In this document: in pieces, positions 1-64,000 of the stretch | How positions within the stretch are numbered: position 1 is the first letter of the stretch | Layout: each line of letters starts with the position of its first letter | The notes under the pieces: generated by a model | Databases searched by the model: none | The model's input: the letters and a program-made list of their open reading frames with translations, nothing else | What the model was told of the DNA's origin: nothing | Translations under genes and position numbers: made by a program | Assembly (NCBI RefSeq): GCF_009498235.1 | Contig: NZ_CP044205.1 | Location: 4,031,389-4,095,388 of the forward strand | Reading direction: 5' to 3' | DNA from: Candidatus Methylospira mobilis | GTDB taxonomy: Bacteria > Pseudomonadota > Gammaproteobacteria > Methylococcales > Methylococcaceae | Length of the DNA stretch: 64,000 nucleotides

Positions 1-1118
1 CCACTATCGGCACAACGGCGGTCGATCTGCAATGCGGAGAACGGAATATACTACGCGCCACCGGTTCGACCGTCATCAACCCGGGCTTCATGGCCGTCTA
101 CCTGGAAGGCAGGGACGACGCGCCCGCAGGCGATGAAGATGAAAGTTTTTTACCCGCCCTGAAGCAAGGGCAGCGTGTGGAACTGCTCGATCTGATCGCA
201 GGACAGCATTTTACCGAACCACCACCCCGCTATACGGAAGCCAGTCTGGTCAAAACGCTTGAAGAGTTCGGCATCGGCCGTCCGTCGACCTACGCCTCCA
301 TTATTTCGACGCTGCAGCAACGGCGCTACGTCGAGCTGGACAACAAACGCTTCGTACCGACCGATGTCGGAACCATCGTCAACAAATTTCTTACCGAGCA
401 TTTTACCCAGTACGTCGATTATCACTTTACAGCCAATCTGGAAGACGAACTTGACGCGGTCTCTCGCGGCGAAAAAAACTGGATACCGCTGCTGAAAGAC
501 TTCTGGGGACCGTTCCAGTCGCTGATAACCGAAAAAGACGGCAGCCTGAAACGTGCAGATGTGACGCACGAAGCCATCGAAGAAGCTTGTCCGCAATGCG
601 GCGGGCCACTGTCGATACGCCTTGGACGCAACGGACGCTTTATCGGCTGTAACAGCTACCCGACCTGCAAATACACCCGCAACCTTAACGACGACAGCGC
701 CCCCGCGGAACCGGAAGTGGTGGAAGGCCGCACCTGCCCGCTATGCGACGCCCAACTGGTGGTCAAAACCGGACGTTACGGCAAGTTTATCGGCTGCAGC
801 GGCTACCCGACCTGCAAGCACATAGAACCGCTGGAAAAACCGCAGGATACCGGCATCATCTGTCCGGTATGTGGAAAGGGCAACCTGACGCAACGCAAAT
901 CGCGTTTTGGAAAACTGTTTTATTCGTGCTCGACCTATCCCGGCTGCACTTATGCAGTGTGGAACCCCCCTCTGGGCGAACCCTGCCCCAATTGCCGCTG
1001 GCCGATACTGACGCTGAAAACCACCAAACGCAGAGGCACTGAAAAAGTCTGCCCGCAAAAGGAATGCGGCTACGCCACCCCATACGAGGGAGACATCAAC
1101 AGCGCGGAACCAGCTTGA
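1..1118 (+). CDS. topA: DNA topoisomerase I, C-terminal part (5' end outside window)
   Basis: Type IA topoisomerase that relaxes negatively supercoiled DNA. The frame is open from the window edge, so the catalytic Tyr domain is mostly missing and only the C-terminal part is seen. The segment ending ATGSTVINPGFMAVY and the helix-rich block with EFGIGRPSTYASIISTLQ are typical of bacterial TopA. Behind it lie Cys-rich zinc-ribbon modules, each CPxC...C followed by YPxCxY/H (CPQCGG, CPLCDA, CPVCGK), and a last CPNC module ending CPQKECGY. The stop overlaps the start proposed for tsaC by a TTGA junction, so the two are probably co-transcribed. Identification is firm; only the true start is unknown. 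Confidence 0.96.
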   Translation, partial: TIGTTAVDLQCGERNILRATGSTVINPGFMAVYLEGRDDAPAGDEDESFLPALKQGQRVELLDLIAGQHFTEPPPRYTEASLVKTLEEFGIGRPSTYASIISTLQQRRYVELDNKRFVPTDVGTIVNKFLTEHFTQYVDYHFTANLEDELDAVSRGEKNWIPLLKDFWGPFQSLITEKDGSLKRADVTHEAIEEACPQCGGPLSIRLGRNGRFIGCNSYPTCKYTRNLNDDSAPAEPEVVEGRTCPLCDAQLVVKTGRYGKFIGCSGYPTCKHIEPLEKPQDTGIICPVCGKGNLTQRKSRFGKLFYSCSTYPGCTYAVWNPPLGEPCPNCRWPILTLKTTKRRGTEKVCPQKECGYATPYEGDINSAEPA

Positions 1119-1666
1119 CGCCGTTCCGCAGCCAACTGGCCGTCCGGCATTTGCGCAACGGCGGAATTCTCGCCTACCCTACGGAAGCAGTGTATGGTCT
1201 GGGCTGCGATCCGCTCAACGCCGATGCGGTGGAGCGGCTGCTGGCCCTAAAACAACGTCATTACGGAATGGGCTTGATCCTGATCGCCGCAGCCATGGAG
1301 CAATTGGGGCCGTACATCCAGCCGCTTGACGCCGACACAGACAAACGCTTGCAATCCAGCTGGCCGGGGCCGGTTACCTGGATATTGCCGGCGCAAATCT
1401 GGGTTCCCCCCTGGTTAACCGGAGCAAGTCATGAACTGGCTCTCAGGGTAACGGCCCATCCCGGCTGCGTGGCGCTTTGCAAAGCCTTCGGCGGACCGCT
1501 GATTTCAACCAGCGCCAACCCGCACGGCTCCGTCCCGGCAAAAACGGCTCATAGGACACGAAGATACTTTCCGCATGCCGATTTGCATTTTTTTCCGGGC
1601 AATATCGGCGAGCTTCAATATCCCACGCGCATCATTCATGCGCAGAGTGGGCGAAGTTTGAGATAA
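1115..1666 (+). CDS. tsaC: Threonylcarbamoyl-AMP synthase TsaC (YrdC/Sua5 family)
   Basis: Makes threonylcarbamoyl-AMP from threonine, bicarbonate and ATP for t6A37 modification of ANN-decoding tRNAs. The YrdC fold is visible as GGILAYPTEAVYGLGCDP near the N terminus, LKQR...GLILIAA, SWPGPVTWILP, and STSANPHG. The start is taken as TTG at 1115, overlapping the topA stop, because homology begins about there and gives 183 residues, close to the short TsaC form; the frame itself opens further upstream. In the usual KQRPxxKG motif the Pro and the second Lys are replaced (KQRHYGMG). The SxN motif is kept. Following ispB is 11 bases or more away. Confidence 0.88.
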   Translation: MTPFRSQLAVRHLRNGGILAYPTEAVYGLGCDPLNADAVERLLALKQRHYGMGLILIAAAMEQLGPYIQPLDADTDKRLQSSWPGPVTWILPAQIWVPPWLTGASHELALRVTAHPGCVALCKAFGGPLISTSANPHGSVPAKTAHRTRRYFPHADLHFFPGNIGELQYPTRIIHAQSGRSLR

Positions 1667-1764
1667 TAAAACAAAGCATGACAGAACCAGGCTTGACACA
1701 TCCGGGGCTAGCTCCCTACGATACCGAAATGCGCAATCAAAAACCCAGCCATCTTCCTATTCGC

Positions 1765-2787
1765 ATGACCATAACCGCTGCGCCAGAGAGTACACCGACA
1801 CAGGAAAACGTCTTGAAACAGGATTTTTTCGCCATTCAAAATCTGATCAGTCCGGAAAAAGCGGCTACGGATGCGCTGATTATTCGCGAACTCAGTTCCG
1901 ATGTGATACTGATCAATCAAATTGGTCACTACATCGTCAACAGCGGCGGGAAAAGGCTGCGTCCCACACTGCTGCTGCTGACGGCAAAAGCGCTCAACTA
2001 TACCGGCACGGCGCATATCACGCTGGCTGCAGTCATTGAATTCATACATACCGCGACCCTGCTCCACGACGACGTGGTCGACGAATCTTCGCAGCGTAGA
2101 GGCCAGGATACCGCCAACACCATATGGGGAAACTCGGCCAGCGTACTGGTGGGCGACTACCTTTATTCGCGCGCTTTCGAGATCATGGTGAGCCTGGGCA
2201 GCCTGCGCATCATGGAAATTCTGTCCAACACCACTACCGCCATCGCCGAAGGGGAAGTACTGCAACTGCTGAACTGCAACAATCCCGCAACCACCGAGCA
2301 GAAATATCTGGAAGTCATCGCCCGTAAAACCGCCATTTTGTTCAGCGCGGCGACGCAGTTGGCGGCAGTGCTGGTCGGTGCGGAAGAAAACGTGGTATCC
2401 GCGCTCAAGGAATACGGCCTGCGCCTGGGTACCGCTTTCCAGCTGGTCGACGACGTACTGGACTATCGCGCCGACCCTGAGGAACTGGGCAAAAATCTGG
2501 GCGACGATCTGGCGGAAGGCAAACCGACGCTACCGCTGATTTATGCGATTGAACATGCATCGGAAGAACAGGCGGCATTTTTACGGAATACCATAGAAAA
2601 CGGCAACCGCGAGAACTTCAAGGAAGTCCATGCCATTATGGAAGCGACGAACGCGCTCAGCTACACCGCGATTCGCGCCAGGCAGGAAGCTGACAAGGCG
2701 ATTGCCTCGCTTGCCTGCCTGGCCGATTCGGAGTTCAAATGCGCCTTGATCAGTCTCGCCCTGTTTTCGGTAGAACGCAGCTACTGA
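1765..2787 (+). CDS. ispB: Octaprenyl diphosphate synthase (trans-isoprenyl diphosphate synthase)
   Basis: Elongates farnesyl diphosphate with isopentenyl diphosphate to the side chain of ubiquinone. Both Asp-rich motifs are present: LLHDDVVDESSQRRG (first) and LVDDVLDYRAD (second), with GGKRLRP near the N terminus, the allylic substrate-binding signature. The frame is open from 1678, giving possible extra residues; ATG 1765 is chosen because the upstream part looks unlike the family, and even this start leaves a tail longer than the usual ~323 residues. A TTG near 1813 would match the family length best. The stop overlaps the convergent pyk stop by 7 bases. Confidence 0.92.
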   Translation: MTITAAPESTPTQENVLKQDFFAIQNLISPEKAATDALIIRELSSDVILINQIGHYIVNSGGKRLRPTLLLLTAKALNYTGTAHITLAAVIEFIHTATLLHDDVVDESSQRRGQDTANTIWGNSASVLVGDYLYSRAFEIMVSLGSLRIMEILSNTTTAIAEGEVLQLLNCNNPATTEQKYLEVIARKTAILFSAATQLAAVLVGAEENVVSALKEYGLRLGTAFQLVDDVLDYRADPEELGKNLGDDLAEGKPTLPLIYAIEHASEEQAAFLRNTIENGNRENFKEVHAIMEATNALSYTAIRARQEADKAIASLACLADSEFKCALISLALFSVERSY

Positions 2788-4271
2788 GCGTCCGAAGAAC
2801 GAGAGTAACATACCGCCAGAATATCGCTGATGCGGCTGATTTTAAGCGCGTTGGTGCCGCCGATATGGCCGGCCAGATCGCCCTTGGTCAAGATCACCAT
2901 GTCGTTCAGGGTAACCAGATGCCGGCGCAGAAACTCTTCGGCAATCGACTTGTTAATCACAGCATGATCCGTTTCGCCGCGCGGATCGTAACTGATCGGG
3001 TATACGCCGCGTAACAGCGTCACTCGCCGGCAGGTTTTCAGGTTGCGGGTGAACGCAAAAATCGGGATGCCGGAACTGATGCGAGACATCCACAACGGAG
3101 TCGAACCGGTCTCAGTCAACGCGCCGATAGCACTGACGGGAAAATGATTGGCGATATACATCGCCGACATCGCAATCGCCTCGTCTATGCGGCCGAAGAC
3201 CTGATCAACGCGATGGCTCGACTGCCGCGCGCGCGGATATTGCTCCGCGGCCAGACAAACCCGCGACATCGCCGCCACCGCGCGCACCGGAAACTTGCCG
3301 GACGCGGTTTCCGCGGACAACATGACCGCATCGGTTCCATCGATTACCGCATTGGCTACATCGGACACTTCGGCGCGTGTCGGCTGAGGGTTTTCGATCA
3401 TCGATTCCATCATCTGCGTCGCCGTGATCACCGCCTTGTTCTGCATGCGCGCCAGACGAATCAGGCGTTTTTGCTCATGCGGCAACAAGGCGTCGCCGAT
3501 TTCCACGCCCAGATCGCCGCGCGCCACCATGATGACGTCGGAAGCGTCGATAATTCCCTCGATCACGCCATGCCGCACCGCTTCGGCGCGCTCGATCTTG
3601 GAAACGATCGCCATATCGCTGCCCTGCTCCTGCAGCAGCTTGCGGGCTTCCAGTACATCATCGCGCGAGCGCGGAAACGAGATCGCCAGATAATCGGCGC
3701 CGATGCTGACGGCGGTTTTCAGATCCTCCTTGTCCTTATCGGTCAGGGCCGGCGCGGAAAGGCCGCCGCCCAGTTTGTTGATGCCCTTGTGGTTGGACAA
3801 TACCCCGCCAACCGTGACAACGCAACTCACCCGGGTGCCTGCGACCGCGCGCACTTCGAGCTCGATAAGCCCATCGTTTAACAGCAGGGTATCACCCACC
3901 GCCACATCGGTCGGCAATGCCGTATAGGAGCATCCGACCTGCGTTTCATCGCCGTCATCGGGCGAAAATGCGGTATCCAGATCAAATGGATTCCCTTCCT
4001 GCAACAGAACCTTGCCGTTGCCACGGAAACGGGCAATCCTGATTTTGGGTCCCTGCAGATCGGCCAGGATCGCGACATGGCGATCCAGTTTCGCCGAAAT
4101 TTCTCGTACGCGCTGCGCGCGTAGGCGATGTTCGTCTGCCGTGCCATGTGAAAAATTAAGTCTGACTACGTCAGTACCGGCCAACAGCAGTTGCTCTATC
4201 ACTTCCTCGCTTTCAGAAGCGGGGCCTAAAGTGGCGACGATTTTGGTGCGGCGAAAAACCGGACGCGTCAT
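2781..4271 (-). CDS. pyk: Pyruvate kinase
   Basis: Transfers phosphate from phosphoenolpyruvate to ADP in the last step of glycolysis. The 496-residue protein starts RRTKIVATLGPAS and carries LNFSHG, ILADLQGPKIR, the signature around VSKIERAEA (active-site Lys in the K-IE motif), MVARGDLGVE and TQMMESM, followed by a C-terminal allosteric domain. It lies 15 bases downstream of gap on the same strand, so gap-pyk forms a lower-glycolysis operon. Its 3' end overlaps that of ispB convergently. Length and motifs are normal. Confidence 0.97.
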   Translation of the reverse strand: MTRPVFRRTKIVATLGPASESEEVIEQLLLAGTDVVRLNFSHGTADEHRLRAQRVREISAKLDRHVAILADLQGPKIRIARFRGNGKVLLQEGNPFDLDTAFSPDDGDETQVGCSYTALPTDVAVGDTLLLNDGLIELEVRAVAGTRVSCVVTVGGVLSNHKGINKLGGGLSAPALTDKDKEDLKTAVSIGADYLAISFPRSRDDVLEARKLLQEQGSDMAIVSKIERAEAVRHGVIEGIIDASDVIMVARGDLGVEIGDALLPHEQKRLIRLARMQNKAVITATQMMESMIENPQPTRAEVSDVANAVIDGTDAVMLSAETASGKFPVRAVAAMSRVCLAAEQYPRARQSSHRVDQVFGRIDEAIAMSAMYIANHFPVSAIGALTETGSTPLWMSRISSGIPIFAFTRNLKTCRRVTLLRGVYPISYDPRGETDHAVINKSIAEEFLRRHLVTLNDMVILTKGDLAGHIGGTNALKISRISDILAVCYSRSSDAQ

Positions 4272-4286
4272 GGCTGCCTCTCCCCT

Positions 4287-5297
4287 TTACTTCGCGTTCA
4301 TCAATGCAACCGTGGTATCGAGCATACGGTTGGAAAACCCCCATTCGTTGTCGTACCAGCTCAATACCTTGACCAGATTATCGATCACGATGGTCTGCGT
4401 CGCGTCGAAATTGGATGAAGTAGTCGTGTGATTGAAATCGCTGGATACCAGCGGCTGCGTGTTGTAACCCAGTATCCCCTCAAGAGGGCCTTCCGACGCG
4501 GTTTTCAGAATCTGATTGACTTCTTCCTTGCTGGTTGCTCGTCCGGCGACGAAAGTCAGATCAACCACGGAAACGTTAGGGGTAGGCACGCGTATCGCGA
4601 AACCGGACATTTTCCCGGCCAATTCGGGAATCACCAGACCTACCGCCTGAGCCGCGCCGGTTTTGGTAGGAATCATATTCAAGGCCGCCGCGCGCGCGCG
4701 GTAAAGATCCTTGTGGTAAACATCGGTCAGCACCTGATCGTTGGTGTAGGAGTGGATGGTGGTCATCAACCCGTGCTCGACGCCGATACTGTCGAGCAAC
4801 GGCTTCACCAGCGGGGCCAGACAGTTCGTGGTGCACGAAGCATTGGAAATCACGATATCCGACGCTTTCAGCACCGAATGATTGACGCCGAATACGATGG
4901 TCGCATCGCATTCGTTTTTATCCGCCGGCGCTGAAATAATCACTTTTTTGGCGCCTGCCCCTATATGCGGCAAACACTTTTCCTTGGTTCTGAAAATACC
5001 GGTACACTCGAGCACGACATCCACGCCGAGTTCGCACCAGGGCAGGCGCGCCGGATCGCGTTCGGAGTACACCTTGATTGTATCGCCATTGACAACCAGA
5101 TCGCCGCCGTCTATTTCGACAGTACCGGAAAAAGGACCGTGCACGGTATCGTGCCGCGTCAGATGCGCGTTGATGTTGGCATCGCCCAGGTCGTTGATGG
5201 CTACAATACTGACATCCTTGCGCCCATATTCGTACACCGCGCGCAATACATTGCGTCCGATACGCCCATAGCCGTTGATTGCAATTTTGATTGTCAT
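4287..5297 (-). CDS. gap: Glyceraldehyde-3-phosphate dehydrogenase, type I
   Basis: Oxidises glyceraldehyde 3-phosphate to 1,3-bisphosphoglycerate with NAD(P). Rossmann motif [14 protein letters not shown] opens the protein; catalytic Cys is in [12 protein letters not shown] and the partner His in the HSYTNDQ segment; the C terminus has [12 protein letters not shown]. The start at 5297 follows an ACGGAGT ribosome binding site and gives 336 residues, the family size; the longer open frame back to 5414 has no homology. It is first gene of a gap-pyk unit, transcribed away from the hox genes. Cofactor preference was not judged. Confidence 0.97.
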
Positions 5298-5687
5298 GAA
5301 ATACTCCGTAAAATGATTGAATAAAAAAGGAATAATGATATACGAACCGTCCGCAGGGATACCGGAAAATATCAAACCCCTCAAGATACAGGCCAATATT
5401 ACACTACTCGTCAACCATGCGGCACATCAGGTATACCGCTCCGTAACCAGGGAAGCGATGATTTACCGATTTTTCTCATATGCTTTTTGTCAAACGACCG
5501 GTTTTACCGGTCTGCTTATGCAGATAAAAATAACATCTTACTATTGCAGCTAAATTTTCAATTATCGAGTTCTCGAAGAGCCTCCCGGCCTGTCATAAAA
5601 CAGTAGTGTATCTTCTCCCATAATTTCAGGTAGAATTCAAATACCCCCGTCCGGTACGGGCATTTCACGGTCTGCAGGTATTTCAGA
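5298..5687. other. Divergent intergenic region between gap and hoxF
   Basis: About 390 bases without a supported gene. It must hold the promoters of gap (leftward) and the hox cluster (rightward). A short palindromic stretch with two ACCGGT copies lies near 5505-5520, and a small hairpin (CCCGT/ACGGG) near 5646-5660 just upstream of hoxF. A TAGAAT sequence near 5632 could be a -10 element, but no good -35 box is seen. No binding site could be assigned. Confidence 0.5.
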
Positions 5688-7484
5688 ATGGGAACCGATA
5701 CTATGCATGTGGAAATCATACGCAACACCCTGGCGCGTCACCGCGCCGAACCTACGCGCTTGCTGCAAATCCTGCGCGATGTGCAAGATCATTTTCACCA
5801 GATCCCCTCCTTCGCAATGCCGGTCATAGCCGAAGAAACCGGCGTGCCGATCGCACAGGTACGGGGTGTAACCGAGTTCTACAGTTTTTTATCGACTGCA
5901 AAACAAGGCCGGTTTCACCTGCTGGTCAGCGACTCCATCAGCGATCACCTGCTCGGCAGCCGGGATATCGCAGCCTATTTGAGCCAAAAGCTCGGCGTGG
6001 CGATCGGTCAGACTCGCCCGGACGAACGCGTCAGTGTCGATTACACTTCCTGTACCGGATTATGCGATCAAGGCCCCGCCGGACTGGTTAACGGGCATTG
6101 GATACCGCACCTTACCCATGCGCGTATCGACCGGATCGCCGATCTGATCGAACGCGACATTGCATTATCCGAGTGGCCGGAAGAACTGTTTCTGGTCGAT
6201 GACAACATACACAAACACGGCTTGCTTTTAAATTCGGAATTGCCGCTGGGCGCGGCGCTCAGAAAAGGCTTGCAGCAAGGCGCTGACGCCACGCTGGCGG
6301 CTATCGAAAAATCCGGTTTGCGCGGTCGCGGCGGCGCGGGCTTCCCGACTGCCGGTAAATGGCGCTTCTGCCGCCAGGAAGCGGGCGAGCACATCGTGGT
6401 ATGTAACGCCGACGAAGGCGAACCGGGTACGTTCAAGGATCGTGTCCTGCTCAACCAGTACGCGCACGGCGTATTCGAAGGCATGACGATATGCGCCGCC
6501 ACCATCGGCGCAAACAAGGGGTTTCTCTACCTGCGCGGTGAATACCGGCATCTGCGCCCGCAACTTGAAGCCATCCTCAATACGCGAAGGGAGCAGCAGT
6601 TATTAGGCGCGGATATTGTCGGGCAGGCGGGGTTCGATTTTGACATCGAAATTCATCTCGGCGCGGGCGCCTACATCTGCGGCGAAGAATCGGCACTGAT
6701 CGAATCCCTGGAAGGCAAGCGCGGCGTGCCGCGCAACCGTCCACCCTACCCGGTTACCAGCGGCTATCTCGGCAAACCCACCGTGGTCAACAATGTCGAA
6801 ACTTTTCTTGCTGCCGCACTGATTACCCTGCATGGCGGGGAATGGTTTGCCGTCCACGGCACAGGGAAATCATGCGGCACCAAGATACTCAGCATTTGCG
6901 GAGATTGCGCGAATCCGGGCATTTACGAATATCCTTTCGGCGTCACCATCCGCGAGATACTGCAGGACTGCGGCGCTGAAAACACTCAGGGCATCCAGGT
7001 TGGCGGCCCCTCAGGAACATTCATCGGCGCTAATGAATTCAACCGCACCCTGGCGTTCGAAGACCTTGCCACAGGCGGCTCGTTCATCGTGTTCGATCAA
7101 ACGCGAAACGTACTGGAAATCGCGCGCAATTTCACGCATTTCTTTGCCCATGAAAGTTGCGGTTTCTGCACGCCATGCCGGGTAGGCACTTCCCTGCTCA
7201 GAAACCTGCTCGACAAGATTTGCGACGGACACGGCACGGCCGGGGACATGCTCGAACTGTCGCGGCTTGCCACGCAAATCAAGCACGCCAGCCACTGCGG
7301 TCTGGGACAAACCGCATCCAACCCGGTACTCAGCACCCTGGAGCGCTTTCCGGAAATCTATCAGGCTCACCTGAAAACTACAACTTTCGAACCCGGCTTC
7401 AATCTCGACAAGGCTTTGGAAACTTCCCGGCGTCTTACCGGACGCGACGATGCACAGGCGCACTTGGAAACGGAGGGCATGTGA
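5688..7484 (+). CDS. hoxF: NAD-reducing [NiFe] hydrogenase diaphorase subunit HoxF
   Basis: FMN- and NAD-binding diaphorase subunit of bidirectional NAD-linked hydrogenases. Residues ~1-155 are a NuoE-like thioredoxin-fold domain (RLLQILRDVQDHFHQIP; only the TSCTGLC Cys pair remains, as in soluble-hydrogenase HoxF proteins). Residues ~175-590 are NuoF-like: NAD-binding GRGGAGFPTAGKW, FMN-binding NADEGEPGTFKDR, GAGAYICGEESAL, and the 4Fe-4S Cys set GFCTPCR plus HCGLG. At 598 residues it is full length. A second in-frame ATG at 5703 is possible. The stop overlaps the hoxU GTG start (ATGTGA), showing translational coupling. Could in principle be a formate-dehydrogenase diaphorase, but hoxU and hoxY follow. 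Confidence 0.93.
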   Translation: MGTDTMHVEIIRNTLARHRAEPTRLLQILRDVQDHFHQIPSFAMPVIAEETGVPIAQVRGVTEFYSFLSTAKQGRFHLLVSDSISDHLLGSRDIAAYLSQKLGVAIGQTRPDERVSVDYTSCTGLCDQGPAGLVNGHWIPHLTHARIDRIADLIERDIALSEWPEELFLVDDNIHKHGLLLNSELPLGAALRKGLQQGADATLAAIEKSGLRGRGGAGFPTAGKWRFCRQEAGEHIVVCNADEGEPGTFKDRVLLNQYAHGVFEGMTICAATIGANKGFLYLRGEYRHLRPQLEAILNTRREQQLLGADIVGQAGFDFDIEIHLGAGAYICGEESALIESLEGKRGVPRNRPPYPVTSGYLGKPTVVNNVETFLAAALITLHGGEWFAVHGTGKSCGTKILSICGDCANPGIYEYPFGVTIREILQDCGAENTQGIQVGGPSGTFIGANEFNRTLAFEDLATGGSFIVFDQTRNVLEIARNFTHFFAHESCGFCTPCRVGTSLLRNLLDKICDGHGTAGDMLELSRLATQIKHASHCGLGQTASNPVLSTLERFPEIYQAHLKTTTFEPGFNLDKALETSRRLTGRDDAQAHLETEGM

Positions 7485-8218
7485 TAGAAGAAAACATGTT
7501 TAATCTGGATGGGCAAGTCATCCCATTCCAGGAAGGCGACACCATTATGGACGCAGCGATGCGCGCCGGCGTCTATATTCCGCACCTGTGCCACGACCCG
7601 GAATTTACCCCGCACGGAAGCTGCAAGCTGTGCACCGTCAAGGTCAACGGGCGCAACTGTTCGGCCTGCACCTTCCCGGCAGCGGCCAACCAGACAGTAT
7701 TCAATAATTCCGAAGAGCTGAACGAGATACGGCTGACCCTGACCCAGATGCTGTTCGTGGAAGGCAACCACTTCTGCCCGAGCTGCGAAAAAAGCGGCAA
7801 CTGCCAGCTGCAGGGCGTCGGTTACGAGCTGGGCATGCTCGATACCCATTTCCCGCTGTTTTACCCGCAAAGACAGATGGACGCGTCGCACCCGGACATA
7901 CTGCTCGATCGCGATCGCTGCATACTGTGCTCGCTATGCGTGCGCGCCAGCCGCGATGTCGACGGTAAGAATGTGTTCGCTATTTCCGGGCGCGGCATCC
8001 ATTCGGAACTGGTGGTCAACGCGGAATCCGGCCTGCTGGAAGACACCGACCTGAGCGCAGATGACCGTGCAGCCCATATCTGTCCGGTCGGCGCGATCAT
8101 AGTCAAACGCCACGGCTTCGAAGCGCCGATAGGCGAGCGGCTGTTCGACCACCAGACCGTCGGCGAATGGAGTCTCGATCAATTTGACACGGGAGAGCAG
8201 GCATGGCAACGCGACTAA
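7481..8218 (+). CDS. hoxU: Hydrogenase diaphorase iron-sulfur subunit HoxU
   Basis: Electron-wire subunit pairing with HoxF. The N-terminal 2Fe-2S ferredoxin domain has CHDPEFTPHGSCKLC...C (residues ~35-62). A His/Cys motif GNHFCPSCEKSGNCQ and C-terminal CxxCxxC set (DRDRCILCSLCVRA, then HICPVGAI) bind further clusters, as in the N-terminal part of NuoG. GTG 7481 is preferred as start because GGAGGG lies five bases upstream and it overlaps the hoxF stop; ATG 7496 is the alternative and gives 240 residues. The 3' end overlaps hoxY by 16 bases. All expected Cys are present, so the module looks functional. Confidence 0.92.
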   Translation: MIEENMFNLDGQVIPFQEGDTIMDAAMRAGVYIPHLCHDPEFTPHGSCKLCTVKVNGRNCSACTFPAAANQTVFNNSEELNEIRLTLTQMLFVEGNHFCPSCEKSGNCQLQGVGYELGMLDTHFPLFYPQRQMDASHPDILLDRDRCILCSLCVRASRDVDGKNVFAISGRGIHSELVVNAESGLLEDTDLSADDRAAHICPVGAIIVKRHGFEAPIGERLFDHQTVGEWSLDQFDTGEQAWQRD

Positions 8219-8745
8219 AAGTAGCAACCACCTCATTGGCCGGCTGTTTCGGCTGCCACATGTCTTTTCTTGATATCGACGAACGCATCCTGCAACTGGC
8301 GGAAATCGCCGATTTTGACAGATCGCCGCTGACCGACATAAAACACTGCAGCGAAAGCGTCGATATCGGACTGATCGAAGGCGGGCTATGCAACGCGGAG
8401 AACGTGCATACCTTGCGTGAATTCCGCAAATCCTGCCGCATTCTGGTTGCGGTAGGAGCCTGCGCGATTAACGGCGGACTTCCGGCCATGCGCAATCATA
8501 TCAAGCTTGAAGACTGCCTGAACGAGGCCTATCTCGACGGTTACAACACCCTCAATCCGCAAATCCCCAACGATGTGGAATTGCCGCTGCTGCTCAACAA
8601 GGTTCACCCGATCCACGAAGTGGTCAAGGTCGATTACTTTCTGCCGGGCTGTCCACCGTCGGCCGACACTTTCTGGAAGTTTCTGACCGATCTGGCGTCA
8701 GGCAATGAACCCAGTCTGCCTTATGATCTGATTCATTACGATTAA
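8203..8745 (+). CDS. hoxY: NAD-reducing hydrogenase small subunit HoxY
   Basis: Small [NiFe]-hydrogenase subunit, 180 residues, which carries the cluster next to the NiFe subunit. The proximal cluster ligands are visible: CFGCHMSFLDID near the N terminus, VGACAINGG in the middle, and LPGCPPSADTFW near the C terminus. Length matches HoxY of group 3d enzymes. It is translationally coupled to hoxU. The next gene should be hoxH, the NiFe-bearing catalytic subunit, but only 10 bases separate this stop from moaD, and no hoxH, hoxW or hyp genes are in the window. Confidence 0.93.
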   Translation: MATRLKVATTSLAGCFGCHMSFLDIDERILQLAEIADFDRSPLTDIKHCSESVDIGLIEGGLCNAENVHTLREFRKSCRILVAVGACAINGGLPAMRNHIKLEDCLNEAYLDGYNTLNPQIPNDVELPLLLNKVHPIHEVVKVDYFLPGCPPSADTFWKFLTDLASGNEPSLPYDLIHYD

Positions 8746-8755
8746 GCGCCACGGT

Positions 8756-8989
8756 ATGCCGATCAGAGTCCGTTACTTTGCCAGCCTGCGCGAGCAACTC
8801 GGGCGTCCGGAAGAAACACTGGTGGCGGACGGCATAGCCACGGTTCATGACGTCTGGAAGTGCGTCAATCAGGGGGAGGCCATGGCCGATAACATCCTTG
8901 CCGCAGTCAACATGGATTATGCAAAACCCGACTCGCCGGTTAAAGATGGCGATGAAGTGGCTTTTTTTCCTCCGGTCACCGGCGGCTGA
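8756..8989 (+). CDS. moaD: Molybdopterin synthase sulfur carrier subunit MoaD
   Basis: Ubiquitin-like 77-residue protein that carries the thiocarboxylate sulfur for molybdopterin dithiolene formation. It starts MPIRVRYFASLRE and ends in FPPVTGG, the C-terminal Gly-Gly that is adenylated and thiolated by MoeB. It is followed after one base by moaE, its synthase partner. Its position directly behind hoxY is unusual; there is no moaA, moaB or moaC next to it here. Confidence 0.93.
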   Translation: MPIRVRYFASLREQLGRPEETLVADGIATVHDVWKCVNQGEAMADNILAAVNMDYAKPDSPVKDGDEVAFFPPVTGG

Positions 8990-8990
8990 C

Positions 8991-9431
8991 ATGGCAGTCC
9001 GTATCAGCGCTATGCCGTTCGAACCGCTGCTGGAGCTGGCGGCGGCGCAAAGCGGCATTCCTGAATTAAAGGGAAAAGCGGGCGCAAGCGCCATTTTCAT
9101 CGGCGCCATGCGCGACTTCAACGACAACGACGATGTACAGGCGATGACACTGGAGCATTACCCCGGCATGACCGAACGCCAGATCGAAACAATCATTGAT
9201 GAAACCCGTCGGCAATGGCCGATAATTGATGCGTTGGTGATTCATCGTGTCGGCTATGTACTGCCAGGTGATGCGCTGGTGCTGGTTGCGGTCTGGTCCG
9301 CGCATCGCTCTGTCGCTTTCGACGCTTGCCGCCATATTCTTGAAGCGCTGAAAAGCAGCGCGCCGTTCTGGAAAAAAGAAGTGCTGGCCAACGACAGCGA
9401 GCGTTGGGTTGAGCACAACACTCCCTTTTAG
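8991..9431 (+). CDS. moaE: Molybdopterin synthase catalytic subunit MoaE
   Basis: Large subunit of molybdopterin synthase, acting on precursor Z (cPMP) together with MoaD. Recognised by GASAIFIGAMRDFN, LEHYPGMTERQI, VIHRVGYVLPGDALVLVAVWSAHR and the catalytic-region KSSAPFWKKE. ATG 8991 lies one base behind the moaD stop and gives 146 residues, the family length; the longer open frame back to 8847 overlaps moaD and is not expected to be used. Confidence 0.94.
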   Translation: MAVRISAMPFEPLLELAAAQSGIPELKGKAGASAIFIGAMRDFNDNDDVQAMTLEHYPGMTERQIETIIDETRRQWPIIDALVIHRVGYVLPGDALVLVAVWSAHRSVAFDACRHILEALKSSAPFWKKEVLANDSERWVEHNTPF

Positions 9432-9454
9432 ACCAACCGTCCGGCTATACTGCT

Positions 9455-11140
9455 TTGGATGCCTCACCTCCTGCAAGCGGACTGATCAACCGGCTACTGC
9501 AGGAAGGCCTGCTCGACGCCGACAAACTGCACGACTGCCTGCAATCGGCCCGGAAGCAAGCATTGCCCCCGGTCACCGTTCTGGTACAGCAACAGGTAAT
9601 CTCCGGGGCCGTTCTGGCGCATTTTGTCGCCCAAGAGTTCGGGCTGCCGTTATTCGATCTGAACGCGCTCAATCATAGCGCGCTGCCGCAGCACGCCATC
9701 AAACCCGAGCTGATACGCAGCCAGCAACTGTTGCCGCTGTTCCGGCGCGGAAACCGCCTCGACATCGCCACGGCGGACCCGAGCAATTTACAAGGCCTGA
9801 ACGACATAAAATTTCAGACCGGTCTGAGTTTAAACTGCATCGTCGTCGAAGCCCACAAGCTGGCGAAACTGATAGAAACGCTGTACGGCAATGCCGCTCG
9901 CGACCTGCAGGAGCTGATCGACGGCAGCCACGGCGATACTTCAGCCGCCACGCAGGACGCGGGCCTCGGTCGGATCGATGAAGAACCCATCGTACGCTTC
10001 GTCAACGGCCTGCTCTCCGATGCGGTCAGGAAGGAAGCTTCCGACATTCATATCGAACCCTACGAACACAGCTTCCGCATCCGTTTCCGCCACGACGGCA
10101 TCCTGCACGAAGTCGCCGCGCCGCCGGCAACGCTAGCAGCACGTATCGTGTCGCGCATCAAGGTCATGGCGCATCTGAACATCGCCGAGCATCGCCTCCC
10201 TCAGGACGGGCGCATAAAAACCGTGTCGCCGGAAGGCATAACCATCAATTTCCGCGTCAACACCTGCCCGACGCTGTATGGCGAAAAGATCGTGCTCAGG
10301 CTGCTGGACTCGGATCACGCCCGCCTCGACATCGATCAGCTCGGCTTCGAGCCCGAGCAAAGACAGGCTTTTCTGGATGCGCTTAAAAAACCCTACGGCA
10401 TGATACTGGTCACCGGTCCGACCGGCAGCGGAAAAACCGTCACCCTGTATTCAGGTTTAGGCAAGCTGAATACCGCCGATGTGAATATTTCAACGGCGGA
10501 AGATCCGGTTGAAATCGTACTGCCTGGAGTCAATCAGGTTAACGTCACCCCGAAAACAGGGCTCACCTTCGCCGAAGCCATGCGCGCCTTTCTGCGCCAG
10601 GACCCCGATATTTTGATGGTAGGCGAAATTCGCGACCTCGAAACCGCTGAAATTGCGGTGAAAGCTGCACAAACCGGCCATTTGCTGCTTTCCACGCTGC
10701 ACACCAACGATGCGCCGCAAACTTTGACGCGCTTGTTGCAGATGGGCATACCGCCGTTCAACATTGCTTCGTCGGTATTGCTGATCATCGCGCAACGGCT
10801 GGCGCGCCGCTTGTGTCCGCACTGCAAAAGGGCCGAAAAGCTGCCCCTGGCCTCGCTGCTGGAAGCCGGTTTCAGTGAACAGGAAATAGCCGGACTGACC
10901 GTCTATGCGCCTACCGGATGCGAGCATTGTGTCAAGGGTTACCGTGGCCGCGTGGGTATTTATCAGGTCATGCCGATTTCGGACGCGCTCAACCGCATCA
11001 TACTGGAAGGCGGCAATGTCATCGCGCTGAACAAACAGGCCCAGCATGAAGGCATAGTCAGCCTGCGAGAAGCGGGTCTGAAAAAAGTGGCGGACGGTAT
11101 TACCAGTCTGGCGGAAATAGATCGGATAACGAGGGATTAG
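9455..11140 (+). CDS. pilB: Type IV pilus assembly ATPase PilB
   Basis: Hexameric ATPase that powers pilus extension at the inner membrane. An N-terminal MshEN/T2SE-N domain (~10-150) is followed by the secretion ATPase core: SDIHIEPYEHSFRIRFRHDG, Walker A GPTGSGKT, Asp box STAEDPVE, Walker B with RQDPDILMVGEIRD, His box TGHLLLSTLHTNDA, and a tetra-Cys zinc site CPHC...CEHC. TTG 9455 is the start that keeps the whole N-terminal domain, giving 561 residues. The product pairs with pilC downstream, but the two are separated by 542 bases rather than tightly linked. Confidence 0.95.
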   Translation: MDASPPASGLINRLLQEGLLDADKLHDCLQSARKQALPPVTVLVQQQVISGAVLAHFVAQEFGLPLFDLNALNHSALPQHAIKPELIRSQQLLPLFRRGNRLDIATADPSNLQGLNDIKFQTGLSLNCIVVEAHKLAKLIETLYGNAARDLQELIDGSHGDTSAATQDAGLGRIDEEPIVRFVNGLLSDAVRKEASDIHIEPYEHSFRIRFRHDGILHEVAAPPATLAARIVSRIKVMAHLNIAEHRLPQDGRIKTVSPEGITINFRVNTCPTLYGEKIVLRLLDSDHARLDIDQLGFEPEQRQAFLDALKKPYGMILVTGPTGSGKTVTLYSGLGKLNTADVNISTAEDPVEIVLPGVNQVNVTPKTGLTFAEAMRAFLRQDPDILMVGEIRDLETAEIAVKAAQTGHLLLSTLHTNDAPQTLTRLLQMGIPPFNIASSVLLIIAQRLARRLCPHCKRAEKLPLASLLEAGFSEQEIAGLTVYAPTGCEHCVKGYRGRVGIYQVMPISDALNRIILEGGNVIALNKQAQHEGIVSLREAGLKKVADGITSLAEIDRITRD

Positions 11141-11682
11141 CGCAATGTCATTAAGTTAAGCCATCATACCGGCATGGATAGCCGGTATCCAGTCGACAAG
11201 GACGTTACTTCGCATGTCTTCCTGAACGTCTGGGTTCCGGTACTTCCGCAGATCAAGTCCGGGGCTGGCTCTGCCGGAACGACTTTAGCTACCGGCTTTG
11301 GGTCTGCGGAGGGTGTCGAGACACGCCGTAAATCCGTCCGTGGGGACTCGTCTGCCTTGCCCGTAGACCCTTTTATAACATCACTCTCGGGGATGCTGAA
11401 TTGCTACAAGAAATTGAGCAGCAAGAAATCATGATCAATTTATTCCGACTCCATTACTTCCTGACCACATTGCTTCGTATCTTCTTCCCTACGGCACAGG
11501 CAACTGTAATTTTACGGCCAACTTCTCAACAACTGTTACTGCACGACCCGATTTTCCGTTCGTCCAGAGCCCACGAAAGGATTAACATAAAGATATTGAC
11601 ACTTCTGACAAGTGAGCTGAATAGTTACAGTAACCGCTACAATACGTTCCAGGGGTTAGTGACATCAAAGGTATTAACAACC
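11141..11682. repeat. pilB-pilC intergenic region with decayed palindromic repeat
   Basis: An unusually long gap for this pair. From about 11162 to 11370 it contains stretches that look like degenerate copies of dispersed palindromic elements: GCCGGTATCCAG-type sequence near 11180, and GTGTCGAGACACGCCGTAAATC-like sequence near 11308-11335 of a type often seen scattered in gammaproteobacterial genomes. From about 11440 the base composition becomes AT richer and probably holds the pilC promoter; TTGACA occurs near 11596 and GTTACAGTAAC, a perfect short palindrome, near 11624. The frame of pilC is open back to 11401 but the extra residues show no homology. Confidence 0.5.
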
Positions 11683-12894
11683 ATGGCCGACAAACAAATA
11701 TCGATTTGCTACCTATGGGAAGGTCTAACCGCGGACGGCGCGCAAGCTAAAGGCGAAACCCATGCGCGCAGCGAAACCATTGCGCGCGCAAGCCTGCGCA
11801 GGCAGGGTATCAATGTCGGCAGCCTGCGCCAAAAGCCGCGCACTTTGTCGCCGCAAGGGCGCATCGGTTCGCGAGATATTGCGCTGTTCAGCCGTCAACT
11901 GGCTACCATGATGAGCGCGGGGGTGCCGCTGGTGCAGGCCTGCGATATACTCGGACGCGGCCACGATAATCCGGCCATACAGCATCTGCTGCTGACCATC
12001 AAATCCGACCTGGAAACCGGCAATACGTTGGCCGACTCGCTGGCGAAACACCCCCTGCATTTCGACAAGCTGTTCTGCAGCCTGGTGCAGGCCGGCGAAT
12101 CGGCCGGCGTGCTGGAAACCATATTGCAGCGCATAGCCGACTACCAGGAGCGCACGCAATCGCTGAAAGCCAAGGTAGCAAAAGCACTGACCTATCCCGC
12201 CGCCGTGATGCTGGTGGCCATGACGATCACCACGATACTGCTGATTTTCGTGGTTCCACAATTCGAGGAACTGTTCAAAGGCTTCGGCGCGGAGCTTCCC
12301 TTATTCACGCAGCAGGTCGTTAATCTATCGCGCTTTCTGCATGAGCGCTGGTATCTGCTGCTGGCAATTGTATTGACACTGGCTTTGTCATGGATCTGGC
12401 TGAAAAACCATTCGAACTCTTTTCAAATTTTGCTGGATAAAATCGTATTGAATTTACCGCTCATCGGCAATATTCAACGCAAAGCCTGTATTGCGCGCAT
12501 TGCCCGCACCTTGTCCACGCTGACCGCCGCAGGCGTGCCGATGGTCGGTGCGCTGAAATCGGTATCCGGGGCCAGCGGCAACATAGTCTTTAGCACGGCA
12601 ATCATGCTGATGCGCAACGATGTCGCCACAGGGCAAAGCCTGCAGCATGTCATGCAGCAGAGCCGGCTGTTTCCCAATATGGTGGTGCAGATGGTTGCTA
12701 TAGGCGAAGAGTCCGGCGCGCTCGACAACATGCTGGGCAAAGTCGCCGATTTTTACGAGGAAGAAGTCGGCAATGCCGTCGACAGTCTGAGCAGCCTGCT
12801 CGAGCCTGCGATTATGCTGTTCCTGGGCGTGGTCGTCGGGGGGCTGGTCATAGCGATGTATTTGCCGATATTCAAACTGGGGACGGTCATTTGA
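11683..12894 (+). CDS. pilC: Type IV pilus inner-membrane platform protein PilC
   Basis: Polytopic platform protein that couples PilB to pilin insertion. It has two repeated GspF domains, each beginning near ALFSRQLATMMSAGVPLVQA (~residues 66-190) and KACIARIARTLSTLTAAGVPMVGA (~265-390), with hydrophobic segments LVAMTITTILLIFVVPQFEELF, YLLLAIVLTLALSWIW and a C-terminal MLFLGVVVGGLVIAMYLPIF. ATG 11683 gives 403 residues, the usual length. It is followed three bases later by coaE; pilD (prepilin peptidase), which usually lies between them, is absent. Confidence 0.95.
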   Translation: MADKQISICYLWEGLTADGAQAKGETHARSETIARASLRRQGINVGSLRQKPRTLSPQGRIGSRDIALFSRQLATMMSAGVPLVQACDILGRGHDNPAIQHLLLTIKSDLETGNTLADSLAKHPLHFDKLFCSLVQAGESAGVLETILQRIADYQERTQSLKAKVAKALTYPAAVMLVAMTITTILLIFVVPQFEELFKGFGAELPLFTQQVVNLSRFLHERWYLLLAIVLTLALSWIWLKNHSNSFQILLDKIVLNLPLIGNIQRKACIARIARTLSTLTAAGVPMVGALKSVSGASGNIVFSTAIMLMRNDVATGQSLQHVMQQSRLFPNMVVQMVAIGEESGALDNMLGKVADFYEEEVGNAVDSLSSLLEPAIMLFLGVVVGGLVIAMYLPIFKLGTVI

Positions 12895-12897
12895 GCC

Positions 12898-13500
12898 ATG
12901 CTTAGAATCGGGCTCACCGGCGGCATCGCCAGCGGAAAAACCACCGTATCCAAACTGTTCGGCGAACTGGGTATACCCGTCATTGACGCCGATGAGGTAT
13001 CGCGTTCGCTGGTCGAACCCGGTCAACCGGCGTTATGCGCCATTGCCCAGGCACTGGGACTGGAGCTGATCAACAGCGACGGCACCTTGAATCGCGAACG
13101 TCTGCGCATGCGTGTTTTCGAGGATACAGCAGCCAGGCAACAGCTCGAAAGTCTGTTGCACCCGCTCATTTACGCAGCAATTGACGAAGCGGTTCGAGCG
13201 ATAACGGATCGTCCGTACTGCATTATCGCGATCCCGCTGCTGGTAGAAACCCGCCAGCAAGACGCGGTTGACCGCATACTGCTGGTTGACTGCCCGGTCG
13301 AGCTGCAACGTCAACGCCTGACGCAACGCCCCGGCGTTGACGTCTCATTGATGGATAAAATCATCGCCTGCCAGGCGACTCGCGAACAGCGGCGCGACTG
13401 CGCCGACGATATTATCGACAACACCGGCGATCTCGTTGCGCTGAAGGCTAGGGTGACGCAACTGGATTGCCAGTACAGGAACAGGGTCGATTTACCATAG
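12898..13500 (+). CDS. coaE: Dephospho-CoA kinase
   Basis: Phosphorylates the ribose 3'-OH of dephospho-CoA, the last step of CoA synthesis. P-loop GLTGGIASGKTTVS opens the protein; DADEVSR, a HPLIYAAI segment, IPLLVE and the LID-region QRQRLTQR follow. At 200 residues it is standard size. Gene order pilB-pilC-(pilD)-coaE is conserved in gammaproteobacteria, which supports the assignment; here it directly follows pilC. Confidence 0.96.
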   Translation: MLRIGLTGGIASGKTTVSKLFGELGIPVIDADEVSRSLVEPGQPALCAIAQALGLELINSDGTLNRERLRMRVFEDTAARQQLESLLHPLIYAAIDEAVRAITDRPYCIIAIPLLVETRQQDAVDRILLVDCPVELQRQRLTQRPGVDVSLMDKIIACQATREQRRDCADDIIDNTGDLVALKARVTQLDCQYRNRVDLP

Positions 13501-13585
13501 CCCGGATGAAGCTTTAGCGGTTGAAATCCGGGGGAACGGGGTCACGATCCTGCACTACGCAAGCTATATGCGGGCTACATTTATG
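13498..13585. repeat. Degenerate intergenic palindromic repeat
   Basis: TAGCCCGGATGAAGC at the left and GCGGGCTACATTT at the right, with AATCCGGGGG between them, resemble the dispersed TAGCCCGGAT...ATCCGGGCTA element found between genes in many proteobacteria. The arms are no longer perfect. It separates the convergent coaE and rlmM genes and shows no T-run that would make a normal terminator. Confidence 0.5.
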
Positions 13586-13626
13586 TAAAAGCATGGTTTT
13601 ACCGTAACAATTCAGCCGCTGAACTG

Positions 13627-14724
13627 TTACAGTCGCGCCAGGTATCCTGTCACTTCTTCACGGTCATGATAAAGCTGCTTGAAACGCAGCTGAAACGGGA
13701 CTTCTGCGTCATCCAGCATGACCTCCATGAGTTCCCGGCAGCGCCGTACCTCATCGTAGCGCTTTTTCATCGGCAGTTTGAGATTGAAAATGGCGTAACG
13801 GCACAAGCCTTCCGCCATCCATTGCGCAACCAGCCTGGCGATGCGCGCCGGTTGTTCCACCATGTCGCAAACCAGCCAGTCGACGGGCTTGACGGGCCGA
13901 AAGCGGAAACCGTCTGCGCGCACATGCTCGACTATGCCGGACTCCAGCAGCTGGCGATCCATCGGGCCGTTGTCGACCGCAGTGACGCGGATGCTGCGTT
14001 TTACCAATTGCCAGGTCCAGCCTCCCGGCGCGGCGCCCAGATCGACAGCGGTCATGGCCGGTTCAAGCTGACGCGGGTTTTCGCCGAGAAAAAAGTGAAA
14101 CGCTTCTTCCAGTTTGAGCGTAGAGCGGCTCGGAGCGGAGCGCGGGAACTTAAGGCGGGGGATCCCCATCAGCCACGGAGAGCTGTTGCCGCTACGCGAC
14201 AGGCCCACGTAAGCCTTGCTGGAATCGCTGAAAAACAGATGCAATCCGGGGTGCTTTTTTTTACTGCCGGACTCGCTCATACCGCGCAATGTCGCCGCTT
14301 TCGCCAGCGGTCCGGCAAATTTGCGTACAAAAACGGAGAGAGACTTGGCTTCATTGGTGTCCGCCGTTTCCAGCAGGATTTCCGAATAGTACGGCGACAA
14401 CGACTCGGCGCAATTCAGCAACGGCGTAATGCGGTCGTCGGGCGGCAAATCGGTCAAAACCGGCGCGGTAAAAATCAATTGCCGCGCGAAGATCAACTCG
14501 AAAAAGCGGATTTCCCGCATCAGGCGCGGAATTTCATGCGCCTCGTAGGGCGTGAACAGCACGAACCCGCTGTCGGGCTGGGCATTGGCGTATCCGGCAA
14601 CATCGGAGTCCAGCAGCGTATTCTGAATTTCCGCGGCGCATTCCTTTTCAAACCCCGGGCGGCAATAAAGCAGGAGGTGTTGTAAAGGCGTCGAAGTTAC
14701 GGAGGCGTTGATTTGATTGTCCAT
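13627..14724 (-). CDS. rlmM: 23S rRNA 2'-O-ribose C2498 methyltransferase RlmM
   Basis: SAM-dependent methyltransferase of 23S rRNA. N-terminal THUMP-like region (LLLYCRPGFEKECAAEI, residues ~15-170) and a C-terminal Rossmann methyltransferase domain with motif I AVDLGAAPGGWTWQL, AVDNGPMD and DWLVCDMVEQPAR. The charged tail KQLYHDREEVTGYL is typical. Length 365 is normal for the family. It stands alone on the minus strand, convergent with coaE. Confidence 0.95.
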   Translation of the reverse strand: MDNQINASVTSTPLQHLLLYCRPGFEKECAAEIQNTLLDSDVAGYANAQPDSGFVLFTPYEAHEIPRLMREIRFFELIFARQLIFTAPVLTDLPPDDRITPLLNCAESLSPYYSEILLETADTNEAKSLSVFVRKFAGPLAKAATLRGMSESGSKKKHPGLHLFFSDSSKAYVGLSRSGNSSPWLMGIPRLKFPRSAPSRSTLKLEEAFHFFLGENPRQLEPAMTAVDLGAAPGGWTWQLVKRSIRVTAVDNGPMDRQLLESGIVEHVRADGFRFRPVKPVDWLVCDMVEQPARIARLVAQWMAEGLCRYAIFNLKLPMKKRYDEVRRCRELMEVMLDDAEVPFQLRFKQLYHDREEVTGYLARL

Positions 14725-15085
14725 ATCCCTTATGGGAATGACGGGATAGACTCGGAATCGTTGCGGAAGGATAATTCAACCGATCCCGGCCATATTACTT
14801 CACATTACCCCGCTCCACACCGGCTGTGCCGCGCCCCAGCGCGACCACGGCGGCGCGCGGTGCGTGCTTCGCGAAAATCCGTTTTACCATAAAATGGATC
14901 TTGTTTTAAGCTTGGCATTGGCATTGGCATTGCCTTAACCCCTGGGATGGTCTGATTAACGAACGAGCCTTATCGGACCCTGAAAGGACCCGGCCATTCA
15001 CTCTGCGCGCTTTTTCGCCCTTCGTCGAGATACTCGGCGGGGCAATATTGCCAAACGGACGGATGACCAGCGCAGCAGCTTTGTC
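14725..15085. other. Intergenic region without a gene
   Basis: About 360 bases between rplS and rlmM, both leftward. It holds a short direct repeat near 14913-14938 in which GCATTG occurs three times in a row, and a GGCAATATTGCC palindrome near 15041. No intrinsic terminator for rplS with a clear T-run was found. No ORF with recognisable product is present. Confidence 0.5.
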
Positions 15086-15436
15086 CTAGATTTTTTCCTT
15101 GATGCGCGCAGCCTTGCCGGACAGATCGCGCAGATAGTAAAGTTTTGCGCGGCGCACATCGCCACGGCGCTTTACCTGTATTTCCTGGATCTGCGGGCTA
15201 TAAGTCTGGAATACGCGCTCTACGCCTTCGCCATGGGAAATTTTTCTTACCGTGAAAGCGGAGTGATAACCGCGATTGCGCTTTGCAATCACAACGCCCT
15301 CGTAGGCCTGCAAGCGCTCGCGATTTCCTTCCTTGACTTTAACCTGGACGACGATGGTGTCGCCGGGCGCAAAGGACGGGAAAACCTTGTTGGCCATCCA
15401 ATCGGATTCGAGTTGTTGAATAATCGTGCTAGACAT
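15086..15436 (-). CDS. rplS: 50S ribosomal protein L19
   Basis: L19 sits at the 30S-50S interface. The 116-residue protein shows [33 protein letters not shown] and [36 protein letters not shown], characteristic of the family. It is the last gene of the conserved rpsP-rimM-trmD-rplS operon, 94 bases after trmD. Confidence 0.98.
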
Positions 15437-15530
15437 AAGCTTACCCTCTAGAAATCTACAGTATTGGTTTTAAATTTAATTCAGTCGAGCCTGGATGCCA
15501 GACCCACGCTACGGATGGAGGCGGTAACTC

Positions 15531-16295
15531 TCACCCGCGTTGCGCATTCGTTTCTCTTTTAAATTCGTTCAACAGCGACTGCTGTTCCTTATCGAGCCGG
15601 CATTGCTCCAATAAGTCCGGACGCCTGAGCCATGTCCGCCCCAGCGCCTGTTTCAGCCGCCAGCGCCTGATCGCTTCATGGTTGCCGCTCTGCAATACAT
15701 CCGGAACTTTCCTGCCGTCCATGATTTCCGGACGGGTGTAATGCGGACAATCGAGCAGTCCGGCCATATACGAATCCTGTTCGGCCGAATCAGCGTGACC
15801 CAGCACTCCGGGCAGCAGACGCACGACGGAATCGAACAGGATCAGCGCCGGTAATTCACCACCGCTCAGCACATAATCGCCGACCGAGCACTCTTCATCA
15901 ATCATTTCCTCAATGAGGCGTTCGTCTACGCCTTCGTAGCGTCCCGCCACCAGTACCAGTCTCGGCATTTCTGCATAGCGGACGACGCCGCCTTGCGTCA
16001 GTCTTTTGCCTTGCGGGCTCAGGAACACCACCGTTGCCTGCGTCTGATCGTCCGCCAGCGCGGCGCGTATCGTAGTTCTGAGCGGCTCTACCGACATGAC
16101 CATGCCTGGACCTCCGCCGTATGGACGGTCATCGACTGTCCGGTGGCGATCCTCGCTGTAATCGCGCGGATTCCAGGTTCGTAAAACGACCTTGCCCTGC
16201 TCCAGCGCGCGCCCGGTGACGCCTGTTCTGGCCGTTGTCTCCACCATCTCCGGAAACAACGTAACAATGTCGAAACGCATATCCGGCTGCGACAC
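15531..16295 (-). CDS. trmD: tRNA (guanine-N1-)-methyltransferase TrmD
   Basis: Methylates G37 of tRNAs with G36, preventing frameshifting. SPOUT-fold motifs are present: [10 protein letters not shown] at the N terminus, [28 protein letters not shown], and the knot segment [23 protein letters not shown], with DCPHYTRP in the C-terminal domain. At 254 residues it is full length. It follows rimM by two bases. Confidence 0.98.
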
Positions 16296-16297
16296 GG

Positions 16298-16798
16298 TTA
16301 AAAATCCGGATCCCAGTCCACTACCATTTCACCTGCGTCAAGGTCAACCCGGACCACAAAACGGTCTTTGACAAAAGGGACGAGATGCTCGCGTTCGCCG
16401 CGTATCACCATCACATCATTGGCTCCTGTCGCCATCATTTGAACGATAGCGCCCAACTCGGCTTGTTCCACCGATCTGACTTTCAGTCCGATCAGGTCGT
16501 CCCAATAATATTCACCCGCGGCGAGCTCCGGCAAGGTTTTCCGCTCTACCCAGATATTGCTGCCACGCATCAACGCAGCAGCGTCGCGATCGCTGATTCC
16601 TTCCAGCTGCGCTACGACAGCATTCCCCTGTTGCCTGCCCGACAATACCCTGATTTCCTTGAATTGACCGTCGTCATCCACAAACCAGGGGGTGTATTTC
16701 AGTATATTGCCTACCGGCTCGGTAAAAGAGTGAATTTTGACCCACCCCAGTATACCGAACGCACCGGTAACTTCTCCCAGCAATACGGGCTTTTCCAA
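16298..16798 (-). CDS. rimM: 16S rRNA processing protein RimM
   Basis: Assembly factor for the 30S head that binds S19. The N-terminal RimM domain has [20 protein letters not shown]; a PRC-barrel domain follows with [13 protein letters not shown] and [25 protein letters not shown]. At 166 residues it is of family size, and it lies 23 bases behind rpsP in the expected order. Confidence 0.97.
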
Positions 16799-16821
16799 AC
16801 GCTTTCCGCTGGCGGCAGGTA

Positions 16822-17082
16822 CTATACGGCCACAACTGCAGCTTTTGCCGATTCCTTTATCAGGCCGGCGACGCGGCTGGTCGTTTGCGCGCCGTGACCT
16901 ACCCAGTGTTCGATGCGTGCATGGTCGAGGCGTAAACGCTCATCCTGCCCGCGAGCTATCGGGTTGAAAAATCCGATGCATTCGATATAGCGCCCGTCTC
17001 TTCTGGAGCGGCTGTCCGCGACCACTATATGATAAAATGGGCGCTTTTTGGCGCCGCCGCGCGACAAACGAATGGTTACCAT
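16822..17082 (-). CDS. rpsP: 30S ribosomal protein S16
   Basis: Small-subunit protein of 86 residues beginning [31 protein letters not shown], the standard S16 signature, with IGFFNPIA following. It opens the rpsP-rimM-trmD-rplS operon; the promoter should lie in the 300-base region upstream on the minus strand. Confidence 0.98.
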
Positions 17083-17382
17083 TCTATTTTCCTCTTAAAT
17101 AACCTGAATGATCAATTACTGCAGCCATGCTCTATGGCTGCAACCTGAATTATCTGGAACCTGTTTGCACAACAACCTCATGGTTTTGTCGCAGCGCCGA
17201 ACGGACTCCCGGAGTTTTTCCGTCATTAAACTGCAACTCCGCTATGCATCCGTCTCAAACGACGACAGAACCATACCGCCCTGTTTTGCAAGCAAAACAC
17301 CATCCCGTGGCCTTGCCAAGCCATAAAAATGAAAAGGATGACGCACCGCCAACTGCAGTGTACGTCAACCCCTTACCAATGT
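17083..17382. promoter_or_regulatory. Leader region of rpsP operon with a perfect hairpin
   Basis: Noncoding stretch between rpsP and the tRNA gene. A perfect inverted repeat GCAGCCAT-GCTCT-ATGGCTGC lies at about 17121-17141, some 40 bases upstream of the rpsP start on its strand. It has no T-run, so it is not a standard terminator and may be part of the operon leader or just a dispersed palindrome. No gene is seen in the rest. Confidence 0.35.
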
Positions 17383-17473
17383 TGGCGGAGAGAGAGGGAT
17401 TCGAACCCTCGATGGGCTTTTGACCCATACTCCCTTAGCAGGGGAGCGCCTTCAGCCTCTCGGCCATCCCTCC
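17383..17473 (-). tRNA. tRNA-Ser (anticodon GCU)
   Basis: Read on the minus strand, the molecule starts GGAGGGA and ends TCTCTCC-G-CCA, pairing as the acceptor stem, with CCA encoded. The anticodon arm is CTCCC-CTGCTAA-GGGAG, so the anticodon is GCU for AGC/AGU serine codons. A long variable arm (GTATGGGTCAAAAGCCCAT) identifies a class II tRNA, and GGTTCGAATCC forms the T arm. It lies 19 bases downstream of csrA. Confidence 0.96.
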
Positions 17474-17492
17474 TAAACTTTTTAAGCCGGAG

Positions 17493-17687
17493 CTAACCCG
17501 CTGTGGGTAGTTCCGTGTCGCCCTGTTCTTTCTTTATTCTTTCGTAAATCTCTTCTCTATGAACGGAAACGTCTTTTGGCGCGTTGACGCCAATACGTAC
17601 CTGACTGCCTTTTACACCAAGCACAGTAATGGTGATCTCGTCACCGACCTTTAGGGATTCCCCTACTCGCCGAGTCAGTATTAGCAT
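17493..17687 (-). CDS. csrA: Carbon storage regulator CsrA
   Basis: RNA-binding dimer that represses or stabilises mRNAs at GGA motifs. The 64-residue protein starts [51 protein letters not shown], the classical sequence; Arg44-equivalent and the RVGES region for RNA binding are kept. ATG 17687 is the start; the frame remains open to 17798 without homology. It lies in the conserved neighbourhood alaS-lysC-csrA-tRNA. Confidence 0.97.
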
Positions 17688-17864
17688 AAGCCCCCCTACC
17701 TTCTGGATCCTTGATATTTTTATTATGTTTCCGAGCTTCCTTTCCCACAACCCGGAAGTCAGGCCGGTCATTCTACCAACAATATTCTCTACATCCAATA
17801 GTTTTTATCTGTATCTTCGCAAGGCACTGTTCTTAAATAACTATAAAACAGCTCCCTCATGCGC

Positions 17865-19100
17865 CTAATGCGTGGATGGGAGTTTTTCACGTTCCAGTTC
17901 GAAGGTTTCATGCAACGCCCGCACCGCCAGCTCAAGGTACTTTTCATCGACCACCACGGAAATCTTGATTTCGGAGGTGGCTATCATGCGAATATTGATG
18001 CTCTCCTTGGCCAGAACCTCGAACATTTTCGCCGCGATACCGGCGTGAGAGCGCATACCGACGCCGACGATGGAAACCTTGACGATTTTGTCGTCTCCGG
18101 TTACCTGTCTGCCCCCCAGCGACTGACAGGTTTTTTCGAGAATATCGAAAGCCTTTCGATATTCGTTGCGATTCACCGTAAAAGTAAAGTCGGTAGTCTG
18201 ATCGTCGGCGTTATTCTGCACGATCATGTCAATTTCAATGTTGGCTTCGGCAATAGGCCCCAGTATGCGGGATGCTACACCGGGCCGATCCGGCACACCC
18301 AGTATAGTCAGCTTGGCTTCATCACGATTGAAGGCGATACCTGAAATTAACGCTTCTTCCACTTTTGCATCCTCATAACTGATCAATGTACCCGGCCCCT
18401 CCTTGAAACTGGAAAGTACGCGCAAGGGTACGTTGTATTTACCGGCAAACTCAACCGAACGGATTTGTAAAACCTTCGAGCCGAGGCTGGCCATTTCCAG
18501 CATTTCCTCGAAGGTAATGCGATCCAGCCGCCGCGCGCGCGGCTCAACGCGCGGATCGGTGGTGTAAACGCCGTCCACATCGGTGTAAATCAGACACTCG
18601 TCAGCTTTTAGCGCCGCCGCCAGCGCGACAGCTGTCGTATCAGAGCCGCCGCGCCCCAGCGTAGTAATATCGCCGCCAGCCGTTACACCCTGAAATCCGG
18701 CCACGACCACGACTTTACCGGCCTTCAGATCGCCAGTCATGCGCTCGGTATCGATCGATACGATGCGCGCCTTATTGTGCACGCTGTCGGACACGATGCG
18801 CACCTGCCATCCGGTGTAGGATACGGCAGGGCAGCCTATCTGCTCCAGCGCCATGGCCAGCAGGGCGATGGTGACCTGCTCTCCCGTGGAGAGCAACACA
18901 TCCAACTCTCGGGAGGCGGGTATTTCCTGTATTTCGCGGGCGTAAGCAACCAGCTTGTTGGTTTCGCCGCTCATCGCGGAAACGACAACGACTATATCGT
19001 CGCCTCGCGACCTTGCCTCAGCGACCTTACCCGCCACATGTTTAATGCGTTCCGTGGTTCCGACCGAGGTGCCGCCATATTTATGAACGTAAAGTGCCAT
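17865..19100 (-). CDS. lysC: Aspartate kinase (aspartokinase, feedback-regulated type)
   Basis: Phosphorylates aspartate at the head of lysine, threonine, methionine and diaminopimelate synthesis. Kinase domain begins VHKYGGTSVGTTERI, with GFQGVTAGGDITTLGRGGSDTTAVALAAAL and TDVDGVYTTDPR; two ACT domains occupy ~265-410 (ILGVPDRPGVASRILGPIAEANIEIDMIVQN and VSIVGVGMRSHAGIAAKMFEVLA). ATG 19100 follows a GGAGATC site and gives 411 residues; an upstream start at 19151 adds a nonhomologous tail. Confidence 0.96.
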   Translation of the reverse strand: MALYVHKYGGTSVGTTERIKHVAGKVAEARSRGDDIVVVVSAMSGETNKLVAYAREIQEIPASRELDVLLSTGEQVTIALLAMALEQIGCPAVSYTGWQVRIVSDSVHNKARIVSIDTERMTGDLKAGKVVVVAGFQGVTAGGDITTLGRGGSDTTAVALAAALKADECLIYTDVDGVYTTDPRVEPRARRLDRITFEEMLEMASLGSKVLQIRSVEFAGKYNVPLRVLSSFKEGPGTLISYEDAKVEEALISGIAFNRDEAKLTILGVPDRPGVASRILGPIAEANIEIDMIVQNNADDQTTDFTFTVNRNEYRKAFDILEKTCQSLGGRQVTGDDKIVKVSIVGVGMRSHAGIAAKMFEVLAKESINIRMIATSEIKISVVVDEKYLELAVRALHETFELEREKLPSTH

Positions 19101-19197
19101 TGATCTCCAATGCGTTTCTCCAAATGCGTCGTTGCGTTTTTTCCTCCCCATCCGAAGGACAAATCCGTTCGGAACGGATCCGGTCGAGCGCGGTTAC

Positions 19198-21798
19198 CTA
19201 TACTAAATGATTCCGTATCCATGCGCGCGCATCGTCCAGCGCATTATCCAGTTCCGCAGGATCATTGCCGCCCGCCTGAGCCAGATCGGGCCGCCCGCCG
19301 CCTTTCCCGCCGACACGGACTGCGGCGATATTGATCAGCTCGCCCGCTTTTATGCGGGGAGTTTGATCCGCCGTGACGCCGGCGATCAGGCTCACCTTGC
19401 CGTCCTTGACCGACGCCAGCAGGATAACCGCGCTTCCGAGCTTGTTCTTGATCTGATCCACCAGTTCGCGCAAGCCTTTGGGCTCGCTTTCATCCAGACG
19501 CTTTACCAGCACCCGGGTACTGCCGCAATCTTCTGCAAGAGATGCCAGATCCGTACCGATACTACTGGCGGCTTTTGCCTGCAAACGCGTCAACTCTCTT
19601 TCCAGCTGGCGGTTTTTATCGAGCAGTTGCTGGATTTTTTCATCAAGCCCTTCGCGGCCGGACTTTACCCGCTCACCTATGGCCCGGAGTATATTTTCGC
19701 TCTCCGCGACCCAGTCAAAGGCGTTGGCGCCGGTAATCGCCTCTATGCGCCGCACGCCTGCGGCAACCCCGGTTTCAGCAATAATTTTGAAGAAACCCAT
19801 ATCGCCGGCGCGCTCTGCATGCGTGCCGCCGCAAAGCTCGGTCGAAAAATGACCGATGCGCAGCACGCGCACTTCGTCACCGTATTTTTCGCCGAACAGC
19901 GCCATGGCCCCCAGTTTCATTGCGTCGTCTTTCGCCATGACCTGAGCGGTGACCGGGTGGTTGCTCCGTATTTGTTTGTTGACCAGACTCTCGATTTTTT
20001 CAATTTCGCTCAAGGACACCGGTTCAAAATGCGAGAAATCGAAACGCAGCCGCTCGGCATTTACCAGCGAGCCTTTCTGGGCGACATGCTCGCCCAGCAC
20101 CTTGCGCAACGCGGCATGCAGCAGGTGGGTTGCCGTATGGTTAAGCGCAGTGGCATGCCTTAATTCGTGATCCACACTGGCGCGGCAACGCGCGCTCTTG
20201 GCGAATGCTCCGCTGGTGACCCGGCCGGTATGCAGCATCAGATCCCCGCCCTGCTTGCGCGTATCAAGAACCTCGAAAATTCCGTGATCGGAGCAGATCA
20301 TGCCGCGATCGCCAACCTGACCGCCTGATTCCGCATAAAAAGGCGTGGTATCGAGCACGATGATGCCTTCATCCCCGGTTTTAAGCGTCTCCACCGCTTT
20401 GCCGCCGCTAAACAGAGCCAGGATCCTGCTTTCGCGGCTAAGATGATCATAACCGTCAAACGTACAATGCGCGTTAAGCGTGATTTCGCCAGCGTATTTT
20501 GCCGCAAAATGACCTGCCGAGCGCGCGCGTTCGCGCTGCGCCGCCATGGCCAGTTCAAAGCCGGTCATATCCACGGTCAGATTCTGTTCTCTCGCCACAT
20601 CGGCGGTCAAATCGACCGGAAAGCCGTAGGTATCATAAAGCTGAAAAGCAGTGGCGCCTGGAATAACATCGCCGTCCAGATTTTTTATGCAGGCATCCAG
20701 TATTTTCATGCCCTGTTCCAGCGTTTCAGCGAAACGCTCCTCCTCCTTGATCAGCACGCGCTCCACATTGGCCTGAGCCTTGATCAACTCAGGATAGGCC
20801 CGCCCCATCTCCGCGCACAAGGTTTCCACCAGCCTGAAGAAGAAAGGCTCCTTGATGCCCAATTTGTATCCGTGGCGTATTGCGCGGCGTATGATGCGAC
20901 GCAGCACATAACCGCGTCCTTCGTTGGAAGGAATCACGCCATCCACGATTAAAAAGGCGCAGGAACGAATATGGTCGGCGATTACGCGCAGCGAACTGTT
21001 GCCCAACTCGCCGGCGCCGGTCAGTTTGGCGGCGGCTTTGATCAGATTTTTGAACAGGTCGATATCGTAATTATTGTGCACGCCCTGCATGATTGCAGCA
21101 ACGCGCTCCAGCCCCATACCGGTATCGACCGACGGCTTGGGCAGCGGAGTCAGTTGACCGTCGGCGGCGCGATCATACTGCATGAACACCAGATTCCATA
21201 TTTCAACGTAACGATCGCCGTCTTCTTCCGGCGAGCCGGGCGGGCCGCCGGGAATATCCGGGCCGTGATCGTAAAAAATCTCGGTGCAGGGGCCGCAGGG
21301 ACCTGTATCGCCCATGGACCAGAAGTTATCCTTGCTGCCGATGCGCGACAGGCGCGCCGGATCAACGCCAACTTTCTTTATCCAGATATCCTCGGCATCC
21401 TTATCCTGATCGTAAACGGTGACCCAGAGTCTTTCCGGCGGCAGCTTGAGAGTAACGGTTAAAAATTCCCAGGCGAAACGGATCGCATCAAGCTTGAAAT
21501 AATCGCCGAAGCTGAAGTTGCCCAGCATTTCGAAAAATGTATGGTGACGCGCGGTATAACCTACATTTTCCAGATCGTTATGCTTGCCGCCCGCGCGTAC
21601 ACAGCGTTGCGATGACACGGCGCGCGCATAGGGGCGGGATTCGCGCCCGAGGAACACATCCTTGAACTGCACCATGCCTGCATTGGTAAACAGCAGGGTC
21701 GGATCGTTGACCGGAACCAGTGAGCTCGATTCCACACAAGTGTGGCCCTTGCTCTCAAAATATTTTAAAAACAATGCTCGTAGTTCGGCGCTGGTCAT
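19198..21798 (-). CDS. alaS: Alanyl-tRNA synthetase
   Basis: Charges tRNA-Ala. Class II catalytic core at the N terminus ([46 protein letters not shown]), editing domain with the zinc-binding [12 protein letters not shown] and [13 protein letters not shown] motifs, and a C-terminal C-Ala domain ending [15 protein letters not shown]. Length 866 is normal. It lies between recX and lysC as in many gammaproteobacteria. Confidence 0.98.
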
Positions 21799-21888
21799 GG
21801 GCAGGTATCGGTGGTGGAAAAACTTACGTTGTCGACGGATTAGGTTTAAGCCTGATTAAACAGTCCCGGCTTGAATTTATGCAAAGGA

Positions 21889-22380
21889 TCACTCATGCTC
21901 ACTCAACTCATCTATAGTATCAAACGCTGACAGCGCCAGTTGTTTAAACAATTTCCGTATTTGTTCCTGCGTATAGCCACGCTGGGCCAGAAAACGCGCG
22001 CAAGCCCCCGCTTCCCTGGTCGTCGCGGGCGCCCCGCTTCCATATTTGCGCGTATAGGTCTCAAATATCCTGAGGTCGAAATCCTGGTGTTGCAGACAGC
22101 TTTTCAGCAAGCTCCCGGCAATGCCGCGCTCGCGCAACGCAAAAAGTATACGCTGCGGTCCCCAGCCCCGGTTTGTCCGGCTGCGGACAAAATCCGATAC
22201 GAAACGTTCATCATTTTGCCAGTCCGCGCCGCCAAGCTCATCGATAACCTGCGAACTGACCGTTTCATCATGCCCTTTCGACTTCAGTTTACGCAACAGC
22301 TCCGCGCGGCTATGCTCCCGCCTCGCGAGCAGCGCGACAGCCGTGGCGCGCGCCTGAACACGAGGATCGGCTTCGCTCAG
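21889..22380 (-). CDS. recX: Regulatory protein RecX (start revised upstream, non-ATG)
   Basis: Modulates RecA filaments. Three-helix repeat pattern is clear: [54 protein letters not shown] and [21 protein letters not shown]. The first standard start in frame is TTG 22296 (135 residues), but the codons immediately upstream encode the conserved RecX N terminus ([19 protein letters not shown]), so translation must begin earlier. No ATG, GTG or TTG is seen between there and the recA stop; CTG 22380, overlapping the recA stop by four bases, gives 163 residues and is the best candidate. A start-codon mutation or sequence error is possible. Confidence 0.8.
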
Positions 22381-23420
22381 AGGTCGTCCTCTACCGCCGC
22401 GGGCGCCGCCCGGTTGGGAGCCGGTTTATTGGCCGCCGCATAGGCTTTTTCGCGGATTTTTTCTTCCAGCGTTTTTGCGATTTCAGGGTGATCCTTCAGA
22501 TAATTGCGTACATTATCCTTGCCCTGCCCGATACGTTCTCCGCCATAGCTGTACCAGGAACCGGATTTTTGTATCAATTCGGCGGACACCCCCAGATCGA
22601 CCAGCTCCCCTTCGCGCGAGATGCCCTCACCATAGAGGATTTCGAACTCCGCATTACGGAAAGGAGGCGCAACCTTGTTTTTCACCACCTTAACCCGGGT
22701 TTCGTTGCCTGTGACCTCATCGCCGCTCTTGATCGCGCCGGTACGGCGGATATCCAACCGCACCGAGGCGTAAAATTTTAGCGCATTGCCGCCGGTAGTC
22801 GTTTCGGGACTGCCGAACATTACGCCGATTTTCATGCGGATTTGATTGATGAAAATAACCAGCGTATTGGAGCGTTTGATGTTGGCCGTCAATTTACGCA
22901 AGGCCTGCGACATCAGCCGCGCCTGCAGGCCGACATGGGAATCGCCCATTTCACCTTCGATTTCCGCCTTGGGCGTCAGCGCCGCAACAGAGTCCACGAC
23001 AACGACGTCAATGCTGCCGGAACGCACCAGCATGTCGGTGATTTCCAGCGCCTGCTCTCCGGTATCGGGCTGGGAAACCAGCAGGTCTGCCAGATTGACG
23101 CCGATTTTTTCAGCGTAAACCGGATCCAGCGCATGTTCCGCGTCGATGAATGCGGCGACGCCGCCCAGTTTCTGGGCCTGAGCAATGACTTCCAGCGTCA
23201 GCGTGGTCTTACCGGAAGATTCCGGTCCGTAGATTTCCACGACGCGTCCGCGCGGCAAACCGCCGCAACCAAGCGCTATATCCAGTGCCAGCGAGCCGGT
23301 AGGTATCACTTCTATATCAAGCGCGCCGACATCGCCCATCCGCATCACGGAACCTTTGCCAAACTGTTTCTCAATCTGCGAGAGCGCGGCGTTCAACGCT
23401 TTTTGTTTATTCTCATCCAT
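22377..23420 (-). CDS. recA: RecA recombinase
   Basis: DNA strand-exchange ATPase and SOS co-protease. Walker [12 protein letters not shown], the [10 protein letters not shown] segment, Walker [11 protein letters not shown]1 and L2 loops ([51 protein letters not shown]) and the acidic C terminus ending EDDL are all present in 347 residues. The recX gene overlaps its stop. A LexA box was looked for but not convincingly found in the 90-base upstream gap. Confidence 0.99.
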
Positions 23421-23511
23421 ACTGTATGTATCCGTGTGGGGTTCGGCTCGAAGCCCTGCATTATCCTACAAATGGTTTTGATGCTCCAGCAAATGCTAAC
23501 CGTTTTGTCGG

Positions 23512-24048
23512 TCAGCCAGTTAGATAGGCCAGCAGCCCCTCCAGCGCCTGCACGACTGTTTGAGCACGGATGTCATGCCGGTCACCCGAGCCGGTGAAAT
23601 GTAAAACGCGCGCCGCTTCGTTACGCCGCTGCCAGGCGATCCATACCGTTCCAACCGGTTTTTCCGGCGAGCCCCCGGAAGGGCCGGCGATACCGCTGAC
23701 CGCAAGCGCCCAATCGGCGCCGCTACGCTCCAGCGCGCCTTCCGTCATGCTGACAACGACTTCCGCGCTTACCGCGCCGTAAGCGGACAACAGCGCTGCC
23801 GGCACGCCCAGCATGGTTTGTTTCGCGGCATTACTATAGGTTACGAAACCGCATTCGAACCAGGCCGAGCTACCGGCGGTCTCCGTGACGCATTGGGAAA
23901 TCCAACCGCCGGAGCAAGACTCCGCCACAGCCAGGCGCAACCCACTGGACAACAGCGCTGCTCCCACGCGATTCGACAATGCAGACAGGTAATCGTCTGT
24001 AATAGTTTCCATATTAGCGCATATATTTGTTTTGTAAAAATTCATCAC
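23512..24048 (-). CDS. pncC: Nicotinamide-nucleotide amidase PncC (CinA C-terminal domain protein)
   Basis: Deamidates NMN to nicotinate mononucleotide in the pyridine nucleotide cycle. Single CinA domain with LAVAESCSGGWISQCVTETAGSSAWFECGFVTYSNAAK (Ser nucleophile region) and SGIAGPSGGSPEKPVGTVWIAW. The shorter start METITDDYL at 24012 would give 166 residues, closer to the family, while the longer frame starts at 24048. Next to recA, as commonly seen. There is no N-terminal MoaB-like domain, so it is the stand-alone YgaD type. Confidence 0.93.
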   Translation of the reverse strand: MMNFYKTNICANMETITDDYLSALSNRVGAALLSSGLRLAVAESCSGGWISQCVTETAGSSAWFECGFVTYSNAAKQTMLGVPAALLSAYGAVSAEVVVSMTEGALERSGADWALAVSGIAGPSGGSPEKPVGTVWIAWQRRNEAARVLHFTGSGDRHDIRAQTVVQALEGLLAYLTG

Positions 24049-24366
24049 TTTTCGATCCAGCGACTAAAAACATGATGAACCATTATTTCACAACAGGAAA
24101 TACATTAATCATGGCATTTAGCCAACGGAACCGCTTCCAGACAATATTACATAGGCATGATAATCAACTAGTCTATCGGTATGCAAAATGGTTCGTACGC
24201 TATTGATTGCGTATGGTTCCGGGAATGTTGGTTTGCAGATAGGAACTTTACCGTTAGACTTCCACCTGTGTACGCGCGTTTCGACACACTATCCGGCCTC
24301 AGCCTCGAAATAAGGGCGCTGAAAGATCTACAACTCCGTCTTATGGTAAAAATATAGAGGTGTTTC
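24049..24366. other. Divergent intergenic region upstream of cation antiporter
   Basis: About 318 bases, AT richer than the surroundings, between divergent pncC and the antiporter gene. A possible 44-codon frame starts near 24072 (MMNHYFTTGNTLIMAF...) but has no ribosome binding site or recognisable relation. The AGAGGTG ribosome binding site of the downstream gene is at its right end. No operator was assigned. Confidence 0.4.
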
Positions 24367-25446
24367 ATGGGCTTGAAATGGTTACTGGTATTTATCCCGG
24401 TTGGGATCGTCCTGGACTGGCAAGACGCCAATCCTATCCTGGTGTTTGCAACTTCCGCGCTTGCCATCATTCCCCTGGCAAGTCTGGTAGGGGACGCCAC
24501 CGAGGCTTTGGCGCGTTATCTGGGACCGACCATGGGCGGGTTTCTTAACGCTACGCTCGGCAATGCGCCGGAAATCATCATCGGCTTTTTTGCGCTGAAG
24601 CAGGGACTGGTGGAAATGGTGAAGGCTTCAATCACCGGCTCGATTATCGGTAATCTGCTGTTCGGTCTTGGTGTTTCTTTCCTGGCCGCCAATCTTAAAG
24701 GACACCGGAAGCTGCACTACGACATAGAGTCCGCACGCACGCATGGGGGATTATTGATGCTGGCGATGTTCGGTTTGATCGTCCCCGCGGTATTCAATTT
24801 CAGCACGACCTCCGAACGCGAAATCAGTCTGGAAATTTCGATCGTATTGTTTGTGATCTATCTGGGCAGCGTAATTCTTACTTTTTTCCCGGAAAAACCC
24901 AAGGGCGAGGCGGATGATACTTTGGAAATCGCGGTTAAACCGGAAACTCCCGAGCAGGAAGAGAGCGGCTGGAGCAGGAACAAGGCCCTGGCGATTCTGA
25001 TATCCGTTACGGTTACATTGGCGGTCATGAGCGAAATCATGACCGACGCGGTCGACCCGGCCGCTAAAAGTTTGGGCCTGACCCCGCTGTTTGTCGGAGT
25101 TTTCCTGCTGGCGATGGTGGGCAATACCGCGGAATTGTTCAACGCGGTGCGCTTTGCGCGCAACGGCCATCTGGATCTTTCCGTGGGCATAACCCTGGGT
25201 TCCAGCTCCCAGATGGCGCTGATGGTGGCGCCAACGCTGGTATTTTTGGGCTATTACCTGGGACAGGACATGAACCTGGTATTTTCGCAGTTCGAATTGA
25301 TTGCGGTGGTCATGACGGTGGTTGCCATCATGAACATGCTGCAGGTCGGAAGGTTAAAACGCAAAGCAGGGGCCTTACTGGTTGCGCTGTATTTTATGCT
25401 GGGCTTTGGTTTTTTCTATGCACCGGCAAGCGTGACCGGCGGCTAA
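24367..25446 (+). CDS. Calcium/proton (CAX-type) antiporter
   Basis: Inner-membrane cation/H+ exchanger of the CaCA superfamily, expected to extrude Ca2+. The two inverted alpha repeats are visible: GNAPEIIIGFFALKQGLVEMVKASITGSIIGNLLFGLG (~residues 63-100) and GNTAELFNAVRFARNGHLDLSVGITLGSSSQMALMVAP (~250-290), each with the catalytic Glu in GNxxE. About eleven hydrophobic segments surround them, separated by a charged cytoplasmic loop near residues 175-205. SD AGGTG lies five bases before ATG 24367. It stands as a single gene. Substrate is inferred from the family only. Confidence 0.9.
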   Translation: MGLKWLLVFIPVGIVLDWQDANPILVFATSALAIIPLASLVGDATEALARYLGPTMGGFLNATLGNAPEIIIGFFALKQGLVEMVKASITGSIIGNLLFGLGVSFLAANLKGHRKLHYDIESARTHGGLLMLAMFGLIVPAVFNFSTTSEREISLEISIVLFVIYLGSVILTFFPEKPKGEADDTLEIAVKPETPEQEESGWSRNKALAILISVTVTLAVMSEIMTDAVDPAAKSLGLTPLFVGVFLLAMVGNTAELFNAVRFARNGHLDLSVGITLGSSSQMALMVAPTLVFLGYYLGQDMNLVFSQFELIAVVMTVVAIMNMLQVGRLKRKAGALLVALYFMLGFGFFYAPASVTGG

Positions 25447-25454
25447 GGATACAG

Positions 25455-25565
25455 CATTCGGATGCGGCTCCCGGTGGATGCGCGCTTATCCACCCTACCC
25501 GATTTCAACACGCATAGGGTCAATCAAGCCGTAGGGCGGAAAGCGCAAGCGCATCCGCCAATAGC
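25455..25565. repeat. Dispersed intergenic repeat remnant
   Basis: GGTGGATGCGCGCTTATCCACC and GTAGGGCGGAAAGCGCAAGCGCATCCGCC resemble the GTAGGGTGGATAAGCGCA-type repeats commonly found between genes in proteobacteria. Partial palindromy (GGTGGAT...ATCCACC) is visible. It lies between the antiporter and the convergent ubiD gene and could serve as a bidirectional transcription barrier, although no T-run is present. Confidence 0.5.
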
Positions 25566-25609
25566 GGTTTCTCCGATATCCGGCCGGCAAGAAGAAGGGA
25601 TACATGTCG

Positions 25610-27076
25610 TCAATCTATCCCTAACTCATGCCAAATCCGATCTATCCGGGTTTGCACTTCCGTCGACATGCTGATGGGAACGCCCCACTCGCGGCCGGTT
25701 TCGCCCGGCCACTTGTTGGTGGCGTCCATCCCCATCTTGGACCCCAACCCGGAGACCGGCGAGGCGAAGTCGAGATAATCTATGGGAGTGTTTTCGATCA
25801 GCGTGACATCCCTGGCCGGATCCATGCGCGTGGTGATGGCCCAGATCACGTCCTGCCAGTTTCTGACGTCGACATCGTCGTCGGTTACGATCACGAACTT
25901 GGTATACATGAACTGACGCAGGAAACTCCAGACGCCGAACATCACGCGCTTGGCGTGTCCGGGATATTGTTTCTTCATGCTGACCACCGCCATGCGGTAG
26001 GAGCAGCCTTCCGGCGGCAGGTAAAAATCCTTGATTTCGGGAAACTGTTTTTGCAGTATCGGGATGAACACTTCGTTCAGGGCCACGCCGAGTATGGCCG
26101 GCTCGTCCGGCGGCCTGCCGGTATAGGTGCTGTGGTAGATCGGGTTTTCGCGCTGGGTAATGCATTCGATGGTGAAAACCGGGAATTCGTCCACCTCGTT
26201 GTAATAGCCGGTATGATCACCGAACGGCCCTTCGAACGCGGTATCGCCGGGATAGATAAAGCCTTCAAGAACAATTTCAGCGCTGGCTGGAACCTGCAAG
26301 CCGCTCAGGCGCGCCTTGACCACTTCGGTTTTATCGCCGCGCAACAAGCCTGCAAACGCATATTCGGACAACGTGTCCGGCACCGGCGTAACCGCCGCGA
26401 GTATGGTGGCCGGATCAGCGCCCAGCGCCACCGCGACCGGAAACGGTTCACCGGGATGCGCAGCCTGCCATTCGCGGAAATCGAGCGCGCCGCCGCGATG
26501 AGCCAGCCAGCGCATGATCACGCGGTTGCGTTCTATGACCTGCAAACGGTAAATGCCGAGGTTTTGCCGGTCCTTTTCCGGGCCGCGCGTAATCACCAGC
26601 GCCCAGGTAATCAGCGGTCCGGCGTCGCCCGGCCAGCAGGTCTGGATCGGATAGCGCCCGAGATCGATATCGTTTCCGAGCAATAACTGCTCCTGACACG
26701 GCGCGCTCGATATTTCTTTCGGAGCCATGTTCAGCACCTGACGGTACATCGGCAACTTGCTGAAAGCATCGCGCAGCCCTTTCGGCGGATCGGGTTCCTT
26801 CAGAAAGGCGAGCAGTTTGCCGATTTCGCGCAAGGCGTCAACCGAGTCTTCACCCATGCCCAGCGCCACGCGCCGCGGCGTGCCGAATAAATTGCCGAGC
26901 AGGCGAAGACCTGAGTCTTTGGTATTTTCGAACAGCAGCGCCGGGCCTTGCCGTTTCAGCGTGCGGTCGCAAATTTCGGTGATTTCCAGGTGGGGATCGA
27001 CTTCGGTGCGGACGCGCTTCAACTCACCCTGCGTTTCGAGACGGGCGATAAAATCACGCAGATCGGTATATTTCAT
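25610..27076 (-). CDS. ubiD: UbiD family decarboxylase (3-octaprenyl-4-hydroxybenzoate decarboxylase)
   Basis: Prenylated-FMN dependent decarboxylase of ubiquinone synthesis. It shows [17 protein letters not shown] at the start, [26 protein letters not shown], and the catalytic region [24 protein letters not shown] with the expected Glu and Arg partners, then [18 protein letters not shown]. At 488 residues it is full length. The prenyltransferase UbiX is not in the window. ispB, which makes the polyprenyl tail, is in the same window but not linked. It follows the JAMM gene by two bases. Confidence 0.95.
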
Positions 27077-27078
27077 GT

Positions 27079-27528
27079 TTAGTGCTGCATGATCAAAGGA
27101 ACTTCACGAAAAGCCTGCGATTGTCCGTCCAGCGTGTAAGCCCTCATTTCCAGCACCCCGCGCGTATTCAATGAAATGATCAGATAAAGCGCTTCCGGAT
27201 AGCCTATTTCCGTCAAATCGGCGGCGGATGGTTCCGCCGCGCTGCCGGGGTGAGAGTGCACAATCGCAAACAGATCGAGCTCGCGTTCGCGTATATCGCG
27301 TAACGTGGCAATTTGGGTCAGAGGTTCCATCTCGAAGCGGTTGCCCGGCGTTTCCGCGACATTAGGAATCGGATAAAAATGGTAAAGATGCTGCCGGTCG
27401 ACGCCGATCAATCCGCAAACTTCCTTGCCGGGGCTGGCCTGCGCAAAATGCAGCAGCTGATTGACCAGCGTGCGCGGCAGCTTGACCGGAGCGCCTGGGA
27501 TTACATGAGTCGTCATTTGATTAAACAT
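27079..27528 (-). CDS. JAMM/MPN-domain metalloprotease-like protein (Mov34/Prok-JAB)
   Basis: Small 149-residue protein with the zinc motif [14 protein letters not shown] (H-x-H-x7-S-x2-D) and an upstream Glu in KEVCGLIG, the complete JAMM signature of deubiquitinase-like and Cys-processing proteases (RadC-like/Mec+ family). Bacterial members remove C-terminal residues from ubiquitin-like sulfur carriers; whether this one acts on the MoaD-like protein in this window is only a guess. It is two bases upstream of ubiD, so the two are probably co-transcribed. No membrane segments or signal peptide. Confidence 0.82.
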
Positions 27529-27602
27529 AGCGATTTGCTGGGGCCGATGGGATTTATTTCATGTAACATATCATATTTTTATAGTATTTCAGGAGTCTTT
27601 CC

Positions 27603-28619
27603 ATGCGCACCATTACCCTTATCCCCGGCGACGGTATCGGCCCTTCCATCGTGGAGGCGGCAGTCAAGGTCATAGAAGCTACCGGCGTTAAAATAACATG
27701 GGATAAGCAGATTGCAGGCATGGCCGCCGTTGAAGCCGAAGGCAACCCGTTGCCGGAAACCACCATCGCGTCGATCCGCGCCAACCGCATTTGTTTCAAG
27801 GGACCGTTGACGACGCCGGTCGGCGGCGGTTACCGCAGCGTCAACGTAACGTTGCGCCAAACGTTTAATCTGTATGCCAACGTACGCCCGGCCATGTCGT
27901 TCGAAGGCACCGATACGCTGTTTCGCAATGTCAACCTGGTGACGATACGCGAAAACACCGAAGGGCTATATGCCGGTATCGAGCATTTTATCAAGGTCGA
28001 TGAAGAAAAAATTGCGGCGGAAAGCATTGCCGTCGTCACCCGCAAGGGTTGCGAACGTATTATCGAGTATGCATTCCAGTACGCCAGAAAAGCGCAGCGC
28101 AAAAAGGTGACCCTGGTTCACAAGGCCAACATACTGAAATGCACCTCCGGCTTGTTTCTGGAAATCGGGCGCGAAATCGCCGCGAAATATCCGGATATCG
28201 AATTCGACGACCGCATTGTCGACGCCTGCTCCATGCAATTGGTAATGAAGCCGGAAATTTACGACGTAATCGTGACCACCAATCTGTTCGGCGACATTCT
28301 CTCCGATCTGGCGTCAGGACTGGTGGGCGGCCTGGGACTGACCGCAGGGGCCAACATCGGAGCCGACGCCGCGCTGTTCGAAGCGGTGCACGGCAGCGCG
28401 CCGGATATAGCAGACAAAGGCATCGCCAACCCGACCGCGATGATACTGGCCGGCGCTATGATGCTGGAGCATCTGGGCGAGCTGGATGCCGCCCGCAACA
28501 TCGAACAGGCGGTCAGAAACGTGATCCGCGAAGGTATCTATCTTACTCCGGATCTGAAAAAAGACACGACCTACGGTACCAATGATCTGGCTGCTTCTGT
28601 AATCGCAAAGCTGGGTTGA
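27603..28619 (+). CDS. Isocitrate/isopropylmalate family dehydrogenase, probably NAD-dependent isocitrate dehydrogenase
   Basis: Oxidative decarboxylase of the beta-decarboxylating dehydrogenase family. [14 protein letters not shown] opens it; substrate-binding [26 protein letters not shown], the catalytic Lys in VHKANILK and Asp in [21 protein letters not shown] are present, with [25 protein letters not shown] at the C terminus. The 338-residue size and the NLYANVRP motif with Ser-less substrate loop favour NAD-isocitrate dehydrogenase of the short type over LeuB, but homoisocitrate dehydrogenase cannot be excluded. SD AGGAG precedes ATG 27603. No other TCA cycle genes adjoin. Confidence 0.85.
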
Positions 28620-28660
28620 TTTTTTCCAGTACGCACACGGCGCGGGCCTCGTTCGTCTTA

Positions 28661-28914
28661 ATGAGGAGATTTCAAAAACCTGTCCGTATAGCGCAGACGA
28701 ACGAATCGGCCCCTCGGCGGGCCGTGCGCCAGTTTTATGCGGACGTCGTGCAGCAGGACATGTCTCTGGTGGTCTTTTTTGTTCCTGCGATTACGATCCG
28801 GATGTAATTGCAGAGGAAATGCGCGTTGTTTTTGCCGGAGTCAATGTAGTCGGCTGTACCTCGGGCGTGCAGATCGGGCCTTCCGGTTGTGGTAAACAGA
28901 GGTTAAGTGTTTAA
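28661..28914 (+). pseudogene. Remnant of FIST-domain sensory protein (frameshifted, truncated)
   Basis: The first frame reads RRAVRQFYADVVQQDMSLVVFF and, after one missing base in a run of six Ts near 28786, continues CSCDYDPDVIAEEMRVVFAGVNVVGCTSG then QIGPSG. Together this matches the start of FIST domains (alanine-rich helix, ALVxFFCSxxYD, GCTTxGEIGPxGY), which sense small ligands in signal transduction proteins. The reading stops at 28914 where a dispersed repeat begins, so the rest of the protein is lost. The upstream start is uncertain. No partner gene (GGDEF or kinase) is adjacent. Confidence 0.72.
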
Positions 28915-29035
28915 GTCCTTCGAAAGGCTCAAGACGAACGGCAACTGATTGTTTTCGTTCGTGGGCGTAGCGCCGCGAATGCGGCTGGAGAGCTTGTCGA
29001 ACCATATGAACGAAAAGGCGCTATTCAGCGTTTCC
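28915..29035. repeat. Dispersed imperfect palindromic repeat
   Basis: CCTTCGAAAGGCTCAAGACGAACGG at the left and CTTGTCGAACCATATGAACG at the right form the imperfect inverted ends of a widespread proteobacterial intergenic element (related to the CCTTCGACAGGCTCAGGACGAACGG repeat). It lies between the FIST remnant and the end of the TOPRIM-like gene, and appears to have truncated the former. Confidence 0.6.
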
Positions 29036-29043
29036 TTAATGCG

Positions 29044-29724
29044 TCACATGCGTTTTTTTAGCGCGAGTTCATGAAGTTTAGCCACAAAATAACGAAAGCT
29101 GGGCGACCTGTTTTCATTTATCGTCATATGAGGCGATATTTTTTCAGACCAGACCGACTTTTCAGCGCCTATGGCTTGCCAGCCATCAGCCTTTAACGCC
29201 GGCGATCCGCCAGGAAATACGGCATCGGCAAGCAGTTCCCAGGTCCCGCAGACCGAATCGTTTTCATAGCCGTTCAGAACGTTATCTTTTGCCTTCGGAT
29301 AGGCTTTTTTAATTGCAGGGATATCGCCCAGAAACCATGCTTCACCTTCCTCTATCGCAATACAAAAACGCGTCTCGGGTTTTGGGTCGCATGCATGCAA
29401 AATATCGAACAGCTCTTTCCGGAAGCCCGCCAGACATCTCTTGTCCAGATCACAAACCAGGATAACTGCAGCCGGATAGCTGCCGGAGTAACCGGCAAAT
29501 GTTTTTCCATGTCCCCTGAGTAATCTGGGCAATTGATCGAGCAGTATGCGTTTACCCGCGTCGGAACCAGTTCCGAGTTTTCGGGGAATACGCCCTATCC
29601 CTTTATATGCGTGGATATTGAAGCTGTGTCCGTCGCCAATAATCTTCGGAACCAGCGTTTCGAGCGCTTTTTTTCCTGATTGGTCTTCGATAAGGAATTC
29701 GAAATGCACCGGATTACCTCGCAT
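29044..29724 (-). CDS. DUF4276-like, TOPRIM-like protein, partner of AAA ATPase
   Basis: A 226-residue soluble protein. Its N terminus (HFEFLIEDQSGKKALETLVPKI) has the TOPRIM pattern of a hydrophobic strand ending in Glu13 followed by a helix; VILVCDLD (Asp92, Asp94) supplies the DxD pair; then CIAIEEGEAWFLGD carries further acids. This layout resembles DUF4276 proteins, which occur beside AAA15/21-type ATPases. A nuclease function like the TOPRIM half of OLD proteins is inferred, not shown. It overlaps the 3' end of the ATPase gene by 11 bases, so both are co-translated. Confidence 0.72.
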   Translation of the reverse strand: MRGNPVHFEFLIEDQSGKKALETLVPKIIGDGHSFNIHAYKGIGRIPRKLGTGSDAGKRILLDQLPRLLRGHGKTFAGYSGSYPAAVILVCDLDKRCLAGFRKELFDILHACDPKPETRFCIAIEEGEAWFLGDIPAIKKAYPKAKDNVLNGYENDSVCGTWELLADAVFPGGSPALKADGWQAIGAEKSVWSEKISPHMTINENRSPSFRYFVAKLHELALKKRM

Positions 29725-31030
29725 CCAGATAATCGCTGTACCAGAGTCCGCCCAGAGGCAAGCCCTCCGCCACCAGATTGCGTACCAGCTCGTCGTCGCT
29801 GGCGCGGCGAATTATCGAAAAACCGTCCACGCCTTTTTCCAGTATCCAGACCTCATCGGGATCGAGGGCATCGACCAGATAGGGTTGGTGCGTTGTAACA
29901 AATACCTGCGATCCACCTTTCCGTCCGGTTGCATGCGCGCGAAACGCCTGAACCAACGATTCCAGCAGCTTGTGATAAAGCCCGTTTTCCGGTTCTTCTA
30001 TGCATAAAAACGGTGGCGGATCTTCCAGCAGTAACAGATAGGCGAAAACTTTCAGCGTTCCATCCGACATTTGTTGCGAATAGAACGGGTCATGAAATCC
30101 TCTGTCGTTGAACCGGAGCAGCAGGCGACCGTCGTTAGTCCTTTCGGTATCGATCTTGTTGACGCCGGGGATTTTGTCGGCAATCCGGTTCAGGATCGAC
30201 TGAAAACGTTTAGGGTGTTCACGTTCCATGAACTGCACGACATTGCCGATATTGTCGCCGTGTATGTTGAGGTGTTTTTGCGGGCCGGCCAGGGGCAGGC
30301 TACGTGCCGCGTCCGGGGTGAAGTAACTCAGGTACCATCCTTCTATAAATCGGCGGAACGCGGAAATTCGCGGATGCTGTTTGAGCGAACCCAGCGTGGC
30401 GATTCCGAGTTTACGCTTGTCTTCCAGCTCGATGGCTTCGGTTTCTTTGGATTCCTCGGATGCTTCCTGTTCTATGGCTTCCATGAGCTTGGACAGGTCA
30501 AATCCGTTTTCTTCCTCGATTAGACGGCCTTCCTGCTCGCCCTTCCATACCACGCCTTTGCCATTTTCCAGTATGAGAAAAGAAAAAGGCCATCCGCGCG
30601 TTTGTCCTTTGCGTCTTTGCCTAAGACGCTCCCTTAACACATAAGGGCGCCTGGAGTTATCCAAAGCAATCGCCAACTCATAGGTAATGGGACGCGCGTT
30701 TCCCTCTTCCTTGTAATAAACTTCAAATTCTATCGGCCCTTTTTCTCCTTGAGTCCGGATCTTTTCGAATCCCCCGCGTCCACGAGAGTCGCAGGCTTCT
30801 TCGACACCGAGTTTCAATGCGTCGGCCAGAAAACCGAAGGTATCGAATAAAGTGCTTTTCCCTACGCCGTTTTTTCCGATCACCGCCGTCAGCGGAGTCA
30901 AGGGCTCCGCTTGCTGTTGATTCCAGAGCCGACCCAGCGTAACGTCTTTCAACGCCCTGAAGTTTTTTATGCGAAAGCCTTCTATTTTGGCCATATCACT
31001 TGCCCTTTTCTGCGTCGTTTCCGGGTCCAA
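29714..31030 (-). CDS. AAA15/AAA21 family ATPase (OLD-like, SMC/RecF-type P-loop)
   Basis: RecF/OLD-type ATPase. The N terminus reads IEGFRIKNFRALKDV then Walker A GKNGVGKST; the C-terminal half has the signature-like QQMSDGTLKVFAYLLLLEDP, Walker B FLCIEEPENGLY and a H-loop in FVTTHQPYLVDAL. The middle is a long charged insert (residues ~105-260). A shorter start MAKIEGF at 30994 fits the family better than 31030. It is followed directly by the TOPRIM-like gene. The pair looks like a split OLD nuclease and may be an anti-phage module; no phage or defence-island genes adjoin to support this. Confidence 0.85.
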   Translation of the reverse strand: MDPETTQKRASDMAKIEGFRIKNFRALKDVTLGRLWNQQQAEPLTPLTAVIGKNGVGKSTLFDTFGFLADALKLGVEEACDSRGRGGFEKIRTQGEKGPIEFEVYYKEEGNARPITYELAIALDNSRRPYVLRERLRQRRKGQTRGWPFSFLILENGKGVVWKGEQEGRLIEEENGFDLSKLMEAIEQEASEESKETEAIELEDKRKLGIATLGSLKQHPRISAFRRFIEGWYLSYFTPDAARSLPLAGPQKHLNIHGDNIGNVVQFMEREHPKRFQSILNRIADKIPGVNKIDTERTNDGRLLLRFNDRGFHDPFYSQQMSDGTLKVFAYLLLLEDPPPFLCIEEPENGLYHKLLESLVQAFRAHATGRKGGSQVFVTTHQPYLVDALDPDEVWILEKGVDGFSIIRRASDDELVRNLVAEGLPLGGLWYSDYLDAR

Positions 31031-31176
31031 CCAAAGGAAGCCGTTCTAATTTGTGAAGCCGAAACATATTATTATTATAAAGCTACAAGTAAGCGTTACG
31101 GGCGCGGATGGATTAAAATAGACGCTTTAGCATCTTCTTTTATAACTATTCAGCGTAGCCGATGAAGAGGAAGCGA

Positions 31177-31220
31177 GGCAAGCCAGTCGAGACCTTGCAA
31201 CGTGTCTCGACTGGCTTGCC
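31177..31220. repeat. Perfect 17-base inverted repeat
   Basis: GGCAAGCCAGTCGAGAC at 31177-31193 and its exact reverse complement at 31204-31220 are separated by 10 bases. No T-run follows on either strand, so this is not a normal intrinsic terminator. It lies between the divergently transcribed ATPase and ABC-F genes, about 65 bases before the ABC-F start, and may be a REP-like mobile palindrome or a regulatory hairpin. Confidence 0.8.
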
Positions 31221-31285
31221 TTCGACCTGTTCGATCATAGCTCATCAGCACTCGCGGAATAGTTACCTTCTTTTCTGGATTATTT

Positions 31286-33187
31286 ATGGCTTTGATTAAA
31301 CTGACCGATGTTTCCATTGCATTCGGCGTGCGTCCGGTGCTGGACCATGCCGAGTTTCAGCTCGACCCCGGCGAGCGCGTCGGTTTGATCGGCCGCAACG
31401 GCGAAGGCAAATCCACGCTGATGAAAGCGGTTTCCGGCCTCGTCAGCATCGACAGCGGCGACTTGTGGCGTCAGCCCGGTTTGCGTATCGCGATGCTGGA
31501 ACAGGAGCCGGTGTTGCCCGACAACGCAACGATCTACCAGGCTACTGCCGACGCCCTGGGCGAAGTCGGTCGTCTGATTACCGAATATCATGAAGTATTG
31601 GGACAGATAGAAACCGATCCGGCGGCGCTGGACAAGCTCGGCCAATTGCAGCATGAACTGGAAAGTCTGGACGGGTGGAGTTTGCAACAGCGCGTGGAAT
31701 CGGTGCTGAGCCGCCTGAATTTGCCCGGCGAACTGCCTGTACAGGGGCTTTCCGGCGGCTGGCGCCGCCGGGTTGCACTGGCGCGCGCGCTGGTAATCGA
31801 TCCGGAAGTACTGTTGCTGGACGAACCGACCAACCACCTCGATATGGAAACCATATTATGGCTGGAGGAACAATTGTTGCAGTTTTCCGGCTCGGTGCTG
31901 CTGGTGACGCATGATCGCGCGTTTTTGCAGAAAGTGGCGACGCGCATTATCGATCTGGATCGCGGAAAACTGACCTCATGGCCGGGCAGCTACAGCGATT
32001 TTCTTGAAAAGAAAGCAGCGGCGCTGGAAGAAGAAGCGCGCCACAACGACTTGTTCGACAAGAAACTGGCGCAGGAAGAGGTCTGGATACGCCAGGGCAT
32101 CAAGGCCCGACGCACCCGCAACGAAGGCCGCGTGCGCGCGCTGAAAAAGCTGAGACAGGAGCGCTCCGAACGTAGATCGCTGCAGGGCAAGGCCAAAATC
32201 AGCATGGAAACCGCAGAGCGCTCAGGCAAGATGGTCATCGAAGTAGAAGATGTCAGTCTTGTTTTTGGCGAGGGGTCCAAAGTGCTTGACGGTTTTTCCA
32301 CTACCATCATGCGCGGCGACCGCATCGGTCTGATCGGCCCGAACGGAGCCGGAAAGTCGACACTGATCAAGGTGCTGCTCAAACAGATAGAACCGCAGTC
32401 CGGCACGGTCAGGCACGGCACCCGCTTGAGCATCGCATACTACGATCAATTGCGCGCGGAAATGGACCCGCAGCAAACCTTGGCGGACGCCGTGGGCGAC
32501 GGCAAGGATTATGTCGAAATCAACGGGCAGCGCCGTCACATCATGTCCTACCTCGGCGATTTTCTGTTTTCGCCGGCGCGCGCGCGTTCGCCGGTGAGCA
32601 CGCTGTCGGGCGGCGAACGCAACCGGGCGTTTCTGGCGCGCCTGTTCAGTCAGCCGTGCAATTTGTTGATTATGGACGAACCCACCAACGATCTGGACAT
32701 GGAAACCCTGGAGCTGCTGGAAGAACTGCTGATGGATTTCGACGGCACCCTGATTCTGGTCAGCCATGACCGCGCTTTTCTGGATAATGTGGTGACCAGC
32801 TCGCTGGTATTCGAAGGGAACGGCGTCGTTAACGAATATGTGGGCGGTTATTCGGATTGGTTGGAATACAAAAAACTGTCTGAAGCTGCGGCAACACCCG
32901 ACAAGAATAAGCCCGCGCTGGCGGCTTCACAGCAGAAAACGGCGATTGAGTCGCCGAAAACGGCAAAAAAACTCAGTTACAAGGACCAGAAAGAACTGGA
33001 AGCTTTGCCTGCGCAAATCGAGCTTTTGGAACAGCGGCAGGAAGAATTGAACGCGCTGCTGCAGTCCCCGGCGTTTTATAAACTGGAACAGCGCGACATG
33101 AACGAAAAGCTGGCCGCCCTTGGCGCTCTGGAATCGCAACTGAAACAGGCATATGAGCGCTGGAATGAGCTGGATGCGATGGTTTAA
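31286..33187 (+). CDS. uup: ABC-F family ATPase Uup
   Basis: Ribosome- or DNA-associated tandem ATPase without membrane domains. Two ABC modules: Walker A GRNGEGKST with signature LSGGWRRRVALARAL, and GPNGAGKST with LSGGERNRAFLARL; both Walker B motifs read LDEPTNHLD or MDEPTNDLD. A linker with a charged helix (residues ~235-300) and a C-terminal coiled coil (LSYKDQKELEALPAQIELLEQRQEEL, ~565-630) are characteristic of Uup, which binds branched DNA and limits precise transposon excision. Length 633 matches. SD is weak. Confidence 0.93.
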   Translation: MALIKLTDVSIAFGVRPVLDHAEFQLDPGERVGLIGRNGEGKSTLMKAVSGLVSIDSGDLWRQPGLRIAMLEQEPVLPDNATIYQATADALGEVGRLITEYHEVLGQIETDPAALDKLGQLQHELESLDGWSLQQRVESVLSRLNLPGELPVQGLSGGWRRRVALARALVIDPEVLLLDEPTNHLDMETILWLEEQLLQFSGSVLLVTHDRAFLQKVATRIIDLDRGKLTSWPGSYSDFLEKKAAALEEEARHNDLFDKKLAQEEVWIRQGIKARRTRNEGRVRALKKLRQERSERRSLQGKAKISMETAERSGKMVIEVEDVSLVFGEGSKVLDGFSTTIMRGDRIGLIGPNGAGKSTLIKVLLKQIEPQSGTVRHGTRLSIAYYDQLRAEMDPQQTLADAVGDGKDYVEINGQRRHIMSYLGDFLFSPARARSPVSTLSGGERNRAFLARLFSQPCNLLIMDEPTNDLDMETLELLEELLMDFDGTLILVSHDRAFLDNVVTSSLVFEGNGVVNEYVGGYSDWLEYKKLSEAAATPDKNKPALAASQQKTAIESPKTAKKLSYKDQKELEALPAQIELLEQRQEELNALLQSPAFYKLEQRDMNEKLAALGALESQLKQAYERWNELDAMV

Positions 33188-33202
33188 AGCCGGGAGGGCG
33201 TA

Positions 33203-33346
33203 ATGACCGGGAACCGATTGCTGATTACCGGGATTAACGGACTAATCGGGAGCATACTGCGAAAGGCCTGGGGCCGGAGTGCATACGATTTCCGGCACAG
33301 GCCGGAAAAGGCCCTTATTCCGGACAGATATGCCGCTTCTATATTA
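33203..33346 (+). pseudogene. NAD-dependent epimerase/dehydratase, N-terminal fragment
   Basis: Fifteen bases behind uup, with a GGAGG ribosome binding site, the frame MTGNRLLITGINGLIGSILRKAWG carries the GxxGxxG Rossmann motif of extended short-chain dehydrogenases. The fragment is interrupted at 33346 by an IS element; the continuation of the same fold lies at 34166 onward. A one-base phase change just before the junction shows that the gene was already damaged or has decayed since. Confidence 0.65.
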
Positions 33347-34165
33347 GGTTCTATTGACATGAGCACGCGCCACCAGTGAAGCTGGAACCATTTCGAAAAT
33401 GGCTCTAACCGGCTCGACATTAGCGCCGAAGACTGGAGCGTTATCTATCCCATACTGGTGAAGCATCGGCATGTCCGGTCGACGTCCGGGGAACAGTGCC
33501 GGGTCTTTCTGATCGCCGTTCTGCAAACTCTTCGATCGGGATCGCAATGGCGTTTGCTGACGGAAGCGCATGGCAACTGGAACGCCGTGTTCAAGCGTTT
33601 TTCCCGCTGGAGCAGGCATGGGGTTTGGCGGTCGCTGTTCGCCGGATGCATCCATCATCCTGATGTGCAAAGCGTGTTTATCGACTCCACCATCAACCGG
33701 GCTCATCCCTGCGCCGGTTGGCGCGGCGGGCGGCAACGCCGGGGACGAAGCCTTGGGACAATCGAAGGGCGGGTTCAGCACCAGGATTCACGCCATCACG
33801 GATGCTTTGGGGGAATCCCCTCGAATTCGTACTGACCGGAGGGCAGGCTGAAACCTTGCCGGCGCTGACGCCGGCGGGTGCGCGTGCGTTTGTCGGCGAC
33901 AAAGGCCATGACAGCGATGCGCTGGTCCAGGCCATCGTAGCAAGGGATATGAAAGCCGCCATTCCTCCGGCGCTGCAATCGGAACAAGGTGCGCGAATGC
34001 GATTGGCTTATTTACAAGGAACGCCGTCTGATTGAATGCTTCTTCGACAAAATCAAACATTACCGGAGAATATTTTCGCGTTTTGAAAAAACGGCTCGCA
34101 ACTACATGGCCTTCCTTCACTTTGTCTCAGCTCTCATTTGGTTGCGGTGATACGTCAACAGAACC
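33347..34165. mobile_element. IS5-family (IS427-like) insertion sequence, decayed, ~819 bp
   Basis: Left end GGTTCTATTGAC (33347-33358) and right end GTCAACAGAACC (34154-34165) are inverted repeats with one mismatch. Each end is flanked by TA (33345-33346 and 34166-34167), consistent with the TA target duplication of IS427-type elements. Between them is a transposase reading frame broken by several frameshifts. The element has landed inside an epimerase gene. Confidence 0.85.
33380..34150 (+). pseudogene. IS5-family transposase, frameshifted
   Basis: Reading in order: frame one gives ISAEDWSVIYPIL, VLQTLRSGSQWRLL and FSRWSRHGVWRSL, then FIDSTINRAHPC with the first catalytic Asp. After a shift comes GGNAGDEALGQSKGGFSTRIHA, then TGGQAETLPAL and VGDKGHDSDALV, the second Asp region. 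After another shift comes IYKERRLIECFFDKIKHYRR with the Glu and FHFVSALIWLR before TGA at 34148. IS427 members naturally use one programmed frameshift, but at least three phase changes here and no good start indicate an inactive copy. Confidence 0.85.
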
Positions 34166-34345
34166 TAGCAACGCCCGGCAATTTGTTGATCTATTACGCA
34201 AGTTTTCTGCGGTTGATGCCGTAATCGAGCTGGCCGCCGACTCCCATGTTTATGTTGATTGGGAGCATGCCTGTACATCAATATTTAAAGAAGTTCCGTC
34301 TTCATGGTTACGTCACTTCACCATGCAGAGGCGTAAAAAAAAACA
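34166..34345 (+). pseudogene. NAD-dependent epimerase/dehydratase, internal fragment
   Basis: Beyond the IS right end the frame reads SNARQFVDLLRKFSAVDAVIELAADSH, matching the epimerase stretch in which a helix is followed by VDAVIHLAADS after the Rossmann beta-alpha-beta unit. The catalytic YxxxK part and everything downstream are missing. Together with the fragment at 33203 it is one gene split by the IS. The end of recognisable homology near 34250 runs into the small-RNA region. Confidence 0.6.
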
Positions 34346-34366
34346 GGGTGCCTGCTAGACGCCCTG
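34335..34366 (-). terminator. Intrinsic terminator of candidate small RNA B
   Basis: Minus-strand hairpin: nine-position stem with one mismatch and one G-U pair, five-base loop, and nine Ts directly after (A-run at 34335-34343 on the plus strand). Confidence 0.75.
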
Positions 34367-34433
34367 CTCAAGAGAAGGAGGAGGATCTCACGCACTGCGC
34401 CAGATCGCTTGAACGGTAGAATCCCTTCAAGTG
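34335..34433 (-). ncRNA. Candidate small RNA B (~99 nt, CU-rich linker, intrinsic terminator)
   Basis: On the minus strand a TATAAAAT box at 34447-34440 would start RNA near 34433. The predicted RNA folds CTTGAA...TTCAAG (12-base loop), then GATCT...AGATC, then a single-stranded CU-rich tract CCTCCTCCTTCTCTT, and finally a hairpin CAGGGCGTC/GGCACCCTG followed by nine Ts. This hairpin-hairpin-linker-terminator plan is typical of trans-acting small RNAs whose CU-rich loops pair with ribosome binding sites. No -35 box is seen; an imperfect palindrome GTGACAGATTGTCGC lies about 58 bases upstream of the start. Not verified by expression or conservation. Confidence 0.5.
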
Positions 34434-34520
34434 TCGATAATTTTATAATAAACATGATTTTTATGAATGTGGCATATTGCCGCGTGACAGATTGTCGCAT
34501 CTTAAGTCTGCCGCGTCCGC

Positions 34521-34548
34521 AAAAAAAGGGCTGCCAAACAGGCAGCCC
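34521..34548 (-). terminator. Intrinsic terminator of candidate small RNA A
   Basis: Perfect inverted repeat GGGCTGCC-TGTTT-GGCAGCCC on the minus strand followed by seven Ts (34527-34521). It is the strongest intrinsic terminator seen in the window. Confidence 0.9.
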
Positions 34549-34623
34549 AATGACATCATACCAGAGGATAACGAAAGCGTACCGGTGCGTGTGTATAAAT
34601 ACATGAGGTAGGCTCTATCGTCG
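34521..34623 (-). ncRNA. Candidate small RNA A (~103 nt, intrinsic terminator, CRP/FNR-like site)
   Basis: On the minus strand a TATAAAAT box at 34637-34630 predicts a start near 34623. Upstream, TGTGACATGGATCAAG has a TGA-N6-TCA core centred about 41 bases before the start, the classical position for class II activation by CRP/FNR regulators. The RNA contains a TGTATTTATACA palindrome and ends with a perfect eight-pair hairpin GGGCTGCC/GGCAGCCC and seven Ts. It lies about 200 bases downstream of the porin gene on the same strand. No convincing protein is encoded. Alternative: only a distal terminator of the porin transcript. Confidence 0.55.
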
Positions 34624-34657
34624 GGTGCTATTTTATAATTCTGACTGCTCCTAACCT

Positions 34658-34669
34658 TGATCCATGTCA
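34658..34669 (-). promoter_or_regulatory. CRP/FNR-family operator-like site
   Basis: The core TGACATGGATCA on the minus strand has TGA-N6-TCA dyad symmetry within TGTGACATGGATCAAG. The left half matches the CRP half-site TGTGA; the right half is intermediate between CRP and FNR (TCAAG). Its centre lies 40-42 bases upstream of the start predicted from the TATAAAAT box at 34637-34630. Which regulator would bind is not decidable from sequence. Confidence 0.45.
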
Positions 34670-34825
34670 CAAAATCGAGCGTTTCTCGGTTTTTCGGCAC
34701 GATTTTTCCGGCACTATGCCGATTTCCTGCTGACGACGGCGCTATCGGGGCAACGCTGATTCAGGGCCGGTTGAACAGGGTTACGTAAATTTAATGCCTG
34801 AAAAACAACTGATTGTTGCGATGCG

Positions 34826-36328
34826 TTAAAACTCGACATGGGCGCGTCCGGAAACGACATTAACCGGACCACGGTCTGCGTTGTAAGCCGGGTGGGCGAT
34901 AAACTGGTAGTCCGCAGAAACCCAGAGCGAACTCCAGACGTTGTAACTGTAGAACAGATCCACCACCTGCTCGGGTTTCTGCGTTATCTTGCCGTCGCCG
35001 ATAAAGCCGTCGATGCCGCCCATGCCCAGGTACTGCGCATGTATGCCGGATATCCAGCCTTGGGAATAGCCCAGCCCCAGCAAATCCTTTTTGCGATCCC
35101 AGAGGCCGCCGCTGATCAGCGTGCCGAGTGAAATGGAACGGTCGGTAGAGGTATAGGAATACACTTCGGTCTGACCATCCGAATACATGCCGCGGAAGAA
35201 GATGCCGATATCGTCGGTTATCGCCTGCTCCAGATTGATGCCGCCGCCGAATTTGTCGTTGGGTTTGCGCGCCCAGCACAGATCCGGCGCAGTCGGATTC
35301 TGATTGTCGTAACTGAATGCGCCGGCAGGACAAGCCGTAGCGTTTTCAGCTCCGCCGGAATTATTGTACGCACTGATTGCATCGCTGAACTTGGCCATGT
35401 TTTCATGGTTGTGAAAAAACAGCAACCGTACCGCGCCTTTACGCCCGAACAGGGTATGCCGGTGTTCCAGCTCGTACTGGTCGCCATAATAGGCCAGCGT
35501 CGACCATTGCAAATCCAGTTGATTGGGGTTTTGAGGCGGCAAAAAACGGGCAGCCCTGAAAGTCCAATCGTCTAGATAGTATTCGGCCACCACGCCGAAG
35601 GAGTAGCCGCGTGCGTCGGCGGCGAAATCGTAGGCGGCAAACGACAGAAAGGACATGTTCAAAAACTGCTGACGCAGATCGCCCGAATAGATGTTTTTAT
35701 CGAAAACATCGAGTACGCTGAGAATGCCGCCGGTTAAAACCAGGCGGTTGCCGTCTACCGTAGTGCCCAACTGCAACGGGTCGGACTCCAGCTTGATCCG
35801 TTCGCCGCCCAGATTGAAGGTTTGACGCAGATAGGCGCGCGACAAATAGATGGTGGGTTGCTCTGTGCCGTTTTTTTGTAGCTCGAAGTTTTGTATCGAG
35901 CCGCCCAAGCCCTTCAGACCTGAAAAAGGGGTTTCCGAAATCATTTCCGGCGCAAGATAAACATGCCCGCCGTCCCACAATTTCACGCCAAAGTAGCCGG
36001 TGACCGTCCCGGTAAACGAAATTTCCGCTTTAGGCGTCAAGGAGTTGGTAGAGCCACCGAAATTAGTGTATTTCGCTGAAAAAGCCGGATGGTAGTTATA
36101 GACGAAAGTGCTTTGCCCGTAAGCGTTCCAGCGTTCGTCCTCCATATCGTGGAGTCCGTACTGATTCAACAGCTTCATGAAAGAAAACTCGTCTTCTCCG
36201 CGCGGCTCAGGCTCGGCTACTTCTGCATGCAGCCGCACAGAAAATCCCGATGCGACCAGTAATGCGATCAAGATAGGGATGTAGCGAGCACGCACGACTA
36301 GTCGCATATGCGCTTGGAAGAAAAACAT
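34826..36328 (-). CDS. Outer-membrane porin, OprB/carbohydrate-selective-porin-like
   Basis: Predicted outer-membrane beta barrel. A signal peptide (RYIPILIALLVASGFSVRLHA) is followed by DEFSFMKLLNQYGLHDMEDERWNAYGQSTFVYNYHPAFSAKYT, alternating strand segments, aromatic-rich turns, and a C terminus ending GRAHVEF with the terminal Phe recognised by the BAM machinery. ATG 36328 is favoured by an AGGATAG ribosome binding site; 36307 and 36382 are in-frame alternatives. The body resembles the carbohydrate porin OprB group of ~500-residue proteins. It is divergent from a response regulator/kinase pair that may control it. Substrate unknown. Confidence 0.78.
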   Translation of the reverse strand: MFFFQAHMRLVVRARYIPILIALLVASGFSVRLHAEVAEPEPRGEDEFSFMKLLNQYGLHDMEDERWNAYGQSTFVYNYHPAFSAKYTNFGGSTNSLTPKAEISFTGTVTGYFGVKLWDGGHVYLAPEMISETPFSGLKGLGGSIQNFELQKNGTEQPTIYLSRAYLRQTFNLGGERIKLESDPLQLGTTVDGNRLVLTGGILSVLDVFDKNIYSGDLRQQFLNMSFLSFAAYDFAADARGYSFGVVAEYYLDDWTFRAARFLPPQNPNQLDLQWSTLAYYGDQYELEHRHTLFGRKGAVRLLFFHNHENMAKFSDAISAYNNSGGAENATACPAGAFSYDNQNPTAPDLCWARKPNDKFGGGINLEQAITDDIGIFFRGMYSDGQTEVYSYTSTDRSISLGTLISGGLWDRKKDLLGLGYSQGWISGIHAQYLGMGGIDGFIGDGKITQKPEQVVDLFYSYNVWSSLWVSADYQFIAHPAYNADRGPVNVVSGRAHVEF

Positions 36329-36707
36329 GACACTATCCTGGTTAACGACTTTAAACATTTGAATCAATACTTTATAAACCAAACAAAACCAGCCCTATTA
36401 TTCAGCGAGACGTTATCAGTGAATATGGTAGCAACCAACGCGCTGTTTTCATGGGTGCTGCCCGTCAAAACAGGCAAGCTAGCACAAGCGATTGGGTTGT
36501 GGTTAGTTTGCCGACTTTTTAATCATTCAATTTCGACTGCAGGAACGGTCCCAAAACTTGAGTCTCCATGATAACGGCGGATATGGTAATAAAAAACAGA
36601 TTAAGCAAGTCTGAATTCTTCTTCAGAATACAAGCCGGTGTGAACAAGCAGGTTAAACTATTGACGGACAAATCCAGACTCGCTCATGACTACGCATGCA
36701 AAGAATT
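36329..36707. promoter_or_regulatory. Divergent promoter region between porin and response regulator
   Basis: About 380 bases. A dyad TCTGAA-TTCTTC-TTCAGA lies at about 36609-36626, some 80 bases before the regulator start, and could be an operator for the adjacent OmpR-type protein. No clear -35/-10 pair was assigned. A plus-strand frame beginning at 36308 is open here (87 residues), but it has no recognisable relation and starts inside the porin. Confidence 0.35.
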
Positions 36708-37415
36708 ATGGTAGCGATAAAAATCCTTTTGGTTGAGGATGACCGCAAAGCCGCTCGGCTTCTGGCAAAGGGACTCAAGGAGGAGGGCTTCGCTGTGGAT
36801 GTTGCCCACTCGGTGGAAGAAGGAGAGGAACAAGCCTGCTATATGGACTATAACCTGATTGTGCTGGATTGGCTGCTTCCCGGCAAGGAAGGAATCGTTC
36901 TATGCCGCGAACTGCGCCGGCGCGGCATTCGCGCTCCGATTCTGATGCTCACCGCCCGCGATGCGGTGAGCGACCGGATCGCGGGCCTCAATACCGGGGC
37001 CGACGATTACCTCACCAAACCTTTTGTCTTCGAAGAATTGATGGCGCGGATACGCGCGCTGCTACGCCGTTCCGAACCGGCTCAGCCGGGCGCGCTGACT
37101 GTGGCCGATATCACGCTCGATCCAGGCGCCCACCGCGTCACGCGCGGCAGCCGTCCGATCGTATTGACGCCGAAAGAGTATGCCATCCTGGAAATCCTGA
37201 TGCGGCAGGCCGGCCAAGTTGTGTCTCGAACAAGTCTTGCCGGTCAGGTTTGGAAAACCGATTTGATCGGCATCGATAACCTGATCGATGCGCATATCAG
37301 CAATTTACGCAGGAAAATCGACCCACCCGATGCTCGACCCTTGATTGAGACGGTGCGCAGCCGCGGGTTTCGTCTCGTGAAGGATGAACCCGGAGCTATG
37401 ACTGATGAAGGCTAG
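36708..37415 (+). CDS. OmpR/PhoB-family response regulator
   Basis: Two-domain transcription factor. Receiver domain residues ~1-115: IKILLVEDDRKAARLLAKGLKEEGFAVDVA, phosphoacceptor Asp in LIVLDWLLPGKEG, conserved Thr and Lys in LMLTARD and DDYLTKPF. The C-terminal winged helix has LTPKEYAILEILMRQAGQVVSRTSL and VDAHISNLRRKI-like DAHISNLRRKIDPP...VRSRGFRL. ATG 36708 is typical in position; 36696 is an in-frame alternative. It overlaps the downstream kinase by 11 bases. It resembles CopR/QseB types, but the signal is unknown. Confidence 0.93.
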   Translation: MVAIKILLVEDDRKAARLLAKGLKEEGFAVDVAHSVEEGEEQACYMDYNLIVLDWLLPGKEGIVLCRELRRRGIRAPILMLTARDAVSDRIAGLNTGADDYLTKPFVFEELMARIRALLRRSEPAQPGALTVADITLDPGAHRVTRGSRPIVLTPKEYAILEILMRQAGQVVSRTSLAGQVWKTDLIGIDNLIDAHISNLRRKIDPPDARPLIETVRSRGFRLVKDEPGAMTDEG

Positions 37416-38823
37416 GATCAACTTCCGGATGAAGTTGGTTCTAACCCATCTGGCGGTAATTTTGGTCATTCTCGCCTTCACCGCCTTTGGCGCTTACTGG
37501 ATGCTTTCCAAAGCAATCCATGACCAACTCGACGCGGCGCTATTGGCTCTCGCAGAAACGGAAGCGGCGATGCTGGACGCCAGCGGGCAACAACCGATTC
37601 GCATCCATGAAACTTCACCAGGTCTCGCCCCTCCCTCCTTGGTTCGTCTTGACCGGCTATTGCAGATTGTCAATACCGAAGGAACAGTCCTGGCGCGTAG
37701 CGCCAACCTGGGCGCATCGCGCTTACCGACGACGCCGGCACTGCTGGCGCGCCTGGCTGCGGGGGAAACCGTTTTTGAAACGCTCAGGACATTCGGCGAG
37801 GAACCGATACGCATGATTTCCATGCCGGTAATCTCATCAGAAAAGCCGCTGACAATCCAGGTGGCCGGTTCTCTGGACGATGTACGCAATGTATTGGATT
37901 CCGCCAGCCTGCTCTTTATCGTCATGGCGCTCGGGCTTCTGGTAGCGGTCGGAACGGTTGGAGCATCTCTGACACGCAAAGTTTTTCAGGCAATCGACAA
38001 TATTGTGAAGCAAGCCCGCCATATTGGCGAAGCCAATCTCAGTGAACGCCTGCCGCACCCCGGCACACATGACGATATTGGACGTCTGGTGGATACGTTG
38101 AACGAAATGCTGAATCGCATTGAGCAAAGTCTCGAAGTTCAGCGCCGTTTTACTGCCGATGCATCTCATGAATTGCGGTCGCCGTTATCCAGACTGCGCA
38201 CGGAACTGGAGGTAACTCTGCGGCGGCCACGCGATGTGGCGGAATACATTGAAACGGTACGCTCCTGTCTTGAAGAAGTCGATCGTTTGACACTGCTGGT
38301 GGAAGCGTTGCTGGTATTGGCCCGGCTTGATGCTGGCCAGGAACAGTATCCGGTTGAAACAGTTTTCCTTAATATTCTGGTTGAGGAGGTAGTCGACAGG
38401 ATGCAACCGGTTGCCGACGCACGTCAGGTGTGGATTACTGCAAAACCCTTACCACCGCTTACCGCAAGCATTGCCCGCAGCACTGTAAGCGTGGTTCTCA
38501 CCAACCTTCTGGATAATGCCGTAAAATTTTCGCCGCCCGGCGGATGTGTGACTATCCGGATAGCCATCGACGGCCCTGAAGCGGTTATAAGTGTGTCAGA
38601 TAGCGGACCGGGCATGCAGCTTGATGAGATTCCGCAACTGTTTGAGCGTTTCTACCGGGGAGCCGTTGCCCGAACCAATACCGTACCCGGGTCGGGCCTC
38701 GGCCTCGCCATCTCGCAAGCCATCATGCGCCGCCACGGCGGAAGGATTGAGGCTGCCAATCTTCCTGACGGGGGCGCCGTTTTTTCGGCAAGAATGCCTC
38801 TACAAAAACAATCAGACTATTAG
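37405..38823 (+). CDS. Membrane-bound sensor histidine kinase
   Basis: Partner of the preceding regulator. A first membrane helix (LVLTHLAVILVILAFTAFGAYWML, ~11-34) and a second (LLFIVMALGLLVAVGTVGASL, ~169-189) bracket a periplasmic sensor loop. Then HAMP (~190-245), HisKA with phosphoacceptor His in TADASHELRSPLSRLRTELEV, and HATPase_c with N box LTNLLDNAVKFSPPGG, G1 VSDSGPGM, F box LFERFYRG and G2 GSGLGLAI. Length 472 and order are of the CusS/QseC group. Ligand unknown. Confidence 0.94.
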   Translation: MKARINFRMKLVLTHLAVILVILAFTAFGAYWMLSKAIHDQLDAALLALAETEAAMLDASGQQPIRIHETSPGLAPPSLVRLDRLLQIVNTEGTVLARSANLGASRLPTTPALLARLAAGETVFETLRTFGEEPIRMISMPVISSEKPLTIQVAGSLDDVRNVLDSASLLFIVMALGLLVAVGTVGASLTRKVFQAIDNIVKQARHIGEANLSERLPHPGTHDDIGRLVDTLNEMLNRIEQSLEVQRRFTADASHELRSPLSRLRTELEVTLRRPRDVAEYIETVRSCLEEVDRLTLLVEALLVLARLDAGQEQYPVETVFLNILVEEVVDRMQPVADARQVWITAKPLPPLTASIARSTVSVVLTNLLDNAVKFSPPGGCVTIRIAIDGPEAVISVSDSGPGMQLDEIPQLFERFYRGAVARTNTVPGSGLGLAISQAIMRRHGGRIEAANLPDGGAVFSARMPLQKQSDY

Positions 38824-38983
38824 GAAGCGCTGATTCATGCCTATCCCCGCCATTTGGCAATCAAAGTCACAGAACTGTATTTTTGTCCAAATAGACCTTC
38901 TGAGTTTTAGACAATATGCTGCCTGAGTGAGAGAGCATCATGTGGCTACAACCTGGATACCGGTGGCAAAACCGGTCATCAAG

Positions 38984-40864
38984 TCAAGAGTCTGTTGAGT
39001 TCCGGCCCCGCAGTGCGTTCAGTATGGTCGGGTAGTCGAAATTTCCCGTCAGGCGTGACAGCGTACAACCCAAACCCGAATCGATTTCACTGACCTGCCG
39101 AATCACTGCCGTAATTTGTTCCTGATCCAGCTTCTCCAGGGCGCCCAGGAGTTTAGTACGCAATGCGTCCGGCAACACGGCCAGCAACGCCGGGGTCAAC
39201 ATGACAGAAGCAGCGGCTTCCTTTTCTTCGGTATAGCGATAGGTTATGCCCAGTTGTCGCGCCAGGCTGTCGTAGATTTCATTGAAACGGTAGGGCTTGC
39301 TCACAAAGTCATCCATACCGGCATCCAGCATTGCCTGTCGTTCGTCCTTGAAGGCCGAAGCGGTTACCGCGACGATCTTCACGGTTCGGCCATCAGGTAG
39401 CTGGCGAATGCGCCGCGCGGCTTCCCCGCCATCCATGACCGGCATGCGCCTGTCCATCCAGATAAGATCGGGGCGCCAGTCCTGGAAAAAATTCACGCAT
39501 TGCTCGCCGTTTTCAGCCACTTTCACCTCAAGCCCGATATCGGTCATCAATCTGCTGAGCAGCAATTGATTTTCAGCCTGGTCTTCGGCGATCAAAATAC
39601 GGTAGCGGGGCTGGCCAGGAGCAAGCCCCGCTACCTCGCCATGCGTCTCGGATTTGAGTACATCGTCGGCTCTCGCCAGTTCTATCGGTAATTCGATGCG
39701 GAACAGCGAACCCTTGCCCGGTGTGCTTTCGACGACGATAATGCTGCCGCCCATTAATGCCATTAACTGGGATGAGATGGCCAAACCCAGCCCGGTGCCT
39801 TTTTGCTTCTCCTCCTTTCCCAATTGTACAAAGGGCTTGAATAAACGCCTCTGGTTTTCCGGGCTGATGCCTGGGCCGGTATCCTCAATATCTATCAGCA
39901 GAGATTGAATGGTATTACCCGTTATGTTCATTCGGATGGTTACGCTGCCGTGTTCGGTAAATTTCACCGCGTTGCCCACCAGATTAACCAGTACCTGGCG
40001 CAGGCGCTCAACGTCGCCTTTGATGTATTGGGGAACATAAGGCGTATGTACGATCAAGAGCTGCAATCCTTTTTCATGAGCGCGCGCCTTTATCATTTCG
40101 GTAACATCCCGCACCATACCCAAAAGATCGAACGGCGCAATCTCCAGTTGCAGGCGTCCCACATCAATTTTCGCCATGTCCAGCACATCATTGATCAGGT
40201 TCAACAGATGTTCGCCGCTACGGTTGATGATGTTGAGGTTTTCGCGCTGGCTTTCGGTTATCTGGGGGTCGCGGCGCATCATACTGGAGAAGCCGAGAAT
40301 GGCATTCATCGGCGTGCGCAATTCGTGACTCATATTGGCTAAAAACAGGCTCTTGGCCTTGTTGGCCGCTTCGGCGGCATCGCGCGCCAGTATCAGTTCC
40401 GCCGTGCGTTGCCGTACGGTTTCCTCCAGATGATCCGTGTAGCGCCGGCGTGCGCTGATGTCGCGAATATTGCATTGGATGACCTGCGTTTTAGCCTCCA
40501 TATAGACATTGCTAATGAACTCCGCATGGATTTCTTCCCCGCTGGCGGTTTCCAGCGGCAGGTCTTCGTAGCGTATATATTCTTTACTCTGCAACTTCAG
40601 AAAGTGCGTCTTATTGGCCGCGATATTCTTGAAAGAACCGATATCCCATAGGTGCTTTTCGAGCAGTGCTTCCAGCGAGTAGCCAAGCAGATCGATCAGA
40701 AATTGATTGGCGTCCACTATCATGCCGGATTTCGCATTGAGAATCAGAATGCCGTCTTGCGCCGCATTGAAAAGACAATGGTAACGAATCAGCAAGTCTT
40801 CGTTTGTCATCTTTTCTTCTGTAGTTGCCGGCACGACGTCGCTGTGCATATTGTTCGTTGTCAT
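38984..40864 (-). CDS. Hybrid sensor histidine kinase (PAS-HisKA-HATPase-REC)
   Basis: Cytoplasmic hybrid kinase of 626 residues with no membrane segment. PAS domain (~27-140: [32 protein letters not shown]), HisKA with [22 protein letters not shown] (~180-245), HATPase_c with [22 protein letters not shown] and GTGLGLAI (~285-395), then a receiver domain ([18 protein letters not shown]; Asp in [15 protein letters not shown]; Lys in DDFVSKPYR). A ~60-residue C-terminal tail has no clear domain. It lies close to the end of the chemosensory operon in the same orientation but has its own 90-base gap. Confidence 0.94.
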
Positions 40865-40953
40865 ATCGCCCTCGCATTAGGGAAACACCGATTGTGGATG
40901 CGTTTAAACCAACGACGCCAAAGTCCCATAGGCGCAGCTGTAGCGGCTTGTAT

Positions 40954-41330
40954 TCAGACTCCCGGCAACACCTGCTTGAAAACCTCGAGCAGATCCGGTC
41001 CGCCTACGGGTTTAACCAGCCAGGCCGATAGCGCCCAGTTGCTTTGCCTCGTCGCGCTTGGCCTGCTGGTTCTCGGTGGTGAGCCCCGGAATCGGGATAA
41101 AACGGAAACCGGGCAGTGTGCGCGCATGGCAAATCAGATCGATACCGTCCATATTCGGCATATTTGATGTCGGTATTGATAAGGCCGGGGTTCGCGCCGC
41201 TTTTCAGCCGGCCGGGCGCAATTTCCTCGTCTGCCGCCGATAAGACCCTGTACCCGGGAATGTCCATGATGTTTTGCAAACTCATGGGCATGGTGGCTGA
41301 ATCGTCTACGACCCCGATCGTTTTAGTCAT
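40954..41330 (-). pseudogene. CheY-like single-domain response regulator, frameshifted
   Basis: MTKTIGVVDDSATMPMSLQNIMDIPGYRVLSAADEE begins a receiver domain; after one phase change it continues NMPNMDGIDLICHARTLPGFRFIPIPGLTTENQQAKRDEAKQLGA; after a second it ends WLVKPVGGPDLLEVFKQVLPGV before TGA at 40956-40954. Together they form a complete CheY with conserved DD, PNMDG and VKP motifs, but at least two frameshifts prevent translation. Its start overlaps the STAS gene (ATGA), as an intact last gene of the operon would. Confidence 0.85.
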
Positions 41331-41578
41331 TGATTTAACTCCTGTTGCGCAAGAGCGGATTTTAACCACGCAGCTAAAACTTCATCCTCCGGCCAGGCTG
41401 AGATCTGCGCTTTTGCTGCCATCAATACCTGCAGGTTGGCCGCATGCAGATGGCTGCATGCGGAAAGCGCCAGTTTGCCTTTTGTGTGCTTTTGCAGCCA
41501 TTCGAGCAGTGTTTCCGCTTCGTCCGCGCCAACCACACCGTCGAAACGGGCCGTGTTTTTTTGATATTCGATAGCCAT
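41327..41578 (-). CDS. Small STAS-like protein in chemosensory operon
   Basis: An 83-residue soluble protein (AIEYQKNTARFDGVVGADEAETLLEWLQKHTKGKLALSACSHLHAANLQVLMAAK). The alternation of strands and helices and the LxxCxHLHAANLQVLMA segment resemble a STAS domain (the usual DLSxVxxxDxxGLQxLLA helix start), though the usual phosphorylatable Ser/Thr position is not evident. It overlaps both cheA (shared base at 41578) and the cheY remnant. STAS proteins occur in chemosensory clusters of this type; exact role unknown. Confidence 0.65.
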   Translation of the reverse strand: MAIEYQKNTARFDGVVGADEAETLLEWLQKHTKGKLALSACSHLHAANLQVLMAAKAQISAWPEDEVLAAWLKSALAQQELNQ

Positions 41579-44055
41579 TAAATCAGCTCCCTGAAATTCA
41601 GCACCATCAGTACCGAGCCGTCGCCAAGCAACGCCGAACCGGCGTAGCCGGGAAGGCCGCCCAGAATGCCGGTCAGCGGTTTGAGGATGATATCCACGGT
41701 TTCACGAAAATCGTCGACGATGACGCCAATCAGATCGTCATGCACGCGCACCACCATCACCGCCAGTTCGCCGTCCTCATTAGCCCGTTGCGGTACGTTC
41801 AGAGCCAATAAATCATTGAGCGACAGCAACGGAATTATGCGTTCGCGCAAGACTGCGGTCAGTCGCCGCTGGATGGAGCGAATCGCGGAGCGCGATACTC
41901 TGACCGTTTCCACCACACTTTCCATCGGCACGCCGAACACTTTATCGTTGGTTACGATGATCATCACATTGCTGACCGCCATCGACAGCGGCAATGACAA
42001 ACGGATACGGGTGCCTCTGCCTTTTTCGCTGTCCAATGTAACGATGCCGCCGATCTTTTCCACGGTGCTGCGCACCACGTCCATGCCGACGCCGCGCCCC
42101 GATAGATCGGACACTACGGCAGCGGTGGAAAAACCGGCGGCAAACACCAGGTTAACGGCCTCCCGATCGGTGATACGCTCCAGCATGGCCTCATCTATCA
42201 GGCCGTTTTCATAGGCTTTGCGCTTGATAATGTCCGGATCGATGCCTTTGCCGTCGTCGGCTATATCTATCAGCACACGATCCGATTCCTGACTGGCGCA
42301 TATACTCAAGCGTCCGGCCGCCGGCTTGCCGGCGGCGCGGCGTTGACCCGGCGGCTCCAGACCATGATCCAGACTGTTGCGTACGATATGAATCAGGGGG
42401 TCGGCCAAGGCTTCGATAATGTTCTTATCCGCCTCGGTATCCTCTCCTGCCAGCACCAGGTTGACTTCCTTGCCTAGTTTCCTTGATGTGTCGCGTACCA
42501 GACGCGGGAATCGTTGAAAAATAAATGATACCGGCATCATGCGTATCTGCATGATGGCATCCTGCATTTCTTCGGCGATACGGTTGACCACGGCGTATTG
42601 CGCCTTGATTTCGCGCGCAAGCTCGCTTGCTCCGTATTGCGCTTCGGCACGATTGGCGAGATAAGGCAAACTGTTTTTGGCTACCACCATTTCGCCGATC
42701 AAACTCATTAGCCGATCAATTTTTCCCTGATCTACCTTGAGCGTTCTCGCGACGGCATAGCTGTCCTCGGCGCGGCGCCCGAACTTGATCTCCACGTCAG
42801 GATGAGACGCCGTACTTACGGAAGGCTCTTCGTACGCAGGCGCTGTATTATCCGGTGTTTCCGGTAGCGGCTGCCCCGTAAATCCGGCTGAACTGCATTC
42901 GGACGTACGAAGAGCGGCGCGCAGCCCCGATGCCCTGGGGAGCGGGGGAACTTCCCTGCAGGTTTGACTGTTTTTCTCTTTCTCCGGCAATTCGGGCAGG
43001 AATTCATCCAGCCAAGTTTGCAAAGGCAGCGCTTTGACCTCGGTCAAGGCAAGCGCCAGCGACTTTTCCAAACTTGCCAGTAATTCCTTTCTTCCCGTCG
43101 CGCGCAAACAAGCCGCCAAAGTGGCCGCGACTGACTGCAAGCGTCCAGGCAACCACGCGTCGTTATCCGGTAAACTCAATATTTCGCGCTGAGACTGAAC
43201 GATGGCACGGAAACCGTCGACATCGGATTCCGAACCCGGTACGCCGTTGTTATCGTCATGAGGCGCGGCCAGGACCAGGGCTGGTATGGCAGTTATGCCG
43301 ACTTGTTCGGGAATATAGCGGAACAGCTCATGCAATATGGCAGGTTCAGCCGCGGTCAGCGCCCGAAAAACAAGCTGGCAACGATATGCATCCAACTCTG
43401 CCAGAGGCGGCATTGCCTGCGCAGAGGCGATGCCGCCCCAAACGGTTTCCGGGATTTGCAGCATCAGGAATAACGGGTCTTCGCCTTTGAAAAAGCAGTC
43501 TGCTTCCGGGGTATACTCCAGCCACGACAGGGGCGAGCCTGCCATGACATCGCGGTAAAGCCGCATGCGCAGGGCTGCAGGCAGTTCGCTTAAGGCCAGG
43601 GAAAGCGACGCGCTGATTGCGGCGGTTTTTGCTGGACCCGGGACCGATTCGACGGATTTGACTTCGCCGCTATCGCCCATCAATTGTTGCAGCGATTTGG
43701 CCAGATGCGCCGAGTAATCGGCGTGTGCGGCGCTGCTGCTTCCCGTTGCCTCGATTTCGTCCATCAACAGGCCGACGAAATCCATGGTCTCCAGCAAGCG
43801 GTCCGCCAGGGACTCGGAATAGGCCACGCGTCCATCGCGCACCGTATCCAGCAAGTCTTCGCCGGCATGCAGCACCCGTGTCATTTCCGGGAACTCGAAC
43901 AGACCGCTGCCGCCTTTCAGCGTATGCACCAGACGAAACAGTTCTTTCATCAGTTCCGGGCTGCCGGGGCTAGTCTCAAGCTGTAAAAGTTTTTCACCGA
44001 TGCCTTGCAACAAGTCGCGCGCCTCGGAAATAAATTGTTCCAGTAAAGGAGTCAT
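41578..44055 (-). CDS. cheA: Chemotaxis-type histidine kinase CheA
   Basis: Central kinase of the array, 825 residues from ATG 44055 (SD AAGGTG; the open frame to 44097 is extra). N-terminal Hpt domain with phosphoacceptor His44 in LVHTLKGGSGLFEF; a long middle part (~130-480) that includes two regions unlike E. coli CheA P2; dimerisation P3 helices near KVDQGKIDRLMSLIGEMVVAKN; ATPase domain with N box DPLIHIVRNSLDHG, G1 DIADDGKGID and G2 SDLSGRGVGMDVV; and a C-terminal CheW-like P5 domain (~690-825). It lies in the middle of a nine-gene chemosensory operon. Confidence 0.95.
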   Translation of the reverse strand: MTPLLEQFISEARDLLQGIGEKLLQLETSPGSPELMKELFRLVHTLKGGSGLFEFPEMTRVLHAGEDLLDTVRDGRVAYSESLADRLLETMDFVGLLMDEIEATGSSSAAHADYSAHLAKSLQQLMGDSGEVKSVESVPGPAKTAAISASLSLALSELPAALRMRLYRDVMAGSPLSWLEYTPEADCFFKGEDPLFLMLQIPETVWGGIASAQAMPPLAELDAYRCQLVFRALTAAEPAILHELFRYIPEQVGITAIPALVLAAPHDDNNGVPGSESDVDGFRAIVQSQREILSLPDNDAWLPGRLQSVAATLAACLRATGRKELLASLEKSLALALTEVKALPLQTWLDEFLPELPEKEKNSQTCREVPPLPRASGLRAALRTSECSSAGFTGQPLPETPDNTAPAYEEPSVSTASHPDVEIKFGRRAEDSYAVARTLKVDQGKIDRLMSLIGEMVVAKNSLPYLANRAEAQYGASELAREIKAQYAVVNRIAEEMQDAIMQIRMMPVSFIFQRFPRLVRDTSRKLGKEVNLVLAGEDTEADKNIIEALADPLIHIVRNSLDHGLEPPGQRRAAGKPAAGRLSICASQESDRVLIDIADDGKGIDPDIIKRKAYENGLIDEAMLERITDREAVNLVFAAGFSTAAVVSDLSGRGVGMDVVRSTVEKIGGIVTLDSEKGRGTRIRLSLPLSMAVSNVMIIVTNDKVFGVPMESVVETVRVSRSAIRSIQRRLTAVLRERIIPLLSLNDLLALNVPQRANEDGELAVMVVRVHDDLIGVIVDDFRETVDIILKPLTGILGGLPGYAGSALLGDGSVLMVLNFRELI

Positions 44056-44438
44056 GGACGCACCTTGCCAATATATATTTCGCCCAGCAGCAAGCATGCG
44101 TGCGACAACAGTTGCGCCGGTTTGACCGGTTTGAGCAAATAAAGGTTGGCGCCCGCAATAAAAGCCCGGATTCGATCTTTGGCTGAGGCTTCGGCGGAAA
44201 CCATAATCGCCGGCGCCTGCGGCATACCGCGGCTGCGCAGATCCTTAAGGAGACCATAACCATCCAGCTTGGACATGTTCACATCGACGATATACAGGTC
44301 GAACGGCGCTCGCAGGGTCTTTTCCAATGCTTCGATACCGTTGACGGCCTCTTCTACAGCAAAACAGGCTGATTCGAGGATCTTGCGATGGTAGAGGCGA
44401 ACCGTGGCCGCATCATCGACAATGAGGATGCGCTTCAT
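44052..44438 (-). CDS. cheY: CheY-like response regulator
   Basis: Single receiver domain, 128 residues: KRILIVDDAATVRLYHRKILESACF, phosphoacceptor Asp in LYIVDVNMSKLDG, Ser in IMVSAEAS and Lys in YLLKPVKP. No output domain, so it works by protein contact. Start and stop overlap cheR and cheA by four bases each, showing tight coupling. It is the only intact CheY in the cluster. Confidence 0.93.
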   Translation of the reverse strand: MKRILIVDDAATVRLYHRKILESACFAVEEAVNGIEALEKTLRAPFDLYIVDVNMSKLDGYGLLKDLRSRGMPQAPAIMVSAEASAKDRIRAFIAGANLYLLKPVKPAQLLSHACLLLGEIYIGKVRP

Positions 44439-45298
44439 ATATCCTGCCGGGGCTTTTGGTAGACTATGGCTTCGGGAAATTTACGTACCCGAAACAGCGA
44501 GGACGTGCGGCTCATGGATTCCGAATGACCGAGACAAATAAAACCGCCCGGATTAAGCGCATCGAAAAAGGTTTCGGCCGCCAGATGGCGCGATAAGTTA
44601 TCGAAATAAATCAAAAGGTTTCGACAAAAAATAATATCGAAGTTGCGATAAGCCCGTACATCGGAGGTATCCATCAGATTGACGCGGGTGAACTCCACGG
44701 ATTGCTTGATATCCTCATTAATTTTGTAATTGCAGCCGATCGGAGTGAAATATTTTGTCAACAGGTACGGCGGCAGGTGCTGCACCGAGCGGGGAGAGTA
44801 GACTCCACGCCGTGCCAGGCTGATAATCCGGGTATCGATGTCCGAGGAAAGAACTTCCACATCCCAAAGATGAATGCCCGGCCAGTATTCCAGCAGGTAA
44901 ATCACAATCGAATAGGCCTCTTCGCCCGATGAAGAAGGTATCGACCAGATGCGTAGCGGAGAGTTGTTTGTTTTGTACTGAACGATTTCCCCCAGCAGGC
45001 CGGTGACCATGCACTGGAATTGGTATTCTTCACGAAAAAAATAGGTCTCATTAACCGTCATCAGGTTAATCAATGCCTGTAGCTCTTCGCCGCCAGTCTC
45101 AAAGCGCAGCAGGACAAAGTAGCTGCGGAAGCTTTCCGAACCGGTCGCATCAATACGCTCCAGCAGGCGCTTATCGACAAAGTAACGTTTGCAGTCTTCG
45201 AAATAGATGCCGGATTTGCGATAAAAATATTCACGGAACTTCAGAAAGTCCTCTTCGCAGATCGTCATGCCCGTCTTGTTAGCGGCTGCGGTCTTCAT
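44435..45298 (-). CDS. cheR: Chemoreceptor methyltransferase CheR
   Basis: SAM-dependent glutamyl methyltransferase of chemoreceptors. N-terminal all-alpha domain (DFLKFREYFYRKSGIYFEDCKRYFVDKRL), then a Rossmann domain with LRIWSIPSSSGEEAYSIVIYL (the usual CStGEE motif reads SSSGEEAYS), VLSSDIDTRIISLARRGVYS, and FDIIFCRNLLIYFD. Residue 1 at 45298 overlaps the HEAT gene by 20 bases; MTICEED at 45268 is a possible later start. The receptor of this operon lacks a visible C-terminal CheR-tethering pentapeptide. Confidence 0.93.
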   Translation of the reverse strand: MKTAAANKTGMTICEEDFLKFREYFYRKSGIYFEDCKRYFVDKRLLERIDATGSESFRSYFVLLRFETGGEELQALINLMTVNETYFFREEYQFQCMVTGLLGEIVQYKTNNSPLRIWSIPSSSGEEAYSIVIYLLEYWPGIHLWDVEVLSSDIDTRIISLARRGVYSPRSVQHLPPYLLTKYFTPIGCNYKINEDIKQSVEFTRVNLMDTSDVRAYRNFDIIFCRNLLIYFDNLSRHLAAETFFDALNPGGFICLGHSESMSRTSSLFRVRKFPEAIVYQKPRQDI

Positions 45299-45911
45299 TG
45301 AGGCGCTTCAGGGCTAGATCGGTCACGAATGCAATATAGGGTTCTTCCGGAAAACGTAACGGAAGGCGTTCCAGCGCTGTCCTGGAAATTTCGGAAGCAA
45401 GCTCGCTGAGCAAATCTGCCGCCGTCGCGCAGACATTGACATGCGGATCGTGCTCTATCACGGCCTTCAGCCAGACCTCCACCCGGGGATGGCGCAACGA
45501 TTCGAGAATACTCACTGCGAAGATACGTACATCGGGATCGTTGTCGGAGAGCAGCGTGTCCATGATGGGCGCGACTTCCGCCGGTAATTCCTTCATCGCC
45601 TCCATGGCCGCGTTGCGCAAGGCGACGTCTTCACTGCGCAGACATTCCACCAGTCCATCCACGGCCTCCTTATCGCCCAGACGCGTCAGCGCGGTAAGGA
45701 TGGCGTTGCGTACGGCGGCATTGGGCTCGCGTTTCAGTCTGGCCGCCAGAGCGCCGCCGGCAGCCGGAAATTCCGCCAGATCGCGCACAGCCCAGCGTCT
45801 GATCACCTCATCGCCGCTGTTCAGCGCTGCCGTCAAACCATCGAAATCTCTCGGTCGTTGCCGTTTATCTTCTCCGCTAATTTGTGGTGCTTGCTGCTTT
45901 ATTATGGGCAT
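45279..45911 (-). CDS. HEAT-repeat protein of chemosensory cluster
   Basis: A 210-residue soluble protein made of about five HEAT-like helical pairs, such as DEVIRRWAVRDLAEFPAAGGALAARLKREPNAAVRNAILTALTRLGDKEAVDGLVECLRSEDVALRNAAMEAMKEL. Such repeats are protein-binding scaffolds; related small HEAT proteins occur between cheB and cheR in clusters of this class. No catalytic motif. Function in the array is unknown. Confidence 0.8.
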   Translation of the reverse strand: MPIIKQQAPQISGEDKRQRPRDFDGLTAALNSGDEVIRRWAVRDLAEFPAAGGALAARLKREPNAAVRNAILTALTRLGDKEAVDGLVECLRSEDVALRNAAMEAMKELPAEVAPIMDTLLSDNDPDVRIFAVSILESLRHPRVEVWLKAVIEHDPHVNVCATAADLLSELASEISRTALERLPLRFPEEPYIAFVTDLALKRLNEDRSR

Positions 45912-45927
45912 ATATCATCCCGTAGGC

Positions 45928-46986
45928 CTATTTGACCCAGCTAATAATCTGATTGGCGATCTTGTCCGCGCTCAGTACGATGGACGCCCCCCCGCGTTTG
46001 ATCAATTCTGCGGGCATGCCGAATACCACGGCGCTTTCCTCCGACTCGGCGATGGTGCGTCCGCCGCGTTTTTTGATCTCGGCAAAAGCATCGGCGCCGT
46101 CATAGCCCATGCCGGTAAGCATTACCGCTACGACGCGCGCCGGGTCCCAGTGTTCCAAAGCCGAACGCCCCATCAGTTCCACCGAAGGATGCCATAGAAA
46201 ATCCTTGCTTTCCGGCATGGCCAATACCGTGACGCAGGCGCCGCGTCGCGTCAGCACCAGGTCCGCACCGCCCTTGCCGATGTAAATGGCGCCCGCTTCA
46301 AGCGGCATGGCGCGCGCGGCCTCTATCACCCGCAATGGACACAGCTCGTTCATACGCACGGCAAACGGCAGGGTAAAACTGGCCGGCATATGTTGGGCTA
46401 CCAGTACCGGCCATGGGAGATCCGCCGGCAGTAAAGGCAGGATATCCTCCAATGTGCGCGGCCCGCCGGTGGATACGCCGATGATGACCACGCACTCGCC
46501 GGCAATACCGCGCCGCACGATTGCCGGACACGGCGGCTTTTGTTGTGTGCGTTCGTCCTTGATGCGCGAAGCGAGCCCTCGTGCGGTTTTCGGCCTGGCG
46601 CGTGACGCCGTGCGAACTTTGCTTATTAATTCTCTGCGAATCAGGTCGATGGAGAGCGAAATGGTGCCCTCCGGCTTGCCCACGTAATCCACCGCCCCCA
46701 AAGCCAGCGCCTCGAATGTAGCCAGAGCGCCTTTTTCCGTCAACGACGACACCATGACCACCGGCACCAGCCGTTGCGCCATGATCAGCGACAACGCGGT
46801 CAGGCCATCCATTTCCGGCATGTTGATGTCCAAAGCCACCACATCCGGTTTGAAAAAAGTGTTTTCTTCGACCGCTTCCTTGCCGTTACGCGCCAGACGA
46901 ATTTCGAAACCGCCCTCGGCCTCGAATAGCGCGATCAGCTGGCGGCGCATCAACGCCGAGTCATCGACTATGAGCAGTTTAATCAA
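45928..46986 (-). CDS. cheB: Chemoreceptor methylesterase/deamidase CheB
   Basis: Removes methyl groups from receptor glutamates. Receiver domain (LLIVDDSALMRRQLIALFE, Asp in VVALDINMPEMDG, Lys in VDYVGKPEG) followed after a linker by the esterase domain with catalytic Ser in IIGVSTGGPRTLEDIL, His in VAQHMPASFT and Asp in MLTGMGYDGADAF. Length 352 is standard. Present with CheR, so adaptation by methylation should be possible. Confidence 0.95.
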   Translation of the reverse strand: MIKLLIVDDSALMRRQLIALFEAEGGFEIRLARNGKEAVEENTFFKPDVVALDINMPEMDGLTALSLIMAQRLVPVVMVSSLTEKGALATFEALALGAVDYVGKPEGTISLSIDLIRRELISKVRTASRARPKTARGLASRIKDERTQQKPPCPAIVRRGIAGECVVIIGVSTGGPRTLEDILPLLPADLPWPVLVAQHMPASFTLPFAVRMNELCPLRVIEAARAMPLEAGAIYIGKGGADLVLTRRGACVTVLAMPESKDFLWHPSVELMGRSALEHWDPARVVAVMLTGMGYDGADAFAEIKKRGGRTIAESEESAVVFGMPAELIKRGGASIVLSADKIANQIISWVK

Positions 46987-46998
46987 GGCAGTGGCCGT

Positions 46999-48567
46999 TT
47001 ACTGCGTCAACGCCGCCAGTCCTTGCAGTTCCCGGCCTTCCATCAGGCGGGAAGGATCGATCAACTGGATGATGCGCTTCTGTTTTTCCAGGTTGGCGAT
47101 GCGCGCGATCACGCGCGCCTGCTCTCCGGAAAGCCGCGGCGACGCTTCGATGGCGTTTTTGGGAATTTTCAGCACTTCGGTGACTGAATCGACGATGAAA
47201 CCGGTGCGCACGCCGTCGAACCGGTACACCATGATGCGCTGATGATCGTTGCGCTCCGCCGCCTCCAATCCCAGGCGCAGGCGCTGGTCGATAACCGGCA
47301 ACACGGCTCCGCGCAGGTTAATGACGCCCTCGACGAACTCAGGCGCCTTGGGAACACGGGTGAGTTCGTCGGGCACCCGCACGATTTCCTGTACGCTGTC
47401 GATCGGCACGCCAAACTCTTCCTTGCCGAGCCGGAACACCACCATCTGTTCATCGTCTTCCATGCCATCATCCTGCGGGTTGCCGCTTGCATTCAGCGCG
47501 TTTTCGTCCTGCATTTTCTCCACAACGCTCAAGACCTCCCTGATGGCCGAATGGCGGAACATGTTGCCTACGGATATGATCGATACCAGACGCCTGCCTT
47601 CATCCAACCGGCAAATTTCGCTGATGTCGGCCGACTCGCCGTCGCGGGCAAACAGACCGGGCATGGCGTCGACATGCGCCTTGGCTACGCGCAGTACTTC
47701 ATTAACGCTGTCCATGACTATCCCGATTGAGGCCGCTCCCAGGGAAACCACGACGATACGGCTGCGTTCATCGACGTCCTGCGGCGGCAACGCAAACATG
47801 TGGCGCAAACTGACCAGCGGCAGCAGCCGGTTTCTGAGCGTCATCACTCCCAGTACATGCGCTTCGGAGTGCGGTACATGAATGATATGCTCAGGTACCT
47901 GCACGATTTCCTGCACATCGTCGATAGTAATGGCATATTCCTGCCCGGCGACGACAAAACTCACCAGTTGCAGTTCGTCGCCCGCTTTTTCCTCTTTTTT
48001 TGCCGTTTCGCTGCGAGTGCTCGCCAACCCGTTCACGCCGGCACGGGATAGCGCGGCAATTTCGGTGAATTCACAGGCTATCAGTTTGGCGAAGTCCAGC
48101 ACCATAATCATCGCGTGTCCGCCGACATCCTTCAGCAATCCAGCCAGGAAATCGGTATTGACTGTACCGCTAATAGCGCCGACGTCCTCTATCTTGCCGG
48201 ACTCGGCCGCGACCACGCTGGCGACGCGATCCACCACAAAACCCAGCGGTTGCCCCAGGTCGATGACTACTGCGCGCGTGGAATCGTCGTATTCACGCTC
48301 GGGAAAGCCGAAAATGCGGCGTAGCGAAATGATCGGCAGCACCTTGCCGCGCAGGTTGGCAAGGCCTTCCAGAGTAGGCGGCGCCAGCGGCACGCACACC
48401 ACTTCGGGTACGCGGATGATTTCCTGTACCGGCGCCATATCCACGGCAAACACTTCATCGCCGACAACAAAAGTGACGAACTGGCAGATGTTGGTTTCCA
48501 GCGCCTGACGGATATCTTGCTCCGGTAGGATACTATCCTGTGGCTGTTCCAGCGTTTCGGTAGTCAT
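46999..48567 (-). CDS. Triple-CheW-domain coupling protein
   Basis: One 522-residue polypeptide with three CheW domains in tandem: ~28-165 (FVTFVVGDEVFAVDMAPVQEII...LEGLANLRGKVLPIISLR), ~200-340 (LVSFVVAGQEYAITIDDVQEIV...VLGVMTLRNRLLPLVSLR), and ~375-505 (MVVFRLGKEEFGVPIDSVQEIV...FVEGVINLRGAVLPVIDQRLRL). Each keeps the SVQEI and NLRG-type contacts that link CheA and receptors. Linkers between domains are short and charged. Ordinary CheW is a single domain, so this product may bridge three array positions. Transcribed 30 bases behind the receptor gene. Confidence 0.93.
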   Translation of the reverse strand: MTTETLEQPQDSILPEQDIRQALETNICQFVTFVVGDEVFAVDMAPVQEIIRVPEVVCVPLAPPTLEGLANLRGKVLPIISLRRIFGFPEREYDDSTRAVVIDLGQPLGFVVDRVASVVAAESGKIEDVGAISGTVNTDFLAGLLKDVGGHAMIMVLDFAKLIACEFTEIAALSRAGVNGLASTRSETAKKEEKAGDELQLVSFVVAGQEYAITIDDVQEIVQVPEHIIHVPHSEAHVLGVMTLRNRLLPLVSLRHMFALPPQDVDERSRIVVVSLGAASIGIVMDSVNEVLRVAKAHVDAMPGLFARDGESADISEICRLDEGRRLVSIISVGNMFRHSAIREVLSVVEKMQDENALNASGNPQDDGMEDDEQMVVFRLGKEEFGVPIDSVQEIVRVPDELTRVPKAPEFVEGVINLRGAVLPVIDQRLRLGLEAAERNDHQRIMVYRFDGVRTGFIVDSVTEVLKIPKNAIEASPRLSGEQARVIARIANLEKQKRIIQLIDPSRLMEGRELQGLAALTQ

Positions 48568-48596
48568 ACAACCTCCAAGGGATCAGTGGCGGATAT

Positions 48597-50513
48597 TCAG
48601 GCGCTTTGCAGTTCATCGGCGAGCGAGGCGATTTCTTCGATGGCGGCCGCAAGTTCTTCAGCTCCCTTGGATTGCTGCGTGGCGGCGGCACCTGCTTCCG
48701 TAGCCGCTTTATCGGCTTCCTGGGCGGCAGCGGAAATCTGATCCACACCCGTTTTTACCTGCCCCAGGGCCACCGCCACTTCGTTGGCAACGTCCAGGAT
48801 ACCCTGAGCGCCTTTTTCCACGTCAGCGACATCGGTTTCAATGGTTACCAACGCCGCAGTGCTGAACCTGGCCTTTTCCACCGAATCCAACGCAGCAGCC
48901 ACGATTTCATCAAGATCGCGGCTCACCACGCCGATCTGGTCCTGCACCGCCTTGACCAAATCCTTGATATGCTCGGCATTTTCCGCGGAATCGTGAGCCA
49001 GGTTGCGAATGTCGGTGGCCACCACCACGAAACCCTTGCCAAACTCGCCGGCGCGCGCGGCTTCGATGGAGCCGTTGACCGCCAGCATGTTGGTCTGTAT
49101 CGATACGGTGGCGATGGCGTCAACGATCTTGTCGATGCGCCGCGACACCAGCTCCAGATTCTTGACCCGCTTGATGCTGCCCGTGGAAGCATCGGCCGAA
49201 GCGCTGATGCCGCTGATCAATGCATTGATGGATGTCTTGTTGATATCGAGCAGGCCTCTGATGGCGTTTACTTTTTCCAGGCCGACAGTACCCCGCGCTT
49301 GCGCCAGCTCCAGGCCTTTCTCAATCTGGGTAAGAGCGGAAGCGGATTCTTCGGTAGCGGCGGCCTGTGTCTGCGCTCCTTTTCTTATCTGTTCGATGGC
49401 GGTCATGATTTGGGTGCCGGAACGGTTGATTTCCTGTACCGCGGAGGAAAGCTCTTCGGCGGCGGAAGCGACCTCTTCAGCGCTCTTGGCGACATCGGTG
49501 GAATTCTTGAGTTCATCGGCCTGTTCCGACAGGTTTTGCGACAATTGCTCGCATTCGGCCAAAGCCTGTGCCTGTTCGGCAACGGTCTTACCGGTTTCCT
49601 CGGCTGCGGTGGATTGTTCGCCGGCTGCGGAAGCGATGCTTTCCGAAGCTTGAAGCGCTTGCTGGGAGGCGGTGTTGGATTGCTGAGCGCCGGTTGCGAT
49701 TTCGCGCACGCCACTGCTCACTTCAACCGCATCGACGCGGATTTGCTCCAGTTGCGCGATGATGGTTTTCCCATGTTCAATTTCGCCTTCCGCGGTTTTG
49801 GCGGAGGTGTTGATATCGTCGGCAATCGCCTTGACTTCCAGCTGGATTTGTCCCACCAGGTCTTGAATCTGCTTCGCGCTCTTCTCCGAGGTTTCCGCCA
49901 GGGTGCGTACTTCATCGGCAACCACGGCGAAACCCTTGCCGTGCTGGCCGGCGCGCGCCGCTTCGATGGCGGCATTCAGTGCGAGCAGGTTGGTCTGGTC
50001 GGCGATGCGTCCCACCGCCTTGACGATGTCGCCGATGTTGGCGGCCTGCCTTTCCAGCTCAATGACCATCGCCACGGAAGCTATCTGGCGCTGCGCCGCA
50101 ACACTGACGTTGTTGACCAGGTTGGCGACTTCGGCACCGGTTTTGGACACCAGAATCTGGCAGGCGTCCATCTTGGTTTGACTTATATCGGCGTTTTGCA
50201 TCTGACTGGTAATGCCGCCGGCCACCTGAGTCAATGCCGCCATCGACTCCTGGGCTGCGCCGGAAGCTTCCTCGGCGCCGGTGGCAATCTGATCGGAAGC
50301 GCGCTTCAGTTCTTCGGCCGCGGCGGCGGCCTCGTTGACACCGGCGGACAATTGCCCGGTAGCGGCGGCGATACGCTCAGCCGCTTGTTGTTGCTTGGCC
50401 AGGGTACGCGCTTTCTTACGCTGAGCTTCCGCATCCCTGGTAGTAGCGGCTGACGTACGGACTTCGCCCGACACGTCACGGTATGCGTTCACAGGTTTTT
50501 TGATGATAGCCAT
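48597..50513 (-). CDS. Soluble chemoreceptor with two signalling domains (DosM-like architecture)
   Basis: A 638-residue, Ala/Glu-rich coiled-coil protein without signal peptide, membrane segment or recognisable sensor domain. It has two MCP hairpin tips: [48 protein letters not shown] (~190-235) and [49 protein letters not shown] (~480-530). ATG 50513 has a strong AAGGAG site; the open frame to 50699 adds nonhomologous residues. Double-signalling receptors such as DosM of Vibrio cholerae span the two layers of cytoplasmic arrays, and this protein probably does likewise. It is the first gene of the operon. Confidence 0.9.
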
Positions 50514-51071
50514 GGGGATCTCCTTTGAGGATGCGGTCAGGCCGAAAGTCAGGTCGTGGGGATATAAGCGCAGTCGCTGGTATTCAGACGACGGTTGCGA
50601 AAGTTTAATCGAAATGCCGGGCGCCAACGGTGCGGTAGCGCGCATATAGATCGTTATAGCCGATTTATTTTCCGGAGCCCGATTTTCGCATTGCTGCAAT
50701 GTCCTCAGTTTGGATAGACAAGACGTTGTCGCAATCAGCCGGCACTATCCCGCCATTGTCGCGACTGGCTTGCAGAGCGGTTTAACCGGACGATGCGTAG
50801 CAGTCTTTCAAACAACAAGCACGCGTAGCGCCCCGCAATCAGCATATCAGCCCACCCGGATTATTTGGGAATGACCGCCGCACCCCGAAAACCGCAGACC
50901 TATGAAGGTCGTAGAATTCCGGGATCACCGGGACTAGCGGCGCGGACGAACCGGCTGCCGGTGTGTACGGACAGCTTATCGACAAAATCTAGCACCATGG
51001 CGCCCTGACTCTGCTGACCTTTATATTGCATCCTAAAAAGAAACAATCAATACACCATTAGTTTGCAATGA
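50514..51071. other. Divergent intergenic region, no gene seen
   Basis: About 560 bases between the chemosensory operon and the kdp operon, holding the promoters of both. Frames are short and stop-rich, and no product is recognised. Small GC-rich palindromes such as CCGGGATCACCGGG near 50922 occur, but no identifiable repeat or operator in this part. Confidence 0.45.
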
Positions 51072-51088
51072 TTTACATTTTTTTTATA
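51072..51088 (+). promoter_or_regulatory. Predicted KdpE operator upstream of kdp operon
   Basis: TTTACA-TTTTT-TTTATA followed by CCCCCG matches the known kdp operator pattern of two half-sites (TTTATA and TTTACA in Escherichia coli) separated by five bases and followed by a C-rich stretch, here with the half-sites in the opposite order. A TAGTAT -10-like element lies at 51099-51104, and the first ORF starts at 51135. kdpD and kdpE are encoded in the same cluster, so autoregulation is expected. Confidence 0.78.
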
Positions 51089-51134
51089 CCCCCGCAAATA
51101 GTATGACGGCAACACTTGAAATGAGGGTTGCATG

Positions 51135-51227
51135 ATGGACTTGTTGTACTTGGCTTTATTGGCGGTATTTGTAGTGCTTATCTGGTGGCTGATTGACGGC
51201 TGCGCCGGTTTGGAGGAGCGGCCATGA
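51135..51227 (+). CDS. Small membrane protein ahead of kdpF (30 residues)
   Basis: MDLLYLALLAVFVVLIWWLIDGCAGLEERP is a single predicted transmembrane helix with a short cytoplasmic tail. Its stop overlaps the kdpF start (ATGA), and GAGGG sits in ribosome binding position, so translation and coupling are likely. Short proteins of this kind precede kdpF in some gammaproteobacteria; no function is known. It may stabilise the KdpFABC complex like KdpF, which is inference. Confidence 0.65.
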   Translation: MDLLYLALLAVFVVLIWWLIDGCAGLEERP

Positions 51228-51316
51228 CCATCGAGTATGGAATTGCATTGGCAATCGTGGTCGCGTTGATGGTTTACCTGATCGCGGTGCTGGTCAAACC
51301 GGAGGATTACACATGA
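51224..51316 (+). CDS. kdpF: Potassium-transporting ATPase subunit KdpF
   Basis: A 30-residue single-helix protein ([30 protein letters not shown]) that binds and stabilises the KdpABC complex in the membrane. The YLIxxLVKPExx end is characteristic. It overlaps the small ORF before it and kdpA after it by four bases each. Confidence 0.9.
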   Translation: MTIEYGIALAIVVALMVYLIAVLVKPEDYT

Positions 51317-53061
51317 CGGGGTCTTCGATGCTCCTGCTGGGAGCTTTTCTGCTGGTATTGCTGGCGTCGGTCAAACCGTTGGGAGTTTTCGTGGCGCAGG
51401 CCATGGAAACAAGCTCTGTTTATATCCGCTGGGCTGCGCCTTTCGAACGGCGCTTGTTTCGTCTATTGGGTATCGACGCCGAACGCGAAATGAACTGGAA
51501 AGACTATGCGCTGGCGCTGCTGCTGTTCAACACCGTGGCGGTGTTGTGGGCGTATCTGCTGCAACGCCTGCAAGGCTTTTTACCGCTGAATCCGCAAGAA
51601 CTCGGGGCCGTATCCGCCGACTCGGCTTTAAATACTGCCATATCCTTTATCACCGCAGCATGCTGGCAGGCTTACGCCGGCGAAGCGACCATGAGTTATC
51701 TGACGCAGATGCTGGGTTTGGGCGTACTCAATTTCATCGCGCCGGCTACCGGCCTTTGTGTCGCGTTTGCGTTGTTTCGCGGCTTTGCGCGCCATGAAAC
51801 CCGGCTGATCGGCAACTTCTGGGTCGATATGCTGCGTTCCTGTCTGTACATCCTGTTGCCGTTGTATTTGATACTGGCCGTGTTTCTGGTCAGTCAGGGC
51901 GCGATACAGAACTTTCTACCCTATCAGCCGGTGCAGGCCTTGCAGAACAGCGCCGAAGCATCGTCTCTGCTATTGCCCATGGGGCCGGCGGCGTCTCTGG
52001 ACGCATCCAAAGTGCTCGGCGACAACGGCGGCGGTTTCTTTAACGTCAACGCCGCGCATCCGTTCGAGAATCCGACCGCATTCGCCAACTTTGCCGGCAT
52101 GCTGGCGATGTTTTTGCTGCCTGCCGCGTTGTGTTACAGCTTCGGACGCATCGTCGGCGATACGCGTCAGGGCTGGGTCATGTTCGGTGCGATGACCGTC
52201 ATGTTTGTCGGCTCCGCGATAGTCGCGCTGTGTTTCGAACAGGCCGGCAACCCGTTGCTGACGCCGCTGGGCATTGATCAAAACCCCGGCGCGCTGCAGG
52301 CGGGAGGCAATATGGAAGGCAAGGAGTCGCGCTTCGGCATAGCCGGCTCGGTGTTGTGGGCGGTCATTACCACCGCCTCCGGCACCGGCGGCACCAATGC
52401 GATGCACGATTCGTTTACGCCTGTCGGAGGTCTGGTACCGCTGTGGTTGATGCAGATCGGCGAAGTGGTGTTCGGCGGCGTCGGCGTCGGCCTGATCGGC
52501 ATGATCGTGTTCGCCATGCTGGCGGTTTTTCTGGCCGGACTGATGATCGGCAGAACCCCCGAGTACCTGGGCAAGAAAATCGAAAGCTTCGAAATGAAAA
52601 TGGTGTCGATCTCGATACTGGTCACGCCGCTGCTGGTGCTGCTCGGCACCGCCATCGCCGTGAGTCTGGATGTCGGCAAGGCCGGGATGCTGAACGCGGG
52701 AGCGCACGGTTTCAGCGAAATTCTGTACGGTTTTTCGTCGACCGCGAACAACAACGGCAGCGCATTTGCCGGCTTGTCGGCCAATACCCCGTTTTACAAC
52801 AGCCTGTTCGCCACCGCGCTCTGGTTCGGACGTTTTGCCGCGCTGATTCCGTATCTGGCGATTGCCGGTTCGCTGGCGCAAAAGCACAGGCTGGAAGCAG
52901 GCGAAGGCACTTTGCCGACGCATGGCCTGCTGTTCGGCGCGTGGCTGGTGGGGACGGTGCTGATCGTCGGCGCGCTGACCTATTTCCCGGCATTGGCGCT
53001 GGGACCGTTTGCCGAACATTTCGCGCTGTCGCCTCAAACCACTACCTGGAGCCATCCATGA
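51313..53061 (+). CDS. kdpA: Potassium-transporting ATPase subunit KdpA
   Basis: K+-channel-like subunit of the P-type KdpFABC pump. The selectivity-filter repeats are visible as [47 protein letters not shown] and [13 protein letters not shown], with ten hydrophobic segments between them. ATG 51313 overlaps the kdpF stop; the longer frame from 51193 reads through kdpF in another phase. Length 582 is slightly longer than Escherichia coli KdpA. Confidence 0.97.
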
Positions 53062-55121
53062 AACAACCGATGTTTTCTTTGTTGAGCCCGCAAGCACTCA
53101 AACCGGCTTTATGGGAATCGCTGGCAAAAATGGCGCCTCGTGTGCAGATGAAAAATCCGGTGATGTTCGTATGCTACATCGGCAGTATTGCCACGAGCGT
53201 ATTACTGCTGCAGGCGCTGTTGACCGGAAAGGACGCGGATACGGTCAGTTTCATCCTCGCCATCGCCTTATGGCTGTGGTTTACCGTGCTGTTTGCCAAT
53301 ATCGCCGAGGCGCTGGCGGAAGGGCGAAGCAAGGCGCAGGCCGCTACGCTGCGTTCCATGCGTAAAACGGCGGAGGCCAAAAAACTGCGCGGCGCAAAGC
53401 ATGATGCGGATTGGACCCCGGTATCCGCCGGCGAACTGCGTTGCGGCGATGTGTTTCTGGTGGAGGCGGGCGACGTCATTCCGGCGGACGGCGAGATCGT
53501 CGAAGGCGCCGCTTCGGTCGACGAAAGCGCGATTACCGGCGAATCGGCCTCGGTGGTGCGCGAATCGGGCGGCGATTTCTGCTCGGTAACCGGCGGCACC
53601 GTGGTGTTGTCCGACTGGCTGGTGGTGCGGGTTGCCGCCGATCCGGGCGACAGCTTCCTGGATCGCATGATCGCAATGGTCGAATCCGCCAAGCGCAGCA
53701 AGACGCCGAACGAAATCGCATTGACCATTGTACTGGTCATGCTGACCTTCGTATTTCTGGTGGTCGCCGCATCGATACTGCCTTATGCCCTTTTCAGCGC
53801 AAACGCAGGCGGGACGCCGGTCAGCATTCCGGTGCTGGTTGCATTGCTGATTTGCCTGATACCGACCACCATCGGCGGCTTGTTGTCGGCGATCGGCGTG
53901 GCGGGCATGAGCCGGATGTTTCAGGCCAACGTCATCGCCACCTCGGGACGCGCGGTGGAAGCCGCCGGCGATGTCGATGTGCTGATGCTGGACAAAACCG
54001 GCACCATCACTTTCGGCCATCGCCATGCGACCGATTTTTATCCCGCGCCGGGTGTTACCGAGCAAATGCTGGCCGAAGCGGCAGTGTTGTCCTCACTGGC
54101 CGATGAAACCCCGGAAGGGCGCAGCATCGTTCTGTTGGCGCATCAGTGCTACAGCCTGAAAAACAGTTACGATCCGGAAGAGATCGACGCAGTGATTCCG
54201 TTTACCGCGCGCACGCGCATGAGCGGCGTCGATATGCACGGACGCCAGTTGCGCAAGGGCGCCGCCGATGCGGTGCAGCGTTATGTCGAAGCGCAGGGCC
54301 GCACCGTTCCCGAGCAGGTGCGCCGGCGCGTCGAATCCGTGGCCAATAACGGCAGCACGCCGCTGGTGGTCACCGACGGCGCAACCGTGCTCGGCGTCAT
54401 CGAACTGAAGGATGTCGTCAAAAGCGGCATACGCGAGCGTTTCGCCGACCTGCGGCGCATGGGCATACGAACCATCATGATCACCGGCGACAATCATCTG
54501 ACCGCGGCGGCGATAGCTGCGGAAGCGGGCGTCGACGAGTTTCTTTCGGAAGCCACCCCGGAAGCCAAACTGGAGCTGATCCGCACGCACAAATCCGCGG
54601 GGCGCGTCGTCGCGATGACCGGGGACGGCACCAACGACGCCCCGGCGCTGGCCCAGGCCGATGTTGCTGTAGCGATGAACAGCGGCACGCAGGCGGCGAA
54701 GGAAGCTTCCAACATGGTGGATCTGGATTCCAATCCGACCAAGCTGATCGAGATCGTCGAAATCGGCAAGCAGATGCTGATGACGCGCGGCGCGCTGACC
54801 ACCTTCAGCGTCGCCAACGATGTCGCCAAATATTTCGCGATCATTCCGGCGGCGTTTGTCGGCGTATACCCGCAACTCGGCGCGATGAACGTGATGAATC
54901 TGGCGACGCCGTCTTCGGCGATCCTGTCGGCGGTGATATTCAATGCGCTGATTATCGTGCTGTTGATTCCGTTGGCGCTGAAAGGCGTGACTTACCGGCC
55001 TTTGGGCGCGGCGCAGTTGTTTGGCAGGAATCTGCTGGTGTACGGTGTGGGCGGTTTTTTTGCGCCGTTCATAGGGATCAAGGTGATTGATATGGCGTTG
55101 ACCACATTGAGTTTTATATAG
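53058..55121 (+). CDS. kdpB: Potassium-transporting ATPase subunit KdpB
   Basis: P-type ATPase catalytic subunit. Phosphorylated Asp is in [12 protein letters not shown]; the actuator motif is ITGESASV; the hinge is [39 protein letters not shown], and the nucleotide domain has [10 protein letters not shown]. Residues 1-40 ([25 protein letters not shown]) match the KdpB start, with ATG 53058 overlapping kdpA by four bases. Length 687. Confidence 0.98.
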
Positions 55122-55190
55122 AGCAGCTCATTGTAACCATGCACATCTGAGTTTCTAAATAAATGACCCCCCTAAACTTTTGAAATGCCC

Positions 55191-55260
55191 TGTAGGAGCG
55201 GGCTTTAGCCCGCGAGCGGTCTGTTGGTCTGTTATTTGCCGGCTAAAGCCCGCTCCTACA
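55191..55260. repeat. REP-like palindrome between kdpB and kdpC
   Basis: TGTAGGAGCGGGCTTTAGCC (55191-55210) and its exact reverse complement (55241-55260) flank 30 bases. The TGTAGGAGCGGGCTTTAGCCCGC sequence is the type of repetitive extragenic palindrome common in pseudomonads and relatives. It sits inside the kdp operon, and no T-run follows. Confidence 0.85.
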
Positions 55261-55285
55261 AAGATATATAAAAAGCGGAGTAGAA

Positions 55286-55864
55286 ATGAACAACATAATC
55301 AGACCGTTATTCACGAGTTTTATTTTTCTGACCTTGGTAACCGGGGTGGGATACCCGCTGCTGGTTACCGCGATAGGCCAGAAATTTTTCCCCTATCAGG
55401 CCAACGGCAGCCTGATCGAGCGTCAAGGCAAGGTAATCGGCTCGCAGCTGATCGGCCAGAGTTTTACCGAGCCGCAGTATTTCTGGGGCAGGCTCTCGGC
55501 GACATCCCCTACCCCCTATAATTCAGGGTTGTCGGGAGGCTCCAACCTGGGGCCGCTGAATCCGGCGCTGCTACAGAACGCGCAGGCGCGCCTGGATGCG
55601 CTGCATGCCGCCGACCCCGGTAATCAGGCGGCGGTGCCGATCGACCTGGTAACGTCCTCCGCGAGCGGACTGGACCCGGAAATAAGCCTGGCAGCAGTGG
55701 AATATCAATTGAAACGCGTCGCGAATTCGCGTCATTTATCGGAAGCGCGTTTGCGAGCGCTGGTGAATGCGCAGGTACAACACCCATGGCTGGGGTTTGT
55801 CGGGGAAACGCGAGTGAATGTTCTGACGTTAAATCTGGCGTTGGATGCGATGATCCACCCTTGA
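55286..55864 (+). CDS. kdpC: Potassium-transporting ATPase subunit KdpC
   Basis: Single-pass subunit that raises ATP affinity of KdpB. One N-terminal membrane helix ([24 protein letters not shown]) then a periplasmic domain with [48 protein letters not shown] and the [11 protein letters not shown] terminus. At 192 residues it is full length. Separated from kdpB by 164 bases holding a REP-like palindrome, unlike the tight junctions elsewhere in the operon. Confidence 0.96.
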
Positions 55865-55917
55865 GTTTTCCGTCAACGGAATAGTTATTCGGTTAATAAT
55901 TAAGTGAGGTATATACA

Positions 55918-56022
55918 ATGGAAATTGCAAGATATCTTCCGCGCATGTTGATAGAATTTTTCTTTTTTGTAACCTTTCTTCTGGTTTTTTGGCGGGTTTT
56001 CCTGTTCAGAAAACAAAAATAA
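55918..56022 (+). CDS. Small membrane protein between kdpC and kdpD (34 residues)
   Basis: MEIARYLPRMLIEFFFFVTF followed by LLVFWRVFLFRKQK: one aromatic-rich transmembrane helix with a basic C-terminal tail. TGAGGT in ribosome binding position lies eight bases before ATG 55918. No match to a named family is recognised. Its place between kdpC and kdpD suggests it is co-expressed and may act on the pump or the KdpD kinase. That role is speculation. Confidence 0.6.
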   Translation: MEIARYLPRMLIEFFFFVTFLLVFWRVFLFRKQK

Positions 56023-56110
56023 CCGCGGACCCGGACGGGGTGTGCGGCAATCGCTCAAAGGCGTTTCTTGCACGTTTCGATGATGGATTCAAAAACCAGG
56101 CTCTACGGAG

Positions 56111-58837
56111 ATGAAAAAAAAACGGCCTAATCCCGATGCATTGCTGGCGCGCGTCAAACGGACGGATGCAAAGCGGAAACGCGGAGCCTTGAAGATTTTC
56201 TTCGGCTCGGCCGCCGGGGTCGGCAAAACTTTTGCGATGCTGCTGGCCGCGCGTGAACGCATGTCGCACGACGATGTCGTCGTCGGCCTGATCGAAACTC
56301 ACGGGCGCAAGGAAACCGAAGCGCTGCTGGACGGCTTCGAACTGCTGCCGCGTCTGGTTACTCGCCATAAGGGCATGACGCTCAAGGAATTCGATCTGGA
56401 CGCCGCGCTCAACCGCCGGCCCGAGCTGATATTAGTGGACGAGCTCGCCCACACCAATGCGCCGGGATCGCGCCATCGCAAGCGCTGGCAGGATGTCGCG
56501 GAACTGCTGGACCTCGGCATCGATGTCTACACCACGCTGAACGTGCAGCACCTGGAGAGTCTGCACGAAGATGTGGGAAGCATCGTCGGCACGCGCATCT
56601 GGGAAACCGTACCGGATACGTTTTTTGACGCCGCCGACGAAATCGCGCTGATCGACTTGTCTCCCGACGAACTGTTGACGCGTTTGCGCGAAGGCAAGAT
56701 TTACCTGCCGCAGCGCGCGGAAAATGCGATTCGCAACTTTTTCCGCAAGGGCAACCTGATCGCGCTGCGGCAACTGGCGCTCAGGCGCACCGCAGAGCGC
56801 GTCGATGCGCAGATGCAGGAGTACCGGGCGGATCACAGTATAGACAGTATCTGGCAGATCGGCGAGCGCATATTGGTTTGCATCGGCCCGAACGATCTGG
56901 CCGAGCGTTTGGTGCGGGCGGCAAAACGTCTGGCGTCGAGTCTGCATGCCGAATGGATAGCCGCCTATGTCGAAACGCCGGAGTTACAGAAATTACCGGC
57001 GGAAAAACGCGACGACATACTGCGCGCGCTGCGTTTGGCCGAAAGCCTTGGCGCATCGACAGTCACGCTGTCGGGCTCCGATATGGCGGACGCGGTGATC
57101 GCCTATGCCCACGACAACAATGTGACCAAGCTGGTGTTGGGAAAACCGGGCCGACAGGGGTGGCGGCGCTGGTTTCTCGGATCGGTGGTGGACACTATCA
57201 TCAATCGAGCGCCCGATCTGAATTTCTATCTGCTGGGCGGCGAGGCCCGGTCGGCTATTATAACACAGCGACAACGCCGGTCAGCCGAGCTGATCATCGC
57301 CCCTGGGTCGGGCGATCATCAATTTTCCCGTTTTTTAGGGAGCTTGTGGATACCTTTGGTATGCACGGCAGCGGGATGGCCTTTTCGCGACGTAATCAAA
57401 CCAGCCAGCATATTGATGATCTATCTGCTCGGTGTGCTCCTGGTGGCAATACGCTATGGGCGCGGGCCGTCCATACTGGCGTCATTTTCCAGCGCCGCGT
57501 TGTTTGCATTCTTTTACGCCCCGCCGATTTTTTCTTTTATGATCTCCGATCAGGAGAATATGATCGGTTTGCTGGTGATGCTGGTGGTTGCAGTCATCAC
57601 CAGCGGTCTGACCGGCAAAGTGCGCGCGCAAGCCAGAATTGCCGCTTTGCGCGAAGGCCGCGCTTCGGCGCTGTATCGTTTGAGCAAGGAGCTGGCCAAT
57701 GCGCGATCTGAGCAGGAAATCGTGTTGACCAGCGTGCGTCATATTCATGACGAATTTGACGCGCTCAATACCGTGATTCTGCCCGACCGAGATGGACATG
57801 CCGCTTATCCGGTCATGGCGCCGATTACCGAATCGTTGTGCGGAGTCGACCTCGGCGTAGTGCGCTGGGTAATGAACCATGCGCAGCCGGCCGGACACGG
57901 AACCCAGACCCTGCCCGGCGAACGCGCTCTTTACTGGCCGCTGACCGGATCGGAAGGCATGCTGGGCGTATTGGTGATGGAGCCTGCCAATTTGCGCCGC
58001 GTGTTTCTTCCCGAGCAGCGGCGCCTGCTGGAAACCTTCCTGAACCAGATAGCGCAGTCGCTGGAACGTGTGCGCTCGGCGGAACAGACCGGCTTTATGA
58101 TGGTGCAAATGGAAGCGGAAACGCTCAGAAACTCATTGCTGAACTCAATTTCCCATGACTTGCGCACCCCGCTGGCTACCATACTGGGCGCTTCCGGCAG
58201 TCTGGAAGAAGGCGGCGAACGTCTGGACGCCGCCAGTCGCAAAAAGCTGATCCACGCAATACACGAAGAAGCGCGATTCATGTCTGATCAGACCGCTAAA
58301 ATACTGGAAATGGCCAAACTCGAATCCGGCAAGGTCAATCTGCACCGGCAGTGGATTACCGTGGAGGAGATTATCGGCAGTGTTTGGCATCGTTGCGAAG
58401 ATATGCTGCAGGCCAGGCGGGTAAACCTCAAGGTTACAGACGGATTGCAGCTGGTCTATGTCGATGTACCGCTGATCCAGGTGGTTATGATGAATCTGCT
58501 GGATAATGCCTGCAAATATTCTCCAGCTGATGGGGCTATTGATTTACATGCGGAAACAACACGTTATGCGCTGGAGATTTTTGTCGAAGATAACGGACCC
58601 GGAATTCCGGCGGGTCTGGAGCAAAAAATCTTCGACAAGTTTTTTCGGGTGGAGTCGGAAGGCGTGCAACGCGGCGTTGGCTTAGGTCTGTCCATATGCC
58701 GCTCCATCGTCGAGGCGCATGGCGGAGAACTGCGCGTAGAAAACAGAGCCCAGGGCGGCGCGTCTTTTCAGATAATATTGCCCGCGCATGAACAACCCCG
58801 GATCGATACGGGCGAAACGGAGATGCTGAAACCATGA
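56111..58837 (+). CDS. kdpD: Sensor histidine kinase KdpD
   Basis: Senses potassium limitation and phosphorylates KdpE. KdpD N-terminal ATP-binding domain (FFGSAAGVGKTFAML, VDELAHTNAPGSRHRKRWQD), a Usp-like domain (~250-375), four membrane segments (~410-505), a GAF-like region (~525-650), HisKA with His in SISHDLRTPLATILG and HATPase_c with NLLDNACKYSP, EDNGPGI and GVGLGLSI. Length 908. The start MKKKRPNPDALL matches the family; the CGGAG motif sits unusually close to it. Overlaps kdpE by four bases. Confidence 0.96.
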   Translation: MKKKRPNPDALLARVKRTDAKRKRGALKIFFGSAAGVGKTFAMLLAARERMSHDDVVVGLIETHGRKETEALLDGFELLPRLVTRHKGMTLKEFDLDAALNRRPELILVDELAHTNAPGSRHRKRWQDVAELLDLGIDVYTTLNVQHLESLHEDVGSIVGTRIWETVPDTFFDAADEIALIDLSPDELLTRLREGKIYLPQRAENAIRNFFRKGNLIALRQLALRRTAERVDAQMQEYRADHSIDSIWQIGERILVCIGPNDLAERLVRAAKRLASSLHAEWIAAYVETPELQKLPAEKRDDILRALRLAESLGASTVTLSGSDMADAVIAYAHDNNVTKLVLGKPGRQGWRRWFLGSVVDTIINRAPDLNFYLLGGEARSAIITQRQRRSAELIIAPGSGDHQFSRFLGSLWIPLVCTAAGWPFRDVIKPASILMIYLLGVLLVAIRYGRGPSILASFSSAALFAFFYAPPIFSFMISDQENMIGLLVMLVVAVITSGLTGKVRAQARIAALREGRASALYRLSKELANARSEQEIVLTSVRHIHDEFDALNTVILPDRDGHAAYPVMAPITESLCGVDLGVVRWVMNHAQPAGHGTQTLPGERALYWPLTGSEGMLGVLVMEPANLRRVFLPEQRRLLETFLNQIAQSLERVRSAEQTGFMMVQMEAETLRNSLLNSISHDLRTPLATILGASGSLEEGGERLDAASRKKLIHAIHEEARFMSDQTAKILEMAKLESGKVNLHRQWITVEEIIGSVWHRCEDMLQARRVNLKVTDGLQLVYVDVPLIQVVMMNLLDNACKYSPADGAIDLHAETTRYALEIFVEDNGPGIPAGLEQKIFDKFFRVESEGVQRGVGLGLSICRSIVEAHGGELRVENRAQGGASFQIILPAHEQPRIDTGETEMLKP

Positions 58838-59550
58838 ACGGCAACACGCTGCGCATTCTGCTGATTGAAGACGATCCGCAAATGCGCTTGTTTTTAACAA
58901 CAACCCTGGAAGATTCCGGTTGGAATGTGCTGCAAGCGGCTACCGGTAAGCAAGGCCTCAGCCTCGTCCGAAGCCACGGCCCCAATATCGTTATTCTGGA
59001 CCTGGGTCTGCCGGATACGGATGGCGTCGATTTGGCGGTCAGGCTGCGCAAATTATCTCCGGTACCGATTATTGTGGTATCCGCGCGCGACCGCGAAAGC
59101 GATATTACGCGTGCGCTGGATGCCGGAGCCGATGATTATCTGACCAAGCCGTTCCGTAACGCCGAGTTGATTGCGCGCATCAAAGCAGTTGCCCGGCGCG
59201 CGGCGCGAACTGATGCGCCCTCCTTGACCGGCGTTTTCAGCGTGGGCGATTTGCGTATCGATTTCTCCCGGCGGCAGGTGTTCGTTGCCGCATCCGAGAT
59301 TCATTTGACGCCGATCGAATACAAACTATTGCTGCTGCTGGCGCGTCATGCCGGTCTGGTGGTAACGCACCGGCAAATCCTGCAGGATGTCTGGGGTCCC
59401 TCGCATGCCGATCAAAGCCATTATGTGCGCATTTACATGGGACATTTGCGGCATAAGCTCGAAACCGACCCCGCGCGTCCGCGCTATATTTTAACCGAGG
59501 CGGGCGTCGGCTACAGGCTGTGGGCAGGGAACGATGCGCCGGTATTTTAA
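58834..59550 (+). CDS. kdpE: Kdp operon response regulator KdpE
   Basis: OmpR-type regulator that activates kdpFABC. Receiver domain: ILLIEDDPQMRLFLTTTLED, Asp in IVILDLGLPDTDG, Lys in DDYLTKPFRN. C-terminal winged-helix: LTPIEYKLLLLLARHAGLVVTHRQILQDVWGP and HYVRIYMGHLRHKLETDPARPRYILTEAGVGYRL, the DNA-contact helix region typical of KdpE. ATG 58834 overlaps the kdpD stop. Its predicted operator lies at 51072-51088. Confidence 0.96.
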   Translation: MNGNTLRILLIEDDPQMRLFLTTTLEDSGWNVLQAATGKQGLSLVRSHGPNIVILDLGLPDTDGVDLAVRLRKLSPVPIIVVSARDRESDITRALDAGADDYLTKPFRNAELIARIKAVARRAARTDAPSLTGVFSVGDLRIDFSRRQVFVAASEIHLTPIEYKLLLLLARHAGLVVTHRQILQDVWGPSHADQSHYVRIYMGHLRHKLETDPARPRYILTEAGVGYRLWAGNDAPVF

Positions 59551-59652
59551 GTGTCTGTTTTTTATGATCAATCAGCTATCGTTGTGTATCTTTGCCGGAG
59601 CGGACTTGTGAAGCGAACTTCGAAGGCTCGCATCAGCGTGCCGGATAGCTCA

Positions 59653-60249
59653 TCATTTCTTGCCTATTTTAGGCTCGGTTCCATTCAAAATACGCTTGAT
59701 GTTCGCGCTATGGCGCCAAAGCAGCATTACGGCGAGTATCGCCGCGGCCAGTGTGAGCGCGATGTCCTTTAGCAACAGCCAGACGAAAACCGGCGCCAAC
59801 GAGGCCGCAACCAGCGCCGACAGGGATGAAATCCTGCCCAGGAATGCAACCAGCAGCCAGGTGGCGAGCACACTCAATCCGGTTGCCCACGAAAACCCGG
59901 CAAGCACGCCCAGCGAAGTCGCAACGCCTTTGCCGCCCTTGAAGCCGAAAAAAACCGGATAAAGGTGTCCGAAAAAGGCAGCCACCCCTGTTGCCGCCAC
60001 CAGCTCGCCGGAACCGCCCAGCATTTGTGCCGCGACGACCGGAATCAGCCCCTTGAGCATATCGCCCAACAGCGTGATCGCGGCGGCTTTTTTGCCGCCC
60101 AGGCGCAGCACATTGGTAGCGCCTGGATTTTTGGAGCCTTCGCTGCGCGGATCCGGCAACCCGAGTATCCTGCTGACGATAACAGCGCTCGAAAGTGAAC
60201 CGAGTAAATAAGCAGCCGGAACAATTAGACTATACCCTAGAGTGCTCAT
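59653..60249 (-). CDS. plsY: Glycerol-3-phosphate acyltransferase PlsY
   Basis: Inner-membrane enzyme that acylates glycerol 3-phosphate from acyl phosphate at the start of phospholipid synthesis. Conserved loops: SEGSKNPGATNVLR, GDMLKGLIPV and FKGGKGVATSLGV, with five membrane helices. It is single and convergent with kdpE. Length 198 is standard. Confidence 0.96.
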   Translation of the reverse strand: MSTLGYSLIVPAAYLLGSLSSAVIVSRILGLPDPRSEGSKNPGATNVLRLGGKKAAAITLLGDMLKGLIPVVAAQMLGGSGELVAATGVAAFFGHLYPVFFGFKGGKGVATSLGVLAGFSWATGLSVLATWLLVAFLGRISSLSALVAASLAPVFVWLLLKDIALTLAAAILAVMLLWRHSANIKRILNGTEPKIGKK

Positions 60250-60454
60250 GATTTATGCATATTTGTGATGTTTTGCCGGTAGTCCGTTTATACGCGAAAT
60301 TCTGTAAAACAGTTTGGGGTAGAATTAACTGCGCTGCGAATTTTTCGCTGCGCCGGGACGACCCAATACCCTCAATGCTTTGTAGCAAAGGCATGATGCG
60401 TATGCTACTCCCATTGTCGGCACACTTAACTTTCACGCCAAGTCTGGAATAACC

Positions 60455-60811
60455 ATGGACATTATATTTCTACGAGGTCTGGAGATCGAGACCATTATCG
60501 GCATTTATGACTGGGAGCGCGTGACGTTGCAAACGGTAGTCCTTGATCTGGAAATGGCGACGGACATACGCGAAGCCGCGCGCTCGGAGCAAATTGAACA
60601 CTGTCTGGATTATAAGGCGATTTCCATGCGCTTGCTCGAATTTGTCCGCGGCAGTCAGTTTTTGCTGGTGGAAACGCTGGCGGAACGCGTAGCGGAAATT
60701 GTGTTGACCGAATTCAATGTACCCTGGTTGCGTTTATCAGTGGATAAAAAAGGCGCAGTACCTGCTGCGCGCGGAGTTGGAGTGATTATTGAGCGGGGAC
60801 AGCGCATATGA
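60455..60811 (+). CDS. folB: Dihydroneopterin aldolase
   Basis: Converts 7,8-dihydroneopterin to 6-hydroxymethyl-dihydropterin in folate synthesis. MDIIFLRGLEIETIIGIYDWERVTLQTVVLDLEM at the N terminus, the catalytic Lys in CLDYKAISMRLLEF, and VETLAERVAEIVLTEF match FolB. Length 118. Its last four bases overlap folK, the next enzyme of the pathway. Confidence 0.96.
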   Translation: MDIIFLRGLEIETIIGIYDWERVTLQTVVLDLEMATDIREAARSEQIEHCLDYKAISMRLLEFVRGSQFLLVETLAERVAEIVLTEFNVPWLRLSVDKKGAVPAARGVGVIIERGQRI

Positions 60812-61314
60812 AAAATCCTGAAGTCGATGTTTTTTTGAGTATAGGCAGCAATATCGACCGTCACTTGCATATTACGCAAGCATTGGACGACTTGAAACAG
60901 CTATTTGGCATCAGCACCTGTTCCAGCGTATATGAAAGCGAAGCCATCGGATTTCCGGGAAAACCGTTTTTCAACCTGGCCGTAGGTTTTTTGACCAACC
61001 GGGAGGCCCGGGAGGTGAAACGCCTGCTGCGCGAGGTTGAAGTAAAACACGGACGCAAACCGGACGCGGCAAAATTCGAAGCGCGTACACTGGATATCGA
61101 TATGCTGGCTTACGGCAATCAGGTAATTACCGAAGACGGTTTGATGCTGCCGCATCCTGACATAACGCGCTATGCGTTCATGCTGGAGCCGCTGGCGGAA
61201 ATAGCGCCCGATTATGTACACCCCTTGCTGGGGCGGACCTATCAGGAAATTTGGGACAATTTCGATCCTGAAATGGTTAACCAGCATTCCGTTGCGCTGG
61301 TCGGAAAACCCTGA
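60808..61314 (+). CDS. folK: 2-amino-4-hydroxy-6-hydroxymethyldihydropteridine pyrophosphokinase
   Basis: Transfers pyrophosphate from ATP to 6-hydroxymethyl-dihydropterin. FLSIGSNIDRHLHITQALDDLKQLF, SSVYESEAIGFPGKPFFNLAV and RTLDIDMLAYGNQVI with DGLMLPHPDITRYAFMLEPLAEIAP are family signatures. Length 168. Overlap with folB indicates translational coupling. Confidence 0.96.
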   Translation: MKNPEVDVFLSIGSNIDRHLHITQALDDLKQLFGISTCSSVYESEAIGFPGKPFFNLAVGFLTNREAREVKRLLREVEVKHGRKPDAAKFEARTLDIDMLAYGNQVITEDGLMLPHPDITRYAFMLEPLAEIAPDYVHPLLGRTYQEIWDNFDPEMVNQHSVALVGKP

Positions 61315-61383
61315 TAGGCCTGCAACAGATCAGGAAAGCACCGGTAGTTAAAATCGGCGCCAAATAAGCCGGTAATACTAGGT

Positions 61384-62499
61384 TTAGGGATTGTGACCGT
61401 AAACCGTCACCCGGTTACGTCCCTGGCTCTTCGAGGTGTACAAGGCTTTATCGGCTCGGTTCAGGAAATCGGTGGATGATTCTCCCCGAATATACCTTGC
61501 GACGCCCAGAGAGATGGTGAAGTTTCCGATCTGCTCATTGCTGTCCTCGCGCCGGATCCGGCAAGACGCAACCGCGACGCGGACTGCTTCGGCCAAAGCG
61601 CGTGCGCCTTCCGGCGAAATTTTCGGTAACAGCACGGCAAACTCCTCCCCGCCATAGCGGGCCGGCACATCCTCGTCCGAAACATTGCGTTTCAGCAACT
61701 CCGCGACAGCCTGAATAACCTTGTCACCGAAAAGGTGACCGTAGGTATCGTTGATTTTTTTGAAGTGATCGATATCCGCCATCACCAGACAGCAATTGAA
61801 CGCTCCGGCGCTACTCTCGCTTAACAGGGATGCAAGCGCCTCATCAAAGCCGCGCCGGTTGGCCAAACCGGTTAAACTATCCTCCAGCGAGTCCTGCCGT
61901 ACCCGCATCACCTCGGCGCGCAACGCTTCAATTTCTTTACAGTTCTCAAGCAGCCGCTCGACCAGAGAGCTGGTCGACTGTTTCAATTGCTGGGTTTCCT
62001 GCAGCATTTGCGCGACAGTGCTATCCGAAGTTGCTTGCGGGGTATTAAACATATTGTATATTCGCCCGGAAAAAGAACCGGGGGCGTTTTCAGAGTCCGA
62101 GCCCGTCGGCGCCGCTTCTGAGGATAATTTCTCACTGAATTGCTGCAAAGAATGGCTATAGTGTTCGACCTCCTGCTCGGTGATGGCGACCGATTGCGAA
62201 GCATTGGCCATCAGGCGCTGAAGCTCCAGAGGAAGCTGGGCCATGACGTCCTCGTTCAGGACGACAATAAAACGGCGGTACAGCGCTTCCATGGTGTCCC
62301 CGTCCAACACCGTTTTTTCAGTCAAAGCCAAGTCCATAGCCGTTTTCAGCCGCGGGTTGACCCCCGAGATATATTCGTACCAGACAGCGAAACTGATGGG
62401 ATTCATGGGCGCAGAGTGCTTGGCCATCAAAGGCATAATCTGCTTCACAAATGTTACGCTTTCCTCGACGCTCTCCTGGTACCGCATGAATGCCCTCAA
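61384..62499 (-). CDS. Diguanylate cyclase (GGDEF domain) with helical N terminus
   Basis: Makes cyclic di-GMP from two GTP. Catalytic domain ~205-365: DSLTGLANRRGFDEAL, LVMADIDHFKKINDTYGHLFGDKV and the active-site PARYGGEEFAVLLPK. The feedback I-site five residues ahead of GGEEF reads SDED instead of RxxD, so product inhibition may be lost. The N-terminal 200 residues are helical, soluble and unassigned. Two starts four codons apart are possible (61384 is the stop; 62499 or 62487 the start). No membrane segment. Stands alone. Confidence 0.92.
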   Translation of the reverse strand: MRAFMRYQESVEESVTFVKQIMPLMAKHSAPMNPISFAVWYEYISGVNPRLKTAMDLALTEKTVLDGDTMEALYRRFIVVLNEDVMAQLPLELQRLMANASQSVAITEQEVEHYSHSLQQFSEKLSSEAAPTGSDSENAPGSFSGRIYNMFNTPQATSDSTVAQMLQETQQLKQSTSSLVERLLENCKEIEALRAEVMRVRQDSLEDSLTGLANRRGFDEALASLLSESSAGAFNCCLVMADIDHFKKINDTYGHLFGDKVIQAVAELLKRNVSDEDVPARYGGEEFAVLLPKISPEGARALAEAVRVAVASCRIRREDSNEQIGNFTISLGVARYIRGESSTDFLNRADKALYTSKSQGRNRVTVYGHNP

Positions 62500-62726
62500 A
62501 CTTGCCGCTGCTATACTTATATATAATAAGCGATTTCATAAAACGATGCGCGGCTTTCAGCACCACTGAACGGATGCGGACGCACGAACCAGTCTGCTCC
62601 CTGCAAACCGAATAAGGCGGTGGCTCCCTTCAGCAGACCGTGACGAAAGTTGTTCCATCCAATATCGATGGATATACTAAGCTATCCTTGCATTCCCTAT
62701 CACGAGTTCGGTATCTTAACGGGCAT

Positions 62727-63671
62727 ATGAATACGCTCATTGAAGTTGAACAACTCTACCGCTACTACGGCGACCACTGCGCCGTTAAAAATGTCGGTTT
62801 TACGCTGGAAAAAGGCGAAATACTCGGTTTCCTCGGGCCGAACGGCGCCGGGAAATCGACTACCATGCAGATAATCTGCGGCAATCTGGCGCCCTCTTCC
62901 GGCCGCATCATGGTCAACGGCGTCGACATGCTCGATCAGCCGCGCGAGGCCAAGCGCGCGCTGGGCTATCTCCCCGAGATTCCTCCGCTTTACCGGGAAC
63001 TGACCGTCGACGAATACCTGGAATACTGCGCACAGCTGCATCGTATTCCGCGCAGACTGCAGGCGCGTGCGCTCGCAACCGCCAAGGACCGGTGCGGACT
63101 GAGCGATGTCGGCGCGCGTCTGATCAACAATCTCTCCAAGGGTTATCAGCAACGTGTCGGCATCGCGCAGGCCATCATCCATATGCCGGCGGTGATTATC
63201 CTGGATGAGCCCACGGTGGGACTCGATCCGATACAGATCAGGGAAATAAGAGAATTGATCCGGGAACTGGGCAAAGAGCACGGCGTCATTCTGTCCACGC
63301 ATATACTGCCGGAAGTCCAGGAGTCGTGTACACATGTGCAGATCATCCATCAGGGACAACTGGTACTCAAGGACACCATCGACGGACTGGAACGCCAAAT
63401 GCGTAATTCCAGTCTGCTGTTGACCACGGCGCGCCCGCTGGATATTGAGCGCCTGAGCGGAGTTGATACAGTTCAGTCCGTTGACGATCTGGGAGAACAT
63501 CAGTACCGCATCTATCACGAAAAGGACGGCACTCCGGCTGAACAGATCGCCCGTACGGTTGTTGAATCCGGCTGCGGCCTGCTGGAAATGGTAGCGGAGC
63601 GGCGCAGCATGGAACAGGTTTTCATCGATATGACCCACACAGCCGATCCGTTACAGGAGTTGCCGTCATGA
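62727..63671 (+). CDS. ABC transporter ATP-binding protein (GldA/NosF-like)
   Basis: ATPase half of an exporter. Walker A GPNGAGKSTTM, Q loop YLPEIPPLYRELTVDEYLEY, signature NLSKGYQQRVGIAQA (LSKGY rather than LSGGQ), Walker B VIILDEPTVGLDP and STHILPEV. A C-terminal ~90-residue extension follows. ATG 62727 begins at family homology; the frame is open from a GTG at 62640. The permease start overlaps its stop (ATGA). It resembles ATPases of gliding/exopolysaccharide or copper-type ABC-2 exporters; cargo unknown. Confidence 0.9.
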   Translation: MNTLIEVEQLYRYYGDHCAVKNVGFTLEKGEILGFLGPNGAGKSTTMQIICGNLAPSSGRIMVNGVDMLDQPREAKRALGYLPEIPPLYRELTVDEYLEYCAQLHRIPRRLQARALATAKDRCGLSDVGARLINNLSKGYQQRVGIAQAIIHMPAVIILDEPTVGLDPIQIREIRELIRELGKEHGVILSTHILPEVQESCTHVQIIHQGQLVLKDTIDGLERQMRNSSLLLTTARPLDIERLSGVDTVQSVDDLGEHQYRIYHEKDGTPAEQIARTVVESGCGLLEMVAERRSMEQVFIDMTHTADPLQELPS

Positions 63672-64000
63672 TGGCGCTGATTATTGCCGCGCGCGAATTT
63701 CGCACGCTTTTCGTTTCACCGCTGGCTTGGGCGGTGCTGGGTGTAATGCAACTGATACTCGGCTTCATGTTTCTGACGCAGCTGGATTATTATCTGATGC
63801 TGCAACCGCGAATCGCCGGCATGGAAGACGCCCCCGGCGTCACCGATATGATCATCGTACCCTTGTTCGGCAACACCGGCGTGCTGATGCTGCTGGTTAC
63901 GCCCTTGCTCACCATGCGCTTGATCGCGGAAGAGCGCCGCAACCGCACATTGAGTTTATTGTTTAGCGCGCCGGTGTCGATCAACGAGATTATTCTGGGA
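63668..64000 (+). CDS. ABC-2 type permease, N-terminal part (cut by window end)
   Basis: Starts ATG 63668 overlapping the ATPase stop. The visible 111 residues show a cytosolic amphipathic start (LIIAAREFRTLFVSPLAW), a membrane helix (VLGVMQLILGFMFLTQL), a loop, and a second helix (VPLFGNTGVLMLLVTPLLTMRLIAEERRNRTLSLLFSAPVSINEI) with the conserved EERR-x-TL motif of ABC-2 permeases. Matches GldF/NosY-type membrane partners. The remaining part lies outside the window. Confidence 0.88.
   Translation, partial: MMALIIAAREFRTLFVSPLAWAVLGVMQLILGFMFLTQLDYYLMLQPRIAGMEDAPGVTDMIIVPLFGNTGVLMLLVTPLLTMRLIAEERRNRTLSLLFSAPVSINEIILG

What the first reader, a model, noticed from the sequence alone, without database searches (positions are those of the whole stretch)
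34335..34433. Candidate small RNA with anti-Shine-Dalgarno CU-rich linker
The minus strand between the epimerase remnant and a second transcription unit contains a TATAAAAT box, two short hairpins, a CCTCCTCCTTCTCTT linker and a terminator hairpin followed by nine Ts, all within about 100 bases. Seen directly: these elements and their spacing. Known: many trans-acting small RNAs expose CU-rich loops that pair with ribosome binding sites. Inference: this is an expressed regulator.
Basis: partly seen in the sequence, partly recalled or inferred. Interest (0 to 1): 0.68.

Follow-up and report, generated by a model that had tools for sequence, protein, structure and literature searches.

The report
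Methanotroph redox-locus small RNA
A short stretch of DNA in a methane-eating bacterium appears to encode a small regulatory RNA that is conserved across its order, usually sits beside the genes of a redox-sensing switch, and carries a patch that could block the starting signals of messenger RNAs.

Summary
On the minus strand, 34433-34335 reads as a ~99-nt free-standing small RNA: two hairpins, an unpaired CUCCUCCUUCUCUU linker, and an intrinsic terminator with nine U. Upstream lies a tandem palindromic operator (consensus TGCGACA-NNN-TGTCGCA). It matches no Rfam family at gathering score. A sequence model finds relatives at E<=0.01 in 277 of 311 genomes of the order (Methylococcales), 49 of 50 genera. 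Of 70 inspected units, 66 carry an anti-Shine-Dalgarno motif in the linker, against 13.3 expected in shuffles, with mean unpaired probability 0.90. In 27 of 40 loci examined with flanks, regB then regA (redox two-component system) are transcribed divergently from it. In the window's genome the RNA lies apart from regBA, but keeps the operator. Best reading: a RegA-controlled, trans-acting anti-SD small RNA that adds a post-transcriptional arm to RegB/RegA. Expression, RegA binding and targets are untested. It is of a known kind (compare PcrZ and MmgR), but I found no description of this family.

The parts
34483..34499 (-). upstream operator TGCGACAATCTGTCACG
   Evidence: fits TGCGACA-NNN-TGTCGCA with 2 mismatches; same tandem arrangement in genus g9 loci
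34468..34484 (-). promoter-proximal operator CGCGGCAATATGCCACA, directly before the -35-like hexamer; overlaps the first by 2 nt
   Evidence: the aligned operator is present in all 25 rows of A4 (rows were chosen with models that include it)
34440..34467 (-). sigma-70-like promoter TTCATA-16-TAAAAT (9 of 12)
   Evidence: at chance frequency by itself; position conserved relative to the operator
34335..34433 (-). predicted ~99-nt small RNA; 5' end inferred from the promoter, not mapped
34408..34431 (-). hairpin 1 (CUUGAA...UUCAAG)
34384..34406 (-). hairpin 2 (GAUCU.GCGC...GCGU.GAGAUC)
34370..34383 (-). unpaired anti-Shine-Dalgarno linker CUCCUCCUUCUCUU
   Evidence: 66 of 70 units carry such a motif here
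34335..34369 (-). intrinsic terminator hairpin plus U9 tail
34521..34548 (-). terminator-like hairpin of the upstream OprB-type porin unit, separating it from the RNA (context, not part of the RNA)

Best explanation
The locus encodes a free-standing, trans-acting small regulatory RNA of an undescribed family that is conserved across Methylococcales. Shown by sequence: a palindromic operator next to the promoter, paired stems, an unpaired UCCUCC/UCCUUCC linker, an intrinsic terminator, and divergent linkage to regBA in most of the lineages examined. Inferred: RegA, the response regulator of the RegB/RegA redox system, binds the operator (centred about 43 nt upstream of the expected start, an activator-like position), so the RNA is made when RegB signals a redox change. 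The linker then pairs with Shine-Dalgarno sequences of a set of mRNAs and blocks their translation, probably with Hfq at the U-rich tail, giving RegBA a post-transcriptional, mainly repressive arm. In the window's genome the single copy lies about 1.16 Mb from regBA but has kept a tandem operator.
For: Fold z -4.2. Homologues: 7 copies at 0-1 mismatch of the core in 4 of 4 genomes of the Methylocaldum genus; 25 of 38 family genomes at E<=1 (some of these chance); 277 of 311 order genomes at E<=0.01, 49 of 50 genera. Anatomy: 70 units extracted from 66 of 67 sources. Linker motif in 66 of 70 against 13.3 expected; mean P(unpaired) 0.90 against 0.46 for the whole RNA. Three of 6 terminator pairs have double changes; sliding the partners drops pairing from 95% to 34-58%. 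regB then regA divergently upstream in 27 of 40 loci across four families, same orientation each time; RegB also in 15 of 15 further short-flank loci (several are the same genomes). RegB/RegA assignment: best NCBIfam matches NF033792/NF033791, below the curated cut-offs. Own regB has a similar site (3 mismatches) 35-51 nt before its start. 59 of 70 operators fit GNGRC-N5-GNCRC, close to the published RegR box GNGRCRTTNNGNCGC (quoted in PMC5506826). RegA works in a Methylomonas, directly activating feo (PMC13274454). No conserved ORF: longest median 10 aa, maximum 22.
Against: No transcript data, no mapped start, no footprint, no target. The operator is not an exact RegR box in any unit (0 of 70; the strict half-sites GNGRC-N5-GNCGC occur in 11 of 70). 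Operator-like sites occur in 74 of 369 class genomes before genes with no clear redox theme, so another regulator is possible. 13 of 40 loci, the window's included, have no regBA within about 3 kb. RegB and RegA score below the NCBIfam cut-offs. Four of 70 units lack the strict linker motif. Hfq was not searched for.
Confidence: 0.68

Rival explanations
1. A real, conserved anti-SD small RNA, but controlled by another regulator (for example a metal-responsive factor) that recognises the 17-bp palindrome; its closeness to regBA is inherited position only.
For: The palindrome is well conserved and widespread in the class (74 of 369 genomes), while RegA-type sites are reported as degenerate (PMC5506826 passages). 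Outside the order it precedes TonB receptors, PEP-CTERM proteins, a fatty-acid desaturase and unknown exported proteins, some of them Met-rich by eye.
Against: Half-sites and spacing resemble the RegR box; operators lie in the regB-RNA intergenic region in many lineages, and own regB carries a similar site.
Confidence: 0.22
2. The RNA acts mainly by titrating a protein (a CsrA/RsmA-like or Hfq sponge) rather than by pairing with ribosome-binding sites.
For: Short, structured, multicopy and tandem in some genomes.
Against: The conserved unpaired element is CU-rich, the complement of a GGA motif; no conserved GGA loops are seen in the alignment.
Confidence: 0.06
3. A transcription attenuator or leader of a downstream gene, not a free-standing RNA.
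For: It ends in an intrinsic terminator.
Against: In the window the region downstream holds an opposite-strand transposase remnant; in several relatives the nearest long ORF downstream is convergent. Same-strand ORFs in that listing were not all examined.
Confidence: 0.03
4. Chance assembly of promoter-like, CU-rich and terminator-like sequence.
For: Promoter and terminator scans of the region are at chance.
Against: Order-wide conservation with the same anatomy.
Confidence: 0.01

Closest known systems
PcrZ of Rhodobacter sphaeroides
   Same: Small RNA induced through PrrA (the RegA orthologue), with a PrrA site in its promoter; represses mRNAs by pairing (PMC8139620 passages).
   Different: Alphaproteobacterial, photosynthesis targets. 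No sequence comparison made here.
MmgR / suhB family (RF00519, alpha-r8) of Alphaproteobacteria
   Same: Short RNA with an anti-SD motif, induced by NtrC (PMC7143759 passages). Best Rfam look-alike: 26.0-28.6 bits on 4 of 20 order loci; the alignment on L176 shows GUUG..CGUU..UCC..terminator in common.
   Different: Below gathering score (41) in every case and not among the matches of the window itself; different operator and neighbourhood (host class partly recalled).
NfeR1 / alpha-r14 family of rhizobia
   Same: Named as a trans-acting RNA in PMC7143759 (passages); its anti-SD loops are recalled from general knowledge.
   Different: No Rfam match of the window or of the loci scanned; not compared further.
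Neisseria RcoF/NmsR sibling RNAs and Xanthomonas sX13 (recalled, no call)
   Same: CU- or C-rich exposed loops against ribosome-binding sites; tandem siblings.
   Different: Not tested here beyond the absence of an Rfam match.

Membership tests
Trans-acting anti-SD small RNA (functional class) | Own promoter and intrinsic terminator, no conserved ORF | tested here: met
Trans-acting anti-SD small RNA (functional class) | Conserved, unpaired SD-complementary segment | tested here: met
   66 of 70 units, mean P(unpaired) 0.90
Trans-acting anti-SD small RNA (functional class) | Transcript made; pairs with and represses mRNAs | not testable with these tools
   no expression or target data
RegA/PrrA/RegR regulon | RegR-box-like site at the promoter | tested here: inconclusive
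   59 of 70 fit GNGRC-N5-GNCRC, 11 of 70 GNGRC-N5-GNCGC, 0 of 70 the full published box
RegA/PrrA/RegR regulon | RegB/RegA encoded in the genome | tested here: met
   L120 kinase 234.5 bits and regulator 185.7 bits as best matches, both under the curated cut-offs 350 and 250
RegA/PrrA/RegR regulon | RegA binds and controls the promoter | not testable with these tools
   no binding or expression data
suhB/mmgR (RF00519) | Covariance score at or above gathering (41 bits) | tested here: not met
   not among the matches of the window; best 28.6 bits in 20 order loci
Any Rfam 15 family | Gathering-score match | tested here: not met
   window: only a tRNA elsewhere; 5 loci with Methylocaldum-genus copies: none; 20 order loci: none of 5 listed matches reaches gathering
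Hfq-dependent sRNA | Hfq present and binding | not tested
   only the U-rich tail was seen

The most novel reading that the evidence does not exclude
Throughout the gammaproteobacterial methanotrophs, the redox switch RegB/RegA carries its own divergently encoded anti-SD small RNA (single, tandem or duplicated), so that every redox signal has a built-in translational output that rewires energy and metal metabolism; the RNA arm is a core, order-defining part of methane-oxidiser physiology.
Probability: 0.4. Interest if true: 0.83.

Novelty: new member of a known kind. Interest (0 to 1): 0.7.

Why it matters
No native base-pairing small-RNA regulator of gammaproteobacterial methanotrophs turned up in my paper searches. 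If this family works as inferred, methane oxidisers have a conserved RNA output of their redox sensor, a concrete gene to delete when asking how they shift between methane, methanol, low oxygen and metal limitation, and a possible scaffold for engineering. It also offers a clean case of a two-component system with a small RNA beside it, whose evolution (linked, tandem, duplicated, relocated) can be followed across an order.

Tried and rejected
Rfam at relaxed threshold for the window region gave only six sub-threshold matches, none on the RNA itself: on the porin-terminator region or on the plus strand. A DNA-only search and a permissive model search of the own genome gave no second copy. A collection scan with an operator-plus-core pattern gave 10 stretches: 2 true (both Methylocaldum sp. 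14B), 8 from other organisms; 7 of these 8 (L080, L082, L084-L089 less none shown twice) were printed and judged chance by eye, where L083 (the second Methylocaldum stretch) was not printed. Rows dropped as chance before later counts: L064, L071, L072, L079 and terminator-only hits; L111, L112, L114. L111 was misjudged: the same place re-read as L202 is a real unit. A4 used 25 of 27 sequences (G021a and G014b left out). A5 used 14 of 18 units from family f8 (L171, L174, L184, L210 left out as gappy or near-duplicate), so the pair counts rest on a chosen subset. The 40 order loci were picked from the upper part of the list, about one per genus plus extra copies, so the 66 of 70 and 27 of 40 figures describe well-scoring loci, not a random draw; the model was also trained on sequences holding operator and linker. 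The 277 of 311 hits were not inspected one by one; some may be operator-only matches. L201 was missed by my operator pattern although unit-like by eye. In one search, L140 (outside the order) matched over the whole model and was not resolved. A copper-regulon idea for the operator was followed and left open: no Pfam or NCBIfam family pointed to copper.

Full report
OBSERVATION. The predicted RNA 34433-34335 folds far better than its shuffles (z -4.2) into two hairpins, a fully unpaired CUCCUCCUUCUCUU linker and a terminator with nine U. The promoter and terminator scans are, by count, no better than chance in this region, so the case rests on conservation. The porin gene on the same strand has its own terminator-like hairpin (34548-34528) before the RNA's promoter, and the region beyond the RNA is a broken IS4/5 transposase on the other strand. 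This makes a free-standing unit likely.

CONSERVATION. A DNA search of 61 genomes (own included) gave a weak match in one genus that shared the core AGTGCGTGAGATC-(C)-CUCCUC and a terminator. A core pattern found 7 copies at 0-1 mismatch in 4 of 4 genomes of that genus and one other single-mismatch hit among 311 order genomes. A first model added two genera; a model that included the upstream operator matched 25 of 38 family genomes at E<=1, many but not all true by eye. The third model, trained on 25 sequences, matched 277 of 311 genomes of the order at E<=0.01, 209 of 228 of the high-quality ones, and 49 of 50 genera. In 369 genomes drawn from the class it matched 16, three of them from the order; most of the others are matches to the operator/promoter part only.

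ANATOMY OF THE FAMILY. Seventy units were cut from 66 of 67 sources. A segment complementary to a Shine-Dalgarno sequence sits in the linker of 66 of 70 units against 13.3 expected in dinucleotide shuffles, and is unpaired with mean probability 0.90 against 0.46 for the whole RNA (misses L199, L202, G002, G012). In family f8 the linker reads UCCUUCC, UUCUUCC or CACUCC and the inner hairpin is enclosed by an outer stem; in a chosen subset of 14 sequences the terminator shows double changes in 3 of 6 pairs, while the outer stem is mostly invariant and so says little. No ORF is conserved. Several genomes carry tandem copies, and three Methylocaldum-genus genomes carry two dispersed copies plus one beside regBA.

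THE OPERATOR AND REGBA. All accepted members have a palindrome near TGCGACA-NNN-TGTCGCA before the promoter (models from then on include it, so this is partly built in); the window has two, overlapping by two bases (34499-34468), and genus g9 loci show the same tandem arrangement. Of 70 units, 59 fit GNGRC-N5-GNCRC, 11 fit GNGRC-N5-GNCGC and none fits the full B. japonicum RegR box (box as quoted in PMC5506826, passages). When 40 loci were re-fetched with up to about 3 kb on each side, 27 had regB and then regA transcribed divergently from the RNA, in one orientation, in four families. NCBIfam gives the ActS/PrrB/RegB and ActR/PrrA/RegA families as best matches, below their curated cut-offs. 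The window's genome has its regBA about 1.16 Mb away; a similar palindrome with 3 mismatches lies 35-51 nt before its regB. The likeliest history is that the RNA was ancestrally linked to regBA and was relocated, or is a surviving second copy, in this lineage.

MECHANISM. Inferred chain: redox signal, RegB, RegA, operator, RNA, pairing of UCCUCC with ribosome-binding sites, lowered translation. The operator centre lies about 43 nt before the expected start, an activator-like place; 43 of 70 units have an extended -10-like TGNTANNNT. Literature context: RegA of Methylomonas sp. DH-1 directly activates feo during methanol growth (PMC13274454: abstract and one Results section read; its main text has no 'sRNA', 'small RNA' or 'motif'). 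PrrA drives the small RNA PcrZ in R. sphaeroides (PMC8139620 passages), and NtrC drives the anti-SD RNA MmgR (PMC7143759 passages). What is shown is conservation, structure and linkage; the rest is inference.

AGAINST. The operator is found in 74 of 369 class genomes before genes with no obvious redox theme, so a different regulator cannot be excluded. Expression was not seen. The loci inspected are well-scoring hits. RegBA is absent within about 3 kb in 13 of 40 loci, among them the window's own; some of those loci have short flanks.

NOVELTY. There is no gathering-score Rfam match on the RNA in the window or on the loci scanned. The nearest is suhB/mmgR at 28.6 bits against a cut-off of 41, possibly a distant relative or a look-alike. 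Searches of open papers for methanotroph small RNAs and for RegB/RegA-linked small RNAs listed no description of it; I saw listings and, for PMC12403871, PMC6373157 and PMC7720504, passages only. The library lacks most subscription papers. It is a new family of a known kind.

Noticed in passing
window 33458-34150: Frame-broken IS4/5 transposase remnant (PF13340) on the plus strand next to the RNA's 3' end; may be related to the RNA's separation from regBA.
   Followed up: partly
L242, L243, L244, L245, L250 (unnamed class genomes): The same palindrome GCGACAATNTGTCNCATT precedes TonB receptors, PEP-CTERM proteins, a fatty-acid desaturase and unknown exported proteins in other Gammaproteobacteria; one genome (G631) has 10 sites. 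The regulon is unexplained.
   Followed up: partly
G000:C1:801952-801969 (L246) and G000:C1:4564671-4564688 (L247): Two more operator-like sites in the window's own genome, one before an 866-aa ORF and one before a 117-aa membrane-protein-like ORF.
   Followed up: no
L188, L190, L205, L206, L274, L276, L282: Tandem RNA units, some lying between regB and the next unit.
   Followed up: partly
L254 (G043:C1:2105380): An operator-like site lies before a 590-aa ORF that may be a regulator (by eye).
   Followed up: no
L140 (G463:C208:4125-4301): Full-length model match outside the order (E 0.0088), followed by a CUUCCCCCCC-containing hairpin and a T-rich stretch; could be a distant relative or another operator-driven RNA.
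   Followed up: no

What the first reader, a model, noticed from the sequence alone, without database searches (positions are those of the whole stretch)
34521..34672. Second small RNA unit with CRP/FNR-like site at about -41
A TATAAAAT box lies about 7 bases before a predicted start at 34623; a TGA-N6-TCA dyad is centred 40-42 bases upstream of that start; the unit ends in a perfect 8-pair terminator with seven Ts. The geometry is that of a class II CRP/FNR promoter driving a ~103-nt RNA. Both units share the same -10 octamer and orientation and have 190-base spacing, so the locus may be a tandem pair of regulated small RNAs.
Basis: partly seen in the sequence, partly recalled or inferred. 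Interest (0 to 1): 0.7.

Follow-up and report, generated by a model that had tools for sequence, protein, structure and literature searches.

The report
FNR-controlled small RNA of methanotrophs
The sequence is a real gene for a short regulatory RNA that methane-eating bacteria appear to switch on when oxygen runs low; it is conserved in many related species, is not in the RNA family library searched, and its target messages are still unknown.

Summary
Alone it would be close to chance, but comparison makes it solid. Unit 2 belongs to an sRNA family that is not in Rfam. I found 23 members: 17 in the window's own family (Methylococcaceae) and 6 in a second Methylococcales family. Every member has an FNR-type box (TTGAY-N4-RTCAA, perfect in 22; the window's copy has one mismatch) centred 33.5-35.5 bp upstream of the last base of a -10 hexamer, which is class II FNR spacing. 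All have a CCTCTGG core followed by an intrinsic terminator. Ten members were found without using the promoter, and all ten had a perfect box (chance about 0.001 each). In 20 of 23 the gene lies just upstream of nqrA. In the window's genome and two others it lies elsewhere with its promoter, core and terminator intact, so it is a free-standing gene. The genome has one canonical FNR and no CRP-like alternative. Unit 1 is a different conserved sRNA family, with RegA/PrrA-like boxes; the tandem pair is peculiar to this genome. Best explanation: an oxygen-limitation-induced sRNA that pairs through an anti-Shine-Dalgarno-like seed, analogous to FnrS. Targets were sought but not found.

The parts
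34657..34670 (-). FNR-type box GTGAC-ATGG-ATCAA (centre 34663.5, about -40.5)
   Evidence: Perfect TTGAYNNNNRTCAA at the equivalent place in 22 other family members.
34630..34635 (-). -10 hexamer TAAAAT (inside the TATAAAAT octamer 34630-34637); predicted +1 near 34623
   Evidence: Last base lies 33.5 bp from the box centre; family range 33.5-35.5.
34521..34623 (-). sRNA gene (unit 2), about 103 nt
   Evidence: Covariance-model hit at G000:C1:4065909-4065972, E=5.6e-9; no conserved ORF.
34561..34569 (-). conserved seed/core ATCCTCTGG (RNA AUCCUCUGG; complement CCAGAGGAU resembles Shine-Dalgarno sequences)
   Evidence: Invariant in 22 of 22 aligned members; CCTCTGG kept in the 23rd.
34605..34608 (-). 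second CCTC motif in the 5' part of the RNA
   Evidence: A second CCTC/CTCC motif is present in 11 of 13 members examined.
34521..34548 (-). intrinsic terminator: 8-bp stem, 5-nt loop, 7 T
   Evidence: helix sequence replaced wholesale but pairing kept across the family.
34484..34498 (-). unit 1: distal RegA/PrrA-like box GCGACAATCTGTCAC
   Evidence: 13/15 to the RegR consensus GNGRCRTTNNGNCGC quoted in PMC5506826.
34469..34483 (-). unit 1: proximal RegA/PrrA-like box GCGGCAATATGCCAC
   Evidence: double box also in G016 (L007).
34440..34445 (-). unit 1: -10 hexamer TAAAAT
34335..34433 (-). unit 1: neighbouring sRNA of a separate conserved family (AGTGCGTGAGATCCTCCTCC block from 34396, terminator with 9 T)
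   Evidence: Homologues in G005, G006, G007, G008, G009.
34826..36382 (-). OprB-family porin upstream of unit 2, same strand; not part of the sRNA unit
   Evidence: PF04966 E=4.4e-29; relatives of unit 2 examined do not sit next to it.

Best explanation
Unit 2 is a free-standing small-RNA gene whose transcription is activated by FNR bound at about -41 (class II geometry) when oxygen is limiting. It makes a roughly 100-nt, terminator-ended non-coding RNA. The RNA most likely acts in trans: the conserved, largely unpaired CCUC-type motif (AUCCUCUGG, often with a second CCUC upstream) pairs with ribosome-binding sites of target mRNAs and lowers their translation, as FnrS does in enterobacteria. 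Shown by computation: promoter architecture, its conservation, the core, the terminator, independence from neighbouring genes, and the presence of FNR. Inferred: induction by low oxygen, base-pairing, repression. Unknown: the targets.
For: (1) 23 members: DNA search, covariance model, nqrA synteny. (2) FNR box in 23/23, perfect in 22, with box-to-(-10) spacing of only 33.5, 34.5 or 35.5 bp. (3) Held-out test: ten members found without promoter information all have a perfect box; null probability 0.00085 each. (4) Four weak hits outside the order have coding-like context and no box, the best scoring 10-12/14. (5) Seed invariant while terminator helices change with pairing kept. (6) In three genomes the gene lies away from nqrA, keeping all elements. 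(7) One canonical FNR: CxxCx5C, the fourth cysteine and an ETVSR helix; best NCBIfam match is Fnr, E=6e-57, below its cut-off; best solved-structure matches are FNR-type regulators. (8) No conserved ORF.
Against: There is no expression or binding data. The window's own box has the weakest left half (GTGAC). A strict pattern search for target sites complementary to the seed gave no target conserved between distant genera. Hfq was not checked. About half of the Methylococcaceae genomes searched, and the large family f4, gave no hit, so the RNA is not universal.
Confidence: 0.8

Rival explanations
1. The element is the 5' leader or attenuator of the nqr operon, displaced in a few genomes.
For: 20 of 23 members lie upstream of nqrA on the same strand.
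Against: In three genomes, including this one, it lies elsewhere with promoter, core and terminator intact. Where linked, the core lies 362-390 nt upstream of the nqrA start in Methylococcaceae and 178-214 nt in the other family, and a promoter-like element (TTTGTGWTCTAATA) lies between terminator and nqrA; a matching element precedes nqrA in this genome, where the sRNA is absent.
Confidence: 0.08
2. The site is bound by a cAMP-CRP/Vfr-type protein rather than FNR (TGTGA-N6-TCAAG).
For: The left half is a perfect CRP half-site in the window.
Against: 22 relatives have TTGAY-N4-RTCAA; of the CRP/FNR proteins in the genome only the FNR has an FNR- or CRP-like recognition helix, the other five full-length ones share RREGVT-type or similar helices.
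Confidence: 0.05
3. It is a 3'-UTR-derived RNA or read-through product of the OprB porin gene.
For: Same strand, about 200 bp downstream of the porin stop.
Against: Relatives of the sRNA are not next to porins; the promoter is conserved independently of context.
Confidence: 0.04
4. The RNA acts by binding a protein (for example a CsrA/RsmA sponge) rather than by pairing to mRNAs.
For: Most members have GGGA in the core, which can form a small UAUCC-UCUG-GGAUG hairpin.
Against: Core GGA occurs once, and the window's member lacks it there (CTGGTATG) and breaks that hairpin; CCTC motifs are what persists.
Confidence: 0.06
5. The transcript encodes a small protein.
For: One ATG frame of 47 codons begins inside unit 2.
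Against: It runs through the terminator, and no frame is shared among relatives.
Confidence: 0.02

Closest known systems
FnrS sRNA of Escherichia coli/Salmonella
   Same: Short sRNA activated by FNR under anaerobiosis; known to repress many mRNAs dispensable without oxygen (PMC8139620).
   Different: No Rfam match at gathering score here; different core sequence (CCUCUGG) and genomic position (nqrA); targets unknown.
PcrZ sRNA of Rhodobacter sphaeroides
   Same: Low-oxygen-induced sRNA depending on PrrA and FnrL (PMC8139620); here the two inputs appear on two neighbouring sRNAs.
   Different: Different lineage; two separate RNAs rather than one; no sequence comparison was made.
PaiI of Pseudomonas aeruginosa
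   Same: Anaerobically induced sRNA of a gammaproteobacterium (126 nt).
   Different: Controlled by NarXL, with ANR probably indirect (PMC8139620); sequence not compared directly.
CCUCC/anti-Shine-Dalgarno sRNAs (for example the Neisseria sibling sRNAs of PMC5362039)
   Same: C/U-rich seeds expected to pair with ribosome-binding sites; in Neisseria the siblings are tandem (from general knowledge).
   Different: Unit 1 and unit 2 are not siblings in sequence and are not linked in other genomes.

Membership tests
Class II FNR-activated promoter | FNR dyad TTGAT-N4-ATCAA | tested here: met
   13/14 to TTGAYNNNNRTCAA in the window, 14/14 in 22 relatives.
Class II FNR-activated promoter | Dyad centred near -41.5 relative to the start | tested here: met
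   Box centre 33.5-35.5 bp from the last base of the -10 in 23/23, equal to about -40.5 to -42.5; start site itself not mapped.
Class II FNR-activated promoter | An oxygen-sensing FNR protein in the genome | tested here: met
   L081: CxxCx5C plus fourth cysteine, ETVSR helix. NCBIfam Fnr score 192.8 against cut-off 228.
Class II FNR-activated promoter | FNR-dependent transcription | not testable with these tools
   Needs an expression or footprinting experiment.
Intergenic trans-acting sRNA | Own promoter and intrinsic terminator, no conserved ORF | tested here: met
Intergenic trans-acting sRNA | Retained when the flanking genes differ | tested here: met
   Four different contexts: porin, cysteine desulfurase/GGDEF, ftsH, nqrA.
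Intergenic trans-acting sRNA | Base-pairing targets | tested here: inconclusive
   CCAGAGGA...ATG patterns gave no target shared between distant genera; the only cross-genus hit is one small protein in G008 and G009.
Intergenic trans-acting sRNA | Hfq or other chaperone dependence | not tested
FnrS (Rfam family) | Sequence/structure match to the family model | tested here: not met
   Rfam scan of the window: only a tRNA reached a gathering score.
RegA/PrrA-regulated promoter (unit 1) | GNGRCRTTNNGNCGC-type boxes upstream of the -10 | tested here: inconclusive
   Two adjacent boxes at 13/15 each and similar boxes in relatives; PrrA homologue present, E=3e-42, NCBIfam score below cut-off; RegA sites are degenerate.

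The most novel reading that the evidence does not exclude
The Methylococcales have a two-arm oxygen/redox sRNA system: an FNR-driven RNA (unit 2 family, probably ancestrally beside nqrA) and a RegA/PrrA-driven RNA (unit 1 family), both with anti-Shine-Dalgarno-like seeds, that together retune respiration and methane oxidation when oxygen becomes scarce. In this genome the two genes have been brought side by side.
Probability: 0.3. Interest if true: 0.65.

Novelty: new member of a known kind. Interest (0 to 1): 0.5.

Why it matters
Gammaproteobacterial methanotrophs live at oxic-anoxic interfaces and limit methane emissions, but little is known of how they regulate genes when oxygen is scarce. 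I found no published regulatory sRNA for Methylococcaceae in the held library. A conserved FNR-driven sRNA gives a defined regulator, promoter and seed to test, and could explain post-transcriptional changes at low oxygen. Its linkage to the Na+-translocating NADH dehydrogenase genes across two families points to respiration as a possible context.

Tried and rejected
Rfam: no family match. Plasmid collection: no match. The first family search with the joint region gave mixed hits; those in L009, L010, L011, L012 and L014 were discarded as chance or coding. Target search by seed complement plus ATG in 7 and then 14 genomes, with about 120 sites fetched and translated: clusters only within a genus, except a small protein in G008 and G009; not accepted as a target. 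The class-wide model search gave only chance hits outside the order. A CRP reading, porin read-through, an nqr leader, a CsrA sponge and a small ORF were considered and set aside (see rivals). The protein typed as a PrrA query was written from memory; the result rests on the strong match and on NCBIfam, not on its exact letters.

Full report
WHAT IS THERE. The finding lies on the minus strand. Reading 5'->3' from 34680: GCTCGATTTTGTGACATGGATCAAGGTTAGGAGCAGTCAGAATTATAAAATAGCACCCGACG. Taken alone this is weak. The terminator scan finds as many terminators as shuffled sequence does. A 13/14 FNR box turns up in 1.4% of randomised upstream regions of that length.

WHERE IT COMES FROM. The host genome is a single 4,703,534-bp contig with no other held genome in its genus. 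Relatives of its OprB porin lie in Methylobacter and other Methylococcaceae genomes. Size, single contig and kinship fit Methylospira mobilis Shm1, a micro-aerobic wetland methanotroph (PMC6956133).

A CONSERVED FAMILY. A family-wide DNA search gave one strong relative of unit 2 in G037 (L006), with a perfect FNR box TTGATCCAAATCAA upstream, the same distance to its -10, and the block TTATCCTCTGGGATGGTGTT before a terminator. Using it as query over 311 genomes of the order gave 13 members. A covariance model of the 3' part only (R1) gave 22 genomes at E <= 0.01: 16 of the window's family and 6 of one genus of another family. One more (G001) was found by looking upstream of nqrA. Total: 23.

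HELD-OUT PROMOTER TEST. The model saw no promoter sequence. The nine further members it found, and the one found by nqrA synteny, all carry a perfect TTGAYNNNNRTCAA. First-order Markov versions of their upstream regions carry one in 0.085% of cases. G001 was noticed partly through its FNR box, so it is the least independent of the ten; and the ten are related to each other, so they are not ten independent events. They span four genera in two families. In all 23 the box centre is 33.5 (12 cases), 34.5 (6) or 35.5 (5) bp from the last base of the -10, the class II FNR geometry; the -10 was chosen as the best hexamer within a 7-position range, which favours agreement somewhat. As a negative control, the four weak hits outside the order look like chance matches, mostly in coding sequence, and have at best 10-12/14 boxes.

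THE RNA. ATCCTCTGG is invariant in the 22 aligned members, and CCTCTGG in the 23rd. The terminator stems differ wholesale in sequence but still pair, with both-side changes at four of the modelled pairs. Most members have a second CCTC/CTCC motif upstream. No reading frame is conserved. The complement of the core, CCAGAGGAU, resembles a ribosome-binding site, so pairing with translation starts is the natural inference.

GENOMIC CONTEXT. In 20 of 23 genomes the sRNA gene lies upstream of nqrA on the same strand (nqrA identity by NCBIfam). In the window's genome, G037 and G025 it lies elsewhere: next to a porin and a broken IS4/5-type element, between a cysteine desulfurase and a GGDEF gene, and beside ftsH (the names in G037 and G025 are read from the protein sequences). 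The nqrA genes of those three genomes have no such element upstream (only 293 bp available in G037). Between the terminator and nqrA there is a separate promoter-like element, with a matching element before nqrA in the window's genome. The gene therefore travels as a unit and is neither an nqr leader nor a porin 3' UTR.

THE REGULATOR. The genome has six full-length CRP/FNR proteins. One (L081) is a canonical FNR: CxxCx5C, an equivalent of the fourth iron-sulfur cysteine, and the recognition helix ETVSR. The other five have a different helix (RRE/RRV-type). Best NCBIfam match Fnr, E=6e-57, below the curated cut-off; best solved structures are FNR-type regulators.

UNIT 1 IS A DIFFERENT RNA. 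Its 3' half (AGTGCGTGAGATC...CTCCTC plus terminator) has relatives in G005, G006, G007, G008 and G009, two copies in some. Upstream they carry TGCGACAAaaTGTC-type boxes; the window and G016 (L007) have two adjacent boxes. These resemble the RegR consensus GNGRCRTTNNGNCGC quoted in PMC5506826, and a PrrA/RegA homologue is present. In the five other genomes that have both families the two genes are far apart or on different contigs. The 190-bp tandem arrangement and the shared -10 octamer are thus local to this genome.

WHAT IS SHOWN AND WHAT IS INFERRED. Shown by sequence comparison: the gene, its promoter architecture, its conservation, its independence and the presence of FNR. Inferred: activation at low oxygen, base-pairing through the CCUC core, repression of translation. 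Not found: targets. Sites with CCAGAGGA followed by ATG gave no target conserved between distant genera; the only cross-genus case is a 97-aa protein in G008 and G009. Hfq was not tested.

VERDICT. This is a new sRNA family of a known kind (FNR-activated, probably FnrS-like in action), apparently undescribed: no Rfam match and no paper found in the held library.

Noticed in passing
window 34335-34500 (minus strand): Unit 1 is a second conserved sRNA family in at least three genera of the family, duplicated in several genomes, with RegA/PrrA-like boxes and an AGTGCGTGAGATCTCCTC block.
   Followed up: partly
window 33344-34120: Broken IS4/5-type transposase (DUF4096, E=1.2e-12) directly downstream of unit 1; it may relate to the gene order at this locus.
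   Followed up: partly
upstream of nqrA in L054, L061, L063, L108, L112 and L170: A conserved nqr promoter-like element (TTTGTGWTCTAATA) and a leader ending in CAGGCT or similar a few bases before the start codon, shared across most nqrA genes examined.
   Followed up: partly
L265 and L213: A 97-aa protein whose start codon follows CCAGAGGA in two genera; from memory it resembles CowN, but NCBIfam gave no match. Possible but unproven target of the sRNA.
   Followed up: partly
window, whole: FNR-like 14-mers with at most one mismatch are more frequent than in shuffles (16 against 6.1 expected; none of 100 shuffles reached 16). The only perfect one (43034-43047) lies inside a CheA-like coding gene.
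   Followed up: partly
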